64,000 nucleotides of DNA from Isoetes taiwanensis (lineage: Eukaryota; Streptophyta; Lycopodiopsida; Isoetales; Isoetaceae). How positions within the stretch are numbered: position 1 is the first letter of the stretch; each line of letters begins with the position of its first letter. The notes beneath the pieces are model-generated. The model did not search any database. It was not told the DNA's origin and saw nothing but the letters and a program-made list of their open reading frames with translations. Made by a program: the position numbers and the translations under genes. Below are positions 1 to 64,000 of the stretch, piece by piece. Location: positions 1,186,232 through 1,250,231 of the forward strand of contig JAJEKV010000156.1 of assembly GCA_021234155.1 (NCBI GenBank), read 5' to 3'.

Positions 1-1110
1 ATCCCTGTTGCTATGAAGGAATGCTGCAAGACCAAGAAAAATGGGGGGTTAGGTGTGATCAATATAGAGAAGCAGGGTGTAGCTCTTGCAGCCAAATATT
101 TTTACAAGGCAGCCTACAACCAGATTAACCACCCTGTCTCTACTATAATCAGGCATTATCTGGGTAAGTGCACCTCTTATGGGTGGAGGAATCTCAGAAT
201 CAATCTACCCCATTCTATCTATTTTCCTTTCTCGGTTCCCAATTCCACCCCTGGCCTGCTTAAGAAGTGGATCAAGGCCTGGGATCAGGTTAAAGGGATG
301 TACATATGGAAAGAAGGGCTGTCTATGAATCAATCTATTTTTTGGAATCCTGCCCTTCTGGCTAATAACTCTTCTTTATGTCTTGCCTGCCACTTCCCTG
401 ATCAAGCCAAGATCTGGATCTCCAAGGGCATTTGTATGATCAGAGATATGTTCAATGATCAAGGAATTATACCCTACAGGGAATCGGTGCTCTCAGGAGA
501 AGAGGACTCCGAAATGCTGTACAATAACATTTGCTTGATGCTTACTCAGGGTATTTGGACTGATGAGGCTAATAATTGGCAACATAAGGGGAAAGCTGAG
601 TTCAAAGTTAAAAATGCTTACAGATATCTGATGAAGGATCAACCCATGACCATGCACATCAAATGGCAAATTGAGAAGGAAAGGTGTGCCAAGAATCTTA
701 ACTTTTTGTGGTCTAGCCCTACCCCCCCCAAGATTAAATCGTTCATGTGGCAATTGTGGCACAAGGCCCTAGCTACGAACAGCAAAAGATATAGGATTCA
801 GATGACAGACTCAGACATTTGTCCTAGATGTTTGTCTCACAAGGAAGATGAGGACCATCTCTTTAGGAATTGCATGTGGTCAGAATGGGTTCTGGAGCTA
901 GCTTCAAACATGATAGGCACTGACCTTATTTCCCTAAGTTCTGCAGATTTCTTTATGCCCGAGCATCCTACGGACTGGAGGATTTATATTATATTATGGA
1001 GAATATGGAAAGGAAGGAATGAGTTCATCTTCAACGATGACATCATCCACCCGGAAGCTGTTATTAAACTAATTGAATATGACATTAGATGGATAACTGC
1101 AGCAGGTTAA
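1..1110 (+). CDS. LINE ORF2 C-terminal part, zf-RVT zinc-binding domain (5' partial)
   Basis: The frame is open from base 1 to the stop at 1108-1110, about 369 residues, with no internal stop. The start is the post-reverse-transcriptase region (KKNGGLGVINIEKQ, the GGLG motif seen after the RT domain in plant LINEs). Residues about 210-300 form the zf-RVT domain: a tryptophan-rich stretch (PPKIKSFMWQLWHKAL), then CPRC and a downstream H-x4-C (HLFRNC). In the L1 family this protein is the endonuclease-reverse transcriptase that copies element RNA at the nicked target. Only the C-terminal third is visible here. The absence of stops suggests a young copy. Confidence 0.85.
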   Translation: MPVAMKECCKTKKNGGLGVINIEKQGVALAAKYFYKAAYNQINHPVSTIIRHYLGKCTSYGWRNLRINLPHSIYFPFSVPNSTPGLLKKWIKAWDQVKGMYIWKEGLSMNQSIFWNPALLANNSSLCLACHFPDQAKIWISKGICMIRDMFNDQGIIPYRESVLSGEEDSEMLYNNICLMLTQGIWTDEANNWQHKGKAEFKVKNAYRYLMKDQPMTMHIKWQIEKERCAKNLNFLWSSPTPPKIKSFMWQLWHKALATNSKRYRIQMTDSDICPRCLSHKEDEDHLFRNCMWSEWVLELASNMIGTDLISLSSADFFMPEHPTDWRIYIILWRIWKGRNEFIFNDDIIHPEAVIKLIEYDIRWITAAG

Positions 1111-1642
1111 TTTTTCATGTAATGATCCTTATTAAGTTTTGGTGCTCTGCAGGGATTATATTCATGTTGCTGCGAAAACTTAAGTGGAAAAGGATGGACG
1201 AGCAAGCGAATAATGAATGGGTGAAGGTTTTTGGGCCTCCAAACCCGGAAGAGCACAATATGCCATGCTTCTGTGGTTGTTGCTGTGATCAAAATTATGA
1301 TGCCCGCAGAGGCATGATCTGTGAAGCCAAGGATAGCAAGGGGCGTTTTAACATGGCGATGGCGGAATCCTGCATCTGTATTTTCTGTACTCTCTCAATG
1401 ATGGTTAGAGGCAGAGGTCGTAAAATGGGGAATCTGAATCTTAAATCCCATTTCTAGCTTCATTTTATCTCATCCCTGGACAATTTCCTATTAGCTGTTG
1501 TGAACCTAACGTATTTGGCCCGGCTTTTTTTTGCTGATTATCCTTTTAAGCCGAATAACTATACGGGTTATACTTCCCTGTAAAAAGTAGTTTTGTAATT
1601 ATACTTCTATAAATATACTTATAAGCCTTCAATCAAAAAAAA
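1..1642 (+). mobile_element. 3' part of an L1-type non-LTR retrotransposon
   Basis: The window opens inside ORF2 of a LINE. The coding part (1-1110) ends in a zf-RVT domain, and about 500 bases of 3' region follow. The element seems to end in a short A run at about 1635-1642, typical of plant L1 tails. A 122-aa open frame at 1089-1457 overlaps the end of ORF2. It has a cysteine cluster near its middle (CFCGCCC) and may be the last part of the element or chance. The 5' end lies outside the window, so no target-site duplication can be tested. Confidence 0.8.
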
Positions 1643-1677
1643 GTTCCACGATTGGGAGAAGGGTGGGGGGGTGGGGC

Positions 1678-1853
1678 CCAACACTAGGAAGACGAAAGGG
1701 AGATGCAACGAGAGCTGATAAGGAAGAAAAGGGAGGAGAAAGAACTTAAATAGGGAGCAAGAAGGGAAAATAACAAAATAACTACATAATAACTACCTCC
1801 GTACTTCTAGAACTTTGTTTTCCTTCTATTCGGTGAAACGAAGGAAAACACCA
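1678..1853. repeat. Dispersed 176-bp repeat ending in a snapback hairpin, copy 1
   Basis: Nearly identical to 14366-14541 in the same orientation; similarity starts at CCCAACACTAGGAAGAC in both. The right end holds a perfect 11-bp stem, TGTTTTCCTTC (1816-1826) pairing with 1840-1850, around a 13-base loop TATTCGGTGAAAC. Outside the stem both sides carry TTCTAGAAC, and TCCGTA/TACGGA are inverted further out. No coding capacity. Confidence 0.85.
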
Positions 1854-2310
1854 TTTCTAGAACTACTACGGATAGACAAGGACAAGCATGCTGAAAAAGA
1901 GGCAGAGGAGAGCAAAGTAGACTACTTAACAAGGGCCAAGAGTAAGAACAATCACAAGCTGGAAAAAATCTAAGAGTTGAGTGAAATAAAATAACTTTAC
2001 TAGGAGATCACACGCTACCCAAGTTTAAAATCTGAAAGAAAACAATATTCTATGGCGTGAGACATATAGCGGTCGAAGAAGAAAGTGGAAAATAAAAAGC
2101 ATAAATGTTTGTTGTAGTGTGGTTGAGAGGCTTTAAATCAAAGTGAAACAACCATTGTGCTTTCAAACTAGGCACTTCAAGCAACCTTGCTCATAGAAGC
2201 CAACAACTAAGCCAAAACATTGTATAATAAGCACAATACTATATCACTTAAAATTACGTAATAGACTTATTTCTCAACTATTATATTAAATATTAAAAAA
2301 TGCCTCTCTG
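1854..2310. other. No gene seen
   Basis: AT-rich sequence with stops in all frames. I see no repeat, promoter or RNA gene here that I can support. Confidence 0.6.
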
Positions 2311-3390
2311 TTAGCAAGCAAGAAGCGGCCAAGGCCAGGTGAGGCAAAGAAGCGATAGATTAGGCAAAGAAGTGGACAGGCCAGACCAAGGAGTAACAAA
2401 AAAGATAGAAAAACTTCTTTGACTTCTAACAGAAGGAAAAATAGCGGTACTCTGTCAAAAGAATGATACTAGACTAAAGCGAAATGCTTGCAGATAGTGA
2501 AAATTTTAGAGAAGCGATCTGGCAGAAAGATGATACTAGAGCCAAAAGCCTTGAGATATAGTTCTTAGTGATTCTCATGATCGGAAAAAGCAAGCTCATG
2601 GCCAGAATCGAGCTCAAGGTAAAACATAATTTATCACCAATATAAAAGTCACTCAGACTTCCATGCTACCGAATTGAAGGGATTTCATGCTGCCAATTGG
2701 TAACAAGAAGTTTTAGCATTTAACGAGGATCTAGTTGAAAAAAGAGGGATGTCTACAAACTACACGGGCAAAATAAAAACTTCAAATAAGACCAGTCTCA
2801 TCTCTTAATGTCTAACAATTCCATCAAGCTTCCTTGACGTTTTACAGAAAAGAAAAGTAGAGTAGTGATTATGGCAGAAGAATGATGGCAGAAGAAAAAA
2901 CTAGAGCCTGGACAAGAGCCTGCAGATAGTTCTTAGCAATTGGAATAGAGCTCCGTGCTACTGATTTAAAGGGAAAAGAAACTTTCAGTGTTGCCGATTT
3001 ACCAGCTAACACGAAACATCTAAGAAAAATTCATACACCAGTTAAAATAGAGATGTTACTGATCTAAATGAAACAGGTCAAACTGCATGGGTACCTGGAT
3101 TTGCAGCCCTATACTTACTGGCCAATCAGCAATATTCATTGATTCCTCTGCATCGATAGATAGCAACACGTCTCTTGATACCTCAAAGCCTTTGTTCTTT
3201 CGAGTTTAGCATCTCTGTGTCTAATTCAAAAATTGATCATGCCTGCCCCTTAGAAAATAAACACCTCTTCTAAATATTGCCATTTCTAAAGCCAGCCTCG
3301 CCACAAGGCTGGCTACTCGGCTTCATAGGCCACTCGACTTCATATTTTATTTCTGAGACTTTTACAGAAAGACAAGCAACTTGCATATTG
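2311..3390. repeat. Dispersed repeat, copy A (uninterrupted)
   Basis: About 1.1 kb that aligns in patches with the sequence on both sides of the 9-kb transposon. 2311-2440 matches 3800-3890 (AGAAGCGG, CTTCTTTGACTT, ACAGAAGGAAAAA). 2655-2755 matches 3920-3930 joined to 12902-12990 (CCATGCTRCC, AATTGAAGGGATT). 3230-3275 matches 13250-13295 (TTGATCATGYCTGCYCCTTA). Copy A has a single ATGC at 2663-2666, where copy B is interrupted and has two. No coding capacity was recognised; it may itself be an old non-autonomous element. Confidence 0.75.
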
Positions 3391-3779
3391 ATCATGATAT
3401 TTATATGTTTCCTTTGAGGCTTTTTATAAATCTGCAGATTGTTCATGATGTTTCTCGAACTAAGCTTTCTCTTTCTCTGTATGCTTTTATATTAAACTTA
3501 CAGTCCATGAGGTTGAGAATGCAAAGAACTGAAAGGAAAACAATAATTTCCATACTTAATGAAACAGATGACAAACAGGGCCGCTTATCTGGAATGGAAT
3601 CAATATTTGCTCCTACTTGTGCAGACAAGACATGGATATTATAGAAACCTTGAGTAGAAATCTGATCACACCAAAATAGCAGATTTTCTCTTCGAAATTT
3701 ATGGCTCCATCTACTCTTGGTTTCAAAGCTGTAAGCGGTCTGCATGAGCCTAGAAAGCTTCGATCACATATCTAGCGAT
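3391..3779. other. No gene seen between repeat copies
   Basis: Short open frames exist on both strands (3381-3644 +, 3443-3745 -), but they overlap, start arbitrarily and show no recognisable domain. I treat them as chance. Confidence 0.5.
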
Positions 3780-3930
3780 GACCGGCAACGACAACTGTGG
3801 GCAAGGCAAGAAGCGGTCAATGCCAAGCTAGGCAAAGAAACGGCCAAAGGAAGCTTCTTTGACTTGTGACAGAAGGAAAAACGAGTAAGGATTTGGCATC
3901 ACCCAATCAAAAAGCCTTAGACTTCCATGC
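3780..3930. repeat. Dispersed repeat copy B, left part (ends in TSD ATGC)
   Basis: Left flank of the 9-kb transposon, matching copy A at 2305-2440 and at the CTTCCATGC near 2660. The last four bases, ATGC (3927-3930), are the left target-site duplication. The repeat resumes at 12898 with a second ATGC. Confidence 0.75.
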
Positions 3931-3952
3931 GGGTAAAAGCACGCTGTGGTGT
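3931..3952 (+). repeat. Left terminal inverted repeat
   Basis: 22 bp starting GGGTAAAAGCACGCTG, the exact reverse complement of 12876-12897. Just inside, a block ACGCCACATTTTGG (3972-3985) also occurs near the right end (12835-12848) in the same plus orientation, so it is flipped relative to the TIR. Confidence 0.92.
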
Positions 3953-4191
3953 ATCAAAAACGTGCATTTTGACGCCACATTTTGGCATCACCTTTGTGGT
4001 AGAATCGGGTGGTGCATACCAAAGCGGAGATTGCGGGAGTGCGAATTAATGAGCGTCGGTTATTTTGAATTTTATGCCACGTCATTGTCCACCTTTTTGA
4101 ATTAAGAAATAATCACCTCTTCTCTGTTTTTTTGCCGCTTCTTGCCGATTGAACCCCTAATGGAGTCGAATTGAACGCCATCGGTTACACG

Positions 4192-6265
4192 ATGAAATCT
4201 CTCCTCAAACAAGAGATTGTGCCCCACGAAGATCTAAAGAAGCTTTGGGGTGACGGGGTTTCAAATAAATCTGCTGGTATTTTCCCCCAAATGTTTTGTT
4301 CAAACTGAAAAATTAAGGCATATGTTTTCTTATATGGGTTGAAGAATCCGAGCAATGAAAAATACAAAGAGTTCATGCAAATTTACAAAAGAATTACAGG
4401 GAAGCCACATACATGGGGTGGAATGGCTCTGGAAACCAGGCGATGGCTTATTATCCGCATATAAAGGGGAGGTCATTAATTGAAGAGCTTCTGGATTATT
4501 ATAAAACTCCCGATGAGAAAGCAGAGGCCGTTCTTCTAGACCCAAGAGAAAGCATAGGCAAATCCAACCCCGACGAGGAGGAAAATAGTAAAAGTGATGG
4601 GGGATGATGAAGATGATAGGGAAAAAACCAAATCGGGTTCCTCTAGACCACACATTCAATCTGAACTCACAATCAAAACAAGAAAAGCGAGCAATGTTAG
4701 AGACCAAAACATGCCATTGCGGGTATGTTCAATTATTAGTTGTGTTACAAACAGAAAAAATCTCAAGCTTGATCTAGATTATTTCTATCAACACGTAAAA
4801 AGGTAACATCAAATCCACTTCAAGAATCGGGTATGTCTACTACCATTTTACATCATGTTGGGTGTATTGTCATGTTGTGTCTCTATGATGCCATCTGTGG
4901 GGCATTTAGGTGCAATGGATGCCGAATGATAGATGAGGTATGTGTGGTGGTGGTGAGTCACTGGCATCCACCATGTCCCACACCACACCCCCACCATCTC
5001 CCACCACTACACTCTACCATCTCCCACCACCACACTCCCACCACACACCACCACCACACTCCACCACCACCACCACACACACACCACCACCACCACTCCA
5101 CCACCACCACACCACACCACCACGGACTCCACCATGTCCCACACCACAATCCACCACCACCACAACCACACCACACCCCACCACCACACCCCATCACCAC
5201 ACTCCACCATGTCCCACACCACACTCCACCACCACCACACTCCACCACCACCACCACACACCCCACCACCACCACCACCAAACCCCACCACCACACCTCA
5301 CCACCACCACACACACCACCACCACCACACACACCACCACCACCCCACGACCACCACACACACCACCACCACCACCACAGCGTGTTGTGTGGTGTGTAAT
5401 GTGCAGCGTATGTTGTGTGGTGTGTGGTATGTGGTGGTGTGTAGAGACTACCTTGTGTTGTGTGGTGTGTGATTGTGGTTTTCCATCAGTACGTGGCATA
5501 CTATGTTAGGAGGCTGACATATACGTAGTGTTTTGTTTTGCAGACTATGGCAGACTTGTGAAGGAATGGTTGGCTGCAACATCAGCTAGGTTTGATAGAT
5601 GCAAGCAACGATTGCAAGCAAACGAGGATAGGAAAAATGATATCAAAAGAAAGATTGAGTTGATGGAGCATAAAGCATCAGAAATTAGAGCTGATTTGCC
5701 TGGATGGCAATCAATCATGACAAGACAAATCCAGCGTGCAGAGGGTGTTCGGGTTGTAAGCGAACTAAAGGATGAAGAGCTAAATGGTACAGTGTTGCCT
5801 GGGCTGAAACAATTAAATAAGGAATTAGCAGAAACTGAAATTGAGCTAAAGGCATGTGAAGACTTCTTCACTGAGCTGCTACCCTCGAATGCAAAGATTT
5901 GAGATTTTTTCCGGCGTAGTGGTCATGACACTCCTTTAGATCCTGCACTTCCAATGCTTCCTGAGGCAGAAGAAGAGGGTGATGAAGGTTGTCCATTTTG
6001 TGGACGTTGTCTGAAATGGGAGGGTAAAATGTTGCCAGTTGTGATAGCAGAATGCAGTCACCAGTATCACATTCCATGTCTATCACACCATTTGAGGTAA
6101 ATATTATCATCTCTAACCCTCGCCTAAAGACTCTATTGATTTTGAATTTGTTTTACGTGACACTCTAGAACCTGCTGTAGCCCCGGTTGTGCCCACATTA
6201 TGACCGACATGGCTTTTGGCTTTTGGTGTTCAAGTGGTACCACAAGAACCAATAGACACAAGTAA
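4192..6265 (+). pseudogene. Coiled-coil plus RING-like zinc-finger protein (transposon cargo), damaged
   Basis: Likely three exons. The first region begins about 4192 (MKSLLKQEIVPHEDLKK) and runs to a donor at 4723 (CGG|GTATGT), with at least two frame changes around 4310 and 4600. The intron holds the CCACCA array and ends TTTTGCAG at 5543. Exon 2 (5544 to about 6100) encodes a charged helical stretch (EWLAATSARFDRCKQRL and on, about 110 aa), likely coiled coil. It then has an in-frame TGA at 5900-5902, an acidic linker and CPFC, C-x-H-x2-H, IPC. Exon 3 (6169-6265) supplies CCSPGC. The Cys/His spacing resembles a RING finger, suggesting a ubiquitin or SUMO ligase-like role; this is inferred. 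It is the outermost plus-strand gene of the transposon. Confidence 0.55.
4939..5476. repeat. Tripartite GTGTGGTG - CCACCA - GTGTGGTG array (left)
   Basis: A short GTGTGGTGGTGG start (4939-4953) is followed by about 415 bases built almost only of CCA, CAC and ACC words (4967-5380). The strand bias then flips abruptly to TGTGGTGTG words (5381-5476). The flanking blocks are complementary to the middle block, so the array could fold back. It lies in the predicted first intron of the RING-like gene. Long His/Pro- or Gly/Val/Trp-rich frames through it are artefacts of the repeat. Confidence 0.9.
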
Positions 6266-6891
6266 GTCCAAAGAGGGGTTTAAGCAAGGTTTGGGAAGTC
6301 TCGATGCTTGTACTCGTGTCTCTTTCATCCCGGCTTAGTCTCTTCCATCCTCGGTTGGCTTAGTCTTTTTTTGTCCTGTTTATTGTATCTAAAGTGCCCC
6401 CGGGGATGAGATCGCCGCTCATTTTAGGGGGCACTTTAGATATATATAAACAGAAACATCGAAAGAGAGTAAAAAGCCCGTGCGTGACCCTCTTGAATGG
6501 TTGTCAACTCACCAAAGCTTGATATTGTTCGCCGCAAAACAATATAGATTCGGCCGCAAACAAGTGCCTTAACTAATGTTTATGATGTTGTCACAGTCTA
6601 CTTGACTTAGTGTTTGCGAAATTGCGTAAATTTGAGACCAAGGATATCCAACGCTTATCCACGCCTCGATCGCTTATGAGGCCTAGAAGATACCTCCCTA
6701 TTGTACCTAGAATTCACCCCATTTGATACTCCTAAGTCAATCCCAGCTGCTGACGACGTGGAGACTCCAAAACGAAATTTGGATAGTCAACTGAATGCAG
6801 TCGTATCAAGTAAGTACCGATGCCACATACATGATTTATTTTTTTGTATTTTTCTGTGGTCTTCCTCATTTCAATTATGTTGCAGAGATAA
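6266..6891. other. Region between RING-like and HAD genes
   Basis: Mostly non-coding. A possible upstream exon of the HAD gene ends with a good donor at 6808 (ATCAA|GTAAGT), and an acceptor TATGTTGCAG ends at 6885. However, a TAA sits directly before the ATG at 6892, so how this exon joins is unclear. 6440-6475 (ATATATAAACAG) could be a TATA region; this is weak. Confidence 0.35.
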
Positions 6892-7769
6892 ATGCTATTG
6901 CAACTGGAAGCCATCAATGAAGAGATTCCTAGTGCATCTCGATTTAGGGGGAAAATTAATTCCCTTGAGATTCATTCTGTACGGGGTCCTTCACCAGAAA
7001 AAAGTTTTGGTGCTGAATATGAGCCAAATGCGGATGCAGGTGATGAAGTTGACAAAGAAACCCCGGATCCTGGACAAGATGCAGACTGCTCAACGAGTCC
7101 AATACAACCTCAACCACGAAAAACCAAGAGATTAACTGAAATTCTCCTTGTTCTGGATTTTAATGGGGTTTTAGGCAAGTTTTATGACTTGAAAGAGAGG
7201 ATCCCTGCATCGGCCGAGCCAGAAGTGACCATCCAGAAATTGAACCATCAAAAGTTCGCAGTTTCGGACACTGGATTTCGGGAGTTCTTAGAATGGTGTT
7301 TTCAAAATTTGAGATTGCATTGTGGTCCAAAGATGGCTAAGAGTAATGTTGACTTGTTGATGAGAAAGTTGTTGCAGGAATATAAGGGCAGATTTCTTTT
7401 TATTTGGAATCAGGATGACTGCACCAACACAAAATTAAAAGTGGTTAATAAGCCAATTTTCCTTAAGGATCTGTCCAAAGTGTACCGGAAATTTTGGAGA
7501 TACCAGATGACAAACACATTGTTGATAGATGACAAATAGATATAAGGGTTCTCGCCAACCAAATTAACACAATGATATGTCCAAATAGTTTTGCTCCCGG
7601 CAAGGTTGGATTCCAATTTCCTTTTGGAGCAACCCAAACCATGGTGGAGGGACTTAAATGCTGCGAAAGTGTGCCCGCTTATGTGAAGGAACATCAAATG
7701 TGGAACATGTGGGATTCTGAAGAGTCGCGCAACTGCATGAAAATGCTCGACAAGTATTTTCATAAATGA
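6892..7769 (+). pseudogene. FCP1/NIF-type HAD phosphatase-like domain (transposon cargo), frameshifted
   Basis: ORF of 215 aa (6892-7539) after an acidic, low-complexity N-terminus. HAD motif I is LLVLDFNGVLGKFYD, with D-x-N-G where active FCP1/SCP phosphatases have D-x-D-x-T, so the second aspartate is replaced. Further on, FLFIWNQDDCT and NTLLIDDK match the later HAD blocks, the latter being the conserved DD motif. The stop after LIDDK (7537-7539) is followed in another frame by a continuing 65-codon stretch to 7769, probably the C-terminal part of the domain, so a frameshift is likely. This family dephosphorylates proteins such as the RNA polymerase II CTD in other organisms; activity here is doubtful. 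It sits between the RING-like and Ulp1 genes on the same strand. Confidence 0.65.
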
Positions 7770-7884
7770 ATCTTGTAAAACTCTTTGAAAGTCAATATAA
7801 GTAAAAAAATTTCTATGATATGTGTTGTACTTTTTCAATTTAAAATATTTGAATGGATTGTGAGCAAATGTTCTCATGTGTGTT

Positions 7885-8663
7885 TAGAACTAGAGATGAT
7901 AGAACTTCGGCAGTCCCTGACTATCTAAAGCCAAATACCCATCTGGAAGTGGTGCTGAGTGGAACTGAAACTGTCGTGATTAGCTCCACCAACATCAAAA
8001 TTTTGGAAGCTGATACGCAGTGGTTCAATGATCAATTGATCCTCCTCTTCTCTAGGTGATACTTTCATCTGATTTGTGATCATCAGGATTGTGCCAGATG
8101 ATATGCATATGTTTGCAGATACATGAAATACTACTTGATTCTCCAAGGAATGAGCCATCCCTTTCATTTCTTTGACCCTCTTTTTCACTCGACATTGTCC
8201 AAGGACACAAATAGTTACAAACCAATAAGGAAACATGTGAATCTGGATAAGTGCCAGTACATATTTTTGCCTGCTTGTGATGGACATCACTGAACCTGTT
8301 TTCTGATTGTAAGCCACGCGTGTCTCGCACAGAGATATAAACAAGGGATATATCACTTTGATAGCTCGGGCTTGCATGGCAGAAGCAGACATATTGAGAG
8401 GTTAGTGCTTGCTCATTGCATTTTGCTGTTGTGGCACAATGACAACAAACTTTGAGTGCAGGTTCCTGGAATTGCTTGGACACAATAATTTCAGCTTTAC
8501 AACCTCAGATGTTGTGAAAATTTCCAGAACGCCTCTTCAAACCGATGGTCATTCATGTGGCCCTGCCGTATGTTCGTTTATGCACAAATTTGTGAGGGGG
8601 TACTTGAAAGGAGTGAATATATTGTTGCATGATCTAGTAAGTCAACTTAAATGCAGCAGATAA
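7885..8663 (+). pseudogene. Ulp1-type (C48) SUMO/ubiquitin-like protease domain, one nonsense codon
   Basis: Four exons join in frame through GT-AG borders: 7885-8055, 8119-8308, 8333-8400 and 8462-8663. Exon 1 has the typical Ulp1 entry (IKILEADTQWFNDQLI). Exon 2 has the strand before the catalytic histidine (YIFLPACDGHH). Exon 3 has the catalytic aspartate (YHFDSSGLHG). Exon 4 has the glutamine and cysteine (PLQTDGHSCGP). So the H-D-Q-C set of C48 peptidases is readable. The tryptophan that normally follows the histidine is a TGA stop (8291-8293), the only break I see. Ulp1 enzymes cut SUMO precursors and conjugates in the nucleus. Ulp1 domains are repeatedly found in plant and animal DNA transposons. 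Exon 1 may begin further upstream, at ATG 7853, or join the HAD gene. Confidence 0.8.
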
Positions 8664-9044
8664 ACCAAACTCTGTTATTGACAAAGTGTGGTTAACTGCA
8701 CGTTGTGGACATTTCAGACCAGGATCTAGTTGATGTTAGAGTGTTCATGCTTGAAGTTTTAAGATTAGAAGCAACAAAAGCTAGAACTGAGAGGAACATA
8801 TGTATTGGGAAGTATGTAGGTGCATGAGCCACCTCGTACTTAAATCACTGTATATCTTTCTTATGTACATAATTGTTATTGTAACCTCGATTCATTTCAA
8901 TGAAAATTCATATTCAATTCATCTCACAAACAAAGGAATCAAGTGTTTCAGAAGAATTCAAATCTTCAAAAGAAATCAAGACAAACTCATTTTCACAGCT
9001 GAAGCACAAAACTTCACATGAGTTCTGAAAACTACATAATGGTT
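8664..9044. other. Spacer between convergent Ulp1 and transposase genes
   Basis: AT-rich with no supported coding. It must hold the 3' ends of both convergent transcripts. CAATGAAAATTC-type AT-rich words near 8900 are compatible with polyadenylation signals but not diagnostic. Confidence 0.4.
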
Positions 9045-10903
9045 TTACATTTCATCATCATCAGAAAGAACTTCGGGTAAATTCTGTAAAATTTTCTCCT
9101 CATCTAAAGGATCCAGCCTATATACAGTCCTGTTTTGACGTTTAGTTGGTGGCATGTGAAGTCTCACAGATCTGTGTTGTGAATACTATGCCTAAGGCGT
9201 CTTTACTGCAAAGATCATAGCTGACGGTTGATCTTGCGCCCTTCTTGTAATACATACCTTCTATGACACTATCACCGGCGAGGTACCATGTTCCATTGAG
9301 TTGGAAGTCTTTCTCCACTATCCATTTTGGTTTTGTGCACATCAGAATCCAAAATTCAGAACCCTCATCATTCCCTTTCGGAGCAACGACAGCAAAATTA
9401 TCACCAACTCTAAGTGCCTCTGCTAACATCGTGGGATTGGAGGAGAACAGATTTACGGTCCTCAATGTCAGCATGCACATTGGAGGATGGTACAATAACT
9501 TGAAGTTTCCAATCATCAACGTAGTGCTTGTTCACACAACTGTCCCACATGCCATCCAAGCAGTAGCTGCAGAAGCATGAAAGTTCCCTCGTGTGCAACT
9601 GCAATGGAGATTCAGGATTGAATGCATGTACACAATGGATCTGCCTAGTGTCCAAAATCCTTTCTGCACCCCATGCTTTCTTTCTATCTATATCCTCCAC
9701 CTTGACTTCCCAAAAGAACCTTTTTATATTCTTCCTCTTACTGGTTTCAGATGTGTTCATCCACTCGGATGTTCCACAAGTAAACATCTCTTCGGCAACT
9801 TCTACCACTTCATGAGCATTACCCAATTTTATGCTGTTGTATTTTAATTGCAGTTGTCTTAACCATCTCTTCAACTCAGCAGCTTTGCCATCGTGTTCAC
9901 CTTTCCCGTGGTTAGAACCAAAACAATTCCACATCATATAGACATCAGTGTCGTTTGTGTACCTAGCCACAAAGTAAAATGGTCTAGAAGCCTTGAATTG
10001 AGATGCTGCACCATCTGAAAACACATAATGTCTCTTTGGAACCCTTCCTTTCTGCTCCAGATATTTGTGGTGCTTCATGAAGCAGTGTTGCACGAACAAA
10101 GTATCGTGTTCCCTATCATCTGATACATAGTAATGTGTTTCCTTGATAATCTCATCTGCCACTGAGTCATACTGATATGTTATTTGAACCAAAATGGTAA
10201 TCTGGTTATTGACCCAGCGCATCGACTGCACCTCCTCTTGTTCCTTGAATGTATAGTTCTCTGCAAAATCCACTACCGAGAGACATGCATCTGCTGGGAG
10301 ATTCTCCAGAAGCTCCTTAAACTGTTTTGCCTGCCATTGGTACCTGAAATTATGCAGTGGAAAGATTTTTAGACGCTCTTTCAGTTTATCCAGAAGCTCC
10401 TTGGGTTCTGTCTCATTGTACTGATGAGTCAGTCTCCTACCAGAACTCGAGACATTGTCTTTTTCATAGTCAATGTACTCCCATTTCACTTTCCTACTGC
10501 CACTTCCTTCCATGGGACAGGTCTGAAACTTCTTGATTCCACACAGCTCACAATTTCCAAGGATGCACGCCTTCTTGTGAAACTCATCTAATTCACTCTT
10601 TGGACACAATATAGATCTCCACAAGCTTCCCAGACTTGCAATTTTATGCTTTGGTGTGCCCCCGCATTGACCAAGTTCATGTGATCTACAAACATCGCGA
10701 GTGCAAGTGCAATTCTTCTGGATGTTTGGTTCTCATCCCATTGAGTCCATCCACTAGCATTTGCATCCTCACGTCTTTAATGCAACAAAGAACTATTGAA
10801 GTCCTTCAATTTCACAACAAACCAGGGTTTTAGCTTCTCAAAAGCTCGAAGACGAATCTTAATTTCTGGATGTTGGTCCAGAAACCTCTTGAACAATAGC
10901 ATC
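9045..10903 (-). pseudogene. DDD-like transposase, main exon region, frameshifted
   Basis: The core is a 404-aa ORF (10624-9410). N-terminal to it a further frame (10903 to about 10650) has FLDQHPEIKIRLRAFEKLK with one stop. The core starts with a zinc-binding-like set (CILGNCELCGIKKFQTC). It then shows three acidic motifs: VVDFAENY (D1), FSDGAASQFK (D2) and HGKGEHDGKAAELKR (D3), with spacing like DDD/E transposases. Near 9440 the frame shifts into a conserved-looking tail (GDNFAVVAPKG, WYLAGDSVIEGMYY, 9519-9142). Near 9155 it shifts again into an acidic tail ending at 9045-9047 (LSDDDEM). This should be the enzyme that cuts and joins the element's TIRs. I propose Sola-like on the triad and the 4-bp TSD, not on a family match I can verify. 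Confidence 0.7.
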
Positions 10904-10931
10904 TGCATGAAATGAACACTAAACTGTTAGG

Positions 10932-11740
10932 ATGTGTATACCACACCAAACCATGCACCATACCATGCCCCACACTCATCATATTCACCAGAACGAGCAC
11001 CTTAGTGCTGTGTACATTACCACACACCACACCACACCCCACCACACACCACACCATTCACCACACACCATACACCAAATGATGGAGTGTGGAGTGGTGG
11101 TGGAGTGTGGTGGTGGGGGGTGGTGGAGTGGTGTGTGGTGGTGGGGGGTGGTGGGGGGTGGTGGTGGAGTGTGGTGGAGTGGTGTGTGTGTGGTGGTGGG
11201 GGGGTGGTGGGGGGGTGGTGGTGGGGGTGGTGGTGGTGGAGTGTGGTGGGTGGTGTGTGGTGTGGTGGTGGGGGGTGGTGGTGGTGGTGTGTATAGTGGT
11301 GTGTGGTGGTATGATGTGGTGTGGTGGAGGGGGTGTGGTGGTCGTGGTGGTGTGTGGGTGGAGTGTGGTGGTGGTGGAGTGTGGTGGGGGGGTGTAGTGG
11401 TGGTGGTATGGTGTGGTGTTGTGGATTGTGGTGTGATGTGGTGGTGGTGGAGTGTGGTGGTGGTGGTGGAGGGGTGTGGCGTGGGATGTGGTGGGATGTG
11501 TGTGCATGTGGTGGTAATGTGGTGGTCGCAAAGATGTGGTGGTAGTCTATGGTGGTGGGATAGATGGGGTGTGGTGGGGTGAGGGGGGAGAATAAATAAA
11601 ATTGAATCCACACATATCATACATTAACATGCACACACCCACATGACACCATGGACACAACGCAACCCACACCACACCACACCACACCACACCACACCAC
11701 ACCATCACGACACCACACCACACCATCACGACACCACACA
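10932..11740. repeat. Tripartite array (right), inverted relative to the left one
   Basis: Plus-strand order is ACCACACC words (10940-11070), GGTGGT/GTGGTGGAGTGT words (11085-11545), then ACCACACC words (11640-11735). Read on the minus strand this is GTGTGGTG - CCACCA - GTGTGGTG, the same order as the left array. It lies in the predicted first intron of the transposase gene, so both gene transcripts would carry the C-rich form of the middle block. Confidence 0.88.
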
Positions 11741-12296
11741 TCACATCACATCACTTTTATCATATTTCGTCTGACATAAGAAATCTGCCTAGCCTGCTCT
11801 CATAAACACTTCTGAAATTCGTACACCCTGATAATAATTACATTCCTCTTCTAATCATTAGAAAAGGATCTGGGTCCTAAATCCTGTTCCTACGTCTGAT
11901 TTTTGGCGTTTCATTCCCAATTCGCGCCAATTCGAACAAGTTCATTCCGGCAACATGGTAGGAGGGATGTTCAGAGATCACTACGGCTATTGTAGAGTGA
12001 GCGAGGAGGGCATTCGGCACATGTTAAACAGGGCTCGTGATCAATCTCTGAAGGTGGATATGCCTAAATTCACCTTCTTTGCTGATTTCGAATCCAACCT
12101 AAAGGCATACAAATGCAATCGATGCCGGGCCTTCAATGGCTATGCTTGGAGTCGATTGACGGAAGAGAGCTCTTAGACGAGTCCATGAGCTTATGTTACA
12201 TGTCACGCAAGGGCAGTGCGTATATTTGTTCTCTCGTCACTTGTCCGGCCTCGACTCTCAGAACAACGGGTTTTACTGGCAGAATTGCGTACTTAC
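11741..12296. other. Right subterminal region, possible plus-strand exon
   Basis: A plus-strand frame starts at a good ATG (11955, preceded by CCGGCAAC) and runs 73 codons with CNRC in it. After the stop, another frame continues for about 80 codons. It is not recognised. It overlaps the predicted first intron of the minus-strand transposase gene, so it could be a small antisense gene or chance. Confidence 0.25.
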
Positions 12297-12625
12297 CACC
12301 AGGGGATGCAGGAAGCACTGGCAAACCTCATCCTGTCCAATGTTTTATCCCTCAAAAAATCAAGTAAAATTTCTTTCTTCGTGCTATCCTCCATTCTTTT
12401 GGTCTGTTTATGGAAAGACGTTAGCAAATTAAGGACAATACGGCGTTTACTGCTTGCACTTCTTGATGAACCGGATCCTTCTGCCAATTCTGCAAGCTCC
12501 AATTTTTCTTCTCTTCTTCTTTTCCTCTGGCGTCTTTTCTTCAACATTTCTTGTTCCTTGGTTCTTCTTCGTTTTCTCCTGTCTGAAATGCCGGTTTGTG
12601 GACAGATTACCTCATTGACATCCAT
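12297..12625 (-). CDS. Probable first exon of the transposase, with basic nuclear-localisation segment
   Basis: Minus-strand frame from ATG at 12625 to a perfect donor (GGTG|GTAAGTAC, exon end 12297). It encodes about 110 aa with a very basic run (RRKRRRTKEQ, KKRRQRKRRR), then a helical, charged part. Bipartite basic runs of this kind act as nuclear-localisation or DNA-binding segments. It lies 0.25 kb from the right TIR, the usual place for a transposase start. The next exon would begin at 10903 after an acceptor TTTCATGCAG, making the GGT array intronic. A longer open frame (12931-12293) continues upstream through the TIR, but I consider ATG 12625 the better start. The linkage of this exon to the core is inferred. 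Confidence 0.45.
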
Positions 12626-12875
12626 ATCCACAATGGATTGGAGCTTGCAGCAGGGAGGGAGCCAAAGAACAGGACGTAGGCAAAGAACAGGAAGGGGCCA
12701 AAGAATAGGAATTTGAATTTGAATTTTAGTTTTTGAAATTAGAATTTCCCCCACAAATTGGGACTCTATTCTTAAATAACGGCAGCTGAGCGGTGCCATA
12801 ATTATACTTTCATACCACAAAAGTGGTGGATGCAACGCCACATTTTGGGGGGACAGGGGGGGCAGCCGAATTGGA

Positions 12876-12897
12876 ACACCACAGCGTGCTTTTACCC
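12876..12897 (-). repeat. Right terminal inverted repeat
   Basis: Exact reverse complement of 3931-3952 over 22 bp. It is followed directly by ATGC (12898-12901), the right copy of the target-site duplication. Confidence 0.92.
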
Positions 12898-13400
12898 ATG
12901 CTGCCAAATTGAAGGGATTCCATGCTGCCAATAACAGGAAGTTCTAACCTCAAACAAGGATCTCATTGAAAAGAGAGTGCTTATAGATTCATATAAAAAA
13001 TGACAAATCACAGGCAAACTCCAAAGAACGCAATAGCAAAGATTATGGGAAAGGCTGTCAGGTATAAATATAATCCGAAAAAGAAAAACAGAATGATTAC
13101 TTATCTGGATCTGAATCCGCTGTTCCGAGTTGCCATCGAATCATTGCTGGGCGTACCACGTATTTAAGGCCTGTGCTATGCCTGAGGGTTTTCATGACCT
13201 CCTAAATCCGTTCATTTAGCACCATGAAAAGCTGTAATTGCGAAGCGAAACTTGATCATGTCTGCTCCTTAAGAAAATAGACTGCCGCTCTTATAAACCG
13301 AAACCACCGACTATGGTTCCTGTGGCTTCTAGAGACTTCACAGAATACGGCAAAATAGCCTACTTCACCAAATGGCTTTTGCAAGCAGATAGACAGAAAT
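12898..13400. repeat. Dispersed repeat copy B, right part
   Basis: Continues copy B beyond the transposon. 12902-12990 matches copy A 2667-2755, and 13250-13345 matches 3230-3370 (TTGATCATGYCTGCYCCTTA, GAGACTT). No coding capacity seen. Confidence 0.7.
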
Positions 13401-13455
13401 TAAATCTAACTTCATTAAAATAAGTAAGCAGGATGCAAATAAAGGAATAAGAAGA

Positions 13456-13562
13456 GGAGGTTAACCCTCCCCTCAAGCAAATTATGGGAAATAAACCTTC
13501 GAGGCCGGCAGGCCGAGAGGGTTTTTTTCCCATAATTTGCGAGAGGGGAGGGTTGACCTCCC
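13456..13562. repeat. Long hairpin element hp1
   Basis: About 107 bp forming an imperfect inverted repeat with arms of about 50 bases and an apex GGCC-GGCA-GGCC. The arms start GGAGGTTAACCCTCCCCTC. Homologous in sequence and design to hp2 (38350-38453) and similar in design to hp3 (38899-38999). Confidence 0.85.
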
Positions 13563-14351
13563 TTAACCACTAGTCCGAGCAGGTTGAAGCGAGCTGGTGC
13601 AGAACAGAAACAGAGATGCAGATGGAGAGGGGTAGATGGCGGATTAAGAAGTTTCAAGAGCTTTAAACAGAATACAACGGCCATCATTCTAGCAGAGCGG
13701 AGTAGTAGCATTATATTATGTGGTTTTGATGTGGATGAAATGGATCTGCCGTTAGCTGGAAGGATTGAGCAGTGCAGATGATCATTCCGAAGTTGAAAAG
13801 AATGTCAGAAAGAATCAAAAGAACTTCCACATCGTCTATTTTTGCTGCGTTGATTTTAGGCGGCAAGAAGCGTAGTCGATTGGCAGGTAACTGCCGGCCG
13901 ATCCAACAGAGCTCTACAAAGAAAAATCTGGAAAAACTTTGCATCAATCTGCAAATAAAATGCACTTGACCTGACCCCAAATCCGACAGAAATAAGGAAA
14001 ATAACGAGCCCAGAGATGGTGGATGGATGAATCCCTTCCGAAAAAGAACATGCAGGAATGGAGCGGGTTGGATTTGAGCCAGATTGCAGGAACGGAGCAG
14101 GGTTGGAATGGAGCAGCACCAGCAGCTATGGCGGATAGCTATGGCGGATAGCAGAAACAGAGCATACGCGGTGATTATTGCAGTAATCGTTGGAATATTC
14201 TCTAGGAGAGGAATATTCGAAGAGTTATTAAAGTAATCATCGGAATATTCTTTAAGAGAAGTATATTCTATTAATGATGCATAATAACCTTACCACAATC
14301 TGACGGCAGACAACGGTCGGATCAAGTTAACTTGTGAGGACTAGTGGTTAA
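13563..14351. mobile_element. TTAA-bounded element, 789 bp, non-coding
   Basis: 14-bp perfect inverted repeats TTAACCACTAGTCC (13563-13576) and GGACTAGTGGTTAA (14338-14351). Read as TTAA target duplications plus 10-bp TIRs CCACTAGTCC, this would fit a piggyBac- or Kolobok-type non-autonomous element. Internal frames are short. TATGGCGGATAGC is duplicated in tandem near 14125-14152, and ATTATTGCAGTAATCG-like segments repeat near 14172-14245. Confidence 0.5.
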
Positions 14352-14365
14352 GGGGAAATTCGCCC

Positions 14366-14541
14366 AACACTAGGAAGACAAAAGGGAGATGCAACGAGAG
14401 CTGATAAGGAAGAAAAGGGAGGAGAAAGACTTAAATAGGGAGCAAGAAGGGAAAATGACAAAATAACTACATAATAACTACCTCCGTAGTTCTAGAACTT
14501 TGTTTTCCTTCTATTCGGTGAAACGAAGGAAAACACCATAT
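14366..14541. repeat. Dispersed 176-bp repeat with snapback hairpin, copy 2
   Basis: Second copy of 1678-1853, same orientation, about 96% identical by eye, with the hairpin intact. The sequence to its right differs (A-rich run), so the outer TTCTAGAAC arm is missing here. Confidence 0.85.
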
Positions 14542-14871
14542 TACTAGAAAAAAAAAATTTGGAATTATCTACGTATATTGGAATGCTTTTTCTGGGTCCT
14601 TTTTTTTTTTTCCGGGAATACCCGTATTTTCCCTTCGCTTCGAGCTCTGGCGCCAGGAGAAGAGGAGCGATGACAGGAAAGGCTACCTCGACAACCTTTC
14701 TGAGGTCTGGCCTCTCCCCTCTAGTGAGGAAGCCACGCAAAGTCCTGGCCTGGTTCGATTTGGGGAAGGGTGTCAGCGCTTTAAGTTCTTCAAGATCCCT
14801 CTATTCTATCCCTTGCCAAACTCCTCTACCAAAAATTTCAAAGATTATCATATTTCTTGCATAAAGTCCTA

Positions 14872-15690
14872 GCATCATATCCATGTCACCATCATCTAGC
14901 CATGTCACCCAAATTTACCAACACCACCCAATGAAAAGACCAAAGATGGACATCTTTTCATTTTTGGCCTAGTGAAAACTTGACCTTTCTTATTTGGCAT
15001 GCGATGTCACCAATTGGAGTGCCACATCATCTTTTCCATGTTGTTTGTTGGTGCCGGGTTACCAGCATTACGGACACGAACACGTCCAAGAGTTTGCATA
15101 GGGTCATCGTCATGTCCACATCACCCATATCTTGCCATGTCACCAAAAATTTGCCACCTCACCCCATGAAAACAAAAGTTGCACATTTTTTTATTTTTGG
15201 CCAGGTCAACTGTTGGCCTTGCTTACTTGGTATGATATGTCACCAATGGCATGTCACATCATCATGTGCATGTCAACTTTTGCAAATTTCAATTTTCTCC
15301 ATGCATTTCATGGAGATTGCAAGAAATACCTTTCGCGATATCATCATGTCATTTTGCCATGTCATTCACCATATTCAAATGTAGTTCTTCAACCAACTTT
15401 TGTTCATATATAGATATATTCAATGTCTCTATTTCAAACTGGTAATTGTCAATTATGGCTCGTTGATGTAGCTGCCAAATTTCCGATACCAAAAATACTT
15501 CCTTTGTCTTGCAATACCTAGTCATCATCATGTTTACATCACCCATATCTTGCCATGTCACCAAAAATTTGTCACATCACCTTGATGGAAAACCAAAGTT
15601 GCACCATTTTTATTTTTGGCCTGGTCAAAACTTGGTCTTGCTTACTTGGCATGACATGTCACCATTGGTGTGCCACATCATCAAGGAGAC
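14872..15690. repeat. Three spaced copies of a 170-bp unit
   Basis: Copies at about 14872-15040, 15101-15272 and 15521-15690. Each has CATGTCACC, an AAAATTTGCCACxTCACC-like part, a TTTTTGGCC-CTTGxTTACTTGGCAT part and GTGCCACATCATC. Copies 2 and 3 are the most alike. The regions between them are unrelated. No coding function recognised. Confidence 0.75.
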
Positions 15691-16663
15691 GTGGGCAGGT
15701 GCAAGTCCCACCAACCATGCCTTCAACAAAAAGAGAAAAAGAAAATAATACTTAAAATCTTTATTTATATTATATCATTCGACCTAAAGAAAAACCTAAG
15801 GAAAAGTTAACGTAAATGAAAACCTAAAGATGGTGAGTCAAAGTACCAGTTGGAAACAACATTCAATTATTTCAAAGTATTTAGCGCGTTGCATGTGTAT
15901 TATTATGTGACTCAAGAAATTAGCCAAATATGCTTAAGGCGGCCAATTCTAGGCCACCAATGTTGGGCAAACTTTATGAACCCTATCGGAAAATTTCCTG
16001 CTCCTTCCTACCCTAATCGGATTTCTAAGAATTTAACAGGCTCCTTCATGCTACGAGATGTGTCAAGCGGAACATTAGACCTGAAATTTACTTATTCAAA
16101 TGTTAACAGAGGCAAATACTCTGTTTTTTTACCACAGACCTTTGGCCAGCATGCACGATTGGGTGCTCTATTTTTTTACCGCAGACCTCTGTCCAGGATA
16201 TATGATTGAGCACAAGACTTAAGAAGCTGTCTGAATCATCTCACTGCAGATCCAGGACTCAATCCCAGCAAAAACTCGCCATCTAATTGGATCAATCCAG
16301 CCCAGACAAAACAAAAGTATGTGCGAAAATAGAAACCCGTACAGGAAAAAGGAATTTGAGAAAAAACACAGCATAAGAAAATAGCCATAAGCAAATAGCT
16401 CAGCGCATAAGCAAATAGCCTCTACGCAGATACAGAGAGGAATGCCTGCTCTCGAGAAAAAAATATGATGCATGTCTGTGAGTTAACCGGATCATACAAC
16501 GATGGTGGCCGTAAACATTCAAAATCTTCAGAGCACACATTCTACAGCTTCTTCACTTTCAATACAAAGACCTATAAATTCCGGTTGAGGAAAATCGTGT
16601 TGGCCAGAATCCGAAATCTTGATTTTCTTTGGACAGTACGAGAACTGACAATTTGGCATGCTG
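15691..16663. other. No gene seen
   Basis: Short chance frames only. 16110-16195 contains a small imperfect duplication (CTGTTTTTTTACCxCAGACCT-like). Nothing else stands out. Confidence 0.5.
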
Positions 16664-16749
16664 GACGGTTAAATTGTAAAGCTGGGCAGACGATTTGCAT
16701 AGTCTAACTTTGGCTTGATTACATGTCCAGCTTTGCAATTTAACCGTCA
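16664..16749. repeat. 86-bp hairpin with 22-bp arms
   Basis: GACGGTTAAATTG.. (16664-16685) pairs with 16728-16749 over 22 bases with one mismatch, around a 42-base loop. Arm and loop lengths are also those of a plant miRNA precursor, but a small foldback element is equally likely. Confidence 0.6.
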
Positions 16750-16839
16750 CACTTAAGTCTAGCATTGGCTTATTACAAAAAATAATAAACCTATATTGTA
16801 TATTTTTGATGAAAAACAATTAAAGAAAGCATCCTATTC

Positions 16840-19338
16840 AACGGTCGTGATGGGGCGAGATGAACGACCTAGATTGCGATCTAGGCCCTATCATCCTATT
16901 GGTTTGCCATTAACGGGCCAGCCAGTCTGTGTTTTCTTTCCCGCCTTACGCAATGGGTGGCTATGGCGATGGCCGGCTATCTGTTTTCTTTCCCGCCCTG
17001 CCTAGTTTGCACAGTGCTCCTACTCAATAGGCGGCTATGGTGATGGCCGCCTATCTTTTCCCTTTGCTCAGCAAACCCGGCAGCAGACAGCTATGGCGAT
17101 GGCAAGCTTTGATTATTTACAAAAATAAAGATGAATCGGACACTGCTCTAGATGCCCAAGCGAACATACAGATCCGTCCTCCAACATGTTTTCAGGTTCC
17201 ATCAGGTAAATTCGGCATGCTTGTTTATTCTGTAACCAGCATATCTCCTGTGAATGATATGCACAGGCCATATTTGCGCAGGATGGGATTTGAAATAACA
17301 ACATTTAGGCGCCTCAGGGCAGATCGGCCAACTGTATCTGGCACTGTAAACGTGGGGCTATAGTACAAACTGCATTTAGACTATGCATCCGGTCTATTCA
17401 GTCCATCTTTTCCATTTGCTTAGCAAATGTCGCAGCGTCCTTGCGACAATCAAGATGCTGATTCCGTTGTTTGTGGGAGCTCTTAGGTTTCTGCAAAACC
17501 TAGCTCCGGAAATGATGCATGTATCTGGTAAGAAAGGCAAACGCCATACTGCTGCTATTCACTTCATGAAGTCGCCTCCAGCCTAATATGGCTCTGACGA
17601 GTTTCTTTTTGATATTTAGATCCAGCCTAAAATGACTCTGACGAGTTTTATTATGCTGTTTAATCTTCATTGGGAGCGCCTGCAACAGAGGATGATGTTG
17701 CTAAACCAGACCTATGATTGTAAGAAAGTAAGAAAGTTTTTTGTCTGCTTGATTCTGTATTTGTTTACATACGATCGTGTGATTTGGTGCCTCTTATGTC
17801 CATTGCAGAAGCTCCCTGGATTTTATTTTAGTTGAAAATGCTGGCGGATTGGCTATGGTGGATATCCCTTATGGCATAAATGCCAGCCTATCTGCATGCC
17901 TTTGAAACTCGGATATGGAATGCTAAGGTGCTTATTTTGCATTTCCCTGGGCTAGGTGGCCTCTAGCGGAGCCTGTTGATTCGTGCAACCTTGCCTGCTG
18001 CAGACTCCCATGGCCGCAACCTTAGCTTCTGCAGAGCTATTATTCTCAGGTAATACTATTTTTGTTTTCTTATTCTGTATTTTACTTTCTTGTCTTGCAT
18101 GCTACTGTCCTTTTCATTTTTGAAGCCAATTTTTTTTTTTTGGAGAACTAAGATTCCACCATGAACAGGGCATTCGGGTATGGCTTGCATATATTTGGAT
18201 AGCACAGCATATTTTAGTGGAAGGAATAGCTCCAGATCGAGCATTCAAGGAAGCCCACCAACACAAAGTAATCGGGTCAATACCCTGGCTAATTCAAACA
18301 GTTGCAATCAAATTTAAATTATTTTAATGTTTTGATGTAAAAGTGAATGTTCCACTGGATTTAATGTTTTTAAAACTTTTGAAATCAATTTAAGTTGATG
18401 TTTTGAACCTTAGGGGAAACCTTGGTTCCCCGAAAATAATCTTCTGAAATGTTTTGAACTTTAAATGTTTTTGCTTAAGTTAAACCAGTGAAACAGAGTC
18501 AAAATTTGGATTGCAACTTACAATGCCTTTTATGGACTTGTTTGGGTTCGATTCCCAAAAGGCTTTCCTAAAATAAATATGAGCAATCAAGAATTCTATG
18601 AGAAACAAAAATATTTAATATGTTTGACTTTCAAAATGTGATTACTTTTTTTTGACCACTATCGTTTTTAATTAATTTTAAAAAAAACTATGTATTGTTA
18701 GTAAATTGAAAAAAAGGCCATAGGTAGTTTTATTTATTTTTTTGGCAAAATAACACTTGAAACAACCTGTCTTTTGTTGATAAAAACAACACTTCTTAAC
18801 GTCGCTTTTCTTATTTTCTATGTGTTCTTTTTTTTTATACACTTTCATTTATAGTGTTGTAATTTAATTCTTCACGTGTTGTAATTTAGTTTTTCATGTG
18901 GATTTCTTGAAAAATTATGTATGTTTTTTTGGGAAAATAATGTGAACTTAAAAAACTACAAGTAGAGAAAGAAAACAACACGCATAGAAAAGGAAAAAAC
19001 AACTGTCTGTTTTAGTTTTCCACGTAAAAATATTCAAATCTATATGTGGTATTTAGAAGACAAACAACGATTGGCTCCTACAAAAACAATAGTCAAGAAA
19101 AAACCACACGTTGACAAAAATCTGCTAAAAACAACAGTGAAAAAAAGGACACGTTGACCAAAAAACAAAAAGATGCCAGAAAAACCACAGTGGGATGTTT
19201 TTGCCAAAAAACCACTCGCTCTTTGTGCAAATCCGGATAAACGGGCCACATGGACTTTTGGGGCCATTTCGGTGTTGTTCTTGGCATAAAACAACACTTT
19301 CATACAACTAAAAAACAACTGTGGAGCAAAAATTGGGG
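16840..19338. other. No supported gene; short repeats
   Basis: Between 16930 and 17105 the motif GGCTATGGYGATGGC recurs four times. At 17577-17647 a 44-base segment with CTCTGACGAGTTT is duplicated. A possible plus-strand first exon starts at 18009 (CCATGGCCGCAACC) and runs 13 codons to a donor at 18050 (CAG|GTAATA), but no continuation is recognisable. 18300-19330 is AT-rich with long A and T runs and no coding. Confidence 0.4.
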
Positions 19339-20253
19339 TCAGTGTGTATCTACATTGGCCCTAACCAATGTACTTCCATTTAGATGGAGGACATGTTCTA
19401 TTGGCCATCGCATCAGAGTAGAAATCTCAATCATGCCTTTGCATACACGACAGTTGTTACTCACATTGCTCTGCCTCATTGAATTGTAGTTAGGTAACAA
19501 CTGAGTAATAGCAACTCCGACAGTGTCATCTCCAAGTGGCAAATCTTTAACTGCATCTAAAGGATCGCAATTACACATGATTGCAATTGCAAATGTTTCT
19601 CTAGAACATGAATGGACTAATCTAAACTTCTTGTTCTTCCACTCAGTCCTTTTTGAAGTAAGACTTGTATCCCCCTCAACAGTTTCATGAAACTGTATCC
19701 TCTTCAAGAACTACACCTGGTATTGCGTTGGTGTTTTGTTCCTACATAAGGCATACCATATCAAACTAATTTATTATCTCATGAAGACATTTAAGAAAAG
19801 AGAGATTTATATAAAGGGAGAATATGAACTAACCATGTCTATTTTCTTTATGTCTTTCAAAGGCCATGCCACAAAAGATCCTACAACTTCTGCTATTGTT
19901 TTTGCATCAGGAGTCTCCTTTGGTAGATCCACATTCCCATGCACGGTGGTCTTTAGAGCTACCTTTACCCATCCCATTTCTAATTCTTTACAGTGGAGAA
20001 GTCCTCGTATAGCTATGAATGCTCCCTTTGCAACCACTCTGCCTTCTACCAAGAGTTCAAACTCTACAGCAAAAGCAAAAATATATATCAAACGGACTCA
20101 AGTCCGTGAACTCCATGAATGAAAAATAACACAATACTAACCTGGCTCTGGCTCTGGGTCCAAGCATACATTTGTAGTATTCATAACTGGGCTATGGATA
20201 ACTTGGCGGCGCCGCCGAGAAACCTTACCAGGGCGTATTGGCCCTGCTCCCAT
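19339..20253 (-). CDS. Protein with two tandem DUF8039-like modules, three exons, intact
   Basis: Exons 20253-20142, 20063-19834 and 19710-19339 join in frame with GT-AG borders (CAG|GTTAGT, TGTAG|AG, ATG|GTTAGT, GTAG|TT) into 237 codons plus stop. The N-terminus is basic (GKVSRRRRQ) and proline/glutamate-rich (PEPEPE). Residues about 38-110 (LLVEGRVVAKGAF ... VGSFVAWPLKDI) and about 145-220 (LPLGDDTVGVAITQ ... LMRWPIEHV) look like two diverged copies of one module. The module resembles the DUF8039 region found beside transposase or Ulp1 domains in plant transposon proteins. No catalytic residues are evident. It may be a host gene derived from a transposon or part of one. The start ATG lies at the edge of the element at 20254-20797. 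Confidence 0.6.
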
Positions 20254-20797
20254 GAATTACGTAGTCCATAAAATACTATAGGGTGCAATTCTTCTTTTAA
20301 ATAAACCTGTGTAGGAGTGGTATATGAGATCTAATAAACGGTAGGTCCAAATTACTGTGAAATTGTGCATGTTCTATTTTCACGCAATATCCTCTGCCGC
20401 TAGGGGTTTGCATTACTATATTGTGTCATATTCAGCAAAACTGAACCCAACAACTCCGTAGGAATCAAGCAATGGCTTAAGCTTCGCAACTGCAAAGCCG
20501 CTTAGGAATTTGGCGGCGTACATGCACATATTAATGCTTCGGATTTACTTTCAACTTGGGCAGGGAAGCTACAACAGCCATAGCTGAGGCCATACACCAT
20601 TCGGTTGAGCAATATGGAAGCAATTTCGTGCCTCTTTGGATTTTTCCTATCTTTCTTATTAGACATGTAAGAAGGAAGATAGGTCAACCATATTGAGCTT
20701 AGTCACTTCTTGCATGGATGAAGGAACATCCAGAACATCCGCCATGGCCAGAATCATGTTCGTAATTTGAACCTACCGTTTATTATGTCCCGTAATC
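20254..20797. mobile_element. Small element with imperfect terminal inverted repeats
   Basis: AATAAACGGTAGGTCCAAAT (20333-20352) is inverted at 20762-20784 with one mismatch over 23 bases. Further out, ATTACGTAGTCCATAA (from 20257) pairs with the end near 20797 (TTATGTCCCGTAAT), the left side having an extra insert of about 60 bases. GATTACGTAGTCCATAA also recurs at 20950. No coding inside. It could equally hold the promoter of the minus-strand gene to its left. Confidence 0.5.
20690..20770 (-). pseudogene. Possible LRR fragment
   Basis: Minus strand reads VPSSMQEVTKLNMVDLSS, resembling one leucine-rich repeat, inside the small element's right end. It shares the CTTGCATGGATGAAGGAA segment with 21783 in the main LRR remnant, so it is probably a duplicated scrap. 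Confidence 0.35.
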
Positions 20798-20948
20798 TAT
20801 AGGGGGGGGAGGGAGGGGATTCCGCCCTCGCAGGGCCTCTCAATGACACGGCACTCGCGGCTCCACCGCTCATGCACCGCCTCGGCTAGCGGCACCGGAG
20901 GCCCCAAAGGGGCTTAAATGCCCCAAAAAAAAAAAAAAAAAAAAAAAA
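20798..20948 (+). mobile_element. GC-rich A-tailed retroposon (SINE-like)
   Basis: About 125 bases of unusually GC-rich sequence beginning with a G run and ending in GGGGCTTAAATGCCCC, followed by 24 or more A residues. Composition differs sharply from the neighbours. No clear pol III A and B boxes were found, so its class is open. Confidence 0.5.
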
Positions 20949-21779
20949 GATTACGTAGTCCATAATGCCAGCTTGAGTAGGTTCCCCAATGACCCAACGT
21001 CTTGTTGTTGTTGGGTTCTTTTTTTTGTTAAATTATTCTGGCCATTAGATAGAGGGTTTTTTTGGCCGAGGTTTGTCATCAATGGCCAGATTTGGAGCTG
21101 AGATTTGCAAAAAGTTAGGAGCTTGCATGCGTGGACGGCCTGCATAGTGTGGATCTGCGCTTCTGGTGGTCTGTGTTGGCCGGTTTGAGAGGGCTATGGT
21201 GGTGCACTGTTTTGCAATTTATATTCGGCTATGGCGGACATGGATGGTTCAGTTTTTTGCTAAGGCAGCTATGGTGGAAGGATTATTCTGCATTTCATTT
21301 TCTTCTGTGCTTGGATTGCCGAGGGACGAGCCTTCCATGTTTTTGGTTGGAATAGGCTTGGTTTTGTTTATGTATCTCATATTTTTTAAAGTTGCACAAG
21401 CACAACCTTCTCCGCTCAATTCTCAATGTTTCTGTGCTTCGTATTCTTTTGCGATCTTGCCCGATATAGCTATAAGCTCTTCCTAAATCACATCCATTCC
21501 GGCAGAGCTACGCTTGTAGTGGATCTTCTTCACTCTCCCTTCATCGGATTTGGAACATGATGTGTTGCCTTGGATGTATGTTGTCATGTGTATGGACCAT
21601 GCTTTCTGTTGCATTCCAATTGTTGGTTGTTATTTTTAGCACACCAGCCCAACCTAGCCTATCCACGTAGCACTACCACCCCAACAAAATATGAGGTGTC
21701 ATGTGCCTATACCATTAGATGTTCCTTTTTTAATATCTACGATATGAGATCTACCATTAGATGTTCCTTTTTTAATATC

Positions 21780-22850
21780 TTCTTGCATGGATGAAGGAAT
21801 ATGGCCAGTGATTTTGTTCTTGGCGAGATTCAGGTAATGTGCATGATATTAGTCGAAAGTAGATGGCAGTCTTCTTCCACATAAGAGAAATGAATGGTGG
21901 TGAATCTGAGTGAGAGATAAATACATTGCGTAACAAGTTGATGTGTGTCATCCCTTTAAATTTGAATATCCCTATTGGAATATCTCATTGCAGTTGATTT
22001 TGAGTCGCATCCAGCATGTCAAGAAGAATAAAAGATTGCAAGTGCCTTTAAGCACTGTGAACTCATAGGCGCGATCTGATTGAGCTGCAACCCTGCGAGA
22101 TGACATATTGTTAGAGAGATCAAGACTCTTCAGGTTGAAAACAAAGGAGGAATGTTCAGCAAATTATGTCTTAGATCCAAAATTTGCTGATGTTTCCAAA
22201 CGTTCTTGTAATTCTATCTGTGAATATACTTACATAAAGTTGGATATATTTGAGCTGTCTCAGATTTCGTAAGGAAACAGGAAATGATCCAGTAAGATTA
22301 TCCCGCTGAAAGGCCCAAATACTTTGAAAATTTCCATTGTTTGAAACAGAGCCATCCATGGTGGAGTAAGGGCATGTTAGCAGTGTGAAAAATGTGACGT
22401 GGCTTGAGGAAAAAAATGCATGTGGAGTGTGACATGGCTCAGAAAAATGTGAGATGGACGTATGGAAAAAATCCAAGTGGCTTTGGGAGTGCTGAATGGA
22501 AGGGGCGGACAGAAGCGTGGTCGGGATGCACGACAGCAGAAGCGCGAAGCGACGGTCTAAGCTCAGTGCGTCCTACCGTAGGTAAGCCTTTTAGATTGAT
22601 AAATCCAGCAAACATTTGCCTTTCTATAGCATTCTGTGGAAAATCCAGGTACATGCTTACCGAAACCATGTTTATGTGAATTATCTCTGATTTTGGAGAT
22701 TTAAGAATGCGTATGCTATAATTGAAGCCTTTAGAACTAGACGACTGAGAAAGCTCTGTAATCCTAAGCCTACGAAGGCTGTTCCTGCTTCATGAAGTTT
22801 ACAGATCTTGAGAACCAATCTACTAATTCTTTCTGAGCACTAGCCAAGCG
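21780..22850 (-). pseudogene. Decayed leucine-rich-repeat receptor-like protein
   Basis: Several LRR units are readable on the minus strand in different frames: NLTGSFPVSLRNLRQLKYIQL (about 22240-22310), NLKSLDLSNN (about 22110), IPIGIFKFKGMTHINLLRN (about 21930-21990), YLNLAKNKITGHIPSSMQE (about 21780-21835) and a unit with LDFPQNAIE at about 22640. The pattern LxxLxLxxNxLxGxIP is the plant extracellular LRR. A tail-like part near 22700-22850 also reads in pieces. Stops and frame changes between units show it is dead. Such proteins sense ligands at the plasma membrane; no kinase part is seen. Confidence 0.6.
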
Positions 22851-22959
22851 CCGCTTAAAACGGCTTTATCAATGGATTGAAGTTTATTAGAGTCTGGATC
22901 ATAGCTCTTTTCAAAAATCGGATTCCCTCTGGCTTGGGCAAGATACCTGCTCATATACG

Positions 22960-23568
22960 CTGTTTAAAAAACAGAGCTTACGCTTTCAGATTCCAGAAAT
23001 TTTCAGGAAAATTCTTAGGAAGATGACAATACAGAGGTCTGTCTGAATATCTCGAAACAATGCAACCCCAAAGAGATGGAATCCTTTATTCCAGTGGCTT
23101 TGTTCCAGTGGGAGTTAGCTCCGAAGGTAAAAGGTAAAATAATATTGTGGTATCTGGCCTAGTTATGGAACGCAATTTCTACATCAATACTATTTTTAAC
23201 CTGTGCCAGCCAGTACAAAATGACCCCTCCAAAGAGATTGTCTTCCGTCATTCCAGTACTTTTTTTTCTGGCTTCTAATTTTAGCATAACATGAACAAAG
23301 TGTACATATTTATTCAACACTAGACAACGATTGTTGAGTTTAATCTACTTTTTTTTCAGCTTCATACAGAACTATGCCACAATGGTTTTAATTCACATGG
23401 CAATAGTACACACGAAGGTAATGCTGAACATATATTTTGCAGATTTGTATTCTCTAATAATCTCGACCTTAGAGTTCATCTCTCATGTTTATTCTTGAAT
23501 ACAACAATAATACAATTTCACAAATAACACCATTATCAAACCTACAATATATTAAAACCTAATCTATT
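22960..23568. other. No gene seen
   Basis: AT-rich, no open frame of note. 23035-23105 and 23205-23260 share short words (CCAAAGAGAT, ATTCCAGT). Confidence 0.5.
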
Positions 23569-23632
23569 AAAATCATTTACCATCTAACAAATGCGGCCGC
23601 AAAATCATTTACCATCTAACAAATGCGGCGGC
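23569..23632. repeat. Tandem duplication, 32-bp unit x2
   Basis: Two adjacent copies of a unit starting AAAATCATTTACCATC and ending ATGCGGC, identical but for the last bases (GGCCGC against GGCGGCC). Confidence 0.85.
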
Positions 23633-23769
23633 CGTGTACCTGTCTTGTAAGATATAAAAAGCCTAAGCATACATTTAAAAACATCCTATCCTATATCATA
23701 ATGTTATAGGGTGTTGCATCCCGCCCTAATCTAGACGGTGGAGATGTAGCTATCGGACGGTCAGATATT

Positions 23770-24383
23770 ATGGTTGTGTTGAACAATGAAGCCCTCTTCT
23801 GTGCACGGATCTATTGTGCTCGAAGATTGTACAAAACAGCTTCACAGAAGAGCGTGATGCAAGCTCTCAACATGACGTTTAGGGATTATGTATTTGAGGG
23901 CACTGTGAAAAGCAGTGCAGAGCTGGGATCACCCGATGAGGAGCTTTCCATTAAGATACAAGTGAGAGACGGTTTGTGCAATGAGGCAGTGCTTATTAAG
24001 AAACTAAATGATTTGTACTGGCGTGAAGAAAAAGTTACCCTAACTGATGAGAAGACGTTGAGGCAGAGGGTTGAGGCGGCGTCATCTGCTTGCAGCTCTG
24101 AGTTATGGCGGATCAACAACCGTGGTAGGTTTTTGGGCTTTGTGAGCTCTGTGCCGGGCGGCTACGGGCATTACTTTCATAGTTTGGATTCAGGACAGAC
24201 TGGAAACTTCATGCCAAATGTAAATTGCCTAGGGCAATTTCAACCACAGCTTTTACAACATTATTTTTTTACACCGGATGGTGTTGTCCAGCCTAATTTT
24301 GGTACAGCAGAGTCCACCATTTCTATGGGATCCAGACAACAAGCTTTCATTCATGCAGGGGGATTTAACAATAGGAAGTTGCA
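23770..24383 (+). CDS. Unrecognised ORF abutting the LOV remnant
   Basis: About 205 codons from ATG 23770 without a stop, the longest non-transposon frame in this part. Composition looks coding (balanced, no low complexity), with a charged middle (KKLNDLYWREEKVTLTDEK). I recognise no domain. The frame formally runs on to a stop at 24414, but from about 24384 the sequence is the first LOV exon in another frame, directly after TTGCAG. So this may be an unrelated gene fused to the LOV remnant by a rearrangement that removed the upstream LOV exons. It could also be a lineage-specific N-terminal part. Confidence 0.35.
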
Positions 24384-25858
24384 GGTGCCCAAGATGAAGG
24401 TAATTGGGTCATAATTGTAGGTTTCTGCAAGGACCTGGTACAGATAAGAGAATGGTTACGGAAATCAGAGATCCTATACGCGAAGAAAGATCGTGCCAAG
24501 TTCAAATACTTAATTACATAAAACATGGAAAACCCTTTTGGAATCTGTTTTATCTGGCCCCCATCTATTCCCATGAGGATGGGAAAGTAATTCATTTTTT
24601 AGGTGTTCAAACTCCTATTTCTCACAGGCTTGCCACAGCATTTGTGCAGACTGTAGGTTCCTCTGAGAAAGTCTGTCATGAAGGTAGGTTTGAATTTGTT
24701 GGGTTTTGGATTCAATTGTTTCGTGACTGAATTGGGCATTATTTGTGTTTTAGATTCTGGGCTGGAGGAAGAATTTCAGGCTGCAGAAGAAGATAAGGAG
24801 GCTGCAACAAGGGCTGTAAGATCTGCTAAGAATGAAGGAGTTGGAGAACGTAGGTGCATGTCTATGAAGGAGAGTGCTGCACTTGGTGTTATTTGCTCAT
24901 CCCTTATGTTACAACTTTCGCGGGTGCAGCAAAGCTTTGTGCTGTAAGTTCAGAATTCCCTTACCTCTTTGAGACCTGATCCTTACTATGTAAACAACTG
25001 TTTCATGGTTTGTTAGACCTTTATATCACATAAAACTTTAGTTTGAACCTCTTTGACTCTTGCTCATTTGCTTCTTACAGTGCAGATCCCCACCTGCCAG
25101 ACACTCCCATTGTCCATGCCAGTGAGAGATTTCTTAAACTGACAGGTACACAAAACCTAGCAACATTTGTGTAGCTTGTGGACTCGAGACATTTAATTTT
25201 GGTCTTGAATATATTTGAATTGTAATTTTGTCCATATCAGGTTATTCCCGAGATGAAGTAATAGGTCGGAACTGTAGATTTCTACAGGGACCAGGCACAG
25301 ATCAAAACACAATTGACCAGGTACTAACTATCTTTGTTTCAAATCGTTCAAAGAACATCACTTAAGTACTCAAAAGATCTTAACTTTCAATTGATGTTAG
25401 AGAACATTTGAACCGTTTGTGATTTGTGCATGGATCTACATTTTTGTTTACTGTTTGATCCCATGTGGATGTGATACTTATCTTTTAATGCTGTTTTTGA
25501 ATTCATATAAGGTCAAGTATCACGGCTGAGAGGCCATGTACTGTGCGCATTTTGAATTATAGGTATGCTGCATAAAAAGTTCTCTGATATGCGACTTAAA
25601 TGTGTCTCCAAGTCTTATGAGTCCATTTTGACAGGAAAAATAAGCAGCCTTTTTGGAACTTTTTGCATCTTGCACCTGTTCGAAGTTCTGATGGACAGGT
25701 TTCCATATGTTGTTGGAGTCTAATCTCATGCGAAACCTTCAGGAACTCCGCGAACTTGGAGTACAAACTGTGTGGGAAATCCTGCATCTGCTCTCGGTTC
25801 TGCAGGTTTCCAAGTAGTACTTGAGAATAATGGAAAAGATCTAGATGCTGTCAAGTAA
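24384..25858 (+). pseudogene. Twin-LOV protein (PAS/LOV, TLP1/PLPB type), damaged
   Basis: LOV1 exon (24384-24684) has the flavin-binding motif GHNCRFLQGPGTD with the reactive cysteine, then FWNLFYLAP and FLGVQ. Two extra G residues upstream (near 24399 and 24408) break its frame. The next exon (about 24753-24943) gives a charged linker and QQSFVL. Then come LOV2 exons: ADPHLPDTPIVHASERFLKL (25080-25146), GYSRDEVIGRNCRFLQ (25241-25320), SSITAERPCTVRILNYR (about 25512-25561), KNKQPFWNFLHLAPVRSSDG (25638-25698). The final part reads YVVGV then TAA where a Q codon is expected. A tail of 43 codons ends at 25856-25858. Intron positions (G|Y in both LOV cores) fit the family. These are blue-light sensors. 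The first half of LOV1 is absent. Likely dead. Confidence 0.75.
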
Positions 25859-27930
25859 ATTGGAACTTCACATTTGTAGATTGTTTCCTTTCTTGCATTT
25901 AAAATCTGGAAAATTGCTTTTGCTTTTATTGCTCCTGAAATCTCAAGATCACATATGCAGGCCTGTTTCAGATTGGGCTAAAAAAAACTTTTATTAGTAG
26001 TGCAAGAATATATAAGACAATAGACATGAATATATAAGACAACTCCCATCGTTCTTCCCGATTTGCCTAGATCATTTTTCCTTGCACTATTCTTAGAACC
26101 ATCACCATTTTTTCCTGATCCATTCGGCCAAATCGACCCTTTTATTAGGTCGCGACGTTCGCGAGGTTTGTTTTGTTTTCATTGATTTGATGCAAGGTAT
26201 TAGATATTATAATTACCTCATGCATTGACAATAATATTTGATATTTAGGCCTCCTATTGTGGCCATTCCAATTAAATTAATTTGGAGGGAGTTTACTTTA
26301 TCCATTTATCGAAGTTGCACAACTTGATCTAAGAAATTCATAGTGGCCATTATGCAGGCTTCAAGTCCAATTTTAGACCTTTATTCGCACGTCTGTATTT
26401 TTTACAAGCCTACATGACACCTAACAGTAAACCTTTGCAAGTGCACTAAAGAAACCCTAAAATATTAAAACCTCTCCTACTTTTAAAAAAATGGATGGAA
26501 AACGTCTATTGCAAACCTTATATAATTACAATCTAAGCAAGAAATCTAAAAAATAATCCATTGAAGGTAATAATACATTAACACACAACCAAGTTATTCC
26601 ACATTGTTCGCTCAATAACATGTGTTCACCTCTATTATAACAATGTAGGGTCTAAGTTGCAACCAAATTATTCCACATTGTTTTGTTCACCTCTGTTATA
26701 ACAATGTAGAGTATAAGTTGCATGCCATCAACATCATACGTATCCCACACTGTTTGGCTCAACAACCCACCCAGTCCGCACTCTCATATATGTTGACCTC
26801 AATTAGAAGAATGCAGAGTTTGTCTCCAATGGCATTATATCATATCAACAAACATTATAGCTAATTGAAGACTTCTTGACAATGGTTTCATTGTCTCAAC
26901 TTAGTTTACAAAGGAACTTCGAAACAACCCAGCATCCTTAAACTTCCTCCACTGTTCATACCATATTGCCCAGCATTGTTTACAAATCCCCAGATGATCC
27001 CAGCAACGCTGGGCACCTAACTAGTACTACAACTATTGTACTGTTCCTAAAAAAATTCAAAACAAAAAAGGACTAAAAAGGCATGCAAGAGAAAAAGTGG
27101 CTTAACAATTTTTCGTGCAGAAATTCAAAAAAAAAGGACAAAAAAAACACGCAAAACAAAAATGGCTTCACAAATTTTAGTGCAGATATTGTTACTTTGG
27201 AAGCATATCGACTTGTAAATCATTTGCACATCTGTACGTCGTTTTTTCTTTTGTATAGACAGCTTGATTGCGAACACAGCAATGCTCCGTGGCTTGAGAA
27301 AACGAGGATTTGCAGGAATTAAAAGCTGTTGTATTTCAGAGCGGATTTCTCGAGAAAAAAAGCAGTAATAGAAGGGCCGCAGCACATAACCCGATTTGAT
27401 AATCTGTTTGGGAAAGCTCCAGCTCCAGCTCCAGCTCCGGCTTATAGCAACATAGATTCCGACTTTGTGGCAGGAGTCCGTCCGCTGAAAATAATTTGTA
27501 TTGGTGATTTTTGATGACAAGTTGGCTGACCAGATTTCATTCGGATAGGCCAGGATCATCTAAAAAATCAAGCAAAAAGTCAGGAATCCGCATCAGGAAA
27601 AAAGGTCTTTGTCCATCTATAAATATTCCAATCTCCTTCTGATTTTTATGAAGACTCTGCTATTCGATCCAGAGCCCTGCCCTGCGAACTCGTCTGTCAC
27701 TTTCCGCGTATGTTTCCTCCACCCGATCATCTTGCACATCAGTACTTTTTTATAATACTCTAGCTACAAGAGCTAGAAATTTGCCAGGCAAGAAGTCAGT
27801 AGCTTTTGATAATACTCTATCTAGCTACAAGAGCTAGAAATTTGCCAGGCTTGAAATACCTCTCTCTGTTGCTCAGCACCGATGTCTGTAGGAGTGACCA
27901 CTTCTCAATTTCGCAAGAGGGCTCCACGTC
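25859..27930. other. No gene seen; small repeats
   Basis: AT-rich. 26610-26730 has two imperfect copies of a 70-bp unit (CCACATTGTT, ATTATAACAATGTAG). 27418-27440 is a CAGCTC run. 27752-27850 holds two copies of a 40-bp segment (GCTACAAGAGCTAGAAATTT). Short overlapping frames at 27083-27560 show no domain. Confidence 0.5.
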
Positions 27931-27999
27931 CACGTCCTTAGCATATAGCATTCCCCCCCTCTTGACATTGCAGCAGTCCTCTGCTGCAAAAGGGTGTCT

Positions 28000-29330
28000 A
28001 AATACCTTTAGCCATCCGAGCATAATCCTTCCTCGGCCCTCGCTTAGGCCGGCTAGTAGAAGCCTGTGCTTGGACTTCCTCTTGTCCCTCGGCTTCCTTT
28101 GCTTTCCGATCTTTATATTCTCTAAGAATATCCGGATAAGCTTCTAAAACATTGCCACGCACCCATGAAGCGTCCTCCAAAGGTTTGTGAGCGAACTTAA
28201 CCAAATATTGTCTTGAACCACTAGTGGATTTATCCGCCAAAATTGTTTCCTAGCTCTAGAACTTGAATCATCAATCAATTCGGCTCGCTTAACCTCCCAA
28301 GTTGAGGTAACTCCTTACCATGATAAGCCTTTTAGGAATGAAACATTCACTACATCATGCATTTTCCAACCCGGAGGCAATCTTAATTGATATGCATTCT
28401 CATTGACCACCGTAATAACTTGAAATGGTCCATGGAAACGGGGTGCCAACTTAAGGTCCTTCTTTATGCGCATCTTTTCTTAAAGTGGCCTTTATGGATC
28501 CTCATCCATACCCAATCTCCTTCCTTAAAACCATTGGTTGCCGCAACTTAGATGATTTATTTGCAAAGATGCTTGAGCATCTCGAATCGAAGCTTGAAGC
28601 AAGTCTATGAGATCCTTATGCTCAATAACCAAATCATCGCAATTGAACATCCTCACACACTCGAAAGAGTGGCTCCATGTCGACTATAGACCGCCACCAA
28701 AAGGGGTCATCTTTATGGTAGACTCGATAGGTATTATTATACACAAATTCAAAGAATAGGCAAATACTCTTCCCAATGACCTTGATGTTCATTGACAAAC
28801 CCCTTAAGATGGAACAAATAACTTTATTTACCACCTCTGATTGTCCATCGGGCCGGGTGAAAAGCAAAGGAGAACCTCAACTCATCCCCAATTGCATAAA
28901 TAATGCCTTCCGAATTTACTAGTAAACTTTGTATCACGATCGGATACAATAATCTTTGGCAACCCATGTAGCCTAAATATCTCTTTGATAAAGAGCGTAG
29001 CCGCACTATAAGCCAACAACTTATCCTAACAAGGAATAAAATGAGCGTGCTTAGTTAAACAATCAACAATTGTCCAAATAATGTTGTTCTTATGAACCGA
29101 GGAAGACCAACAATAAAATCCATAGTGATCTGTTCCCACTTTGCCTCCTAATAGGCAAGGATAAAGGAACACCATGAGGTTTCTTGTTCGCTTTTTTATC
29201 CGCTTGACAAGTAACACAATGACGAATATGAACCAAAACATCTCTCCGCAATCCAGGCCAAATAAAGTATGGTTCAAGCTTTGCCAAAGTTGCCCCCACG
29301 CCCCGATGACCCGTAGGTGCATCATGGACT
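28000..29330 (-). pseudogene. Gypsy integrase and chromodomain region
   Basis: From right to left: a zinc-binding HH-CC-like part (HIRHCVTCQADKKANKKPHG, about 29230), integrase core in broken frames (FHP, PDGQSEVVNKV near 28840, then EFVYNNTYR), and the post-integrase part (RFHGPFQVITVVNENAYQL near 28400). The end is a chromodomain (YLVKFAHKPLEDASWV, 28240-27998). Integrase inserts the cDNA, and the chromodomain guides it to marked chromatin. At least three frame changes. Confidence 0.75.
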
Positions 29331-29333
29331 TCT

Positions 29334-31232
29334 TTAAGAATAAGTGAGCGAAAATTCAACAATGCATAGCTTTGGACCTTTATACAAGAACCCATTAACG
29401 ATCTTATATCCATATGCATTGCCATTTTGAGCTAACAACCAAATATCCTTATAATCAGGGTCAGTGGCATACAATGGCTTCATTTCCTCCAAATGGTTGG
29501 ATTGTGCTATAGAAAGAGAACAAACGTCATAACGTCTACTTAAAGCATCAGCTACAACATTCTCTTTACCAGGACGATAATCCACTGAGAAATCATAGTG
29601 CTGCATAAAAGCAACCCATTTCAACCGCCTTTCCGATAATGTTTTTGTGAAACAATGTGCCTAATGCTTTGGTGGTCGGGTCAAAATATGAACTGTTGAC
29701 CCTATAAGATAGTGTCGCCACACTTTCAAAGCATGAATGACAAAATGAAATTCCTTATCATAAACACTATATCTACTTTCTCAGATCGAAAAACTTCCGA
29801 CTTTCATAAGCAATAGGATGACCATCCTCGCATCAAAATCTAGCCCAAAGTCATACCACTTGCATCAACACATAACAAGAAAGGTAGACCAAATTTTGGC
29901 AAACGCGAAATCGGGAGGATTAACCATGGCATCCTTTAAAACTTGGAAAGCAAACTGATGATTATGATTCCATTGGAAAGGAACATCTTTTCGTAGCAAC
30001 AAATATAAATCTGAAGCTAAGCGAGCAAAATTCAGACAAACTTCCTATAATAACTGCGCATAAACCCAAAAGGGAACGAATGCAAAGAATCGGAAGTAGG
30101 TGCAAGGCCAATCCACAATTGCTTGTACCTTACTGGGATCAACTTTAAGACCCTCAGCGCAAACAATATGACCCAAATATTCAATTTTCGATTGGAAAAA
30201 TATACTTTTCTTAGGATTAAGAGTAATAGACTCCTCCCTTAACCGACGGAAAACCTCCCGCAAATGCAAGTAATGATCTTCCTCGGACTTACTAAAAACT
30301 AATATGTCATCAAAGAACACGACAACATAAACACCATGCACATCTTCAAATATTCGCCCCATTAGCCTCGCAAAAGAAGCTGGCGCATTTGTAAGTCCAA
30401 ATGGCATGACTAAAAACTCATAATGTCCAAAGGTTGTCCTAAACGCAGTCTTGTGAACATCTTCAGGCGCAACCTTAAGTTGCCAATACCCTGACTTAAG
30501 ATCAAGACGGCTAAAAACTGTGGCACCTTGGAGTTGATCAAACAAATCATCCGCCCTTGGTATAGGAAACCGATTCTTTATGGTTATCTTATTCAAAGCG
30601 CGATAATCTATACACATGCGCCAGGAATTATCTTTTTTCTTAACCAACAAGACAGGAGCACCAAAAGGTGAAGAACTATGGCGGATCAATCCAGCTTGAA
30701 GTAACTCATCAAGCTGGCGCCTAATCTCAACTTGTTGGCCATGCATTCTCCGATAAGGAGCTTGATTAGGAGGTTCTTTCCCTGGAAGAAGATTAATCCT
30801 ATGGTCCTTCAAACGTTGGGGTGGCAAAGTTTGTGGAATTTCATTTGAAAAGACATCATCAAAATAATGCAAAAAGATTGTTTGACGCTCATTTAATGGG
30901 GATACATCTAACTTAGAACGCAAAACCACCAAATACACAAAATGAGTTTTCATTGCCAAACGTTTAAACTGTACAACAAAAACTGTGGGAATAGGGGACA
31001 CAATATCATCCTTCACAAACTTGAAGGTCTTTTTACCCCCTTCCAAGGATAACATAACAATACCCGCTTTCCAATCTATAAGAGGATTAATAGCCTTATG
31101 CCATGGCATGCCGAGAATAATATCCATACCTCCAAGGTCAGAAACCATGAAAGAACGTTTACAGATATATCCCTGCAATTGAAATTCAACATCCTTGACC
31201 ATAAATGAAGAAGGCGGAGGGGCAACATTCAA
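29334..31232 (-). pseudogene. Gypsy protease, reverse transcriptase and RNase H region
   Basis: A long intact stretch (31232-30045, 395 aa) has the end of the protease (GGMDIILGMPWHKA), then RT: GLIRHSSSPFGAPVLLVKKK, WRMCIDYRALNKIT, PFGLTNAPASF and the catalytic FFDDILVFS. RNase H follows in broken frames and ends DYRPGKENVVADALSRR (about 29550). The RT catalytic aspartates are kept. The region 29630-30040 between RT and RNase H contains several stops. Confidence 0.85.
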
Positions 31233-31254
31233 GAAAGCAGAAGATAATTCTACA

Positions 31255-32509
31255 TCACTTGATAAAGGAATAGAAGTTAATTTTAGTTCTTTTACCGAAG
31301 CGAAATAAAATCAAACTCAACCGCCCGGGATCGAATAGGACATGTACTTTTTGATCTTGAATAGTAGCCCAAAATCGTAAGAGACTACTATTCTCAACAG
31401 AATCCATATCCGATTTTTCCCGGACCGTAGCCACCTTCTTCCCTTTTCCATCTCCGCGAACAGAAGCTACTTTCTTACTTTTATCCTCTTTCTTAGTCCT
31501 AGACTTAAGAGTAGGTGTAGCTTCCTTTCGTTCCCCTTTCTTCTTTTCCAAATAAGTAGGGTATTCATAAAACTTATGATCAGTTGCATAACAAACAAAA
31601 CACTTATTTTCCCGCATAAGCCGCTTCTTGCGTGCTTGATACGCGGGTTCATTATCTGCAACATCTGTGTGCGGCCGTTTGAATGGCCCAGACCCTGGAG
31701 CAGATCCCATTGATTTATCACGAAAACCACTCGCCTCTTTCATAGAAACTTTGAGGCCACGTTGAGCATTAATGGCTTCAGTAAGGGCCAAACCTTCCTC
31801 CTCTACTTTCTCTGCCATCTTACAGAGCTCACCAAAAGAAAGATTGGCAACTTGCAGGTCGAGCTTTGCCCGTACCCAACGATGCACCCCACCCATGAGT
31901 TTTTCAGACTTCTCAGTATCATTTTTACTAAGCTGAAGTCCTTTCTTTAAAACTTCGTCTGCGGCGGAAGGATCGAATAGTTTCCATGTTTTGTTGGGTC
32001 AACTTATTCCATTCAGCGATAAGATCGCCCCCAATTATGACCCAAAAACGATTTTTGATTTGCTTTTCAAATTCCGCCAAAGGTAACAATAGGGTCGTCG
32101 GTATTGGTTCTTACGGATATCCAGCCACCAGTCCTTTGCAACCCCATCCAGATGACGCTCAGCAAAATACAACTGAGTGTCTTCGTCATCCTTAGTCTTA
32201 GCAAAATATGAATTCAAATCCCGGAGCCACGCGAATAGTTCATCCGCATCACTAGTAGCAGCGGAATACTTTTTGAATTCAATTTTGACATTGGCACCTG
32301 TTTTGATGCCACTACGTGGACACCACGCAGACTTCTTTCAATCTGCACCACCTAGCGGCTCATGAGAATCCAATTCTTGCAGCTCCGCGCGCACTTCGAG
32401 CCTCGGCGGTGCAAGTTTTTCTCATGAGCGAATTATCATGCTCTAACTCAAAAAGTTTTTCCTTGAGCTCTTCATCTTCCAAGTTAACATTGGCAGGGGA
32501 ACCGGCCAT
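31255..32509 (-). pseudogene. Gypsy gag with broken zinc knuckle and protease active site
   Basis: Starts at ATG 32509, just after the primer-binding site (MAGSPANVNLEDEELKEK), with an early stop. The capsid part (LYFAERHLDGVAKDWW, near 32130) and a later 213-aa frame (31896-31255) follow. The zinc knuckle CFVCYATDHKFYEYP has lost its last cysteine (Y instead). The protease active site reads FDPG rather than D-T/S-G. Both would disable the element. Confidence 0.75.
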
Positions 32510-32520
32510 CGAAACTTGTT

Positions 32521-32532
32521 GCTCTGATACCA
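32521..32532 (-). other. Primer-binding site, initiator tRNA-Met
   Basis: TGGTATCAGAGC on the minus strand, the standard plant LTR-retrotransposon primer-binding site, located between the 5' LTR and gag. Confidence 0.9.
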
Positions 32533-32534
32533 CT

Positions 32535-32757
32535 TAAACAGACACTTGACGTGGCACGCTATCTCACCACCCAACCACGAGCCCTCAGCTATGACACAGC
32601 TGCCCCAGAGCTCTCCCCCGAGCTACTATATAGCATGCACGCCCCTTTGGTCCATCTTTGGACCAAAGCCCTCTTTGGACCATAGGCCCCCTTTTGGACT
32701 AAAGGCCCTCTTTGGACTAAAAGCCATCTTTGGACTCCACGTCCTTAGCATATAGCA
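32535..32757 (-). repeat. 5' LTR of the gypsy element
   Basis: About 223 bp from TGCTATATGC (minus strand) to just before the primer-binding site. It contains an imperfect run of GGACCAAAG/GGACTAAAG words (plus strand 32645-32735). The counterpart at the other end (27950-27929) keeps only the first 22 bases. The end of the LTR is not a clear CA, so this border is approximate. Confidence 0.7.
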
Positions 32758-34488
32758 TCCAGCGTGGATCTGAGGCGCTAAGAATGATAATCTCATTCTG
32801 TGTCATGATAATCTCATTCTGTGTCATGTATTGTTAGCAAACTACAGGCCAAATTGCACAGGAGAAAATTTATAGCGCAAGTAGAAACTCATGAACCTGG
32901 TGATTTGGTTATTTGAACTCTACTATTTTCCATGGCTTTTCTGAATGTGGAGAAGCCAACTCTTGCTTGCTAGCCAGTGTCTGACTTTTGGCACGCAAAC
33001 ATTGATCAAGCAGTTTCCTCAGTGCTCCATAGTATGCAAATCCAAGAAAGAAGTATTCAAGAAAGTGTGCCATAGTATGCAAATCCAAGAAAGAAGTATT
33101 CAAGAAAGAAGTACATTCAGAGAAAAAGCAAATACAAGAAGTAGGTTCAGTGGAAAAGTTGAAATGGGTCCTAAGTTGAAATGGGTCCACTTCTTTAACG
33201 TACAAGCTCCCATTCTGGTGAAATTGAATCTTAACATTGTAAGGATCCAGAAGATGCAAATGGATCATACAAAAAGTTTATGAAAATAACATAATGGAGA
33301 GCGGATTCACCTTTAGCATCAGATCACTGCTGCAAGAGAAAAAATGAAGACGTCGCCCAGATCACTGCTACAAGAGACTGCAAGGGAAAAAATCAAGATG
33401 TCGCCCAGACGCTTGCATAATCAAGATGCCTAAACACTTGCAAAATCAAGAGGCCCAAAGTTGCAAGAGATGCAATGCAAGAACAAAACATTCTACCAAT
33501 TTTGAATTCAAAAGAGGCCCTCCATCTGTCTATACCCCATACGGCATAATACTTGCCAACGTTTTGTTTATTTCTTAATAAAAAACCACCACTTTTTTAA
33601 TTGCTTTTCTTGAATTGCTTTTTGAATTAGAATCCACGGAGGAGAAAAGAAGAAAGGAAACAGGGAGAAAAGCATTTGCATGCGACATCGCATGCAATAG
33701 CCATGGATGAGCATCAAGAATCTGTCATGGAAGAAATTGTATTGTAGCAAGCCCACGTTCTACAATAAACAAGAAGATGCCGGACAAATTGAAGGAGAGC
33801 AAGAAGAGAAAAGCAATAGAGATACTGGGCTCTGGAAGCACCCAGAAGAAGCGCCAACAACGTGAGTAATCTTCTACTTTGTTTCTTTACTTCTACTTTG
33901 TTTCTTTGGTGTTTCTTCCCTGTTAATCTTCTACTTTGTTTTTTTACTTCTACTTTGTTTCTTTGGTGTTTCTTCCCTGTTAATTAGTGGATGAGGTCAA
34001 AGTAAAGATATCTTACCGAAAATTAGATATATGTGTTTCTAGTTCGCTTTACATATTGTATCCACTGTACTAAGAAGTAACTGAAAGATAGATTGTCTAT
34101 AACTATAATTGGCCTTCATCATTGAGAAGGATATCTAAAAATGCTAAAAGACCTAATGGAAAGCTAATTACACCTTCTGAAGGCTGGCCAAGCACCAATA
34201 CAGACAAAGAGATAAATTATGGCTATAAAAAATACTGGCCTCACCATGTAAGTGATTAAAGAGACTTTGTGCTTTTGTTTGCTTGCAGTCTCCTATAATT
34301 TGATTTTTTCTATACGGACTCGAGTCCGTATTCCTTTTTTTACTTTATCAGTTAGAATATTTATCTTCATGGATATTAAGAATTATTTTAAGTTCATGGA
34401 TATTCCATGGATATTCTTCTTTTGATATATAGTGCTAAACAATGCCTCTGGATCTTAAGAAGAGGTTTTTCCTCTCTTTAAATAAGAT
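32758..34488. other. No gene; several short tandem duplications
   Basis: Tandem pairs: 21-bp unit at 32785-32826, 43-bp unit at 33027-33112 (CCATAGTATGCAAATCC), 56-bp unit at 33868-33980 (CTTCTACTTTGTTTC, with an internal half-repeat). 33340-33415 has an imperfect pair (GATCACTGCT, TCGCCCAGA). No coding region is convincing. Confidence 0.6.
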
Positions 34489-34840
34489 CACGGACTTAAG
34501 TCCGTGGACATAATTTTTCCTCTTCTTTAAATAAAATCACGGACTTAAGTCCGTGGATATAACCTCAGATCACGGACTTAAGTCCGGTGATGTTATTCCT
34601 CATTTTTAAATAAGATCATGGACTTGAGTCAGTGGAGGTTACTCCTCAATTTCATTTTTAAATAAGATCACGGACTTAAGTTTAAATAAGATCACGGACT
34701 TAAGTCCGTGGAGGTTATTGCTCATTTTAAAATAAGATCACGGACTTCAGTCTGTGGCCAATGTTTATTTATTATTAGGTGGCCAACGTCTATGGTGGGT
34801 TATTCCTCATTTTAAAATAAGATCACAGACTAAGTCCGTG
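34489..34840. repeat. Array of eight CACGGACTTAAGTCCGTG palindromes
   Basis: Full or decayed copies of the 18-bp palindrome start at 34489, 34538, 34571, 34617, 34669 (half), 34693, 34739 and 34824. They are separated by AT-rich spacers (TTATTCCTCATTTTTAAATAAGAT type). Related single sites: ACGGACTCGAGTCCGT at 34316 and ACGGACTCAAGTCCGT at 20093. Confidence 0.85.
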
Positions 34841-34858
34841 GAGCTTTAAGATCACGGG

Positions 34859-34926
34859 TTCTAGAGCTATAGAGATAAGGTGGACAAAATGGCCCTTGTG
34901 GGCATCTCCATAAATAGAAACATGCT
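34859..34926. repeat. 68-bp dispersed repeat, copy 1
   Basis: TCTAGAGCTATAGAGA followed by AAGGTGGACAAAATGGCCC and CATAAATAGAAACATGCT. It matches 35972-36039 with one or two differences. Copy 1 lacks the hairpin that precedes copy 2. Confidence 0.85.
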
Positions 34927-35221
34927 ACAAAATGGCCCTTGTGGGCCATTTTCAGGTTTACAGGTGCGAGCTGCTGGCTATGAAGGAACATGTTTGAAAG
35001 CAGCATCTTCATCAACCAAATCGCCAATACGATCGGGCCATCATGCATGTGTTGAGGACTATTCAGAAAGCATGATGAAAACAGCACCTTTGCAATCGAT
35101 ATCGTAAACACGACCGCATCATCATGATGTAAGAGCTATTAAAGAGCATCGTCTTCACAACGTACGTCATAAACACGACCGCGTAGTCCTGCAAAACGAA
35201 GGCATGAGTAATGCCAACAAC

Positions 35222-35500
35222 TCTCGATAGCCAACCGGCCCCATACCGTCAGCCCACAATAGCCAACTGGCCCCATACCGTCAGCCCATAATAAAACCAT
35301 GCCTGACCAAGTATCAACATAAGCCACCAAGGCTCTAAATCCATAAATCAGCCACCAAGGCTTTAAAACCAAAAAACAAGCCACCTAGGCTCCCAAGCCA
35401 TAAACGAAAAGTCACATATCAACATAAGTTACCATAAATGAAAAGTCACATATCAACTTAAGCTACCAAGTCTCCATAACCATAAATCAACGAATACAGC
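35222..35500. repeat. Short imperfect tandem repeats
   Basis: 33-bp pair (GGCCCCATACCGTCAGCCC, 35222-35290). Then repeated AAGCCACC-AGGCT and AAAGTCACATATCAACxTAAG units to about 35470. Non-coding. Confidence 0.65.
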
Positions 35501-35664
35501 AATACCAAAGTGGATCATACTAACAAGGCCAAGTAGGTTAACTGGAAATAATGATCTATGTATCAACAAAAAAAGGGGAAAGAGGGAGGGTGGGTGGGAA
35601 GTGAAGTGAGCTCAGGGAAATCTAGAATGGAGATGTGCACAAAAGCGCTGATGCAGGTTACATA

Positions 35665-35992
35665 TGTGCCAAGCTCCAAATAGGGTGAGTGCCTAGCTCC
35701 AAATAGGGTGAGTGCCTGGCAGTTACTAACCGCTTGGGACACTTGTCACCTATAGCTCTAGAAGGCCATTTACCTTCTATTCGTTGGAAACGAAGGTAAA
35801 TGAGACAAGGTGGACAAAATGGCCCTTGTGTGCCAAGCTCCAAATAGGGTGAGTGCCTAGCTCCAAATAGGGTGAGTGCCTGGCAGTTACTAACCGCTTG
35901 GGACACTTGTCACCTATAGCTCTAGAAGGCCATTTACCTTCTATTCGTTGGAAACGAAGGTAAATGTATCTTCTAGAGCTATAGAGACAAGG
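35665..35992. repeat. 164-bp tandem duplication carrying snapback hairpins
   Basis: Unit 1 (35665-35828) and unit 2 (from 35829) are nearly identical: TGTGCCAAGCTCCAAATAGGG at the start, then the hairpin. In unit 2 the hairpin is complete (35914-35984): 15-bp outer arms CTATAGCTCTAGAAG / CTTCTAGAGCTATAG, inner 11-bp stem CATTTACCTTC, loop TATTCGTTGGAAAC. Unit 1 has lost the 18 bases of the right outer arm. The 68-bp repeat follows unit 2 (35972-36039). Confidence 0.85.
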
Positions 35993-36039
35993 TGGACAAA
36001 ATGGCCCTTGTGGGCATCTCCATAAATAGAAACATGCTG

Positions 36040-36892
36040 ATACAGAGGCAGAGGGCAAGAGAATACCATTCTAGGAGTTTTGGTAGAGAGGATGCATTTT
36101 AAGAAGCACATAAGATGACTTTTAATACAATGTCAAAAGGACTCCAAGTCATGAGCCTAAATAAACTAAAGCTAGAAGAAGCCACATAGGAGCAGAAAGT
36201 GCATTTTCTGTATTTTAAGGTGTCTAGAGAAACATGAAAGGGAATACATAAAATGTCATAGTAGAAGAAAATAGAACTCTATCGACAAGCTTGGGACAGA
36301 CATAAGTCAAATAGACAAGAAAAAATAAGGAGAGCAATTGCGAAGAAGGGGAGGGGCAAGAAAGGTTTTAGGAAGGTAAAGAATCGATAATTGCGCTAGG
36401 GCATGGGTACGGGACAAACAAGAGGTAAGGAGGAGCTAACTGCATAAAGGTAAAGAATAGATAAATGCACTATCTTCTGGCTAAAAAGAATTGTGAAGAA
36501 TGCAAACAAGGGTGGGCAAGAACATTTCAAGTGCATTACAAGGTGTAGGGTACATCAACTACAGGGAAAACATACAAAAGATACGGCAATGAAGGTATGA
36601 AATGTCGTCAAAATAAAGCATGACTATCAAACATGGCAATAATGCATGTCTACAGCTATAAATACTACTGCATACAAGAACTCCATTACATACAATCTCT
36701 TCAATACAAATCTTATAGAGGCAACTATCAAAGGAGAAGAAAATTTAAAAGACAAGTTGTTTGAACAAGATATCAAGAGATGATCTGGAAAAATAACGAG
36801 GTTTAAATAACGGTGTCATATGGCGTTATCCTTGTTTAACCAAAATGATAAGAATTGGAAAGTACATTTGAAAGGAAGCATCCCTAAAATAT
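36040..36892. other. No gene seen
   Basis: AT-rich, with GGTAAAGAATxGATAA at 36376 and 36450 and GGGCAAGAA words. No supported feature. Confidence 0.5.
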
Positions 36893-38230
36893 CAGCAAAA
36901 TTCTGACAATATCCTCTCCTCTACCACTATTTTGCATTCTAATTTGCGACCCTCCTTCAAAATACGTCTGAAGCAAAGTAGAATGTCTTTGATGCTACCA
37001 CCAGGATATGTTCTCCCATCACACTTCATTATTTGTTGGAAAAATAGTTCAAGGTGCTTTGCAAACACTTGCAACAAGCAAACACCATATTAAAATCATA
37101 AAGAAGTGAATAATAAGAAAGAAAATGAATTTATTACATACATGCAATGGCAAATATAGTTGCCTTTTTAATAGTCCTATGATTCACCATCTCCATCCTA
37201 TTTAGATCCAATCCACGAAAAGCTCTCTTCTTACCTAACAAGGCATATACAAACTACATTATAAGACATAACCTCCAGACGCAAGCAGCCAAAAGGAAAT
37301 AGAAAATGATATAAAAAAGAAGCATTTTACCTCTTCCATTTTCATCTGCAGTTATGTTATTTTCCATCTCTGAAAGAATTGTGGCTGAAATTGCAAAACT
37401 AAATCAAGTAAATGGAAACTATATTATAATGCCAAAACATACAAACAAAAAATGCAAGCAACCAAAAAGAAAGAGGAAATGGCATAAAACAACAACATGT
37501 TACCTCTTGCATAATCTGAAATGTCGTTATTTTCATTGCATCCACATTATTTGGCATCTCTGAAAAGAAATTGGCCCCAAAATTATCAAGAAAATACAAA
37601 ATCTATGAATGCAACAACCTGTAATGCAAGCATCAAAAAGAAAGAAGAAATGACATGAAAAACCAGCAGGTTATCTATTAGACAGTCTGCAATATCATCA
37701 TTTTTATCTGCATTCATGTTATTTGGCACCTCTAAAATGTTTTGGCTTGGAAATCCAAGATCAAATCGAGGTGCTTCAGGAACCGCATTATTTCATAAAT
37801 CAAGAGCATGAAAATGTATAAAAGATCTCGCAAAAAACATGTAGAAATAAGCAAATCTTTGCAATAAAACAAGAAAGCCAAAAATGTCATACCTAATGAT
37901 GACTGGCTCTTGTAGAATCGTCGCCATAGCTGCCTTGCTATTCCTTTGCTGCATTCTGGCCTTGTTCTTGATTTTCTTTATCCCAAGATGTGCTTCAAGA
38001 TCCGCACTGTTTGATGAATCAAGAGCGTGAACATGTATGTAAATCTGCCAGAAACATGTAGAAACACACAAAATTTGCAACCAAAGAAAAAAAAAGGGAA
38101 ATTATGAACCTGCTAGCTGGCGCTTTCGAAAACGACGCCATAGATTGTTGTTGCTTGCTTATCTGCATCAGCCTTGCCAGCCTTTGATCGATTTCCCTTG
38201 GCAAATCATGGTCGGATCTCCCTCACAAGA
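36893..38230 (-). pseudogene. Decayed multi-exon gene, possibly tyrosine-recombinase (Crypton/DUF3504-like)
   Basis: Minus-strand pieces with splice-like borders. 38204 to about 38100 has LPREIDQRLARLMQISKQQQ. About 38000-37900 has SADLEAHLGIKKIKNKARMQQ. Three similar mini-exons (37740-37690, 37560-37503, 37375-37332), each begin after a CAG or TAG acceptor with MPNN/MENN-like codons and mostly end at GAG|GT. About 37230-37145 has RAFRGLDLNRM. A 61-codon frame (37077-36892) has LELFFQQIMKCDGRTYPGG then SIKDILLCFRRILKEGR. The last resembles the core-binding part of eukaryotic tyrosine recombinases related to Cryptons (pattern F..E....DG..Y...S......L.R.L). No catalytic C-terminal part is seen in the window. 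The assignment is tentative. Confidence 0.3.
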
Positions 38231-38349
38231 ACAATCGGCCGCCTCTGAACACTGAAACCCTTGCCGTCCAACTGAAACCCCTGTCGTCCGTGAACACAAG
38301 CATCAACCCCTTCTTTTTTTGTAATTAATCATTTCACCCAATGGTTTAA

Positions 38350-38453
38350 GGGAGGCCAACCTCCCCTTCATGGCGGTTATGCAAATAACCCTCTCGGCCT
38401 AATGGCCTCGAGGGTTATTTTGCATAACCCCCTTGAAAGGGAGGTTAACCTCC
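38350..38453. repeat. Long hairpin element hp2
   Basis: About 104 bp, arms of about 50 bases, apex GGCC-TAAT-GGCC. The right arm, read inverted (GGAGGTTAACCTCCC, GGTTATGCAAAATAACCC), aligns well with the arms of hp1. Flanks differ between hp1 and hp2. Confidence 0.85.
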
Positions 38454-38898
38454 TCATAAGCACTTGAATGTAACACAAAAGTAATGGTTGATCGAGTTTT
38501 TTCCGTGGGTCAACAAAAGGGTATAAGACATGTTCTGGGTATGTGTATTTGGCGCCGGCGAAGCCAACGCTGTGTATATTTCTGGAAGTTGAACCCACAG
38601 CACATATATCCTTTAACTTGGCCCGTTTCCCTCATTCACTGTAAATGCATTCGATAGAGACGTCATCATGTATATCATTAATTTCATACCTTAACAATCT
38701 GGTCCTCAAGTTTTAAGGATGAGATCAGATCTCAGCCGTTGATTGCAAGAGTGTTACCCACTAGTAACACATTTAATAGTGCATAAACACCTAGTTTGTT
38801 ATGCCAAATGGCTATAAACACCTAGCTTATTATGAAAACCACCATAAAACCACTACAAAGCCACAATAAAACTCTCGGGCCCAGGTTGTTAAGGCAGA

Positions 38899-38999
38899 TA
38901 ACACCCTAGAACTCGGGTGTTATGCCCTACTATAACAAACTCGGGCCTCCGGCCCTCGTTTGTTATAATCGGGCATAACATCCTCGTTCCAGGGTGTTA
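38899..38999. repeat. Long hairpin element hp3
   Basis: About 101 bp; arms TAACACCCTxGAAC, GTTATGCCC, TATAACAAAC, GGGCC pair over 49 bases with a few mismatches; apex GGGCC-TCC-GGCCC. Same design as hp1 and hp2, with a shared GTTATGC word. Common origin is likely but less certain. Confidence 0.8.
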
Positions 39000-39664
39000 T
39001 CCCTCTCATATCATGGGACTCCTTGGAGTTTAGGTTGGAAGTTACGGCCCTACTTTTGATTGCTTTGGGACTCCTTGGGGCTTAGGCTAAAAGTTAAGGT
39101 TTTACTTTTGATTGGTTTGCTTCTATGGGTTCTACTTTTTAATGCTTTGAATATTCTGCTTCTGCATAGAGAAGCATCTTCAAATGCATATTCAGGGTAA
39201 ACAGGTGGAGTTTGCAAGGCAAAAGTTTCATGTTATTCAGTCATACGCATCTTTTGTTTGCTATCTTTTGTATATATGCTCAGTGTTTAGATATCAATCT
39301 TTATGAAAAGCTACAGATAGCTCAAAAGCTTACCATCGGGATGTGACTTAATGCCCAATCCCCTGTTAATCACAAGCAAGGTATATGTAACCTAATGATA
39401 GGATCGGAACCATGTTCGTGAGATGGCAGTTTCTCTGGATATGAACTGGATAGGGCAAGGGTGGATGAGGAAGAAACATCAATTGAGATCAAAGTTTATC
39501 TTCCTATTTTTACAAATTCTTATCTAGTTTATCTCCTCTAATCATCTGTTATTCTAGTTCAGATATTCCCTCTATTTTCTTCAGATATCTATCGTACCTT
39601 AGTATAGATATTGTATTCAATTTGTTTCCCAACTATTGCAATTCTTTTAAATATTCCTAACCTA
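39000..39664. other. No gene seen
   Basis: A short imperfect pair (GGGACTCCTTGGxGxTTAGG, 39014 and 39067) and otherwise plain AT-rich sequence. Confidence 0.5.
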
Positions 39665-39985
39665 AGGTTAAGAATAAAGGAAGGAAGGAAGGAAGGAAGG
39701 AAGCATATTTTAACGTCCACGGAGGCCAACTGGCCTATGAGACGGTCAATAGCATATATCGGATAGTATCCAAACACAAAAGAAAACCACAAAAGCCCTA
39801 TACAATGTGTCTCTACCACTGGGGCGAAAAAACCCCCATGTGGGAGGAAAAACCCTTGTAGTAGGCGTTCAAATTCCCTATCTGGACACTCAAATTCCCT
39901 GTGTTGTGAGGGACTCTCTGACGGTGGAGACTTGTAGAATGTAAGAGGCGAGACATGCAACCATTGGCGAAGCCAGCAGTTGATA
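39665..39985 (-). mobile_element. 5'-truncated LINE fragment with (AAGG)n tail, family B
   Basis: Minus strand matches the 3' end of the LINE at 43625-45430: the end of ORF2 in shifted frame (INCWLRQWLHV against INCWHRQWLHV), the 3' region with paired C-rich and G-rich runs near 39830, and GGACGTTAAAATA just before a tail of CCTT repeats (plus strand AAGG, about 39673-39701). Only about 320 bp remain, a common product of incomplete reverse transcription. Confidence 0.75.
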
Positions 39986-40413
39986 AAAATCATTTACCTA
40001 CCCTCTAGACGTGTTACATTTTCTCCCATACTAAGATTTACCCATATCCTCATAGGGAGAACTCATCATCAAGCCCATGTCACACTTATTAAAGTTGTTC
40101 CAAAATTCTATGTCGAAGTAACTTGGGTTAGCTACGTCCAAGAAGACTCTTTCGTAGAATTGTAGGAGCAATTTTCTAACTTATATATATCGTCTGTTTC
40201 CTGTCTTTTGAACTTCCCTCTTGAACATCTTTCATACCCCTAGCACTTACAAATACTCCAACTTTGGTATGGCAAGCAAGATAGCCCACAAGCACAGAGC
40301 ACTTTTTTATTGTATTTACAATTCATTAGATTTTATCAGACTCCCTTTATACAATTGTTTAACTTCCAGGATTAGGCTTCGGTTAGCATCATGCTACATC
40401 CTTTATCAAGAAA

Positions 40414-43400
40414 CAAGGTGACGGTGCAAACGCACTAATGACTTGCGTTTGCACTAATAAAAAGCATCTTTCAAAGATTCCCTAAAATACCCTTAAATTC
40501 TGCCACTTTTGGGGGTTCACTTAAAAAAATGACCCTAAATTTACAATTGTATGTGCCATTTTAGGGGCCAAAATTACAAAAAAGTTGGCGTCTTATTAAT
40601 TTGACATCCCTAATTTAAGTATAAAATAAAAATCTAATTTAGGTGGTTTTGGGACACACATGGAAAGTGGGAAAATGAAAGAACCATCAGAATGTTGACG
40701 AATAATGAAGACTGAAACGTGGAAATAAAGCCGTATGCATTTCATATTGCTCAAGGAGAACGACAACATGCATTTCATTTTGACTAGAAAACCCAAAAAC
40801 ATGATTAAATATTTATATTCCATGCCACAAAGGAACATCAGTTTTTGCAAATAACAAGTAATCAAGAGATGTTTTTTGTTGGAGCATAAACTCCATTTTC
40901 TTGTTCACTTTCTGTAAATATGTTAGTAAGGGAAGAAACATCATCTGGTGCTACTAGTTCATCTAATTGACATAGACCTTCAAGAGAAACTGGATCAACA
41001 AATTCAGTGGAATCATCATTGATCTCGGTCGATAGTGATTATACCTCAAAACTTGTTGCACCCCAACATGAAGTTCCAGATTTTGTCAGACAGGTCCTAA
41101 AAATAACTTATGTATGTACAATATTTAACATTGGTATTTGTAACATTGGTATTTGTCTATGCGCGCATAGACAAACACAATTGCACAATGTTTAACCTTA
41201 GTATTTATCTATGCGCGCATAGACAAACACAATTTAGGTTCTTCCGAAAACCCAAGGTTTTGTGTAAGAATCGTAAAAAGAGCTTTTAAAAATATTGCTT
41301 GCCTAAATGCGTATATCTAAATCAGAGCTTATGACCAAAATCTAAAATAGTCACAAACTACTCTTTGTTGAGAAATGTTTAACAAGGTTCGGATCCAATC
41401 CAAGGTGCAGGTAAGGAGAATATATAGGTCAGAAAGGAAATTTTGGTAGGTAGTAGGCAAAAAGGGTAGGTCGAAAGAATGACTGGTAGGTAGTGCCTAT
41501 GCGCGCATAGGCATCCTATACGTGCATAGCATCAATGCGTTTTTGTAAAACTAGGGTTTTCGCAGCTCCAAGGTTCCGCCATTGTTCCGTTGAATCCGAC
41601 TGCTGCTTTTCCTCAGGTGCTCCGTTATCTGTTGAATCCAACTATATTTCTGCCACAGGTTCTTGATTTTTGCTGAGGTTCTTGGTCGATTGCTGAGGTT
41701 GGGCGCAGGTTTTGAGCCGATTGTCTGGGCTCACAATATCTGTGTTGGTCGGTTGATATTTGCTGCAGGGGCAATATTAAATTTAAGCCTGAGGTTTCAA
41801 GTGTCGAAGATCAGCTGGCTTCAGTTATAACACTTGTAAACAGTATTAGATTTTCCAGTCTATTCTAGCAACTCAGATTGCATCTTCATGTGCAAAGGCC
41901 CAATTATACGGTAAGATTATGGCAAATTTTGCAGATTATGGCAAAATATTGACCAAGATCCAGTTAATATTCCTCACTGGGCATTTGAGATTTCTCCAGT
42001 ACACTGATCAAAATCAGCATATGCAGATAAAGTTCAAGTAATTTGTCCTTGAATCATATGATAATCCGCTAATAAATGAGCAGATGCAAGCGTATCTGCA
42101 GATAAATGTTACAAATCTGTTAATCTGTTACATAAGGAGCAGATACAAGGGAAATGGCCTTACAAGTCTAGGCAAACTGGATGCCTGCAATAGAGCTTGG
42201 AAATGGAGTTACCCAATGGGTATGCAACACGAAGCACAATTCATATTCTGCAACCTGATCCAGTAATCTGTCTTGGCTTGGGAATGGTACTTGTAACATG
42301 TTTAACATGATACTAATGGAAAAATCTTACAGATTATATTATGGCGAAATATTGCCCAAAACGCATTTAATTTTCTTCATTGGTGTTCTCTGCATTCTGT
42401 TTGCCATGCTTTAAGTTACAGGCTCTTTCCCAACTTTAGCATATATTTGGCCACCTTGTGAATTCGGTAAGTTTTGGTAAGTTTTGATGCATAAAAATGA
42501 TACATGGTTTTCCGAAAATTGCTGCTAACACATAAGGATCCAGATCTTCTACCAAATGTTCTGGAGCTTAAGCATCAATGCTACAGTGTTATTAATTGCT
42601 ACTGATGTGGACTTGAAAAAAAATATAACCTTGCTCAATCCCATGTCAGGCACTTAAGGAAATTTCCTTGATTCAATGAAAGCATAAATGAAGAAGTTTT
42701 AAAATTTGTTGCTAAGAAATTAACTGCTGTTTAAATTTTGTTGCTTGTCTATGCGCGCATAGGCAAGAGCTTTCAACATTTGTTGCTTGTCTATGCGCGC
42801 ATAGGCAAATGATATACTTTGAACCTCTAGCCGTTTTATAAAAGTAGGTGCTTGCCCATGTGCTCATAGACAGGACGTACTCTTTAGAAACTCCTGGCCA
42901 TGCACGCATAGACAGGTATCTAGTTTTCTTCATTGTTTCTATGCATGCATAGGCATGTCTGTGTCTACTCTATGAGCTTTTATGCTTTGGTTTCTTATTC
43001 TTCCTTTGTTTAATAGTTTATAAATTTGGAAAATACTTTTATTTGCAAAGATGCGGCAAATTCAACTTGGTAATGCTTGTACACCAATTAAAACTTACAA
43101 GCAAAGCAAGGAATTTATATTTGCGTTTGTTGAAGCAAACACCTACCTCCTCTTGATATTTAATGTGTGCTAAAAAAGAACATTTTTTGAAGTGCCTATA
43201 TTATTGTACTGAATTATTGAAATATAACTTTGTTGTACGCGCGCATAGACATTCTTCCTTTCCTTTGTATTTTTGTGTCGTAAGAAAGTGCATCTTCTTA
43301 GTGTGTCTTAACACAAAATCTGTCGCCCGCTTTTAAAATTGGCCATATTTGGAATGCAAAACTGTCGAATTTACGTGTTTTTGAAAAAGGAATCTGCAAT

Positions 43401-43439
43401 TGCACCACAGGTCATTAGTGCGTTTGCACCGTCACCTTG
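40414..43439. mobile_element. 3.0-kb hAT-like non-autonomous element with palindromic subterminal repeats
   Basis: Ends are inverted repeats of about 29 bp starting CAAGGTGACGGTGCAAACGC (40414 on plus, 43439 on minus), matching with no difference that I see. Flanking octamers TCAAGAAA and TTAAGAGC agree at five positions, so an old 8-bp TSD is possible. CA(A)GG-type ends plus 8 bp point to hAT. No transposase is encoded. The inside holds nine palindromes of GTCTATGCGCGCATAGAC type in two clusters (41155-41512 and 42748-43250). The frame at 41007-41195 and others are short and unrecognised. Confidence 0.65.
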
Positions 43440-43624
43440 TTAAGAGCTTAATAGAATATTCTTAAACTTACCTGGTACATGAATCACACTAGTCTGGCCT
43501 GCAGGTTGATTCCCTTCAGTAGCTGCATATACATACATGGGCTCTTGAACTACTCCAATGGTAATTGCTCGAGCATACATGGGTTGCTTGCCTCGGTTGT
43601 TCTCTGAAGTATTTCCATCCTGCA

Positions 43625-45430
43625 GTTGGATATTCGATTAGCAATCCTACGTTCTTGTAGCTTCTGAGGACAAGAATCCTTATGGAAGCTACTCGCAATG
43701 CGCGGCGTGATCTGTACTGTTGTTTCATAGATTTCAAGACGGCATATGATACGGTCCCTCGGGACCTATTGTGGCAGCATTTGCAGGCGCTGCATGCCCC
43801 ACATGACTTACAAAATGTCATCTATAGACTCTATGATGGGATATATCTTTGCATTGCCGCATCGGATCAATGAAGTTGCTAGCACCATAGGGGTTAAAAC
43901 AGGGGATGTCCGTTATCTCCAACGCAGCTCTTTGGTCTCTACATTGACAAGTTGGAGACCGGATGCAAGAACATGGGGCAAAGGGGCCCGCAGCCTACCG
44001 TACGAGGCATACAAATATAAGGCAATTGCTCTATGCGATCGATGTAGACTTGCTATCCCATACTGACCGTGAGTATGCAGGCAAAGATTTGGACGCTCTT
44101 AGTGGGTTATGTGACACAACAGAATGACGGTGAACCCTGCAGAAAACTAAGCTCCCCGGCAGTCCTCTCCTCGCAGCATGATATCCCAGATCTCTATTAC
44201 AGAGGATAGAAGGTGGATGTTGTAAGGACCTTCAAGTATCTGGGAATCGACTTTTGCGCTAGCATGTTATGGGATGACTATGTGGAAAGACGGGTCAGTA
44301 GCGGGATGGAAAGCCCTATATGCTATCGTAAATAGCCGCTACGTAATAGACCTATATGACCGGGCACGTAGAGCACACCCGCTCGTAGCACCGTTGAACC
44401 AAAGATTGTTGTATGGGGTAGAGGTCCGGGGTCCAAAGAATTAGCAAGAACACCCCGGGATAAGCTAGAGAGGGTGCAAAAGGCCTTCTTAACATACGTA
44501 CCTAGGTATCAAGGACACGGTGCCTTATCGATTTTGCTATATGAGACTGGGTTCGCCCCCGCAACATTCCGCTATCTTGTGAGACATCTTGCATATTTCC
44601 ACAAGGTCACCAGCATGGATGCACAACGTCTTCCCCCGAGGGCTTTGTTATTGGCACAAGAGCCACAACGACTGAAGAGGGTATGGCAAGAGCACTGTCA
44701 GGGGTGGTTCGCAACGTGGTCTATAGACTACCAGCAGATTGTGGCTATGCCGATGCCCAGGGACAGGCTGCACACCTGAATGAGCGCTTTGTCACCACTC
44801 GGGATGCGACCACCACGTGCAAAGCCTAAAAAACAGAAGCACTACCACACGCAGTTAATCCAATAATGAACATGGCCCACACCAAGTATTTGAAAGCGCA
44901 TATATCTATGAAGAAAACGAAGAGCTATTGCCTCCGGGAGGACGGGTCCCATCATCTCGTAAATTGAAATAGGTCGTTGGACTACGATGGAGGGCGAGAA
45001 TCCCCCAAAGATGAGAGAGAATATGCCGTGTTGCCACATGCGGACAGTAGAGGATGAGCACCATGCTCTGCAAGAGTGTCCAGCATATACGCATATCCGA
45101 GCAACACATGCTGATCTTAGATGCTCTGCGGCACCGCTGCATCAATTGCTGGCATCGCCAATGGTTGCACGTCTCGCATCCTACATTTTGCAAGTCTCTA
45201 CCGTCAGAGAATCCCTTACAAGACAAGGGATCTGAGAGCCTACTACCAGGGTTTTTCCTCCCATGTGGGGGTTTTTTCATCCCAGTAGTAGGGACACATT
45301 GTATAGTAGCATTTGTCTTTTTGGTGTGGTTTTATCTGCTTTGTGTACTGCATATACCGTCTCATAGGTCAAGTTTGGCCTCCGCGGACGTTAAAATATA
45401 CTTCCTTCCTTCCTTCCTTCCTTCCTTATT
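43625..45430 (+). pseudogene. LINE reverse transcriptase, family B, decayed, (CCTT)n tail
   Basis: Starts inside RT: DLYCCFIDFKTAYDTVPRDL (43715) is the F-D-K-A-F-D motif region. The GVK-GCPLSPT motif and FGLYIDKLE follow in shifted frames near 43890-43960. The catalytic YADD is now YAID (near 44030). Then come VRTFKYLGIDF (44228), a linker frame (44474-44779, QKAFLTYVPRYQGHGALSILL) and a zinc-binding-like end (EDEHHALQECPAY, about 45050). The 3' region ends in CCTT repeats (about 45400-45428) instead of poly(A). At least five frame changes or stops. The 5' part is missing. Confidence 0.75.
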
Positions 45431-45504
45431 TAATGACTCACTTGCTGGCAATGGAAACACTTGCATTCTCGAGACAATTTCTACCTTAACTTTTATGCTT
45501 CAGA

Positions 45505-46030
45505 TTGGCCTTGCCAACCATTGATACTTTTCAAAGTCAACTATTTTCAACTCTTTGCCGACGATTATCAATTCGACTCCAATCTAAATCATCATTCATA
45601 CGCTTCTTCCATGTTGTGTTCATTACATCCTCCTTATATTTGGCAGCCCTAATTGCTTCTCCTAGTCTAGAATATGTAACAGCTCCGATTAAAACAGACA
45701 GCTCTGGCTTCAAACCCTTGATATACTTATCTGCTAATTGTTTTGGCTCAAACGAAGGTCCATCAGGCTACAACTACTAAAACTTTAATGTATAGTCTTC
45801 CCAACTGATTTCGATTGTAACAAATTCAAGAAATCGTTCATCTTTGCCAATTTGTATCCTACATGCAAGTAATGCAATTGGAAAGCTTTTCGAAAAACAT
45901 CCCAATCGATGTCTCCAAAAGTAAGTGTGTTTTCTCATAGTTGTCCCACTAGATCTTGGCGAAACTGATAAGCAACAAATCCACAATGATAGCTTTTTGC
46001 TTCTTCGGCGTTTTCTTTGCACTGAAATAA
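45505..46030 (-). pseudogene. LTR-retrotransposon gag fragment
   Basis: Minus-strand pieces in changing frames: FGDIDWDVFRKAF (about 45910), then SFEPKQLADKYIKGLKPELS and SRLGEAIRAAKYKED (about 45640-45750). The F..GL.P.L...V....T...A...A pattern is a Ty3/gypsy capsid. It is not part of the element at 27931. No LTR found. Confidence 0.5.
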
Positions 46031-46235
46031 AATTCAATACAATTCTTGCACGTTTCTTGCACGTTTTGCTACTTCATTTACCAGGTTTTAAATGTCTACC
46101 TTCCATGCAATTTTTAAAATATAATTTCTTTTCTAATTGAAGTATACTTGTTGGCATGTATGCTAAATGTAACATCATTTGAGATGCACATCGAGTATCG
46201 AATATTTGACATAATGTCATTTTATGATTTGAATT

Positions 46236-46560
46236 TATGGACCATAATCATTTCAAGGCATGCTCTGCGAGGCAAAAGTAGTGAAGCTATAAGTGTCTTT
46301 GAAAAGATGACGATCTTCACCATATAAATTTTGGACTTATTGTAGGTATCTGCATTGGCCACTCTTTCATAGGCACATACGTTAAATGTGGCAGCATTGT
46401 AAATGCCTGCCAGGTCTTTGACGAAATGCAAGCTCGAGATATTATTTCATGGAATGCCATGATGTAACCTTCTTTTCAATTCTGATAGCATGTACTCAAG
46501 GATGTCAGTGTTGCCATTTCTTGTTTGACAACATGTCTCACATTCATCAAATCTCCCAGG
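46236..46560 (+). pseudogene. PPR (PLS-type) fragment interrupted by a LINE
   Basis: Plus-strand units in changing frames: LWTIIISRHALRGKSSEAIS then VFEKM (an L-type unit), SFIGTYVKCGSIVNACQVFD then EMQARDIISWNAM (a P/L unit boundary, typical DVVSWNAM motif), and VTFFSILIACTQG ending near 46559. PPR proteins bind organelle RNA for editing or processing. The copy is broken by stops, and the sequence beyond 46590 is the LINE insertion. Confidence 0.65.
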
Positions 46561-46590
46561 TTAGTGTTTCAGCTCTATTCAAAAGATTTT

Positions 46591-48254
46591 TTTTTTTTTT
46601 TTTTGAAGGACGGGAGCCAAAAAGTTTATTAATCAGATAAAAAGTACAAAATTTACATGTCTCATCTAACTGTGTAAGCACAAAAAGATGCCATAGGAGC
46701 AGAGCCTGGAGCACAATGTACTTACTCCAGAATAGGAGAGATAAGAATCAATTCGAAGATACTGAATCCAGATGCGTTCCATCATTTCTAGTCAAGGGAG
46801 GAACACTCATAGGCTGTCAATACCTTTTTCTGGGCCACCGTAATAACACCGCGTACAGAAGAATTAATGATCTGAAAGATGTGGTGTCTGCGACGCTCCG
46901 ATATCGACCATAGGAGCCAACCGGAACCAAGATGGAATGCCCTTTGTTTAGCTGGAGGCCATGCATTGGGATAGGACGCCAAGAGGATGCATCGGCAGTC
47001 CAATGTACTGTTGAACAAACCTTGTACCCAGGTCCATACTGGTTGAACCTCAGGACAATCAAAGAGACAATGCTCAAGAGTCTCAACATCCGAAAGACAG
47101 AGTGGGCATACTGCAGATATGCGAGGATCATAGCGATGTCGGAAGGCATTAACCCGCAGACACCTGTGGATAACCTGCCACCACAGTACAGAGACTTTAG
47201 GGTGGAGCAACCTATCCCAAAGCCATCGCCATGTACGACACAAAGTGAGCTGTGGAACCTGTAGGTGCCACCCATCTGGCAACTGGAAGGGCTGTGGTGC
47301 TAAAAGAAGGCGATATATTGATCTGACAAAGTGCTTGGCTTTGTGAATATTTTCATGACAGTCCCATGGCACCCTTTCAGCAACACCAACTTGCACTATA
47401 AGAGACAAATTTTCTGTGACCTTCTCCCATAGAGATACATCCCAATGAGAGAGCAAGAATTTTGCCTGAAATTCAGGCCAAGACAGTAGGCGACCCGCAT
47501 CATACCATGCTTGAATAGAGACAACACCTGCAAGAACCCATCGTCTCTGTGTAAGGGGATGAACTGATGCTGCCAATGGAGGTGCTGAGGGGTCTAGAGG
47601 CAGTAGGTTGTGGATAGAGGGGCAAGGCCAAAAAAGATGTCTGACCGTCTCCCATGCTGTCAACAAGCCACGCAAAAATGGAGAAGCACTTGGAAAAGGC
47701 TGCAGAGCCTGAAATAAAGCCCAAGGTAGGACTGGTTTGACAGCCTTCTTGCCTAGAGGGGTATAGTGACCAAGAGCTTGTTTAAGAAGGCGTGAACCAG
47801 GAGAGTCATCCTCACCATTCAGGAGTCTCCAAATGAACTTTGAAATAAGCACTTTGCTCTGCAGTAAGAAGTCCATCATACCCAGACCACCTGCCCACTT
47901 TGAGAGGATGCACTTCGACCAAGCCACCTTAACCACACCACCTTCCTCAGTACCCGCCCAAATAAAGTTCCGAACTATTGCAATGAGCTCACACACTTTG
48001 ATCTGTGGGGCTAGCAGTAAGGATGCCATATAAACATAAGTGGGTACTACTAAGGACTTACTTGGCCACTGTAATGCGACCCGCAAGAGACAACTTAGCG
48101 GTGGACCACCAGAACAAGTGCTTCTCCAAACCCTTAATAATCTCCTCCCATGCAGCTCCCATAGTAACATGGATGCCAACTGGAATCCCCAACAACTTGA
48201 TGGCTTGTCCATGCGCAAGTAATTTCCATGGATAATCGTGAACACATGCCGGAG
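46591..48254 (-). mobile_element. 5'-truncated LINE with poly(A) and 16-bp TSD, family C
   Basis: Identical 16-bp copies of CTATTCAAAAGATTTT lie at 46575-46590 and 48255-48270. A run of T (46591-46604) is the minus-strand poly(A) tail. The 1664-bp insert contains the C-terminal half of ORF2. This is a clean target-primed insertion, 5' truncated. Confidence 0.9.
46788..48245 (-). pseudogene. LINE ORF2 C-terminal half with zf-RVT domain, one frameshift
   Basis: A 485-codon frame covers most of it. The first part (about 48245-48070) is in the wrong frame. The right frame there reads LLGIPVG, WSTAKLSLAGR, and joins near 48065 with SLVVPTYVYMASLL, so one shift is needed. It then reads normally: FIWAG, KWAGGLGMMDF (the GGLG motif), a Trp-rich region and the zinc-binding CPLC with H-x4-C (HCLFDC, about 47060). 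It differs from the LINE at 1-1642, so a separate family. Confidence 0.85.
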
Positions 48255-48290
48255 CTATTCAAAAGATTTTACCCGTTTTAGCCGTGAAGT

Positions 48291-48526
48291 CAAGGGGGAT
48301 TCACTGTAAGTGCCATACAATGTGCCTGAGTGACTTGTAGGGGGGTTTTTTCGACCCATTTCCATACGTATACGTAAGAGGTAGGGGGGTTTTTTGCCAC
48401 TACTTGGGGTAAACTTTGTACGGAAGGGGTCGAATTTGCCTTTCAAGAAATCGTATACGGGGGTGTTTTTGATCACCCTATGCACGCACATGGCATACCC
48501 CCCTTACTATAAGTGAACCCCCCGGG
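48291..48526. mobile_element. 236-bp hAT-type MITE with 8-bp TSD
   Basis: Flanked by direct CGTGAAGT (48283-48290 and 48527-48534). Ends CAAGGGGGATTCACT and, inverted, CCCGGGGGGTTCACT agree at 12 of 15 positions; inner GTAAG and GCATAC words are also inverted. Inside are two GTAGGGGGGTTTTTT segments. No coding. It lies 20 bp to the right of the LINE's TSD. Confidence 0.75.
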
Positions 48527-48534
48527 CGTGAAGT

Positions 48535-49744
48535 TATTATGAGATCTGGTTTTAAAAGACATTCTGGATCCAGATCTGGGAGGTAGTATTGTCTTTATGA
48601 GCCCATTAGACCATTGCCAGCTAAGGTTCTTTTTATTTCTCTGTTTGATGCGCAAAGCGGTATTGATAAGAATTAGCATAGACTAGAGCACTAAAGTGTT
48701 TGATCTTATTTCTATTTATAATCTGATCTTCCAACTTTGGTAGAATCAAGGCATATAGTTAGGCATCTTAACCATATCTGCTAGATAGTTTACCTGCTGC
48801 ACAAGGTGGGGATCTCTGGCGTTAGGACTAGCACTGTGAGTGGTGGATGCTAAATATATGAGCCATAGAAGGCCTCATGTGAACTTGTATTCTTTTCAAA
48901 CTTCAGAACCATTAATGCGCCCCTTGCCTTTTAACAGTGTTCAAGAAATACAATCTTTCATGGTTTCCCATTTACTGGGACATTTTAACTGCAAAACTGA
49001 GACTGCTCCACAATAACCAAATAGTAATACAACAACGTTCTTCTTTCACTATGTTGCAGTACTCCAGTTTGGGTATTTGTTGCACTAGCTAAATGTCAGT
49101 TAAATTGCAAATAGAACTAACATTTTGCATACCATAGGGGATTTTGACTACTTTATCACAGACTGATGGCCGCTATTTATATGATTATGCAACTATCCCA
49201 TTTCTTGGCAAACTGTTAAAGGTAAAGCATTATGTATCATCTAGTGTAATTTATAATTACTTGTCTGTATTTTTATATGTTGTGTAAATTCCAATGGCGT
49301 CTTGTGTACCGAATTGTTGTTGCAGCTTATTATCTCTGCATTCTTGCTTTGGAAAGAATGCAAAAGTTCTCCAACAATCAAAATGATTGTAGACTGGAAA
49401 AGCACACGGCTGTACACGGTTCCATCCATCATTTATCTCATTCACAACAATGTACAATTTGCAACTCTCACATATGTGGACATATCACCATACCAGATTA
49501 TGGAAAATCTTAAAATTATTACAACTGGCATCTTATTTCGGTAAGACAATATTATAGTGAGATACCAATACCGAAATATAGTACCTAGTTTGATCTGACA
49601 TTTGGGCATCTGTCTTGTAGGGCCTTTTTAAAAAAGAGGCTTTCAAATTTGCAGTGGATGGCTATAATTTTGTTGGCACTTGGAACAATACAAGCTAGGA
49701 CAAAGGATGAATTTGTGAGTGAGCTTTTCTTTTCATAATATGAA
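48535..49744. other. No gene recognised
   Basis: Short frames at 49241-49544 on both strands overlap and show no domain. Possibly non-coding remains of the UGT gene further right, but I cannot show it. Confidence 0.4.
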
Positions 49745-50636
49745 GACCTTGTGGCATAGTTGGCATAGAACGGCGTTCTATGCCATCAGAACGGAAGAAT
49801 GCCGTGTTGAGACAGCACCCGTGCTACCGTGCCGTAAACAGCATAAAAAGTTTGGGTCTTCTGTTGTTGGCAAGAACGCCGTGCAGAACGGCCGTTCTGC
49901 CCCAAAATCTACCGTTCTCAGGGCAAAGAACACCAAATTTACAATTGCCGCCAAAATTGAATGCAGGTCGACCGTTTGCTCCTGATTCTTTGGGAAGAAT
50001 TTGCTCCCTCCTTCTATAATTGGACCTGATAGCATTTGCTGGCACCAAGACTTCCGCATCTGCATGTATTGCTCGAGTTTCGCGGCCTGAATATTATTTG
50101 CAAACTTCTATTAACAGTAAAAGCAAACCGATCAAACCGGGCCATTCCTGAGCAAGCAAACCGGGCCATAGAGCAAGCAAACAGGGCCATTCCTGCTATG
50201 AGCAAACTTGCGGTAAGCTGGAGCAAACTCAATCGTTTTCTCAGATCTTTATATATCAGGGTTCTATATATTAGGGTTAGGCATAGGGATTTCGATATTG
50301 AGCACAGGGATTTTGATATTGAGCAAATTTTATATGTTTAGGCTTATTGCATAACAAAATCTCTTTTTATTGTACATCTATTTATTTATGATGTAAGATA
50401 TGCATTGTTTAACTATATTCAAGCTTTTTATACAGTTTGAGAGTTTGTTGTTACAAATTAACATGTTTAGAGGTTATATTATGAAAGATTTCAATGTTTC
50501 TGATCATTTTAACTAGTTTTTTAAACAATGTCGTTCCGCTCCGTTCCGTTCTGTGCAAATGAGCTAGCCGTACCCGTTCTTTGAGGCTTGCCGTTCCTAA
50601 AACTGTTCCGTTCTATGCCAAGTATGCCTTGAGGTC
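49745..50636. mobile_element. 892-bp TIR element with GAACGG subterminal repeats
   Basis: Ends pair as GACCT..GGCATAGTTGGCATAGAACGG on the left and GACCTCAAGGCATACTTGG.. (inverted, 50636 leftwards) on the right, about 29 bp with five mismatches. GAACGG or its complement CCGTTC occurs at least eight times within 160 bp of the ends (49767, 49789, 49896, 49911 and 50532-50610). Internal tandem words AGCAAACxGGGCCATT occur at 50134-50190. It looks like a non-autonomous hAT, but no clear TSD was found. Confidence 0.55.
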
Positions 50637-50645
50637 CCAAAATCA

Positions 50646-51110
50646 GAGCATGATATACACCTTCATCCTCTTGCATTCAACTGGCGTCCTCTTCCTACCG
50701 GATCTGATCATCATGTTTTGTACAATTTGGCATCTTATCGCAGTGCAATGCTGGAGGAATCCTTCCAGAAGCAACTGGAGGATCTGGTAACAGGATTGAG
50801 TCCCAAAGTCTCCCTTATTCTCTCAGACTATTTTATGTCTGTTACACAAAAAGCGGCAGCAAAGTGCAAAGTAGAGAGAGTGTTACTCTGGTATGGATCT
50901 GCTTGTTGTTTCAGAAGTTTCCTCTGCACTCCCTTTTGACTGCTCTATGCGCAAGGACAACAGAGACGTTAGTGTCATGCTAGCCATTTTCAGGCAATGA
51001 TGAGCATTTTGAAGCTGTCTATGGCCGATGCAATAATACTTTTTCACCAACAACTTGACCTTAGCAGATCGAGTGTGCTTGGAGCACTGACTCTCTATGG
51101 CAAACTCTAA
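50646..51110 (+). pseudogene. UDP-glycosyltransferase (UGT, family 1) N-domain fragment
   Basis: One frame from 50646 to the stop at 50937-50939 reads HDIHLHPLAFNWRPLPTGS, then FQKQLEDLVTGLSPKVSLIL, SDYFMSVTQ and VLLWYGSACC. This is the usual plant UGT order around residues 60-150 (acceptor-domain strand SxIISDxF.xWTQ.VA, then V.xWxxSA). A later piece near 51005-51060 (MADAIILFHQQLDL) fits the next block. The UDP-sugar-binding PSPG box is absent, and the N-terminal start is missing, probably cut by the element to the left. Not functional. Confidence 0.6.
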
Positions 51111-51773
51111 TGCGCATCGCAGACCAGCCTTGTCCAGATAAGCATTTTTTGTTTTTCATGCTTTTATTTTGATAAAACATGCTTAAGAATTTCTCCTTCC
51201 CTTCGATTATGTAGTTTGAGTTTATGCTTTTGTATTAATGTGCAAGGTTGCTGATACACCATGGTTAATCTACTGGTCTGTAGTTTGAGTTTATCCTTTT
51301 GTATTAATGTGCATCATTGCTGATATCCCATTGTTAATCTACTAGTCCCATTTATGTGATTAGATTGCAGATATCCTTAACAATAACCTCTGCAGACAGA
51401 TTTTCATCAGCAAGTATTGGCTCATGAAATTTTAAAGTGTGAAACATATATAACTCCTGGCTAGAATCGTCAAAGACGAGTAAGTAAAGTTGCGAGGCTA
51501 AATACTTCTCAAGGCGTAGCTCGCGGTTTCAGATGCTAGAATACAATGCCTTCAACAATTGATCAAGACAATTAACAGACAGGTTCTTTTATGGTTTGGA
51601 TGACACATTTAGTCCTTTTCCAGGTTGCTTCCATGCCAACTCAAGCAGCATTATGAGTCTTTTTGAGTTGGCAAATCTTTCAATATGTCCAGTTATGGTT
51701 TCCAAACAAACTTCCCTCATAAGAATTGTGCCTCGCGAATCTCGGAGGATGACTGGGCGCTCGACCTGGCGCC
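51111..51773. other. No gene seen
   Basis: Contains an imperfect pair of TTTGAGTTTATxCTTTTGTATTAATGTGCA-type segments (51216-51247, 51282-51313). The LINE's 5' border must lie somewhere between here and 52160, but I cannot place it. Confidence 0.4.
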
Positions 51774-52148
51774 TTGGGAATAGCGCCAGGGTGCTCGATG
51801 GATGAGGCAGAGGCAACCTCTGCTATTCTCCAAGGCTTAACCCCAGGCCTAATCCTGTCACCTCAAGCTAATTTCATTATTAGTCTGTGGGTTGCAGAAG
51901 CTAGAAGCAGTAGAATTACAGTAGGACCCTTCAGATTTAGATCTTGTAGTGATACAGACGTGTTGTGTGTGATCTCCTTCTCAGAGGAAGGAAAAATTCT
52001 CATTCGCGACCTTAATTCCTCTGGCTTTCTTGAAACGGTGGTGAGAAACCACAGTTTCTTGGAAAATTTGCTGGTTTTGGAGTCGGAACCTCAAGTCATC
52101 AAGTTGTGTTGCAGTATTTTCCATCTTCAGACTCGCCCAGAACTTTGA
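51774..52148 (+). CDS. Small ORF upstream of LINE ORF1
   Basis: 124 codons, ending 13 bases before the ATG of ORF1, on the same strand. No recognised domain. It may be part of the LINE's 5' region (an upstream ORF that lowers ORF1 translation) or chance. Composition is not unusual. Confidence 0.3.
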   Translation: MGIAPGCSMDEAEATSAILQGLTPGLILSPQANFIISLWVAEARSSRITVGPFRFRSCSDTDVLCVISFSEEGKILIRDLNSSGFLETVVRNHSFLENLLVLESEPQVIKLCCSIFHLQTRPEL

Positions 52149-52161
52149 TTGAGTCCCGGAA

Positions 52162-53961
52162 TTGAGCTTCTTGTCCTCCAAAATGAGGCCTAAGAAAACT
52201 GTTCTCAAAGGCGAATCCTCTCGCCAAAACAGGTGGGAAGATGAGGAAGATCATAAAACTTTGGATCAAGACAATAAAGACTGGAAGATCATTCTCACTC
52301 TGGAGAAAGAAGATGACCAGGCATGGAAAAAAATGAAAGAGCTTACAGTTTCTTTTGATATCATCAGGGATCAACAGAAAGCAGCAGCGGAATGCATGGG
52401 AATCAAGAATGAAGGCCTTCTTGCTGCATGTCAAGAGGAAATCACAAGGTTAGAGAAACAATACGCTGAGGGGAAAGCTGGGGACCGAGACATGATCAAG
52501 AAGATCCAGGAGTTAGACCTTCTCCTTTACCAGATGATTAGAGTTAAAGCAGGACATTCCAAGGAAGATTGCTGCAGTTTGAAAAATCAAGCCTTCAAGA
52601 AAAGCATGACCAAACTGTTGCAAACAACTAAAGATTTAGCAGAAGATCTGGAATTGTTGGGGTGGAATTCTAAGGCCTCTTTTCGCCTGGTACGGGTCTG
52701 GGAGGCACCGGATGACCATGAAATCATAAAGTTTAAAGAAAAATTTAAGGATGACCTTTCTCTTCTGGCTGCTGCTGAACTTAAGAATATTGAGGTGAAG
52801 CACGATACTGTCATGCACGAGCTCACTCCTACAAAAGAATGCACTATTTGTGATTCAAATGGCTACTTCAATCCTCGTGATGCTGCTCAGTGTGGATGCC
52901 CGAATTGCCAAAAGATTGTAAACGTCAACTTGGATAAGCAGTCAACAAAGATCTCAGACATCAGGTTCGAGTCAAGAATTCCTACCCTGGGTAAATATGA
53001 TAAAATCAATGGTACGCTCCCCTCTTTCAAAAATGTTCTTAATTCTTCTATAGGGAAGTGTCCTTTAGGTAATATGGAGGGTAAGGATTTTGTTAAAGGC
53101 TCAGTTGTTGACCTTCATGCCATTCATGATAAAGAGGCCTATGTGAAATACTCTTCCCATGGTATTCTGGTTCATTTCCCCAAAAACTGTCCTCAGATTT
53201 ATGAAGTCAAAAGCTGGATCAATAAGAACATAAACATTCCTATTCTTTCTATCTTAAAAATGGATTCCAGAACCTTCCAAATCATTTGCAGGGATAGTAA
53301 CCATATGAAGTACATTCTAACCAGAAAAATCTCTTCTATTGCTAATTGTCCTGCCTATATTATGAAATGGAATCCTCTTTATATTCCTGGAAACTTCTCT
53401 ACCATTGCCACCACAAATTGGGTTTCTTGCCCGAATTTGCCTCTATTGTTTTGGACAAATAATCACCTTAAGGCAATTGGTGAATGTTTGGGAGAAATAA
53501 TTCATATATCCATCCCCCAAACTGATTTTCCTTCCATTTGTATTATGAAGGAAATCAACTCCAACTGGGAGAAGTTTATTGGTTCAAGAATTGATGAGGA
53601 CACCTTCCTGGATATCAAGATCAGTTATTCTAAAACCCCTATTATTGAGCCTAAAAAGGATATTTTGAATCCCAAAGGGAAAGATCCTATGTATCAAACT
53701 CAAGGAAGGAATGGGTCCCTAAAAAGGATCCGGAAAAAAAAACACAATCTTGAGAAAGGGGAATGTAGCAAGGACAATGATAGAGATGTGAAGGTAATTG
53801 TTCCAGCCCAACTTTGCATACCCTGGAAAGATCAGAAGAGTAATAACAAGATTGGCAGCAATGTGATCATTGAAGAAATTATTGAAGATACTGACATCTC
53901 TGATTTAAACAAGAATCAAGATCCAAATATCCATATTGATGATCCCTATGGGCTTATCTGA
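52162..53961 (+). CDS. LINE ORF1 (DUF4283-like RNA-binding protein), intact, 599 aa
   Basis: Open from ATG 52162 (or ATG 52180) to the stop at 53959-53961. Residues about 40-180 are charged and helical, probably coiled coil. CTICDSNGYFNPRDAAQCGC with a following CPNC (about residues 232-252) could bind zinc. From about residue 340 the DUF4283-like fold of plant L1 ORF1 is seen, with VKSWINKNINIPILSI, KWNPLY, then NLPLLFW and IGECLGEII. The C-terminus is basic then acidic. ORF1 proteins coat element RNA. A second frame at 53936-54133, rich in basic residues, overlaps its end and may be the original tail lost by a frameshift. Confidence 0.8.
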   Translation: MSFLSSKMRPKKTVLKGESSRQNRWEDEEDHKTLDQDNKDWKIILTLEKEDDQAWKKMKELTVSFDIIRDQQKAAAECMGIKNEGLLAACQEEITRLEKQYAEGKAGDRDMIKKIQELDLLLYQMIRVKAGHSKEDCCSLKNQAFKKSMTKLLQTTKDLAEDLELLGWNSKASFRLVRVWEAPDDHEIIKFKEKFKDDLSLLAAAELKNIEVKHDTVMHELTPTKECTICDSNGYFNPRDAAQCGCPNCQKIVNVNLDKQSTKISDIRFESRIPTLGKYDKINGTLPSFKNVLNSSIGKCPLGNMEGKDFVKGSVVDLHAIHDKEAYVKYSSHGILVHFPKNCPQIYEVKSWINKNINIPILSILKMDSRTFQIICRDSNHMKYILTRKISSIANCPAYIMKWNPLYIPGNFSTIATTNWVSCPNLPLLFWTNNHLKAIGECLGEIIHISIPQTDFPSICIMKEINSNWEKFIGSRIDEDTFLDIKISYSKTPIIEPKKDILNPKGKDPMYQTQGRNGSLKRIRKKKHNLEKGECSKDNDRDVKVIVPAQLCIPWKDQKSNNKIGSNVIIEEIIEDTDISDLNKNQDPNIHIDDPYGLI

Positions 53962-54122
53962 GCAGGCTTATTTAGAATATATTATTTACAAAGACCTGCA
54001 GAGGGAGGAAATGCTTCATCCATGGCAAATAGTTTCATATCACAGAAAAAAGAAAAACAGCAGAAATCAAACCCCTGAGCCATCGAGAAGAAGCTCAAGG
54101 AAATCTAAAAAAACTGATTTCT

Positions 54123-55464
54123 ATGGATATTAACCTTAGATGTGTGTCCTGGAATCTCCAAGGAATCAATTCTAATGTTAAAAGAGATAGATTAAATTTC
54201 CTTTGCTTTGCCTTCTAATTTTAATGTTTGGGCTTTAAAAGCTAATAACTCTTCAGCAGGCATTTCTATAGCTTGGAGAGATAGTCTCAATATCTCTAAT
54301 ATTCAAATGATGAATGCTAGCTGTGGCAGGTGGCAGATTCTTCATGGGGATATTAACTTCAAAAAGTTTGCTTTTGTTAATATTTATGCTCAACATCAGC
54401 CTAATGAAAGGAGCTCCATGTGGAATTGCATTAGGAACAGTCTGGATAGGATCCCCTATGATAATTGCATCATGGCAGGTGACTTTAACATGGTCACTCA
54501 TGATTTCATGAGAAGCATCAATTACAGACCTCTCACTAATCAAGAGGCAAACTCTTGGAATCATCTTCTTTTCAGCCATGATCTCAAGCTTGCTAGAACT
54601 CAGCCCAATTCCTATAGTTGGTCCAACCATAGAGCTAATGACCCCATTCTTTGTATGCATGATAGATTCTATGTGAGTGAGCACTTTTGGCATAGCTGTG
54701 ACACAGTCTCTAATCTTAATGGTTTTACCATTTCTGATCATTTCCCCCAGCTCATACAAATCAATGGTAACCCCAATATCACCAAAAGGAATTCTTTCTT
54801 TAAGTTGAATGTTTCCTTGCTCTAGCATGAAAGTTTTCTTCAAGACTTCGAGCTGATTTATAATAGCATCCCCAAGCCCACTACTCATTTGGGATGGATG
54901 AATTGGTGGGTTCAGACCTCCAAAAGTATCAAGAGCTGGCTTAAGAATTGGGGTAAGCAGATTCACATCCAAGGTAAGAAGTATCTTGAAGACCTTAGAG
55001 CGGAGCTTCAGTCCTGTCCTCAAGAGCAACAAGATGATATCAAGCTAAAAATTGAAAAGGAGGAAATTAAGATTGCTAAAGGTTGGCAGCTTAAGGCCAA
55101 AATCAAGGAGCTCAAGGAAGATGAAAGATCCAATTCCAAGTATTTCTTTATCAAGGCTAAAAGCAAAACAAGAAGAAATCACATTTATAGTATTTAAGCT
55201 GAGGGTATGACTGTTTCTGAGGACATTGACCTCAAAAAGGCTGCTACCAATCATTTTATTAAGATTATGGGTACTAATCATGATCTCTCTGAAGCTGATA
55301 TGGATGAGTTCATTCACATGCAAAATGTTATTCAAGATCATCACAATGTCACATTGAAAGCTCCTTTTACTAAAGAGGAACTCTTTACAAGTATCTCAGG
55401 TATGGAAAATGGTAAGACACCAGGCCCAGATGGCCTTCCTGCTGAATTTTTTAAAAAAACTTGG
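54123..55464 (+). pseudogene. LINE ORF2, endonuclease and start of RT, internal deletion, 3' truncated
   Basis: ATG 54123 begins with VSWNLQGINSN, the start of an AP-type endonuclease. After about 20 codons the frame changes at a deletion that removed the Q-E-T catalytic region. From 54208 the frame continues (SAGISIAWRDSL, FVNIYAQH, AGDFNMV, TISDHFP), so the later endonuclease motifs are kept. In-frame stops lie at 54823-54825 and 55195-55197. The linker and the first RT block (GKTPGPDGLPAEFFKK, 55408) follow, then the element ends near 55464 in unrelated sequence. It is therefore cut at its 3' end, unlike usual LINE truncation. Confidence 0.85.
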
Positions 55465-55631
55465 GGTAAGTCGTATTTAATTAAAGTGGGACAAATCTTG
55501 AATTTTGGGACTCGGACTGAAAATGGGACTCATATTGACATCAAAATTTCACATCATATAACAAGGACTGGTTCACAATATTTTCTTACAGAATTTCCAA
55601 ATAAATAGTTGAGAAAGTTGAGCGAGGTGAG

Positions 55632-55815
55632 ATCGAAGGGGGAGGGAAGGGGGGAAGACGGAGTGAGAAAGGGGGGGAGAAGAGGGGGCAAGGGAGAAGG
55701 GCAAGGGCAAGGGGCAAGGGCAAGGGGAAGGGGCAAGGGAAAACATGGCAAAAGGGAGGGGGGAGGGAGAGAGGGAGGGAAGGAGAAGATGGGGGAAGGC
55801 TCAAAGGGGAAGGGT
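55632..55815 (+). repeat. G-rich purine tract with quadruplex potential
   Basis: About 184 bases almost all G and A on the plus strand, with occasional C and T. 55690-55742 has at least eight runs of three or four G separated by two to four bases (GGGCAAGGGCAAGGGG type), a classic quadruplex pattern. It adjoins the broken end of the LINE. GGGAAGG-type frames here are meaningless. Confidence 0.85.
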
Positions 55816-57204
55816 TAGGGGCAACGAGAGTTGGAGAGGGAGAGGATCACCCCTTCAAAAAATAAATAAAACAAGGTGCTGCGCACAGAGGGTTGCCCTC
55901 CGTGGCCGGAGGTTGAGGTGGCTTAAATCATACTTGAAAGTTATGTTTTTTTATCAATCAAAATTGCTATTTTAGAACATTATCATTTTGTGAAGATGAT
56001 GGTACCCATTTGCATCACTAACTCCTCCTTAGATGTTGAGCTCCTCTTGGACTAGGATCCAACTAGACACATGGACATTGGGGTTTGAGTGTAACGTATT
56101 GGTCTGTGGTGCTCGGTATGGAACAAGGATGGCAGAAGCATAAGGAGAAGTCTAATAGAGGAGAGAATGGAAATACATGTTTTGTGAAGTGACTTAAATC
56201 ATAGTTCAAAGTCATGTTTTGACAATTGATTCAAGTTGCTACTTAGACAATAGAGTACTTGATACCATGAATTTATTAATAGCATGGAGTATTTGATACT
56301 TGATAACATACGAAGCGATGTATGAAGAATTCAAATAGAGAAGAGGAGGAGTGGGGTGCAAAAGAATTTAGGAACTGTGAATTGTTTTGTATATCAATTT
56401 TGTTGAGGGTACGAAGGAAGAACTCGATATTTTAAAATGAAGAAGGTTGCTAAGAATTTAATAGCATGAAATACATGGAAGTTGCAAGCCAAGGAAAGCT
56501 GCTTAGAAATGCGAAGGCATGTCTTTTGTTGCTGAATAGTTATGGGTCGTGTTGTGAGTTTGGGTCTTGACGAATGCAATGATTTGGAGTCCGTGATTGA
56601 GCTCGAACATGCATTTACCTCGACTCTTCAGTACGCTTTGGCGCAATGATTGAGGATCTATCTTCATTGTAGCTAATGCGCCTCCTAATGGATAAACGAG
56701 AAATTTGTCAAGCAATGCTCCTACCACTGTGACATGTAGCGTCTTGGATGCAGTGTCGATATCACCGAACATTGTTAACTCATCTATCATGTCGTCGTTC
56801 CTCACACGCGTGTCGCAGGAGGATCGTCCGGACACCGCCTTTATTGCAAGCATTGCACGTCTTGACGACCTTGTTGTCACCAGTTATATTCAATCTCAAT
56901 ATGCCTAAGACCCGTACATCCAAGAATGTTTGATTAGTGGAAAGTTATATGAAATAAGGTGAGAAGCAAGGACAATTTTGGCTCAATTTTAGTGGCAGAA
57001 GATATACCTTGGTATTTTCTAGAACATGTGCTGCGAAGTCTTTGTTTGTGAGTGTCGCCACTACATCATTGTCTAGGAACTATAATTCATCCGAAACCAC
57101 GACACGCGATCACAATCTTGAATGCCATTGAAGCAAACTAATAAACTACCTCAGCGCCAAACAAACCGAGTATCTGCCATATCCAAATCAAATAATTAAT
57201 AACC
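55816..57204. other. Mostly no gene; one unrecognised minus-strand frame
   Basis: 56880-56503 (minus) is open for 125 codons with balanced composition (DELTMFGDIDTASKTLHVTV region) but no domain I know. A plus-strand frame overlaps it, so I do not call a gene. The rest is AT-rich. Confidence 0.3.
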
Positions 57205-57231
57205 AAAAAAAAAAAAAAAAAAAAAAAAAAA
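57205..57231 (+). repeat. A27 homopolymer
   Basis: 27 consecutive A. It could be the tail of a retroposed sequence lying to its left, but no body could be outlined. Confidence 0.6.
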
Positions 57232-57540
57232 TCAAGAACTGAAATGCCGGCCAGCTAATGCAGAAATTAATCACCTAGCATATCGTGCCAGTAATTGGCG
57301 CAGCCTTATAGCTCGCCACATATTTAAAAGAGGCAGAAAAAAATGCAGACGCAAGCAAATAGAAAGGGTACAGTGGTAAGTTTGACTCCAAAAGACTCCA
57401 TATGCCTCCTGCAAGTGCCCACAATAGTATACATGTCAACAAGTGTACTTCCAGTTGCTAAGTCGGACTGGTGCCTACACTAACCTGTTCATAAATGCAC
57501 TTGCCCTTCTATAATCCACATGTGTTACATGCTTTGAAGG

Positions 57541-58500
57541 TCATAATGAATGTAACATTATTGGGCTCTTTCCTTCTTTATGCATCCCCTCAAGACATTC
57601 CAGTGCCAATTTAACCTCAGCATTTTCAACATATCCTGATACCATTATTCCCCAAGATACTACATCCTTTTTATTTTGCAAATTATTAAAGACCCCGATT
57701 GCCTTCTTTAAGCTACCCCATTCAGCATATACATCAATAAGTGTATTTTCCATATTGACCTCAGGGGTATAGGAAATATCATCTCCATTCAGACTGCTCA
57801 TGGATCCATTAAGCTGCATATGTAAAACAACTTAGTGCAAGGTGGCGTTGATCGTGCCGAGAAAATCCTGCAATTATCAATTATTGCATTCCATGATGTG
57901 TAAAACAACTTAGTGCAAGGTGGTCTTGATCATGCTGAGCAAATCCTGCAATTATTGCATTCCATGATATCACATTGGGGCCTTTAGAAATGTTGACCGC
58001 CCTCTCTGCTTCTTCTGAGTTCCCATATTGGCATACATATTAATCAAAGCATTCTCCACAACAAGGTCAGATTGGAGATAAGTGCCAAATATTTGCCCAT
58101 GAACGACATGCTAGGCAAGCTGTTGCAAGCTCTCAAGAGAGCCAAAAACATGAATTTGTCTGTGGAAATGCCTGCAATTTGCATTTCATGATACAACTGT
58201 AAAAACAACTCTCACCATCTTTGGGCTTGGCATGAGCATAAATAATTGCATTCCATGAATATATAACGATCTGGATTTGAAAGCATGTTTAATGTATTAT
58301 TCGCTTCAATCCATTAAAAGACGAATGAGATGGTTGGCTAAGAAGGGAGCAGAATCACGACAGTTTTGAATGATCAAAGAGTGAAGGAGCTTACCTGAAT
58401 CCAAGTCTTTTTGATGGGTGCAGTCATGCACCAGCCGATAAGCCAAGTCCGGAGATAAATTCTTCCAATTCCCCGCTTCTCCCAACACCAGTTCCCACAC
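57541..58500 (-). pseudogene. PPR (PLS-type) gene remnant
   Basis: N-terminal frame 58500-58306: LAYRLVHDCTHQKDLDSGKL, LHSLIIQ, APFLANHLIRL, the usual first part of fern and moss-type PLS proteins. Then pieces: HGQIFGTYLQSDLVVENALI, NMYANMG (about 58090-58030) and AERAVNISKGPNVISWNAII (about 57990-57950). A frame 57819-57541 has ENTLIDVYAEWGSLKKAIG, VFNNLQ and DVVSWGIMVSGYVEN. About 57840-57960 is an imperfect duplication of a 73-bp unit (TGTAAAACAACTTAGTGCAAG). Frame changes separate the pieces. PPR proteins act on chloroplast or mitochondrial RNA. No E/DYW end is present. Confidence 0.7.
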
Positions 58501-58510
58501 CAGCTTATGG

Positions 58511-58711
58511 ACCTCGCTCTAATGCTTGGCGGTGCCGGTTAACCAGTTCCCACACTAGCTGCACAGCAACAATGGCGACCGAGAGTTTACAGGTAAGAGT
58601 AGGTTTGGAGCAGTCACAGCATATCCTAGGTATATTCCAGCATATACCTAGAATATGCCAAAAGCCCACATAAACAAGGGTTTGCCCCCCTAGGGGCAAC
58701 CCAAAAACTAC
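58511..58711. repeat. 195-bp direct repeat, left copy
   Basis: Matches 62517-62706 in the same orientation with a few changes and an 11-base extra segment. It contains ACAATGGCGACCGAGAG followed by TTTACAG|GTAAGAG on the plus strand (ATG plus a good splice donor), a GCATATCCTAGGTATA inverted pair and CCCCCCTAGGGG. On the minus strand it joins the PPR N-terminus directly. Confidence 0.9.
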
Positions 58712-59462
58712 AAAGCATTAACTAGTCTCATCATTATAAACTTAGATTGCACTACTCATCTTAACCAAAATAGGACATAGGCACCTACTTTTGTTGATAA
58801 GTGTATTGCAATAGCTTCAGCCATCCGTAAGAAATGCCTAATTGTTAACATCCTTCTACACATTCACATCAACATGTAAGTTCGGCTTAAGCGTGGCAAT
58901 CTTGGCTTTCTGCCAAATATTATTTTGGAAGAAGAAGTTATTCTAGAGCTTCCACTTTTAAATCACTGAATGAGGAGTTGGAAACTCATGGTGGGAGTAG
59001 GTCGATGCAAAGTTGACACAAAATGTGGTATTGTGATGTTAAACTGATTTGGACCTGAGATGATTATTGTGCTTCGAGAGTGGTGATAGGTCAAGTGTAG
59101 AGCCATAGGTGAGGCATGCACACACATGGAAAAGAGTACATGTTCTTGTTGAAATCTAGAAAGTACCATTTGTTGAAGCAATGTGGGAGAACACATTGTT
59201 ATCGAGTTTGTAGAAGGGAAGGGGGGTAGACGAGCTATGCACGCACATGTTGAAGAAGGAAGATCGGAGAATATGTCTTTGTTGAGCATGGAAAAGTAGC
59301 ATTTGTTGAGGAAGACTGGATTCTAGATAGTAGCATTTGATGTGTGACCAAAGTCATCTTGGGAGCGAACAATAGGGATATAAGATGAGAAATGTGTCTT
59401 CCTAAAGATGTTTTTCAAAGAATGCATATGCACTTGGCAAATTAGAGTATACTAAAGTTTAT
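58712..59462. other. No gene seen
   Basis: AT-rich spacer; the only long frame (59289-58963, minus) has no recognisable domain. Confidence 0.5.
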
Positions 59463-59680
59463 AGCATGGGTATGAATTGTTGCATAATCAAGGTGATGTG
59501 CATTGTAGATAGATGGCGTTTTGTGGATGGCGAATTAAGCCATAATGCCACATGGCCATTCTCATCCTATTGCATAGGTATGAATTGCTGCCTAATCAAG
59601 GTGATATGCATTGTGGATCGATTGTGTATTGTGGATGTCACATTAAGCCATAGTGCAACGTGAGCATTCTCATCTTATTT
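59463..59680. repeat. Tandem duplication, 108-bp unit x2
   Basis: Two adjacent copies (period 108) starting near GGTATGAATTGYTGC and containing ATTAAGCCATARTGC. About 85% alike by eye. Non-coding. Confidence 0.8.
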
Positions 59681-60690
59681 TCTTTCTTGTTAAGATGGTC
59701 AAGCTGGACTCTTCAGTGATGTATTTAAACAGAAGGGGATATTGCATTCTAAGAAATAATGCATCTTCTTGGGACTCCTTGTAGATCCCAATGTTCCACA
59801 ATTACTGTACCATGTTAGAGGGCCATGCTAAATTGAGTTGTTCTCACAATATTACTTGCTAACTCACTTTTAACAACACAAACGTGAATGTGAACTTCAT
59901 GTTTCATGTGTACAGGCTTTCAATTGTTGGCTGAAATTTGCAACGTGCATTTGGTGAAGTACTTGAATGGCCTATTTTCCAACACTGATGTCATGGTTGT
60001 CCACGAGAACTCATTGGGAATGCCAATTGCATACTCTGTCATTCCATACTTGCCATGAGTTTGCAAGGGCAGTTCCAGCAATGCGAGATAAAACACAACG
60101 AAAGCAAGTCTGTAACCAATCTAAAATATCAAATTCACCAGATTTTAAACATGAACGTTCCATCATAGATGGCTCACTAATATCCTGACAATGTCTAAAG
60201 CTAGCTTCATTCCACAATATGAGTAATGCATTCAGCAGAAGAATGTTGAAAACGAACATTATCTACTCTAGCTATAATCAAGTGTGAACCGCCATTGGGA
60301 TGACAATTTTATTGCTTCCAGTACAGTAAAGCGACAACTCGATCATATCATATCATAGTTTGGCACAACATTTGCGGAACCTGCAAATCAAATCATCAAC
60401 CCTTCGAGTGGAAAATCCTAAGCTGTTTGTGCCAAGAAGAATGGAAACTTATCACTTTGAGTGCAGCAAAGTAAGAACTCCAAGGCAAAAGCTTAAATGC
60501 AAACTCGAATCTTAGACAAAGTCTTAGATAAATATGCGCATTATGTGGCTGTATATAGGTGAATAATACTGCAGAGCTGTACATGAGTGATCAGAAATAT
60601 TGAGGAGAATGCGATTTGGCAATTTTCACTTGGGTTTCAAGCATGCCTCTCAAGAGGAATGGCATTTACAATATGACACATCATTTGATG
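59681..60690. other. No gene seen
   Basis: Short frames on both strands overlap (59967-60259) without recognisable domains. Confidence 0.5.
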
Positions 60691-61556
60691 CTCTATAGAT
60701 GATGCTATTTGTGTTCACTGCCATATCCATGCTCTTCTTTTTTATTATACTCTTCAGATCTTCCTTAACACTTTCTAATATTACCTCATAGAACTATATG
60801 AGATAGAATCGTTTTTGGGCATAACTTGCAAACTAAAACTTGGATTTTCCAGCAAGAGCATTCGTTAAAGACCCTTCAAGAAGATCTAAAGATAATCCTA
60901 GGCATAAAATTTCCAAATTCTGTTTGTAAAGACGTCAAAAATGCCAAAATGCACTTGCTGTCCTAGTTTCACAGCAGAGTATAAAAGGCACATAACTCCA
61001 AAACGAAACCTCTATTTTTTATGCATGAGCATTCATTGGAGAGCTTAAGGAATGTTCTACAAAAGCACTTAGGAGAACATTTCTCAAATTCACACTTTAA
61101 ATGGCTCAAATAAAGCTCTATAGATGATGCTATTTGTGTTCACTGCCATATCCATGCTCTTCTTTTTTATTATACTCTTCAGATCTTCCTTAACACTTTC
61201 TAATACTACCTCATAGAACTATATGAGATAGAACCGTTTTTGGGCATAACTTCCAAACCAAAACTCGGATTTTCCAGCAAGAGCATTCGTTAAAGACCCT
61301 TCAAGAAGATCTAAAGATAATCCTAGGCATAAAATTTCCAAATTCTGTTTTCCAAATTCTGTTTGTAAAGACGTCAAAAATGCCAAAATGCACTTGCTGT
61401 CCTAGTTTCACAGCAGAGTATAAAAGGCACATAACTCCAAAACGAAACCTCTGTTTTTTATGCATGAGCATTCATTGGAGAGCTTAAGGAATGTTCTACA
61501 AAAGCACTTAGGAGAACATTTCTCAAATTCACACTTTAAATGGCTCAAATAAAGCT
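60691..61556. repeat. Tandem duplication, 425-bp unit x2, recent
   Basis: Unit 1 60691-61115, unit 2 61116-61556, differing at only a handful of bases plus a small internal duplication (TTCCAAATTCTG) in unit 2. High identity implies a recent event. No gene in it. Confidence 0.92.
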
Positions 61557-62516
61557 ATAAGATCCGAATAAGTATTGTTTGGATAGAAACGAATGCCTTA
61601 AAAAATAGCAATACATAAATGAACTGAAATGAGATATACACTGATTGAGATGGACTAGCTGCATCAAATATAACAGGCAAAGATGAATGCAATTAGAGTT
61701 CTCCATTTCCAAAGGCTCCATCACTTCCGCAATGGCGTAAATAACAAGAAATAGAAGTAGACTTATCCGCTTATCAAATTGGAGCGATTCAAGGCGTGAT
61801 AGAGAGAACCCAAAAGGCGTAAGAAATTGTTCGCACTTGCAAATCGCATTTGAAACAGCAACTATTAGCTCCGACAGGACAAAGAATACCATCTCCAAAT
61901 TAACCATTTTTTGGTGACTAGTAGTCCTCGAGATAAATGAAGTCTTCAAACATGAAATATTTATTTGTTTCAGCTCTAGAGCAAGAATGAAGTCTTCAAA
62001 CATGAAATATTTATTTGTTGCAGCTCTAGAGCAAGAAAGGCTCTCGAGAATGTCCGTAAAAGCCACACATCTTCAAATAACCACAATAAAACTATGCAAT
62101 CCAAACTTACATGTATCAATTGTATTTCCGCCCGGGCAATCCCCTGTCAGTTTGAAAGAATCCATTCAACTAAATTCGGCTGCTTTGGCATTTCTAAATG
62201 ATCCTTAGAATGCTCAAATGCTTCGGCAACATTTAAAGATCCATAGAATACTGAAAATACTCTGGCTTGACCAAGGCAATGGATTGTTTAACTTTAGAAT
62301 TTGCTGATAACCTGCTACAATTCTCTTCCCTTAGAAGTTTGAAGGGAAGGACATACTAATACAAAAGATCGGTCATGCTCTGCAAAGAAATTAGTATGAT
62401 CTTCAAACAAATTAGAAAGATGGGTGAAGAGTTGGACATATCTTCTGCACCGCCAGGGTGAGCGGTAAATATGTGATAAACTGGAATACATAAATCACGT
62501 TTGTGGTGCCTCCCTT
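61557..62516. other. No gene; includes a 50-bp tandem duplication
   Basis: 61938-61987 and 61988-62037 are near-identical 50-bp copies (AAGTCTTCAAACATG). A minus-strand frame 62066-61545 (173 codons) spans them but has no recognisable domain and partly reflects the duplication. Confidence 0.55.
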
Positions 62517-62706
62517 ACCTCGCTCTAATGCTTGGCGGTGCCGGTTAACCAGTTCCCACACCAGCCGCACAGCAACAATGGCGACCGAGAGTTTACAGGT
62601 AAGAGTAGGTCACAGCATATCCTAGGTATATTCCAGCATATACCTAGGATATGCCAAAAGCCCACATAAACAAGGGTTTACCCCCCTAGGGGCAACCCAA
62701 AAAAAC
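62517..62706. repeat. 195-bp direct repeat, right copy
   Basis: Second copy of 58511-58711, with the same plus-strand ATG plus donor. On the minus strand it ends at GAG|GTAAGG, a possible splice donor that the left copy lacks. Confidence 0.9.
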
Positions 62707-63361
62707 TAAATATTATAAATTAAAGAAAGAACAATCAAATCTCATATTAAAAATAAAAATTAAATATTACGTAATAAAAAATAAATAATTAATTACTAAA
62801 TGAAATTCTAGAATTCTCAACCTTCTCGACTCACTAGTCGAGAAGGCATAAGGCTATGCAAGCCCATCGCCTTGCCTTTCCCAAAGCGCAGAGAGAGAGA
62901 CTAAGGTAGCTATATTCCACACTCGCTCAGAAGATAACCACCACGGTCCAAAAGGAAGTCAACCAACAACAAACAACAAAAGCAAATTATAGCACTAGCA
63001 TCTCGGGCGCCCTCCAGCGTGTTAGCAGCCTAGAGAGAGCCCTCTCGACTGGGATACCGAGGTTGCCTCCAGTCTCTAGAGCGTGGAGCATAGCTCCGTA
63101 AGGGATCTCATTAAGGCAAACCTAAGCTCTTTCAAGATTGGCAAGGCAGGCATTGCTTCAACAAGAACTGCATTCCAATGTCATTACTGAGCACGGGGCT
63201 TTCCACGATTTTCTTGAACGTTTCTCTTGCCTTTAGAGCTCTGCCGCTCAGGAAAATACCGCCACTGCCGAAGGTTTGGATATGTAATCGTGCTGTAGAG
63301 ATCAGAGAAAATCGGAGCTGCAGAATGGAATGAAGTACGGTTAGATCAAGCAGATTTGGCT
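62707..63361. other. Possible promoter and 5' region of the MAKR-like ORF
   Basis: 62707-62825 is very AT-rich. A GAGAGAGAGA run lies at 62891, and CTCAACCTTCTCGACTCACTAGTCGAGAAGG (inverted TTCTCGACT/AGTCGAGAA, 62822-62846) forms a small hairpin. No TATA box could be fixed. Confidence 0.3.
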
Positions 63362-63613
63362 ATGGCGGACTCCAACCTTTTTATCGAACTGGATATGGAT
63401 ATGGCAGTTCCTTTGCAATGCGAGAATAGAAAGGGCCATCACAGGCATTCTAAATCTTTAGGTTCTCAAGATTTTGAGTTTGGCATTTCTTTTCCGGTAG
63501 CAGGGCATTTAGGAGCAAATGATTGCTCGCCAGCAGATGATCTTTTCTACAAAGGAAAGCTCCTTCCCCTGCATTTGCCTCCCCGATTACAAATCGCTCA
63601 GAATATTGAGTAA
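63362..63613 (+). CDS. MAKR/BKI1-like N-terminal ORF, 83 aa, possibly truncated by a nonsense codon
   Basis: Starts at ATG 63362 (ADSNLFIELDMDM). The diagnostic part is FEFGISFPVAG, then CSPADDLFYKGKLLPLHL. This matches the S-P-A-D-E-L-F-x-x-G-x-L-L-P-L-H block of membrane-associated kinase regulators and BRI1 kinase inhibitor 1. These proteins sit at the plasma membrane and inhibit receptor kinases. Family members are much longer and carry a C-terminal kinase-binding motif. Here a TAA at 63611-63613 ends the frame, but the same frame stays open afterwards to 63835 (serine/glutamate-rich), so a premature stop is possible. Confidence 0.55.
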   Translation: MADSNLFIELDMDMAVPLQCENRKGHHRHSKSLGSQDFEFGISFPVAGHLGANDCSPADDLFYKGKLLPLHLPPRLQIAQNIE

Positions 63614-64000
63614 ACTGATGATCAAGGATCTGCAGGAGCAGTGGTGCATTATTCTTGCCGCTATCAAGGATCTGCCGGAGTAGTGGTGGGAGAAAAAGAG
63701 TCCGGTGAAGTTAGCTCTCCAGATTCGGCCTTTCATCATCGGCCTTCAGAATCGGCTTCAGAATCGGTGGATGCCTGGAGGCCTTCAGAATCAGCTTCAG
63801 ATCGGCGTTTCATCATCAACCAGAGGCATTCATAACTGAAGCGGCCTTGTTGCCATAGCACAGCTCCGCTTCCATGCCATAGCCGGATCTTGAGAGTTCG
63901 CCATAGCCAGCCACGATTTCGTAAGTGTACCAAATTTCTTCTTCCCAAAAGGTACGTACCAAATCTCCCCCCCTTTTCAATTTCAAATTTCGAAAATCTC
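63614..64000. other. In-frame continuation after the MAKR-like stop; otherwise non-coding
   Basis: Same frame is open to 63835 with two near-repeats: CAAGGATCTGC-GGAG-AGTGGTG at 63624 and 63667, and GCCTTCAGAATCxGCTTCAGA at 63744 and 63781 (protein RPSESAS twice). The last 100 bases have C and T runs and nothing recognisable. Confidence 0.35.

Follow-up and report, generated by a model that had tools for sequence, protein, structure and literature searches.

The window, which is the whole stretch of 64,000 nucleotides that was analysed, contains a DNA transposon bounded by terminal inverted repeats (TIRs) and flanked by a target site duplication (TSD). The features of the element and of its target site are as follows.

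~2629..2746, + strand, paralogous empty target site, an uninterrupted repeat in the same window with ATGC once
3927..3930, no strand, left TSD ATGC, present as a single copy in the empty-site paralogue
3931..3952, + strand, left TIR, 22 bp, perfect, GGGTAAAAGCACGCTGTGGTGT
4192..4722, + strand, first + strand gene, N-terminal coding block, with a frameshift in the window copy
5544..6096, + strand, coiled-coil and RING-like exon, CPFC...CxHxxHxxC, with one in-frame stop
6168..6280, + strand, probable following exon of the RING-like gene, supplying the final Cys residues of the motif, placed from splice sites
6590..6809, + strand, probable exon preceding the HAD exon, followed by GT in 11/11 copies, the gene boundary being putative
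6886..7769, + strand, HAD/NIF (FCP1-like) exon, motif I DFNGV, with frameshifts in the window copy
7868-8055, 8119-8400, 8462-8636 and 8718-8827, + strand, four exons of a Ulp1 (C48) gene, PF02902 E 5.3e-7
9045..10902, - strand, transposase exon 2, which holds the C-terminal part and a candidate DDD core (DFAENY...SDG...HGKGEHDG), with frameshifts
11955..12337, + strand, ORF5, within the transposase intron, truncated in the window copy
12338..12625, - strand, transposase exon 1, basic N-terminus, its 3' part deleted in the window copy
12876..12897, - strand, right TIR, 22 bp, perfect
12898..12901, no strand, right TSD ATGC, the same word as the left TSD

The two TIRs are identical at 22 of 22 positions, and the pair had no match in 100 shuffles of the window. 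When the flanks of the element were joined with one ATGC, they aligned across the junction to the uninterrupted repeat with a score of 133 (maximum of 300 shuffles, 44.5); retention of both ATGC copies forced a 4-base gap in this alignment. Because ATGC occurs once in the paralogous empty target, the insertion made the 4-bp TSD, and a chance origin of the TIRs and TSD was ruled out by the shuffles and the empty-site alignment. The original prediction was correct in describing perfect 22-bp TIRs with ATGC duplicated on both sides; its label 'composite' was not apt, the locus being a single transposon whose genes are its own.

Hand-joined read-throughs placed the transposase on the - strand and the Ulp1, HAD/NIF and coiled-coil/RING-like genes on the + strand, in agreement with the predicted arrangement of a transposase opposite three cargo genes and, for Ulp1 and HAD, with Pfam. 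The window copy is decayed, every gene having stops or frameshifts, and the stretch that holds transposase exon 1 measures 951 bases there, as compared with 1,782-2,946 in ten other copies. No solo LTR with a 5-bp TSD was found inside the element at 6150-6800, where three chance-like 4-bp candidates were the only ones. The window copy is dead, and it probably belongs to a family of autonomous DNA transposons that move by cut-and-paste, here named family A.

A genome count of TIR matches with up to 3 mismatches gave 1,523 ends (791 forward and 732 reverse), as compared with 3 control matches (2 and 1). Ten full-length copies, the ten shortest of at least 21 TIR pairs (73 tabulated of 100 places listed), were read, and all seven coding segments were present in the same order in 10/10, each copy being flanked by perfect 4-bp TSDs of, in total, nine different words. 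In every full family A copy read, the TIRs enclose all of the genes; the refuting condition raised with the original prediction, that other copies lack the genes, did not hold in this comparison, and cargo specific to this locus was ruled out. The TSD words of family A include AAAA, TTAT, CATG and CAGT. At least 88 genomic matches to the transposase were obtained (76 of 12,800 candidates scored), and of 30 loci with the transposase, the window itself among them, 28 have Ulp1, whole or partial, next to it; L053, one of the two loci scored without Ulp1, has it just beyond the locus edge. The genome search with PF02902 listed 52 matches.

The predicted protease domain of the Ulp1 gene was confirmed by the PF02902 match, which was above cut-off, and by conservation of His-Asp-Gln-Cys: the adjacent His residues of GHHW were kept in 36/37 and 31/37 copies, D in 37/37, Q in 36/38 and C in 37/38. 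In the window copy a stop codon replaces the Trp of the HW motif. For the HAD gene, PF03031 was above cut-off in the window read-through (E 6.8e-7), in C1066, a diverged family A copy in which the gene is unbroken (2.9e-15), and in two related families, B (3.8e-21) and C (3.2e-21). Motif I is DFN in C1066 and in 10/10 family A copies with that codon, and the copies of B and C have DLN, whereas DxD is typical of NIF/FCP1 HAD phosphatases. The HAD domain of the 'phosphatase-like' prediction was upheld by Pfam, and phosphatase activity is doubtful because the second Asp is missing. The nearest solved chain to the family B HAD was 3shq (E 4.5e-4), that of UBLCP1, a protein with roles at the proteasome and the polymerase CTD; UBLCP1 and the FCP1/SCP phosphatases have PF03031 in common with the elements and differ from them in the DxN motif I of A, B and C. 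The description of a RING-like gene was upheld by the motif and by its presence in the two related families, but all RING Pfam profiles scored below the curated cut-off in the window read-through, B, C and C1066. By eye, the eight-ligand Cys/His pattern is complete in B and C, and in family A the last ligand pair spans an intron and is irregular.

Selection was estimated from nucleotide maps against a single diverged family A copy, C1066. The dN/dS was 0.17 (0.12-0.24) for the transposase, 0.29 (0.17-0.52) for Ulp1 and 0.41 (0.25-0.65) for HAD read in the C1066 frame, which was used instead of the broken frame of the window (0.66, 0.44-1.05). Two estimates for the RING-like exon were 0.42 and 0.52 (0.32-0.90), with 0.93-1.48 in its shifted sense frames; across the four genes the shifted sense frames gave 0.87-1.83, and antisense frame 2 was likewise low (0.32-0.63). 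The fraction of in-frame stops was 0.002-0.013, as compared with 0.024-0.099 in other frames, with one exception at 0.002. Near-identical copies gave no lower in-frame ratio for the RING-like and N-terminal parts. Judged from these alignments of the main copies with one diverged copy, the transposase, Ulp1, HAD and RING-like genes have evolved under protein-level constraint. The N-terminal block, which is present in 10/10 full copies and in C1066, had a dN/dS of 0.60 (0.38-1.10), not distinguishable from neutral. The result for ORF5 was ambiguous (0.54 in frame and 0.53 in frame +2); this ORF encodes about 160 aa in fuller copies, is intact with 161 aa at L053:3595-4077 and had no Pfam match.

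Of 40 copies, 39, 39 and 37 respectively retain the three residues of the candidate DDD triad of the transposase, D-84-D-40-D, which was also aligned in families B and C. Comparison of the transposase with Pfam and NCBIfam gave no significant transposase match, a PDB search gave no result, and scans of genome-contig and viral-contig collections gave no confirmed match. AlphaFold models of the transposase alone and with nine natural segments had pLDDT values of 33 and 32, with no residue above 70. The proposed activity of the protein is that of an RNase H-like nuclease of the DDD type, which would cleave at the TIRs and cut the target with a 4-bp stagger.

Families B and C, of which one copy each was read, have transposase cores that are 35-50% identical, their own TIRs and perfect 4-bp TSDs. 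In both, the transposase lies on one strand and the coiled-coil-RING and HAD genes converge on it; the HAD is present at 27-33% identity, and the RING-like part, in the syntenic position, is matched weakly by that of A (E 0.002 and E 5e-4, both within a single locus). At 15 of 101 lower-scoring NIF loci tabulated, a family-B transposase match (132 tabulated) was located within 6 kb, where 0.1 was expected, and all 15 were on the opposite strand. Since RING and HAD are common to A, B and C, the pair looks old in this transposon lineage. Ulp1 was not found in the single copy read of each of B and C, and Ulp1 and ORF5 were seen in the family of the window only, as compared with those two copies. 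A further relative, C963, has a transposase that is 62% identical over 291 columns, and none of the accessory genes was found in the 6.2 kb read there, about 5.3 kb of that downstream. Family B also includes 251-bp and 0.74-0.94-kb TIR pairs, which suggests that the accessory genes are unneeded in cis.

Sola elements (Sola1-3) have 4-bp TSDs and a DDD transposase, and they are not known to carry RING, HAD or Ulp1 genes. It comes close to an even chance that the element simply belongs to Sola or another named superfamily, with a gene set already seen in literature beyond the search. In a comparison with Sola as described, the 4-bp TSD (perfect here in 11 family A copies, one B copy and one C copy) agrees with the Sola-like assignment of the original prediction, and the candidate DDD triad would fit it; the TSD of Sola3 is TTAA-specific, whereas the words here are varied. 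Against a plain member, neither the gene set nor a RING and HAD pair common to transposon families was described in any paper found, Repbase Reports and most subscription papers lying outside the search. MULEs, which capture genes and have TSDs of 9-11 bp, were ruled out by the 4-bp TSD, and no Mutator match to the element was obtained in Pfam. Fish Zisupton carries a Ulp1 domain. Zisupton/KDZ elements were ruled out by the 4 bp at the empty site, as their TSDs are of 8 bp (PMC12730594, in excerpt); chromatin-acting accessory genes are a point in common, the same excerpt placing TET/JBP genes near KDZ transposases in fungi. The CMCT clade (EnSpm, Lanisha, Plavaka) has a range of TSD lengths, 2-5 bp, that includes the present one, but its termini are CA..TG in most cases (PMC12730594, in excerpt), and CMCT/Lanisha was ruled out by the GGG..CCC termini of A, B and C. 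Ginger1 has a 4-bp TSD, CCGG or CCGT/ACGG, with TGTNR ends, and some members carry a Ulp1 domain fused to the integrase-type transposase (PMC2836005, in excerpt). Here the ends are GGGT, the TSDs vary and are not of the CCGG type, which ruled out Ginger1, and Ulp1 seems to be a gene of its own, coded on the opposite strand; Pfam gave no integrase match to the element.

The accessory proteins could also be the transposition machinery itself, acting in end binding, transpososome assembly or transposase turnover and not in counter-defence, a reading that we regard as plausible at somewhat below even. All three families read code for RING and HAD in convergence with the transposase, as expected of a two-part machine, and UBLCP1 is the nearest solved HAD relative; against this, Ulp1, not found in the copies of B and C that were read, is not a component that the machine requires, and none of these genes was seen near the C963 transposase in the sequence covered. 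Pack-type capture, in which this locus, or a single recent subfamily, carries fragments of host genes by accident, is highly improbable and is already contradicted for RING and HAD: plant Mutator elements, also plant DNA transposons, carry Ulp1 genes (PMC2836005, in excerpt) and the genes of the window copy are broken, but the ten full copies read all carry the genes, the dN/dS values are well under those of the shifted sense frames, and HAD and RING-like parts recur in place in B and C.

The accessory genes are very probably an integral, selected module of the element. An anti-silencing or chromatin action, as opposed to a direct role in transposition, is put forward tentatively. Under the proposed mechanism, the + strand RING and HAD, as one gene or two neighbours, would form a predicted nuclear accessory factor in which the RING part may be E3-like and the DxN HAD may bind, or slowly act on, a phosphorylated partner, and family A would add Ulp1 as a SUMO- or ubiquitin-like protease. 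Most likely, RING, HAD and Ulp1 would together modulate the transposase or lift silencing by the host via ubiquitin/SUMO marks. A more specific version is rather unlikely: a deep transposon lineage would carry a dedicated counter-defence protein, a RING E3 with a coiled coil that is fused with, or coupled to, a pseudo-phosphatase HAD domain of the DxN type, and this protein would direct the turnover of a host silencing factor, while in one family Ulp1 would strip SUMO.

DNA transposons with a single accessory enzyme are already known, and a RING and HAD pair common to families with such diverged cores is undescribed as far as the literature search reached. If the counter-defence reading is true, the system would be the ubiquitin/SUMO counterpart to the TET/JBP genes that fungal transposons carry. 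The finding raises the testable question of whether eukaryotic transposons have ubiquitin/SUMO tools against host silencing, for which this genome provides a natural comparison in three families that differ in whether Ulp1 was found.

The two TIRs of the window element were identical at 22 of 22 bases, and the TIR sequence was absent from 100 shuffles of the window. The element is flanked by ACTTCC-ATGC on the left and ATGC-TGCC on the right, and self-comparison of the window revealed that the sequence on both sides is a repeat with a second copy at approximately 2300-2750. The flanks, joined through a single ATGC, aligned across the junction to this copy with a score of 133 (300 shuffles reached 44.5 at most). 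Retaining the second ATGC opened a gap of exactly four bases in this alignment. This alignment to an uninterrupted repeat copy defines the element as 3931-12897, with 4 bp duplicated on insertion; the perfect 22-bp TIRs and ATGC duplication of the original prediction were thus borne out by the shuffles and the empty site. The predicted arrangement, with the transposase on one strand and RING-like, HAD, and Ulp1 genes on the other, was likewise seen in the window, where every gene is broken:

4192-4722, plus strand: N-terminal block
5544-6096, probably also 6168-6280, plus strand: coiled coil with RING-like motif
plus strand: HAD domain (PF03031)
plus strand: Ulp1 gene of four exons (PF02902)
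10902 to approximately 9045, minus strand: transposase core, motifs DFAENY, SDG, and HGKGEHDG
minus strand: transposase intron holding tandem TGG-type repeats and ORF5
minus strand: transposase exon 1, basic, partly lost in the window copy

The three Ulp1 introns had a GT donor in 31/33, 36/38, and 37/37 copies and an AG acceptor in 27/30, 30/36, and 29/36 of the copies listed. The acceptor ahead of the RING-like exon was AG in just 5/9 copies listed, which may reflect an alignment offset. Long CCA-rich and TGG-rich simple repeats (4960-5380 and 11080-11580) mirror one another in position across the element, probably within introns, and another family A copy (L046) likewise has a long simple repeat. 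A strong hairpin of 81 nt, 79% self-complementary, lies between the RING-like and HAD exons (6376-6453) and directly precedes a TATATATAAA-like box. The window also contains the following retroelement sequences:

30045-31998, minus strand: retroelement encoding a reverse transcriptase (PF00078, E 6.9e-40), adjoined by another long ORF with no Pfam match
46788-48254 and 52153-54825: LINE-like pieces with matches to zf-RVT (E 3.2e-12) and DUF4283 (E 1.2e-14) and with an endonuclease-like ORF below the Pfam cut-off (E 4.7e-4)

The genome searched comprised 1,658,258,908 bases in 1,110 contigs. The TIR of the window's family (family A) occurred 791 times forward and 732 times reverse with at most 3 mismatches (control, 2 and 1). 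From 100 places listed, the 73 on contigs holding more than one were tabulated and yielded 21 plus/minus pairs spanning 9.5-26.6 kb, none shorter. The ten shortest pairs were read as full copies. All seven coding segments were present in 10/10, each over at least 66% of the query and in constant order and orientation, and a perfect 4-bp TSD flanked every copy (AAAA, TTAT, CATG, CAGT, AAAG, ACGT, AAGA, CATG, TACT, and TTCA), so that other copies do carry both the genes and 4-bp TSDs. Together with the window copy, these share 89-94% pairwise identity and are an old burst. Of 30 transposase loci, counting the one in the window, 28 had complete or partial Ulp1 within the 1.5-kb flank; at one of the other two (L053) it sits just past the locus end, and the second is L054. 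At least 312 Ulp1 matches were obtained genome-wide. Ulp1 (C48) matches also form another repeated class, for example at C1018:21193245-21193472, in which 25 of 52 places listed have an open frame of equal length (91 aa), mostly at profile positions 130-201; this is perhaps a different Ulp1-bearing transposon family.

A PF03031 search of the genome gave at least 151 matches (150 of 3,261 candidates scored). The high-scoring matches, which we take for host phosphatases, were clustered, with twelve of those listed on contig C1018 at 22.9-26.9 Mb. Among the matches listed, 101 scored 61-85 bits, 91 of them stop-free, and two of these lower-scoring loci were read, each yielding a related transposon:

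family B, L061:1349-8732, 7,384 bp: TIR GGG[C/T]AAAAGTATG[C/T]TGGTGGGTA, TSD ATCA on both sides
family C, L062:430-7317, 6,888 bp: TIR identity of 26 bases or more, TSD TACT

Both copies carry a coiled coil with RING (ligand pattern CxxC...CxHxxHxxC...CxxC) and HAD on the plus strand, converging with a transposase on the minus strand. Identity to family A in the transposase core was 50% (B) and 35-48% (C), and 31-43% in other parts; the HAD domains share 27-33%, and the coiled-coil/RING part 21-33%, with a strong match between B and C (E 2e-21) and a weak one between A and either. No significant match to Ulp1 or ORF5 was found in these two copies. Among the matches listed, 15 of the 101 lower-scoring loci, L061 included, had one of 132 tabulated family B transposase matches within 6 kb (0.1 expected), on the opposite strand in 15/15. 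The spacing was 1,159-1,409 bp in 12 of the 15 (1,159 bp in L061, without Ulp1 inside) and 222 and 2,267 bp in others, with one on the far side. The combination of RING and HAD thus seems the more ancient, with Ulp1 apparently peculiar to family A, whether by gain in A or by loss in B and C. Matches to the family B TIR numbered 925 and 939, against 6 and 6 for the control, and 64 of 100 places listed were tabulated, giving 18 pairs: six of exactly 251 bp, nine of 740-937 bp, and three of 6.9-10.2 kb. Pairs this short cannot accommodate the genes and were therefore presumably moved in trans; the six 251-bp pairs make up a highly uniform, MITE-like group within the RING-HAD lineage.

A further transposase, 62% identical over 291 columns, was located at C963:12112800-12119000 (L059), where an ORF at 5094-5390 resembles transposase exon 1. 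Accessory genes were absent from the 6.2 kb read, including approximately 5.3 kb beyond the transposase match, which counts against a universal accessory set. Element ends were not found at this locus, which could represent a relative of simpler build, an isolated gene, or a damaged copy.

Stop fractions were 0.002-0.013 in the correct frames versus 0.024-0.099 in the other five, with one exception at 0.002. Among near-identical copies, the transposase core, Ulp1, and ORF5 each had a lower ratio in frame than in any of the five other frames. HAD and the transposase N-terminus had a lower ratio in frame than in four of the five, and the RING-like and N-terminal parts showed no such reduction. 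A diverged family A copy (C1066, joined from L060 and L053, with 79% of nucleotides identical across HAD-Ulp1) holds all plus-strand genes, with frames open save the N-terminal block, and was compared with the majority codons of other family A copies. The resulting dN/dS was 0.17 [0.12-0.24] for the transposase, 0.29 [0.17-0.52] for Ulp1, 0.41 [0.25-0.65] for HAD (11 copies), 0.52 [0.32-0.90] for the RING-like exon (11 copies; 0.42 in another count), and 0.60 [0.38-1.10] for the N-terminal block. Shifted sense frames of the first four gave 0.87-1.83; values were also low (0.32-0.63) in antisense frame 2, where third codon positions coincide with those of the coding frame. Judged from these codon comparisons, transposase, Ulp1, HAD, and RING-like genes have demonstrably been under selection. 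For ORF5 the count was ambiguous; it is an intact 161-aa ORF in L053, has an uninterrupted match in C907c (54% identity over 156 residues), and had no significant match in Pfam.

Ulp1 catalytic residues are kept in nearly all copies. In family A, the HAD motif I Asp is kept in 10/10 copies, the later Ser in 11/11 and Lys in 10/11, and the last-motif Asp pair in 11/11 and 9/11. In place of the second motif I Asp, which canonical HAD phosphatases require, all three families have Asn, so that binding or weak activity would be expected. The closest solved relative of the family B HAD was UBLCP1 (3shq, E 4.5e-4), and NCBIfam HAD_IIID1 and HIF-SF_euk matched below their cut-offs. RING profiles also fell below Pfam cut-offs (best 5.6e-4, in family B). 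The Asp residues of a candidate transposase triad, D-84-D-40-D, are conserved in 39/40, 39/40, and 37/40 copies; two structure predictions gave no confident transposase fold.

In Ginger1 elements, an integrase-type transposase is fused to Ulp1 or OTU, the ends read TGTNR, and the TSDs are CCGG or CCGT/ACGG; Ulp1 is also said to be carried by Mutator elements of several organisms (PMC2836005); TET/JBP dioxygenases are carried by fungal transposons of several superfamilies, and Zisupton has 8-bp TSDs (PMC12730594). The literature searched, in which few subscription journals were represented, yielded no paper recognised as describing transposons that carry RING and HAD genes. As anatomy, there is strong support for a lineage of autonomous transposons in which RING and HAD form an integral accessory module, with Ulp1 present as well in the window's family. 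The module may serve to regulate transposition or to relieve host silencing.
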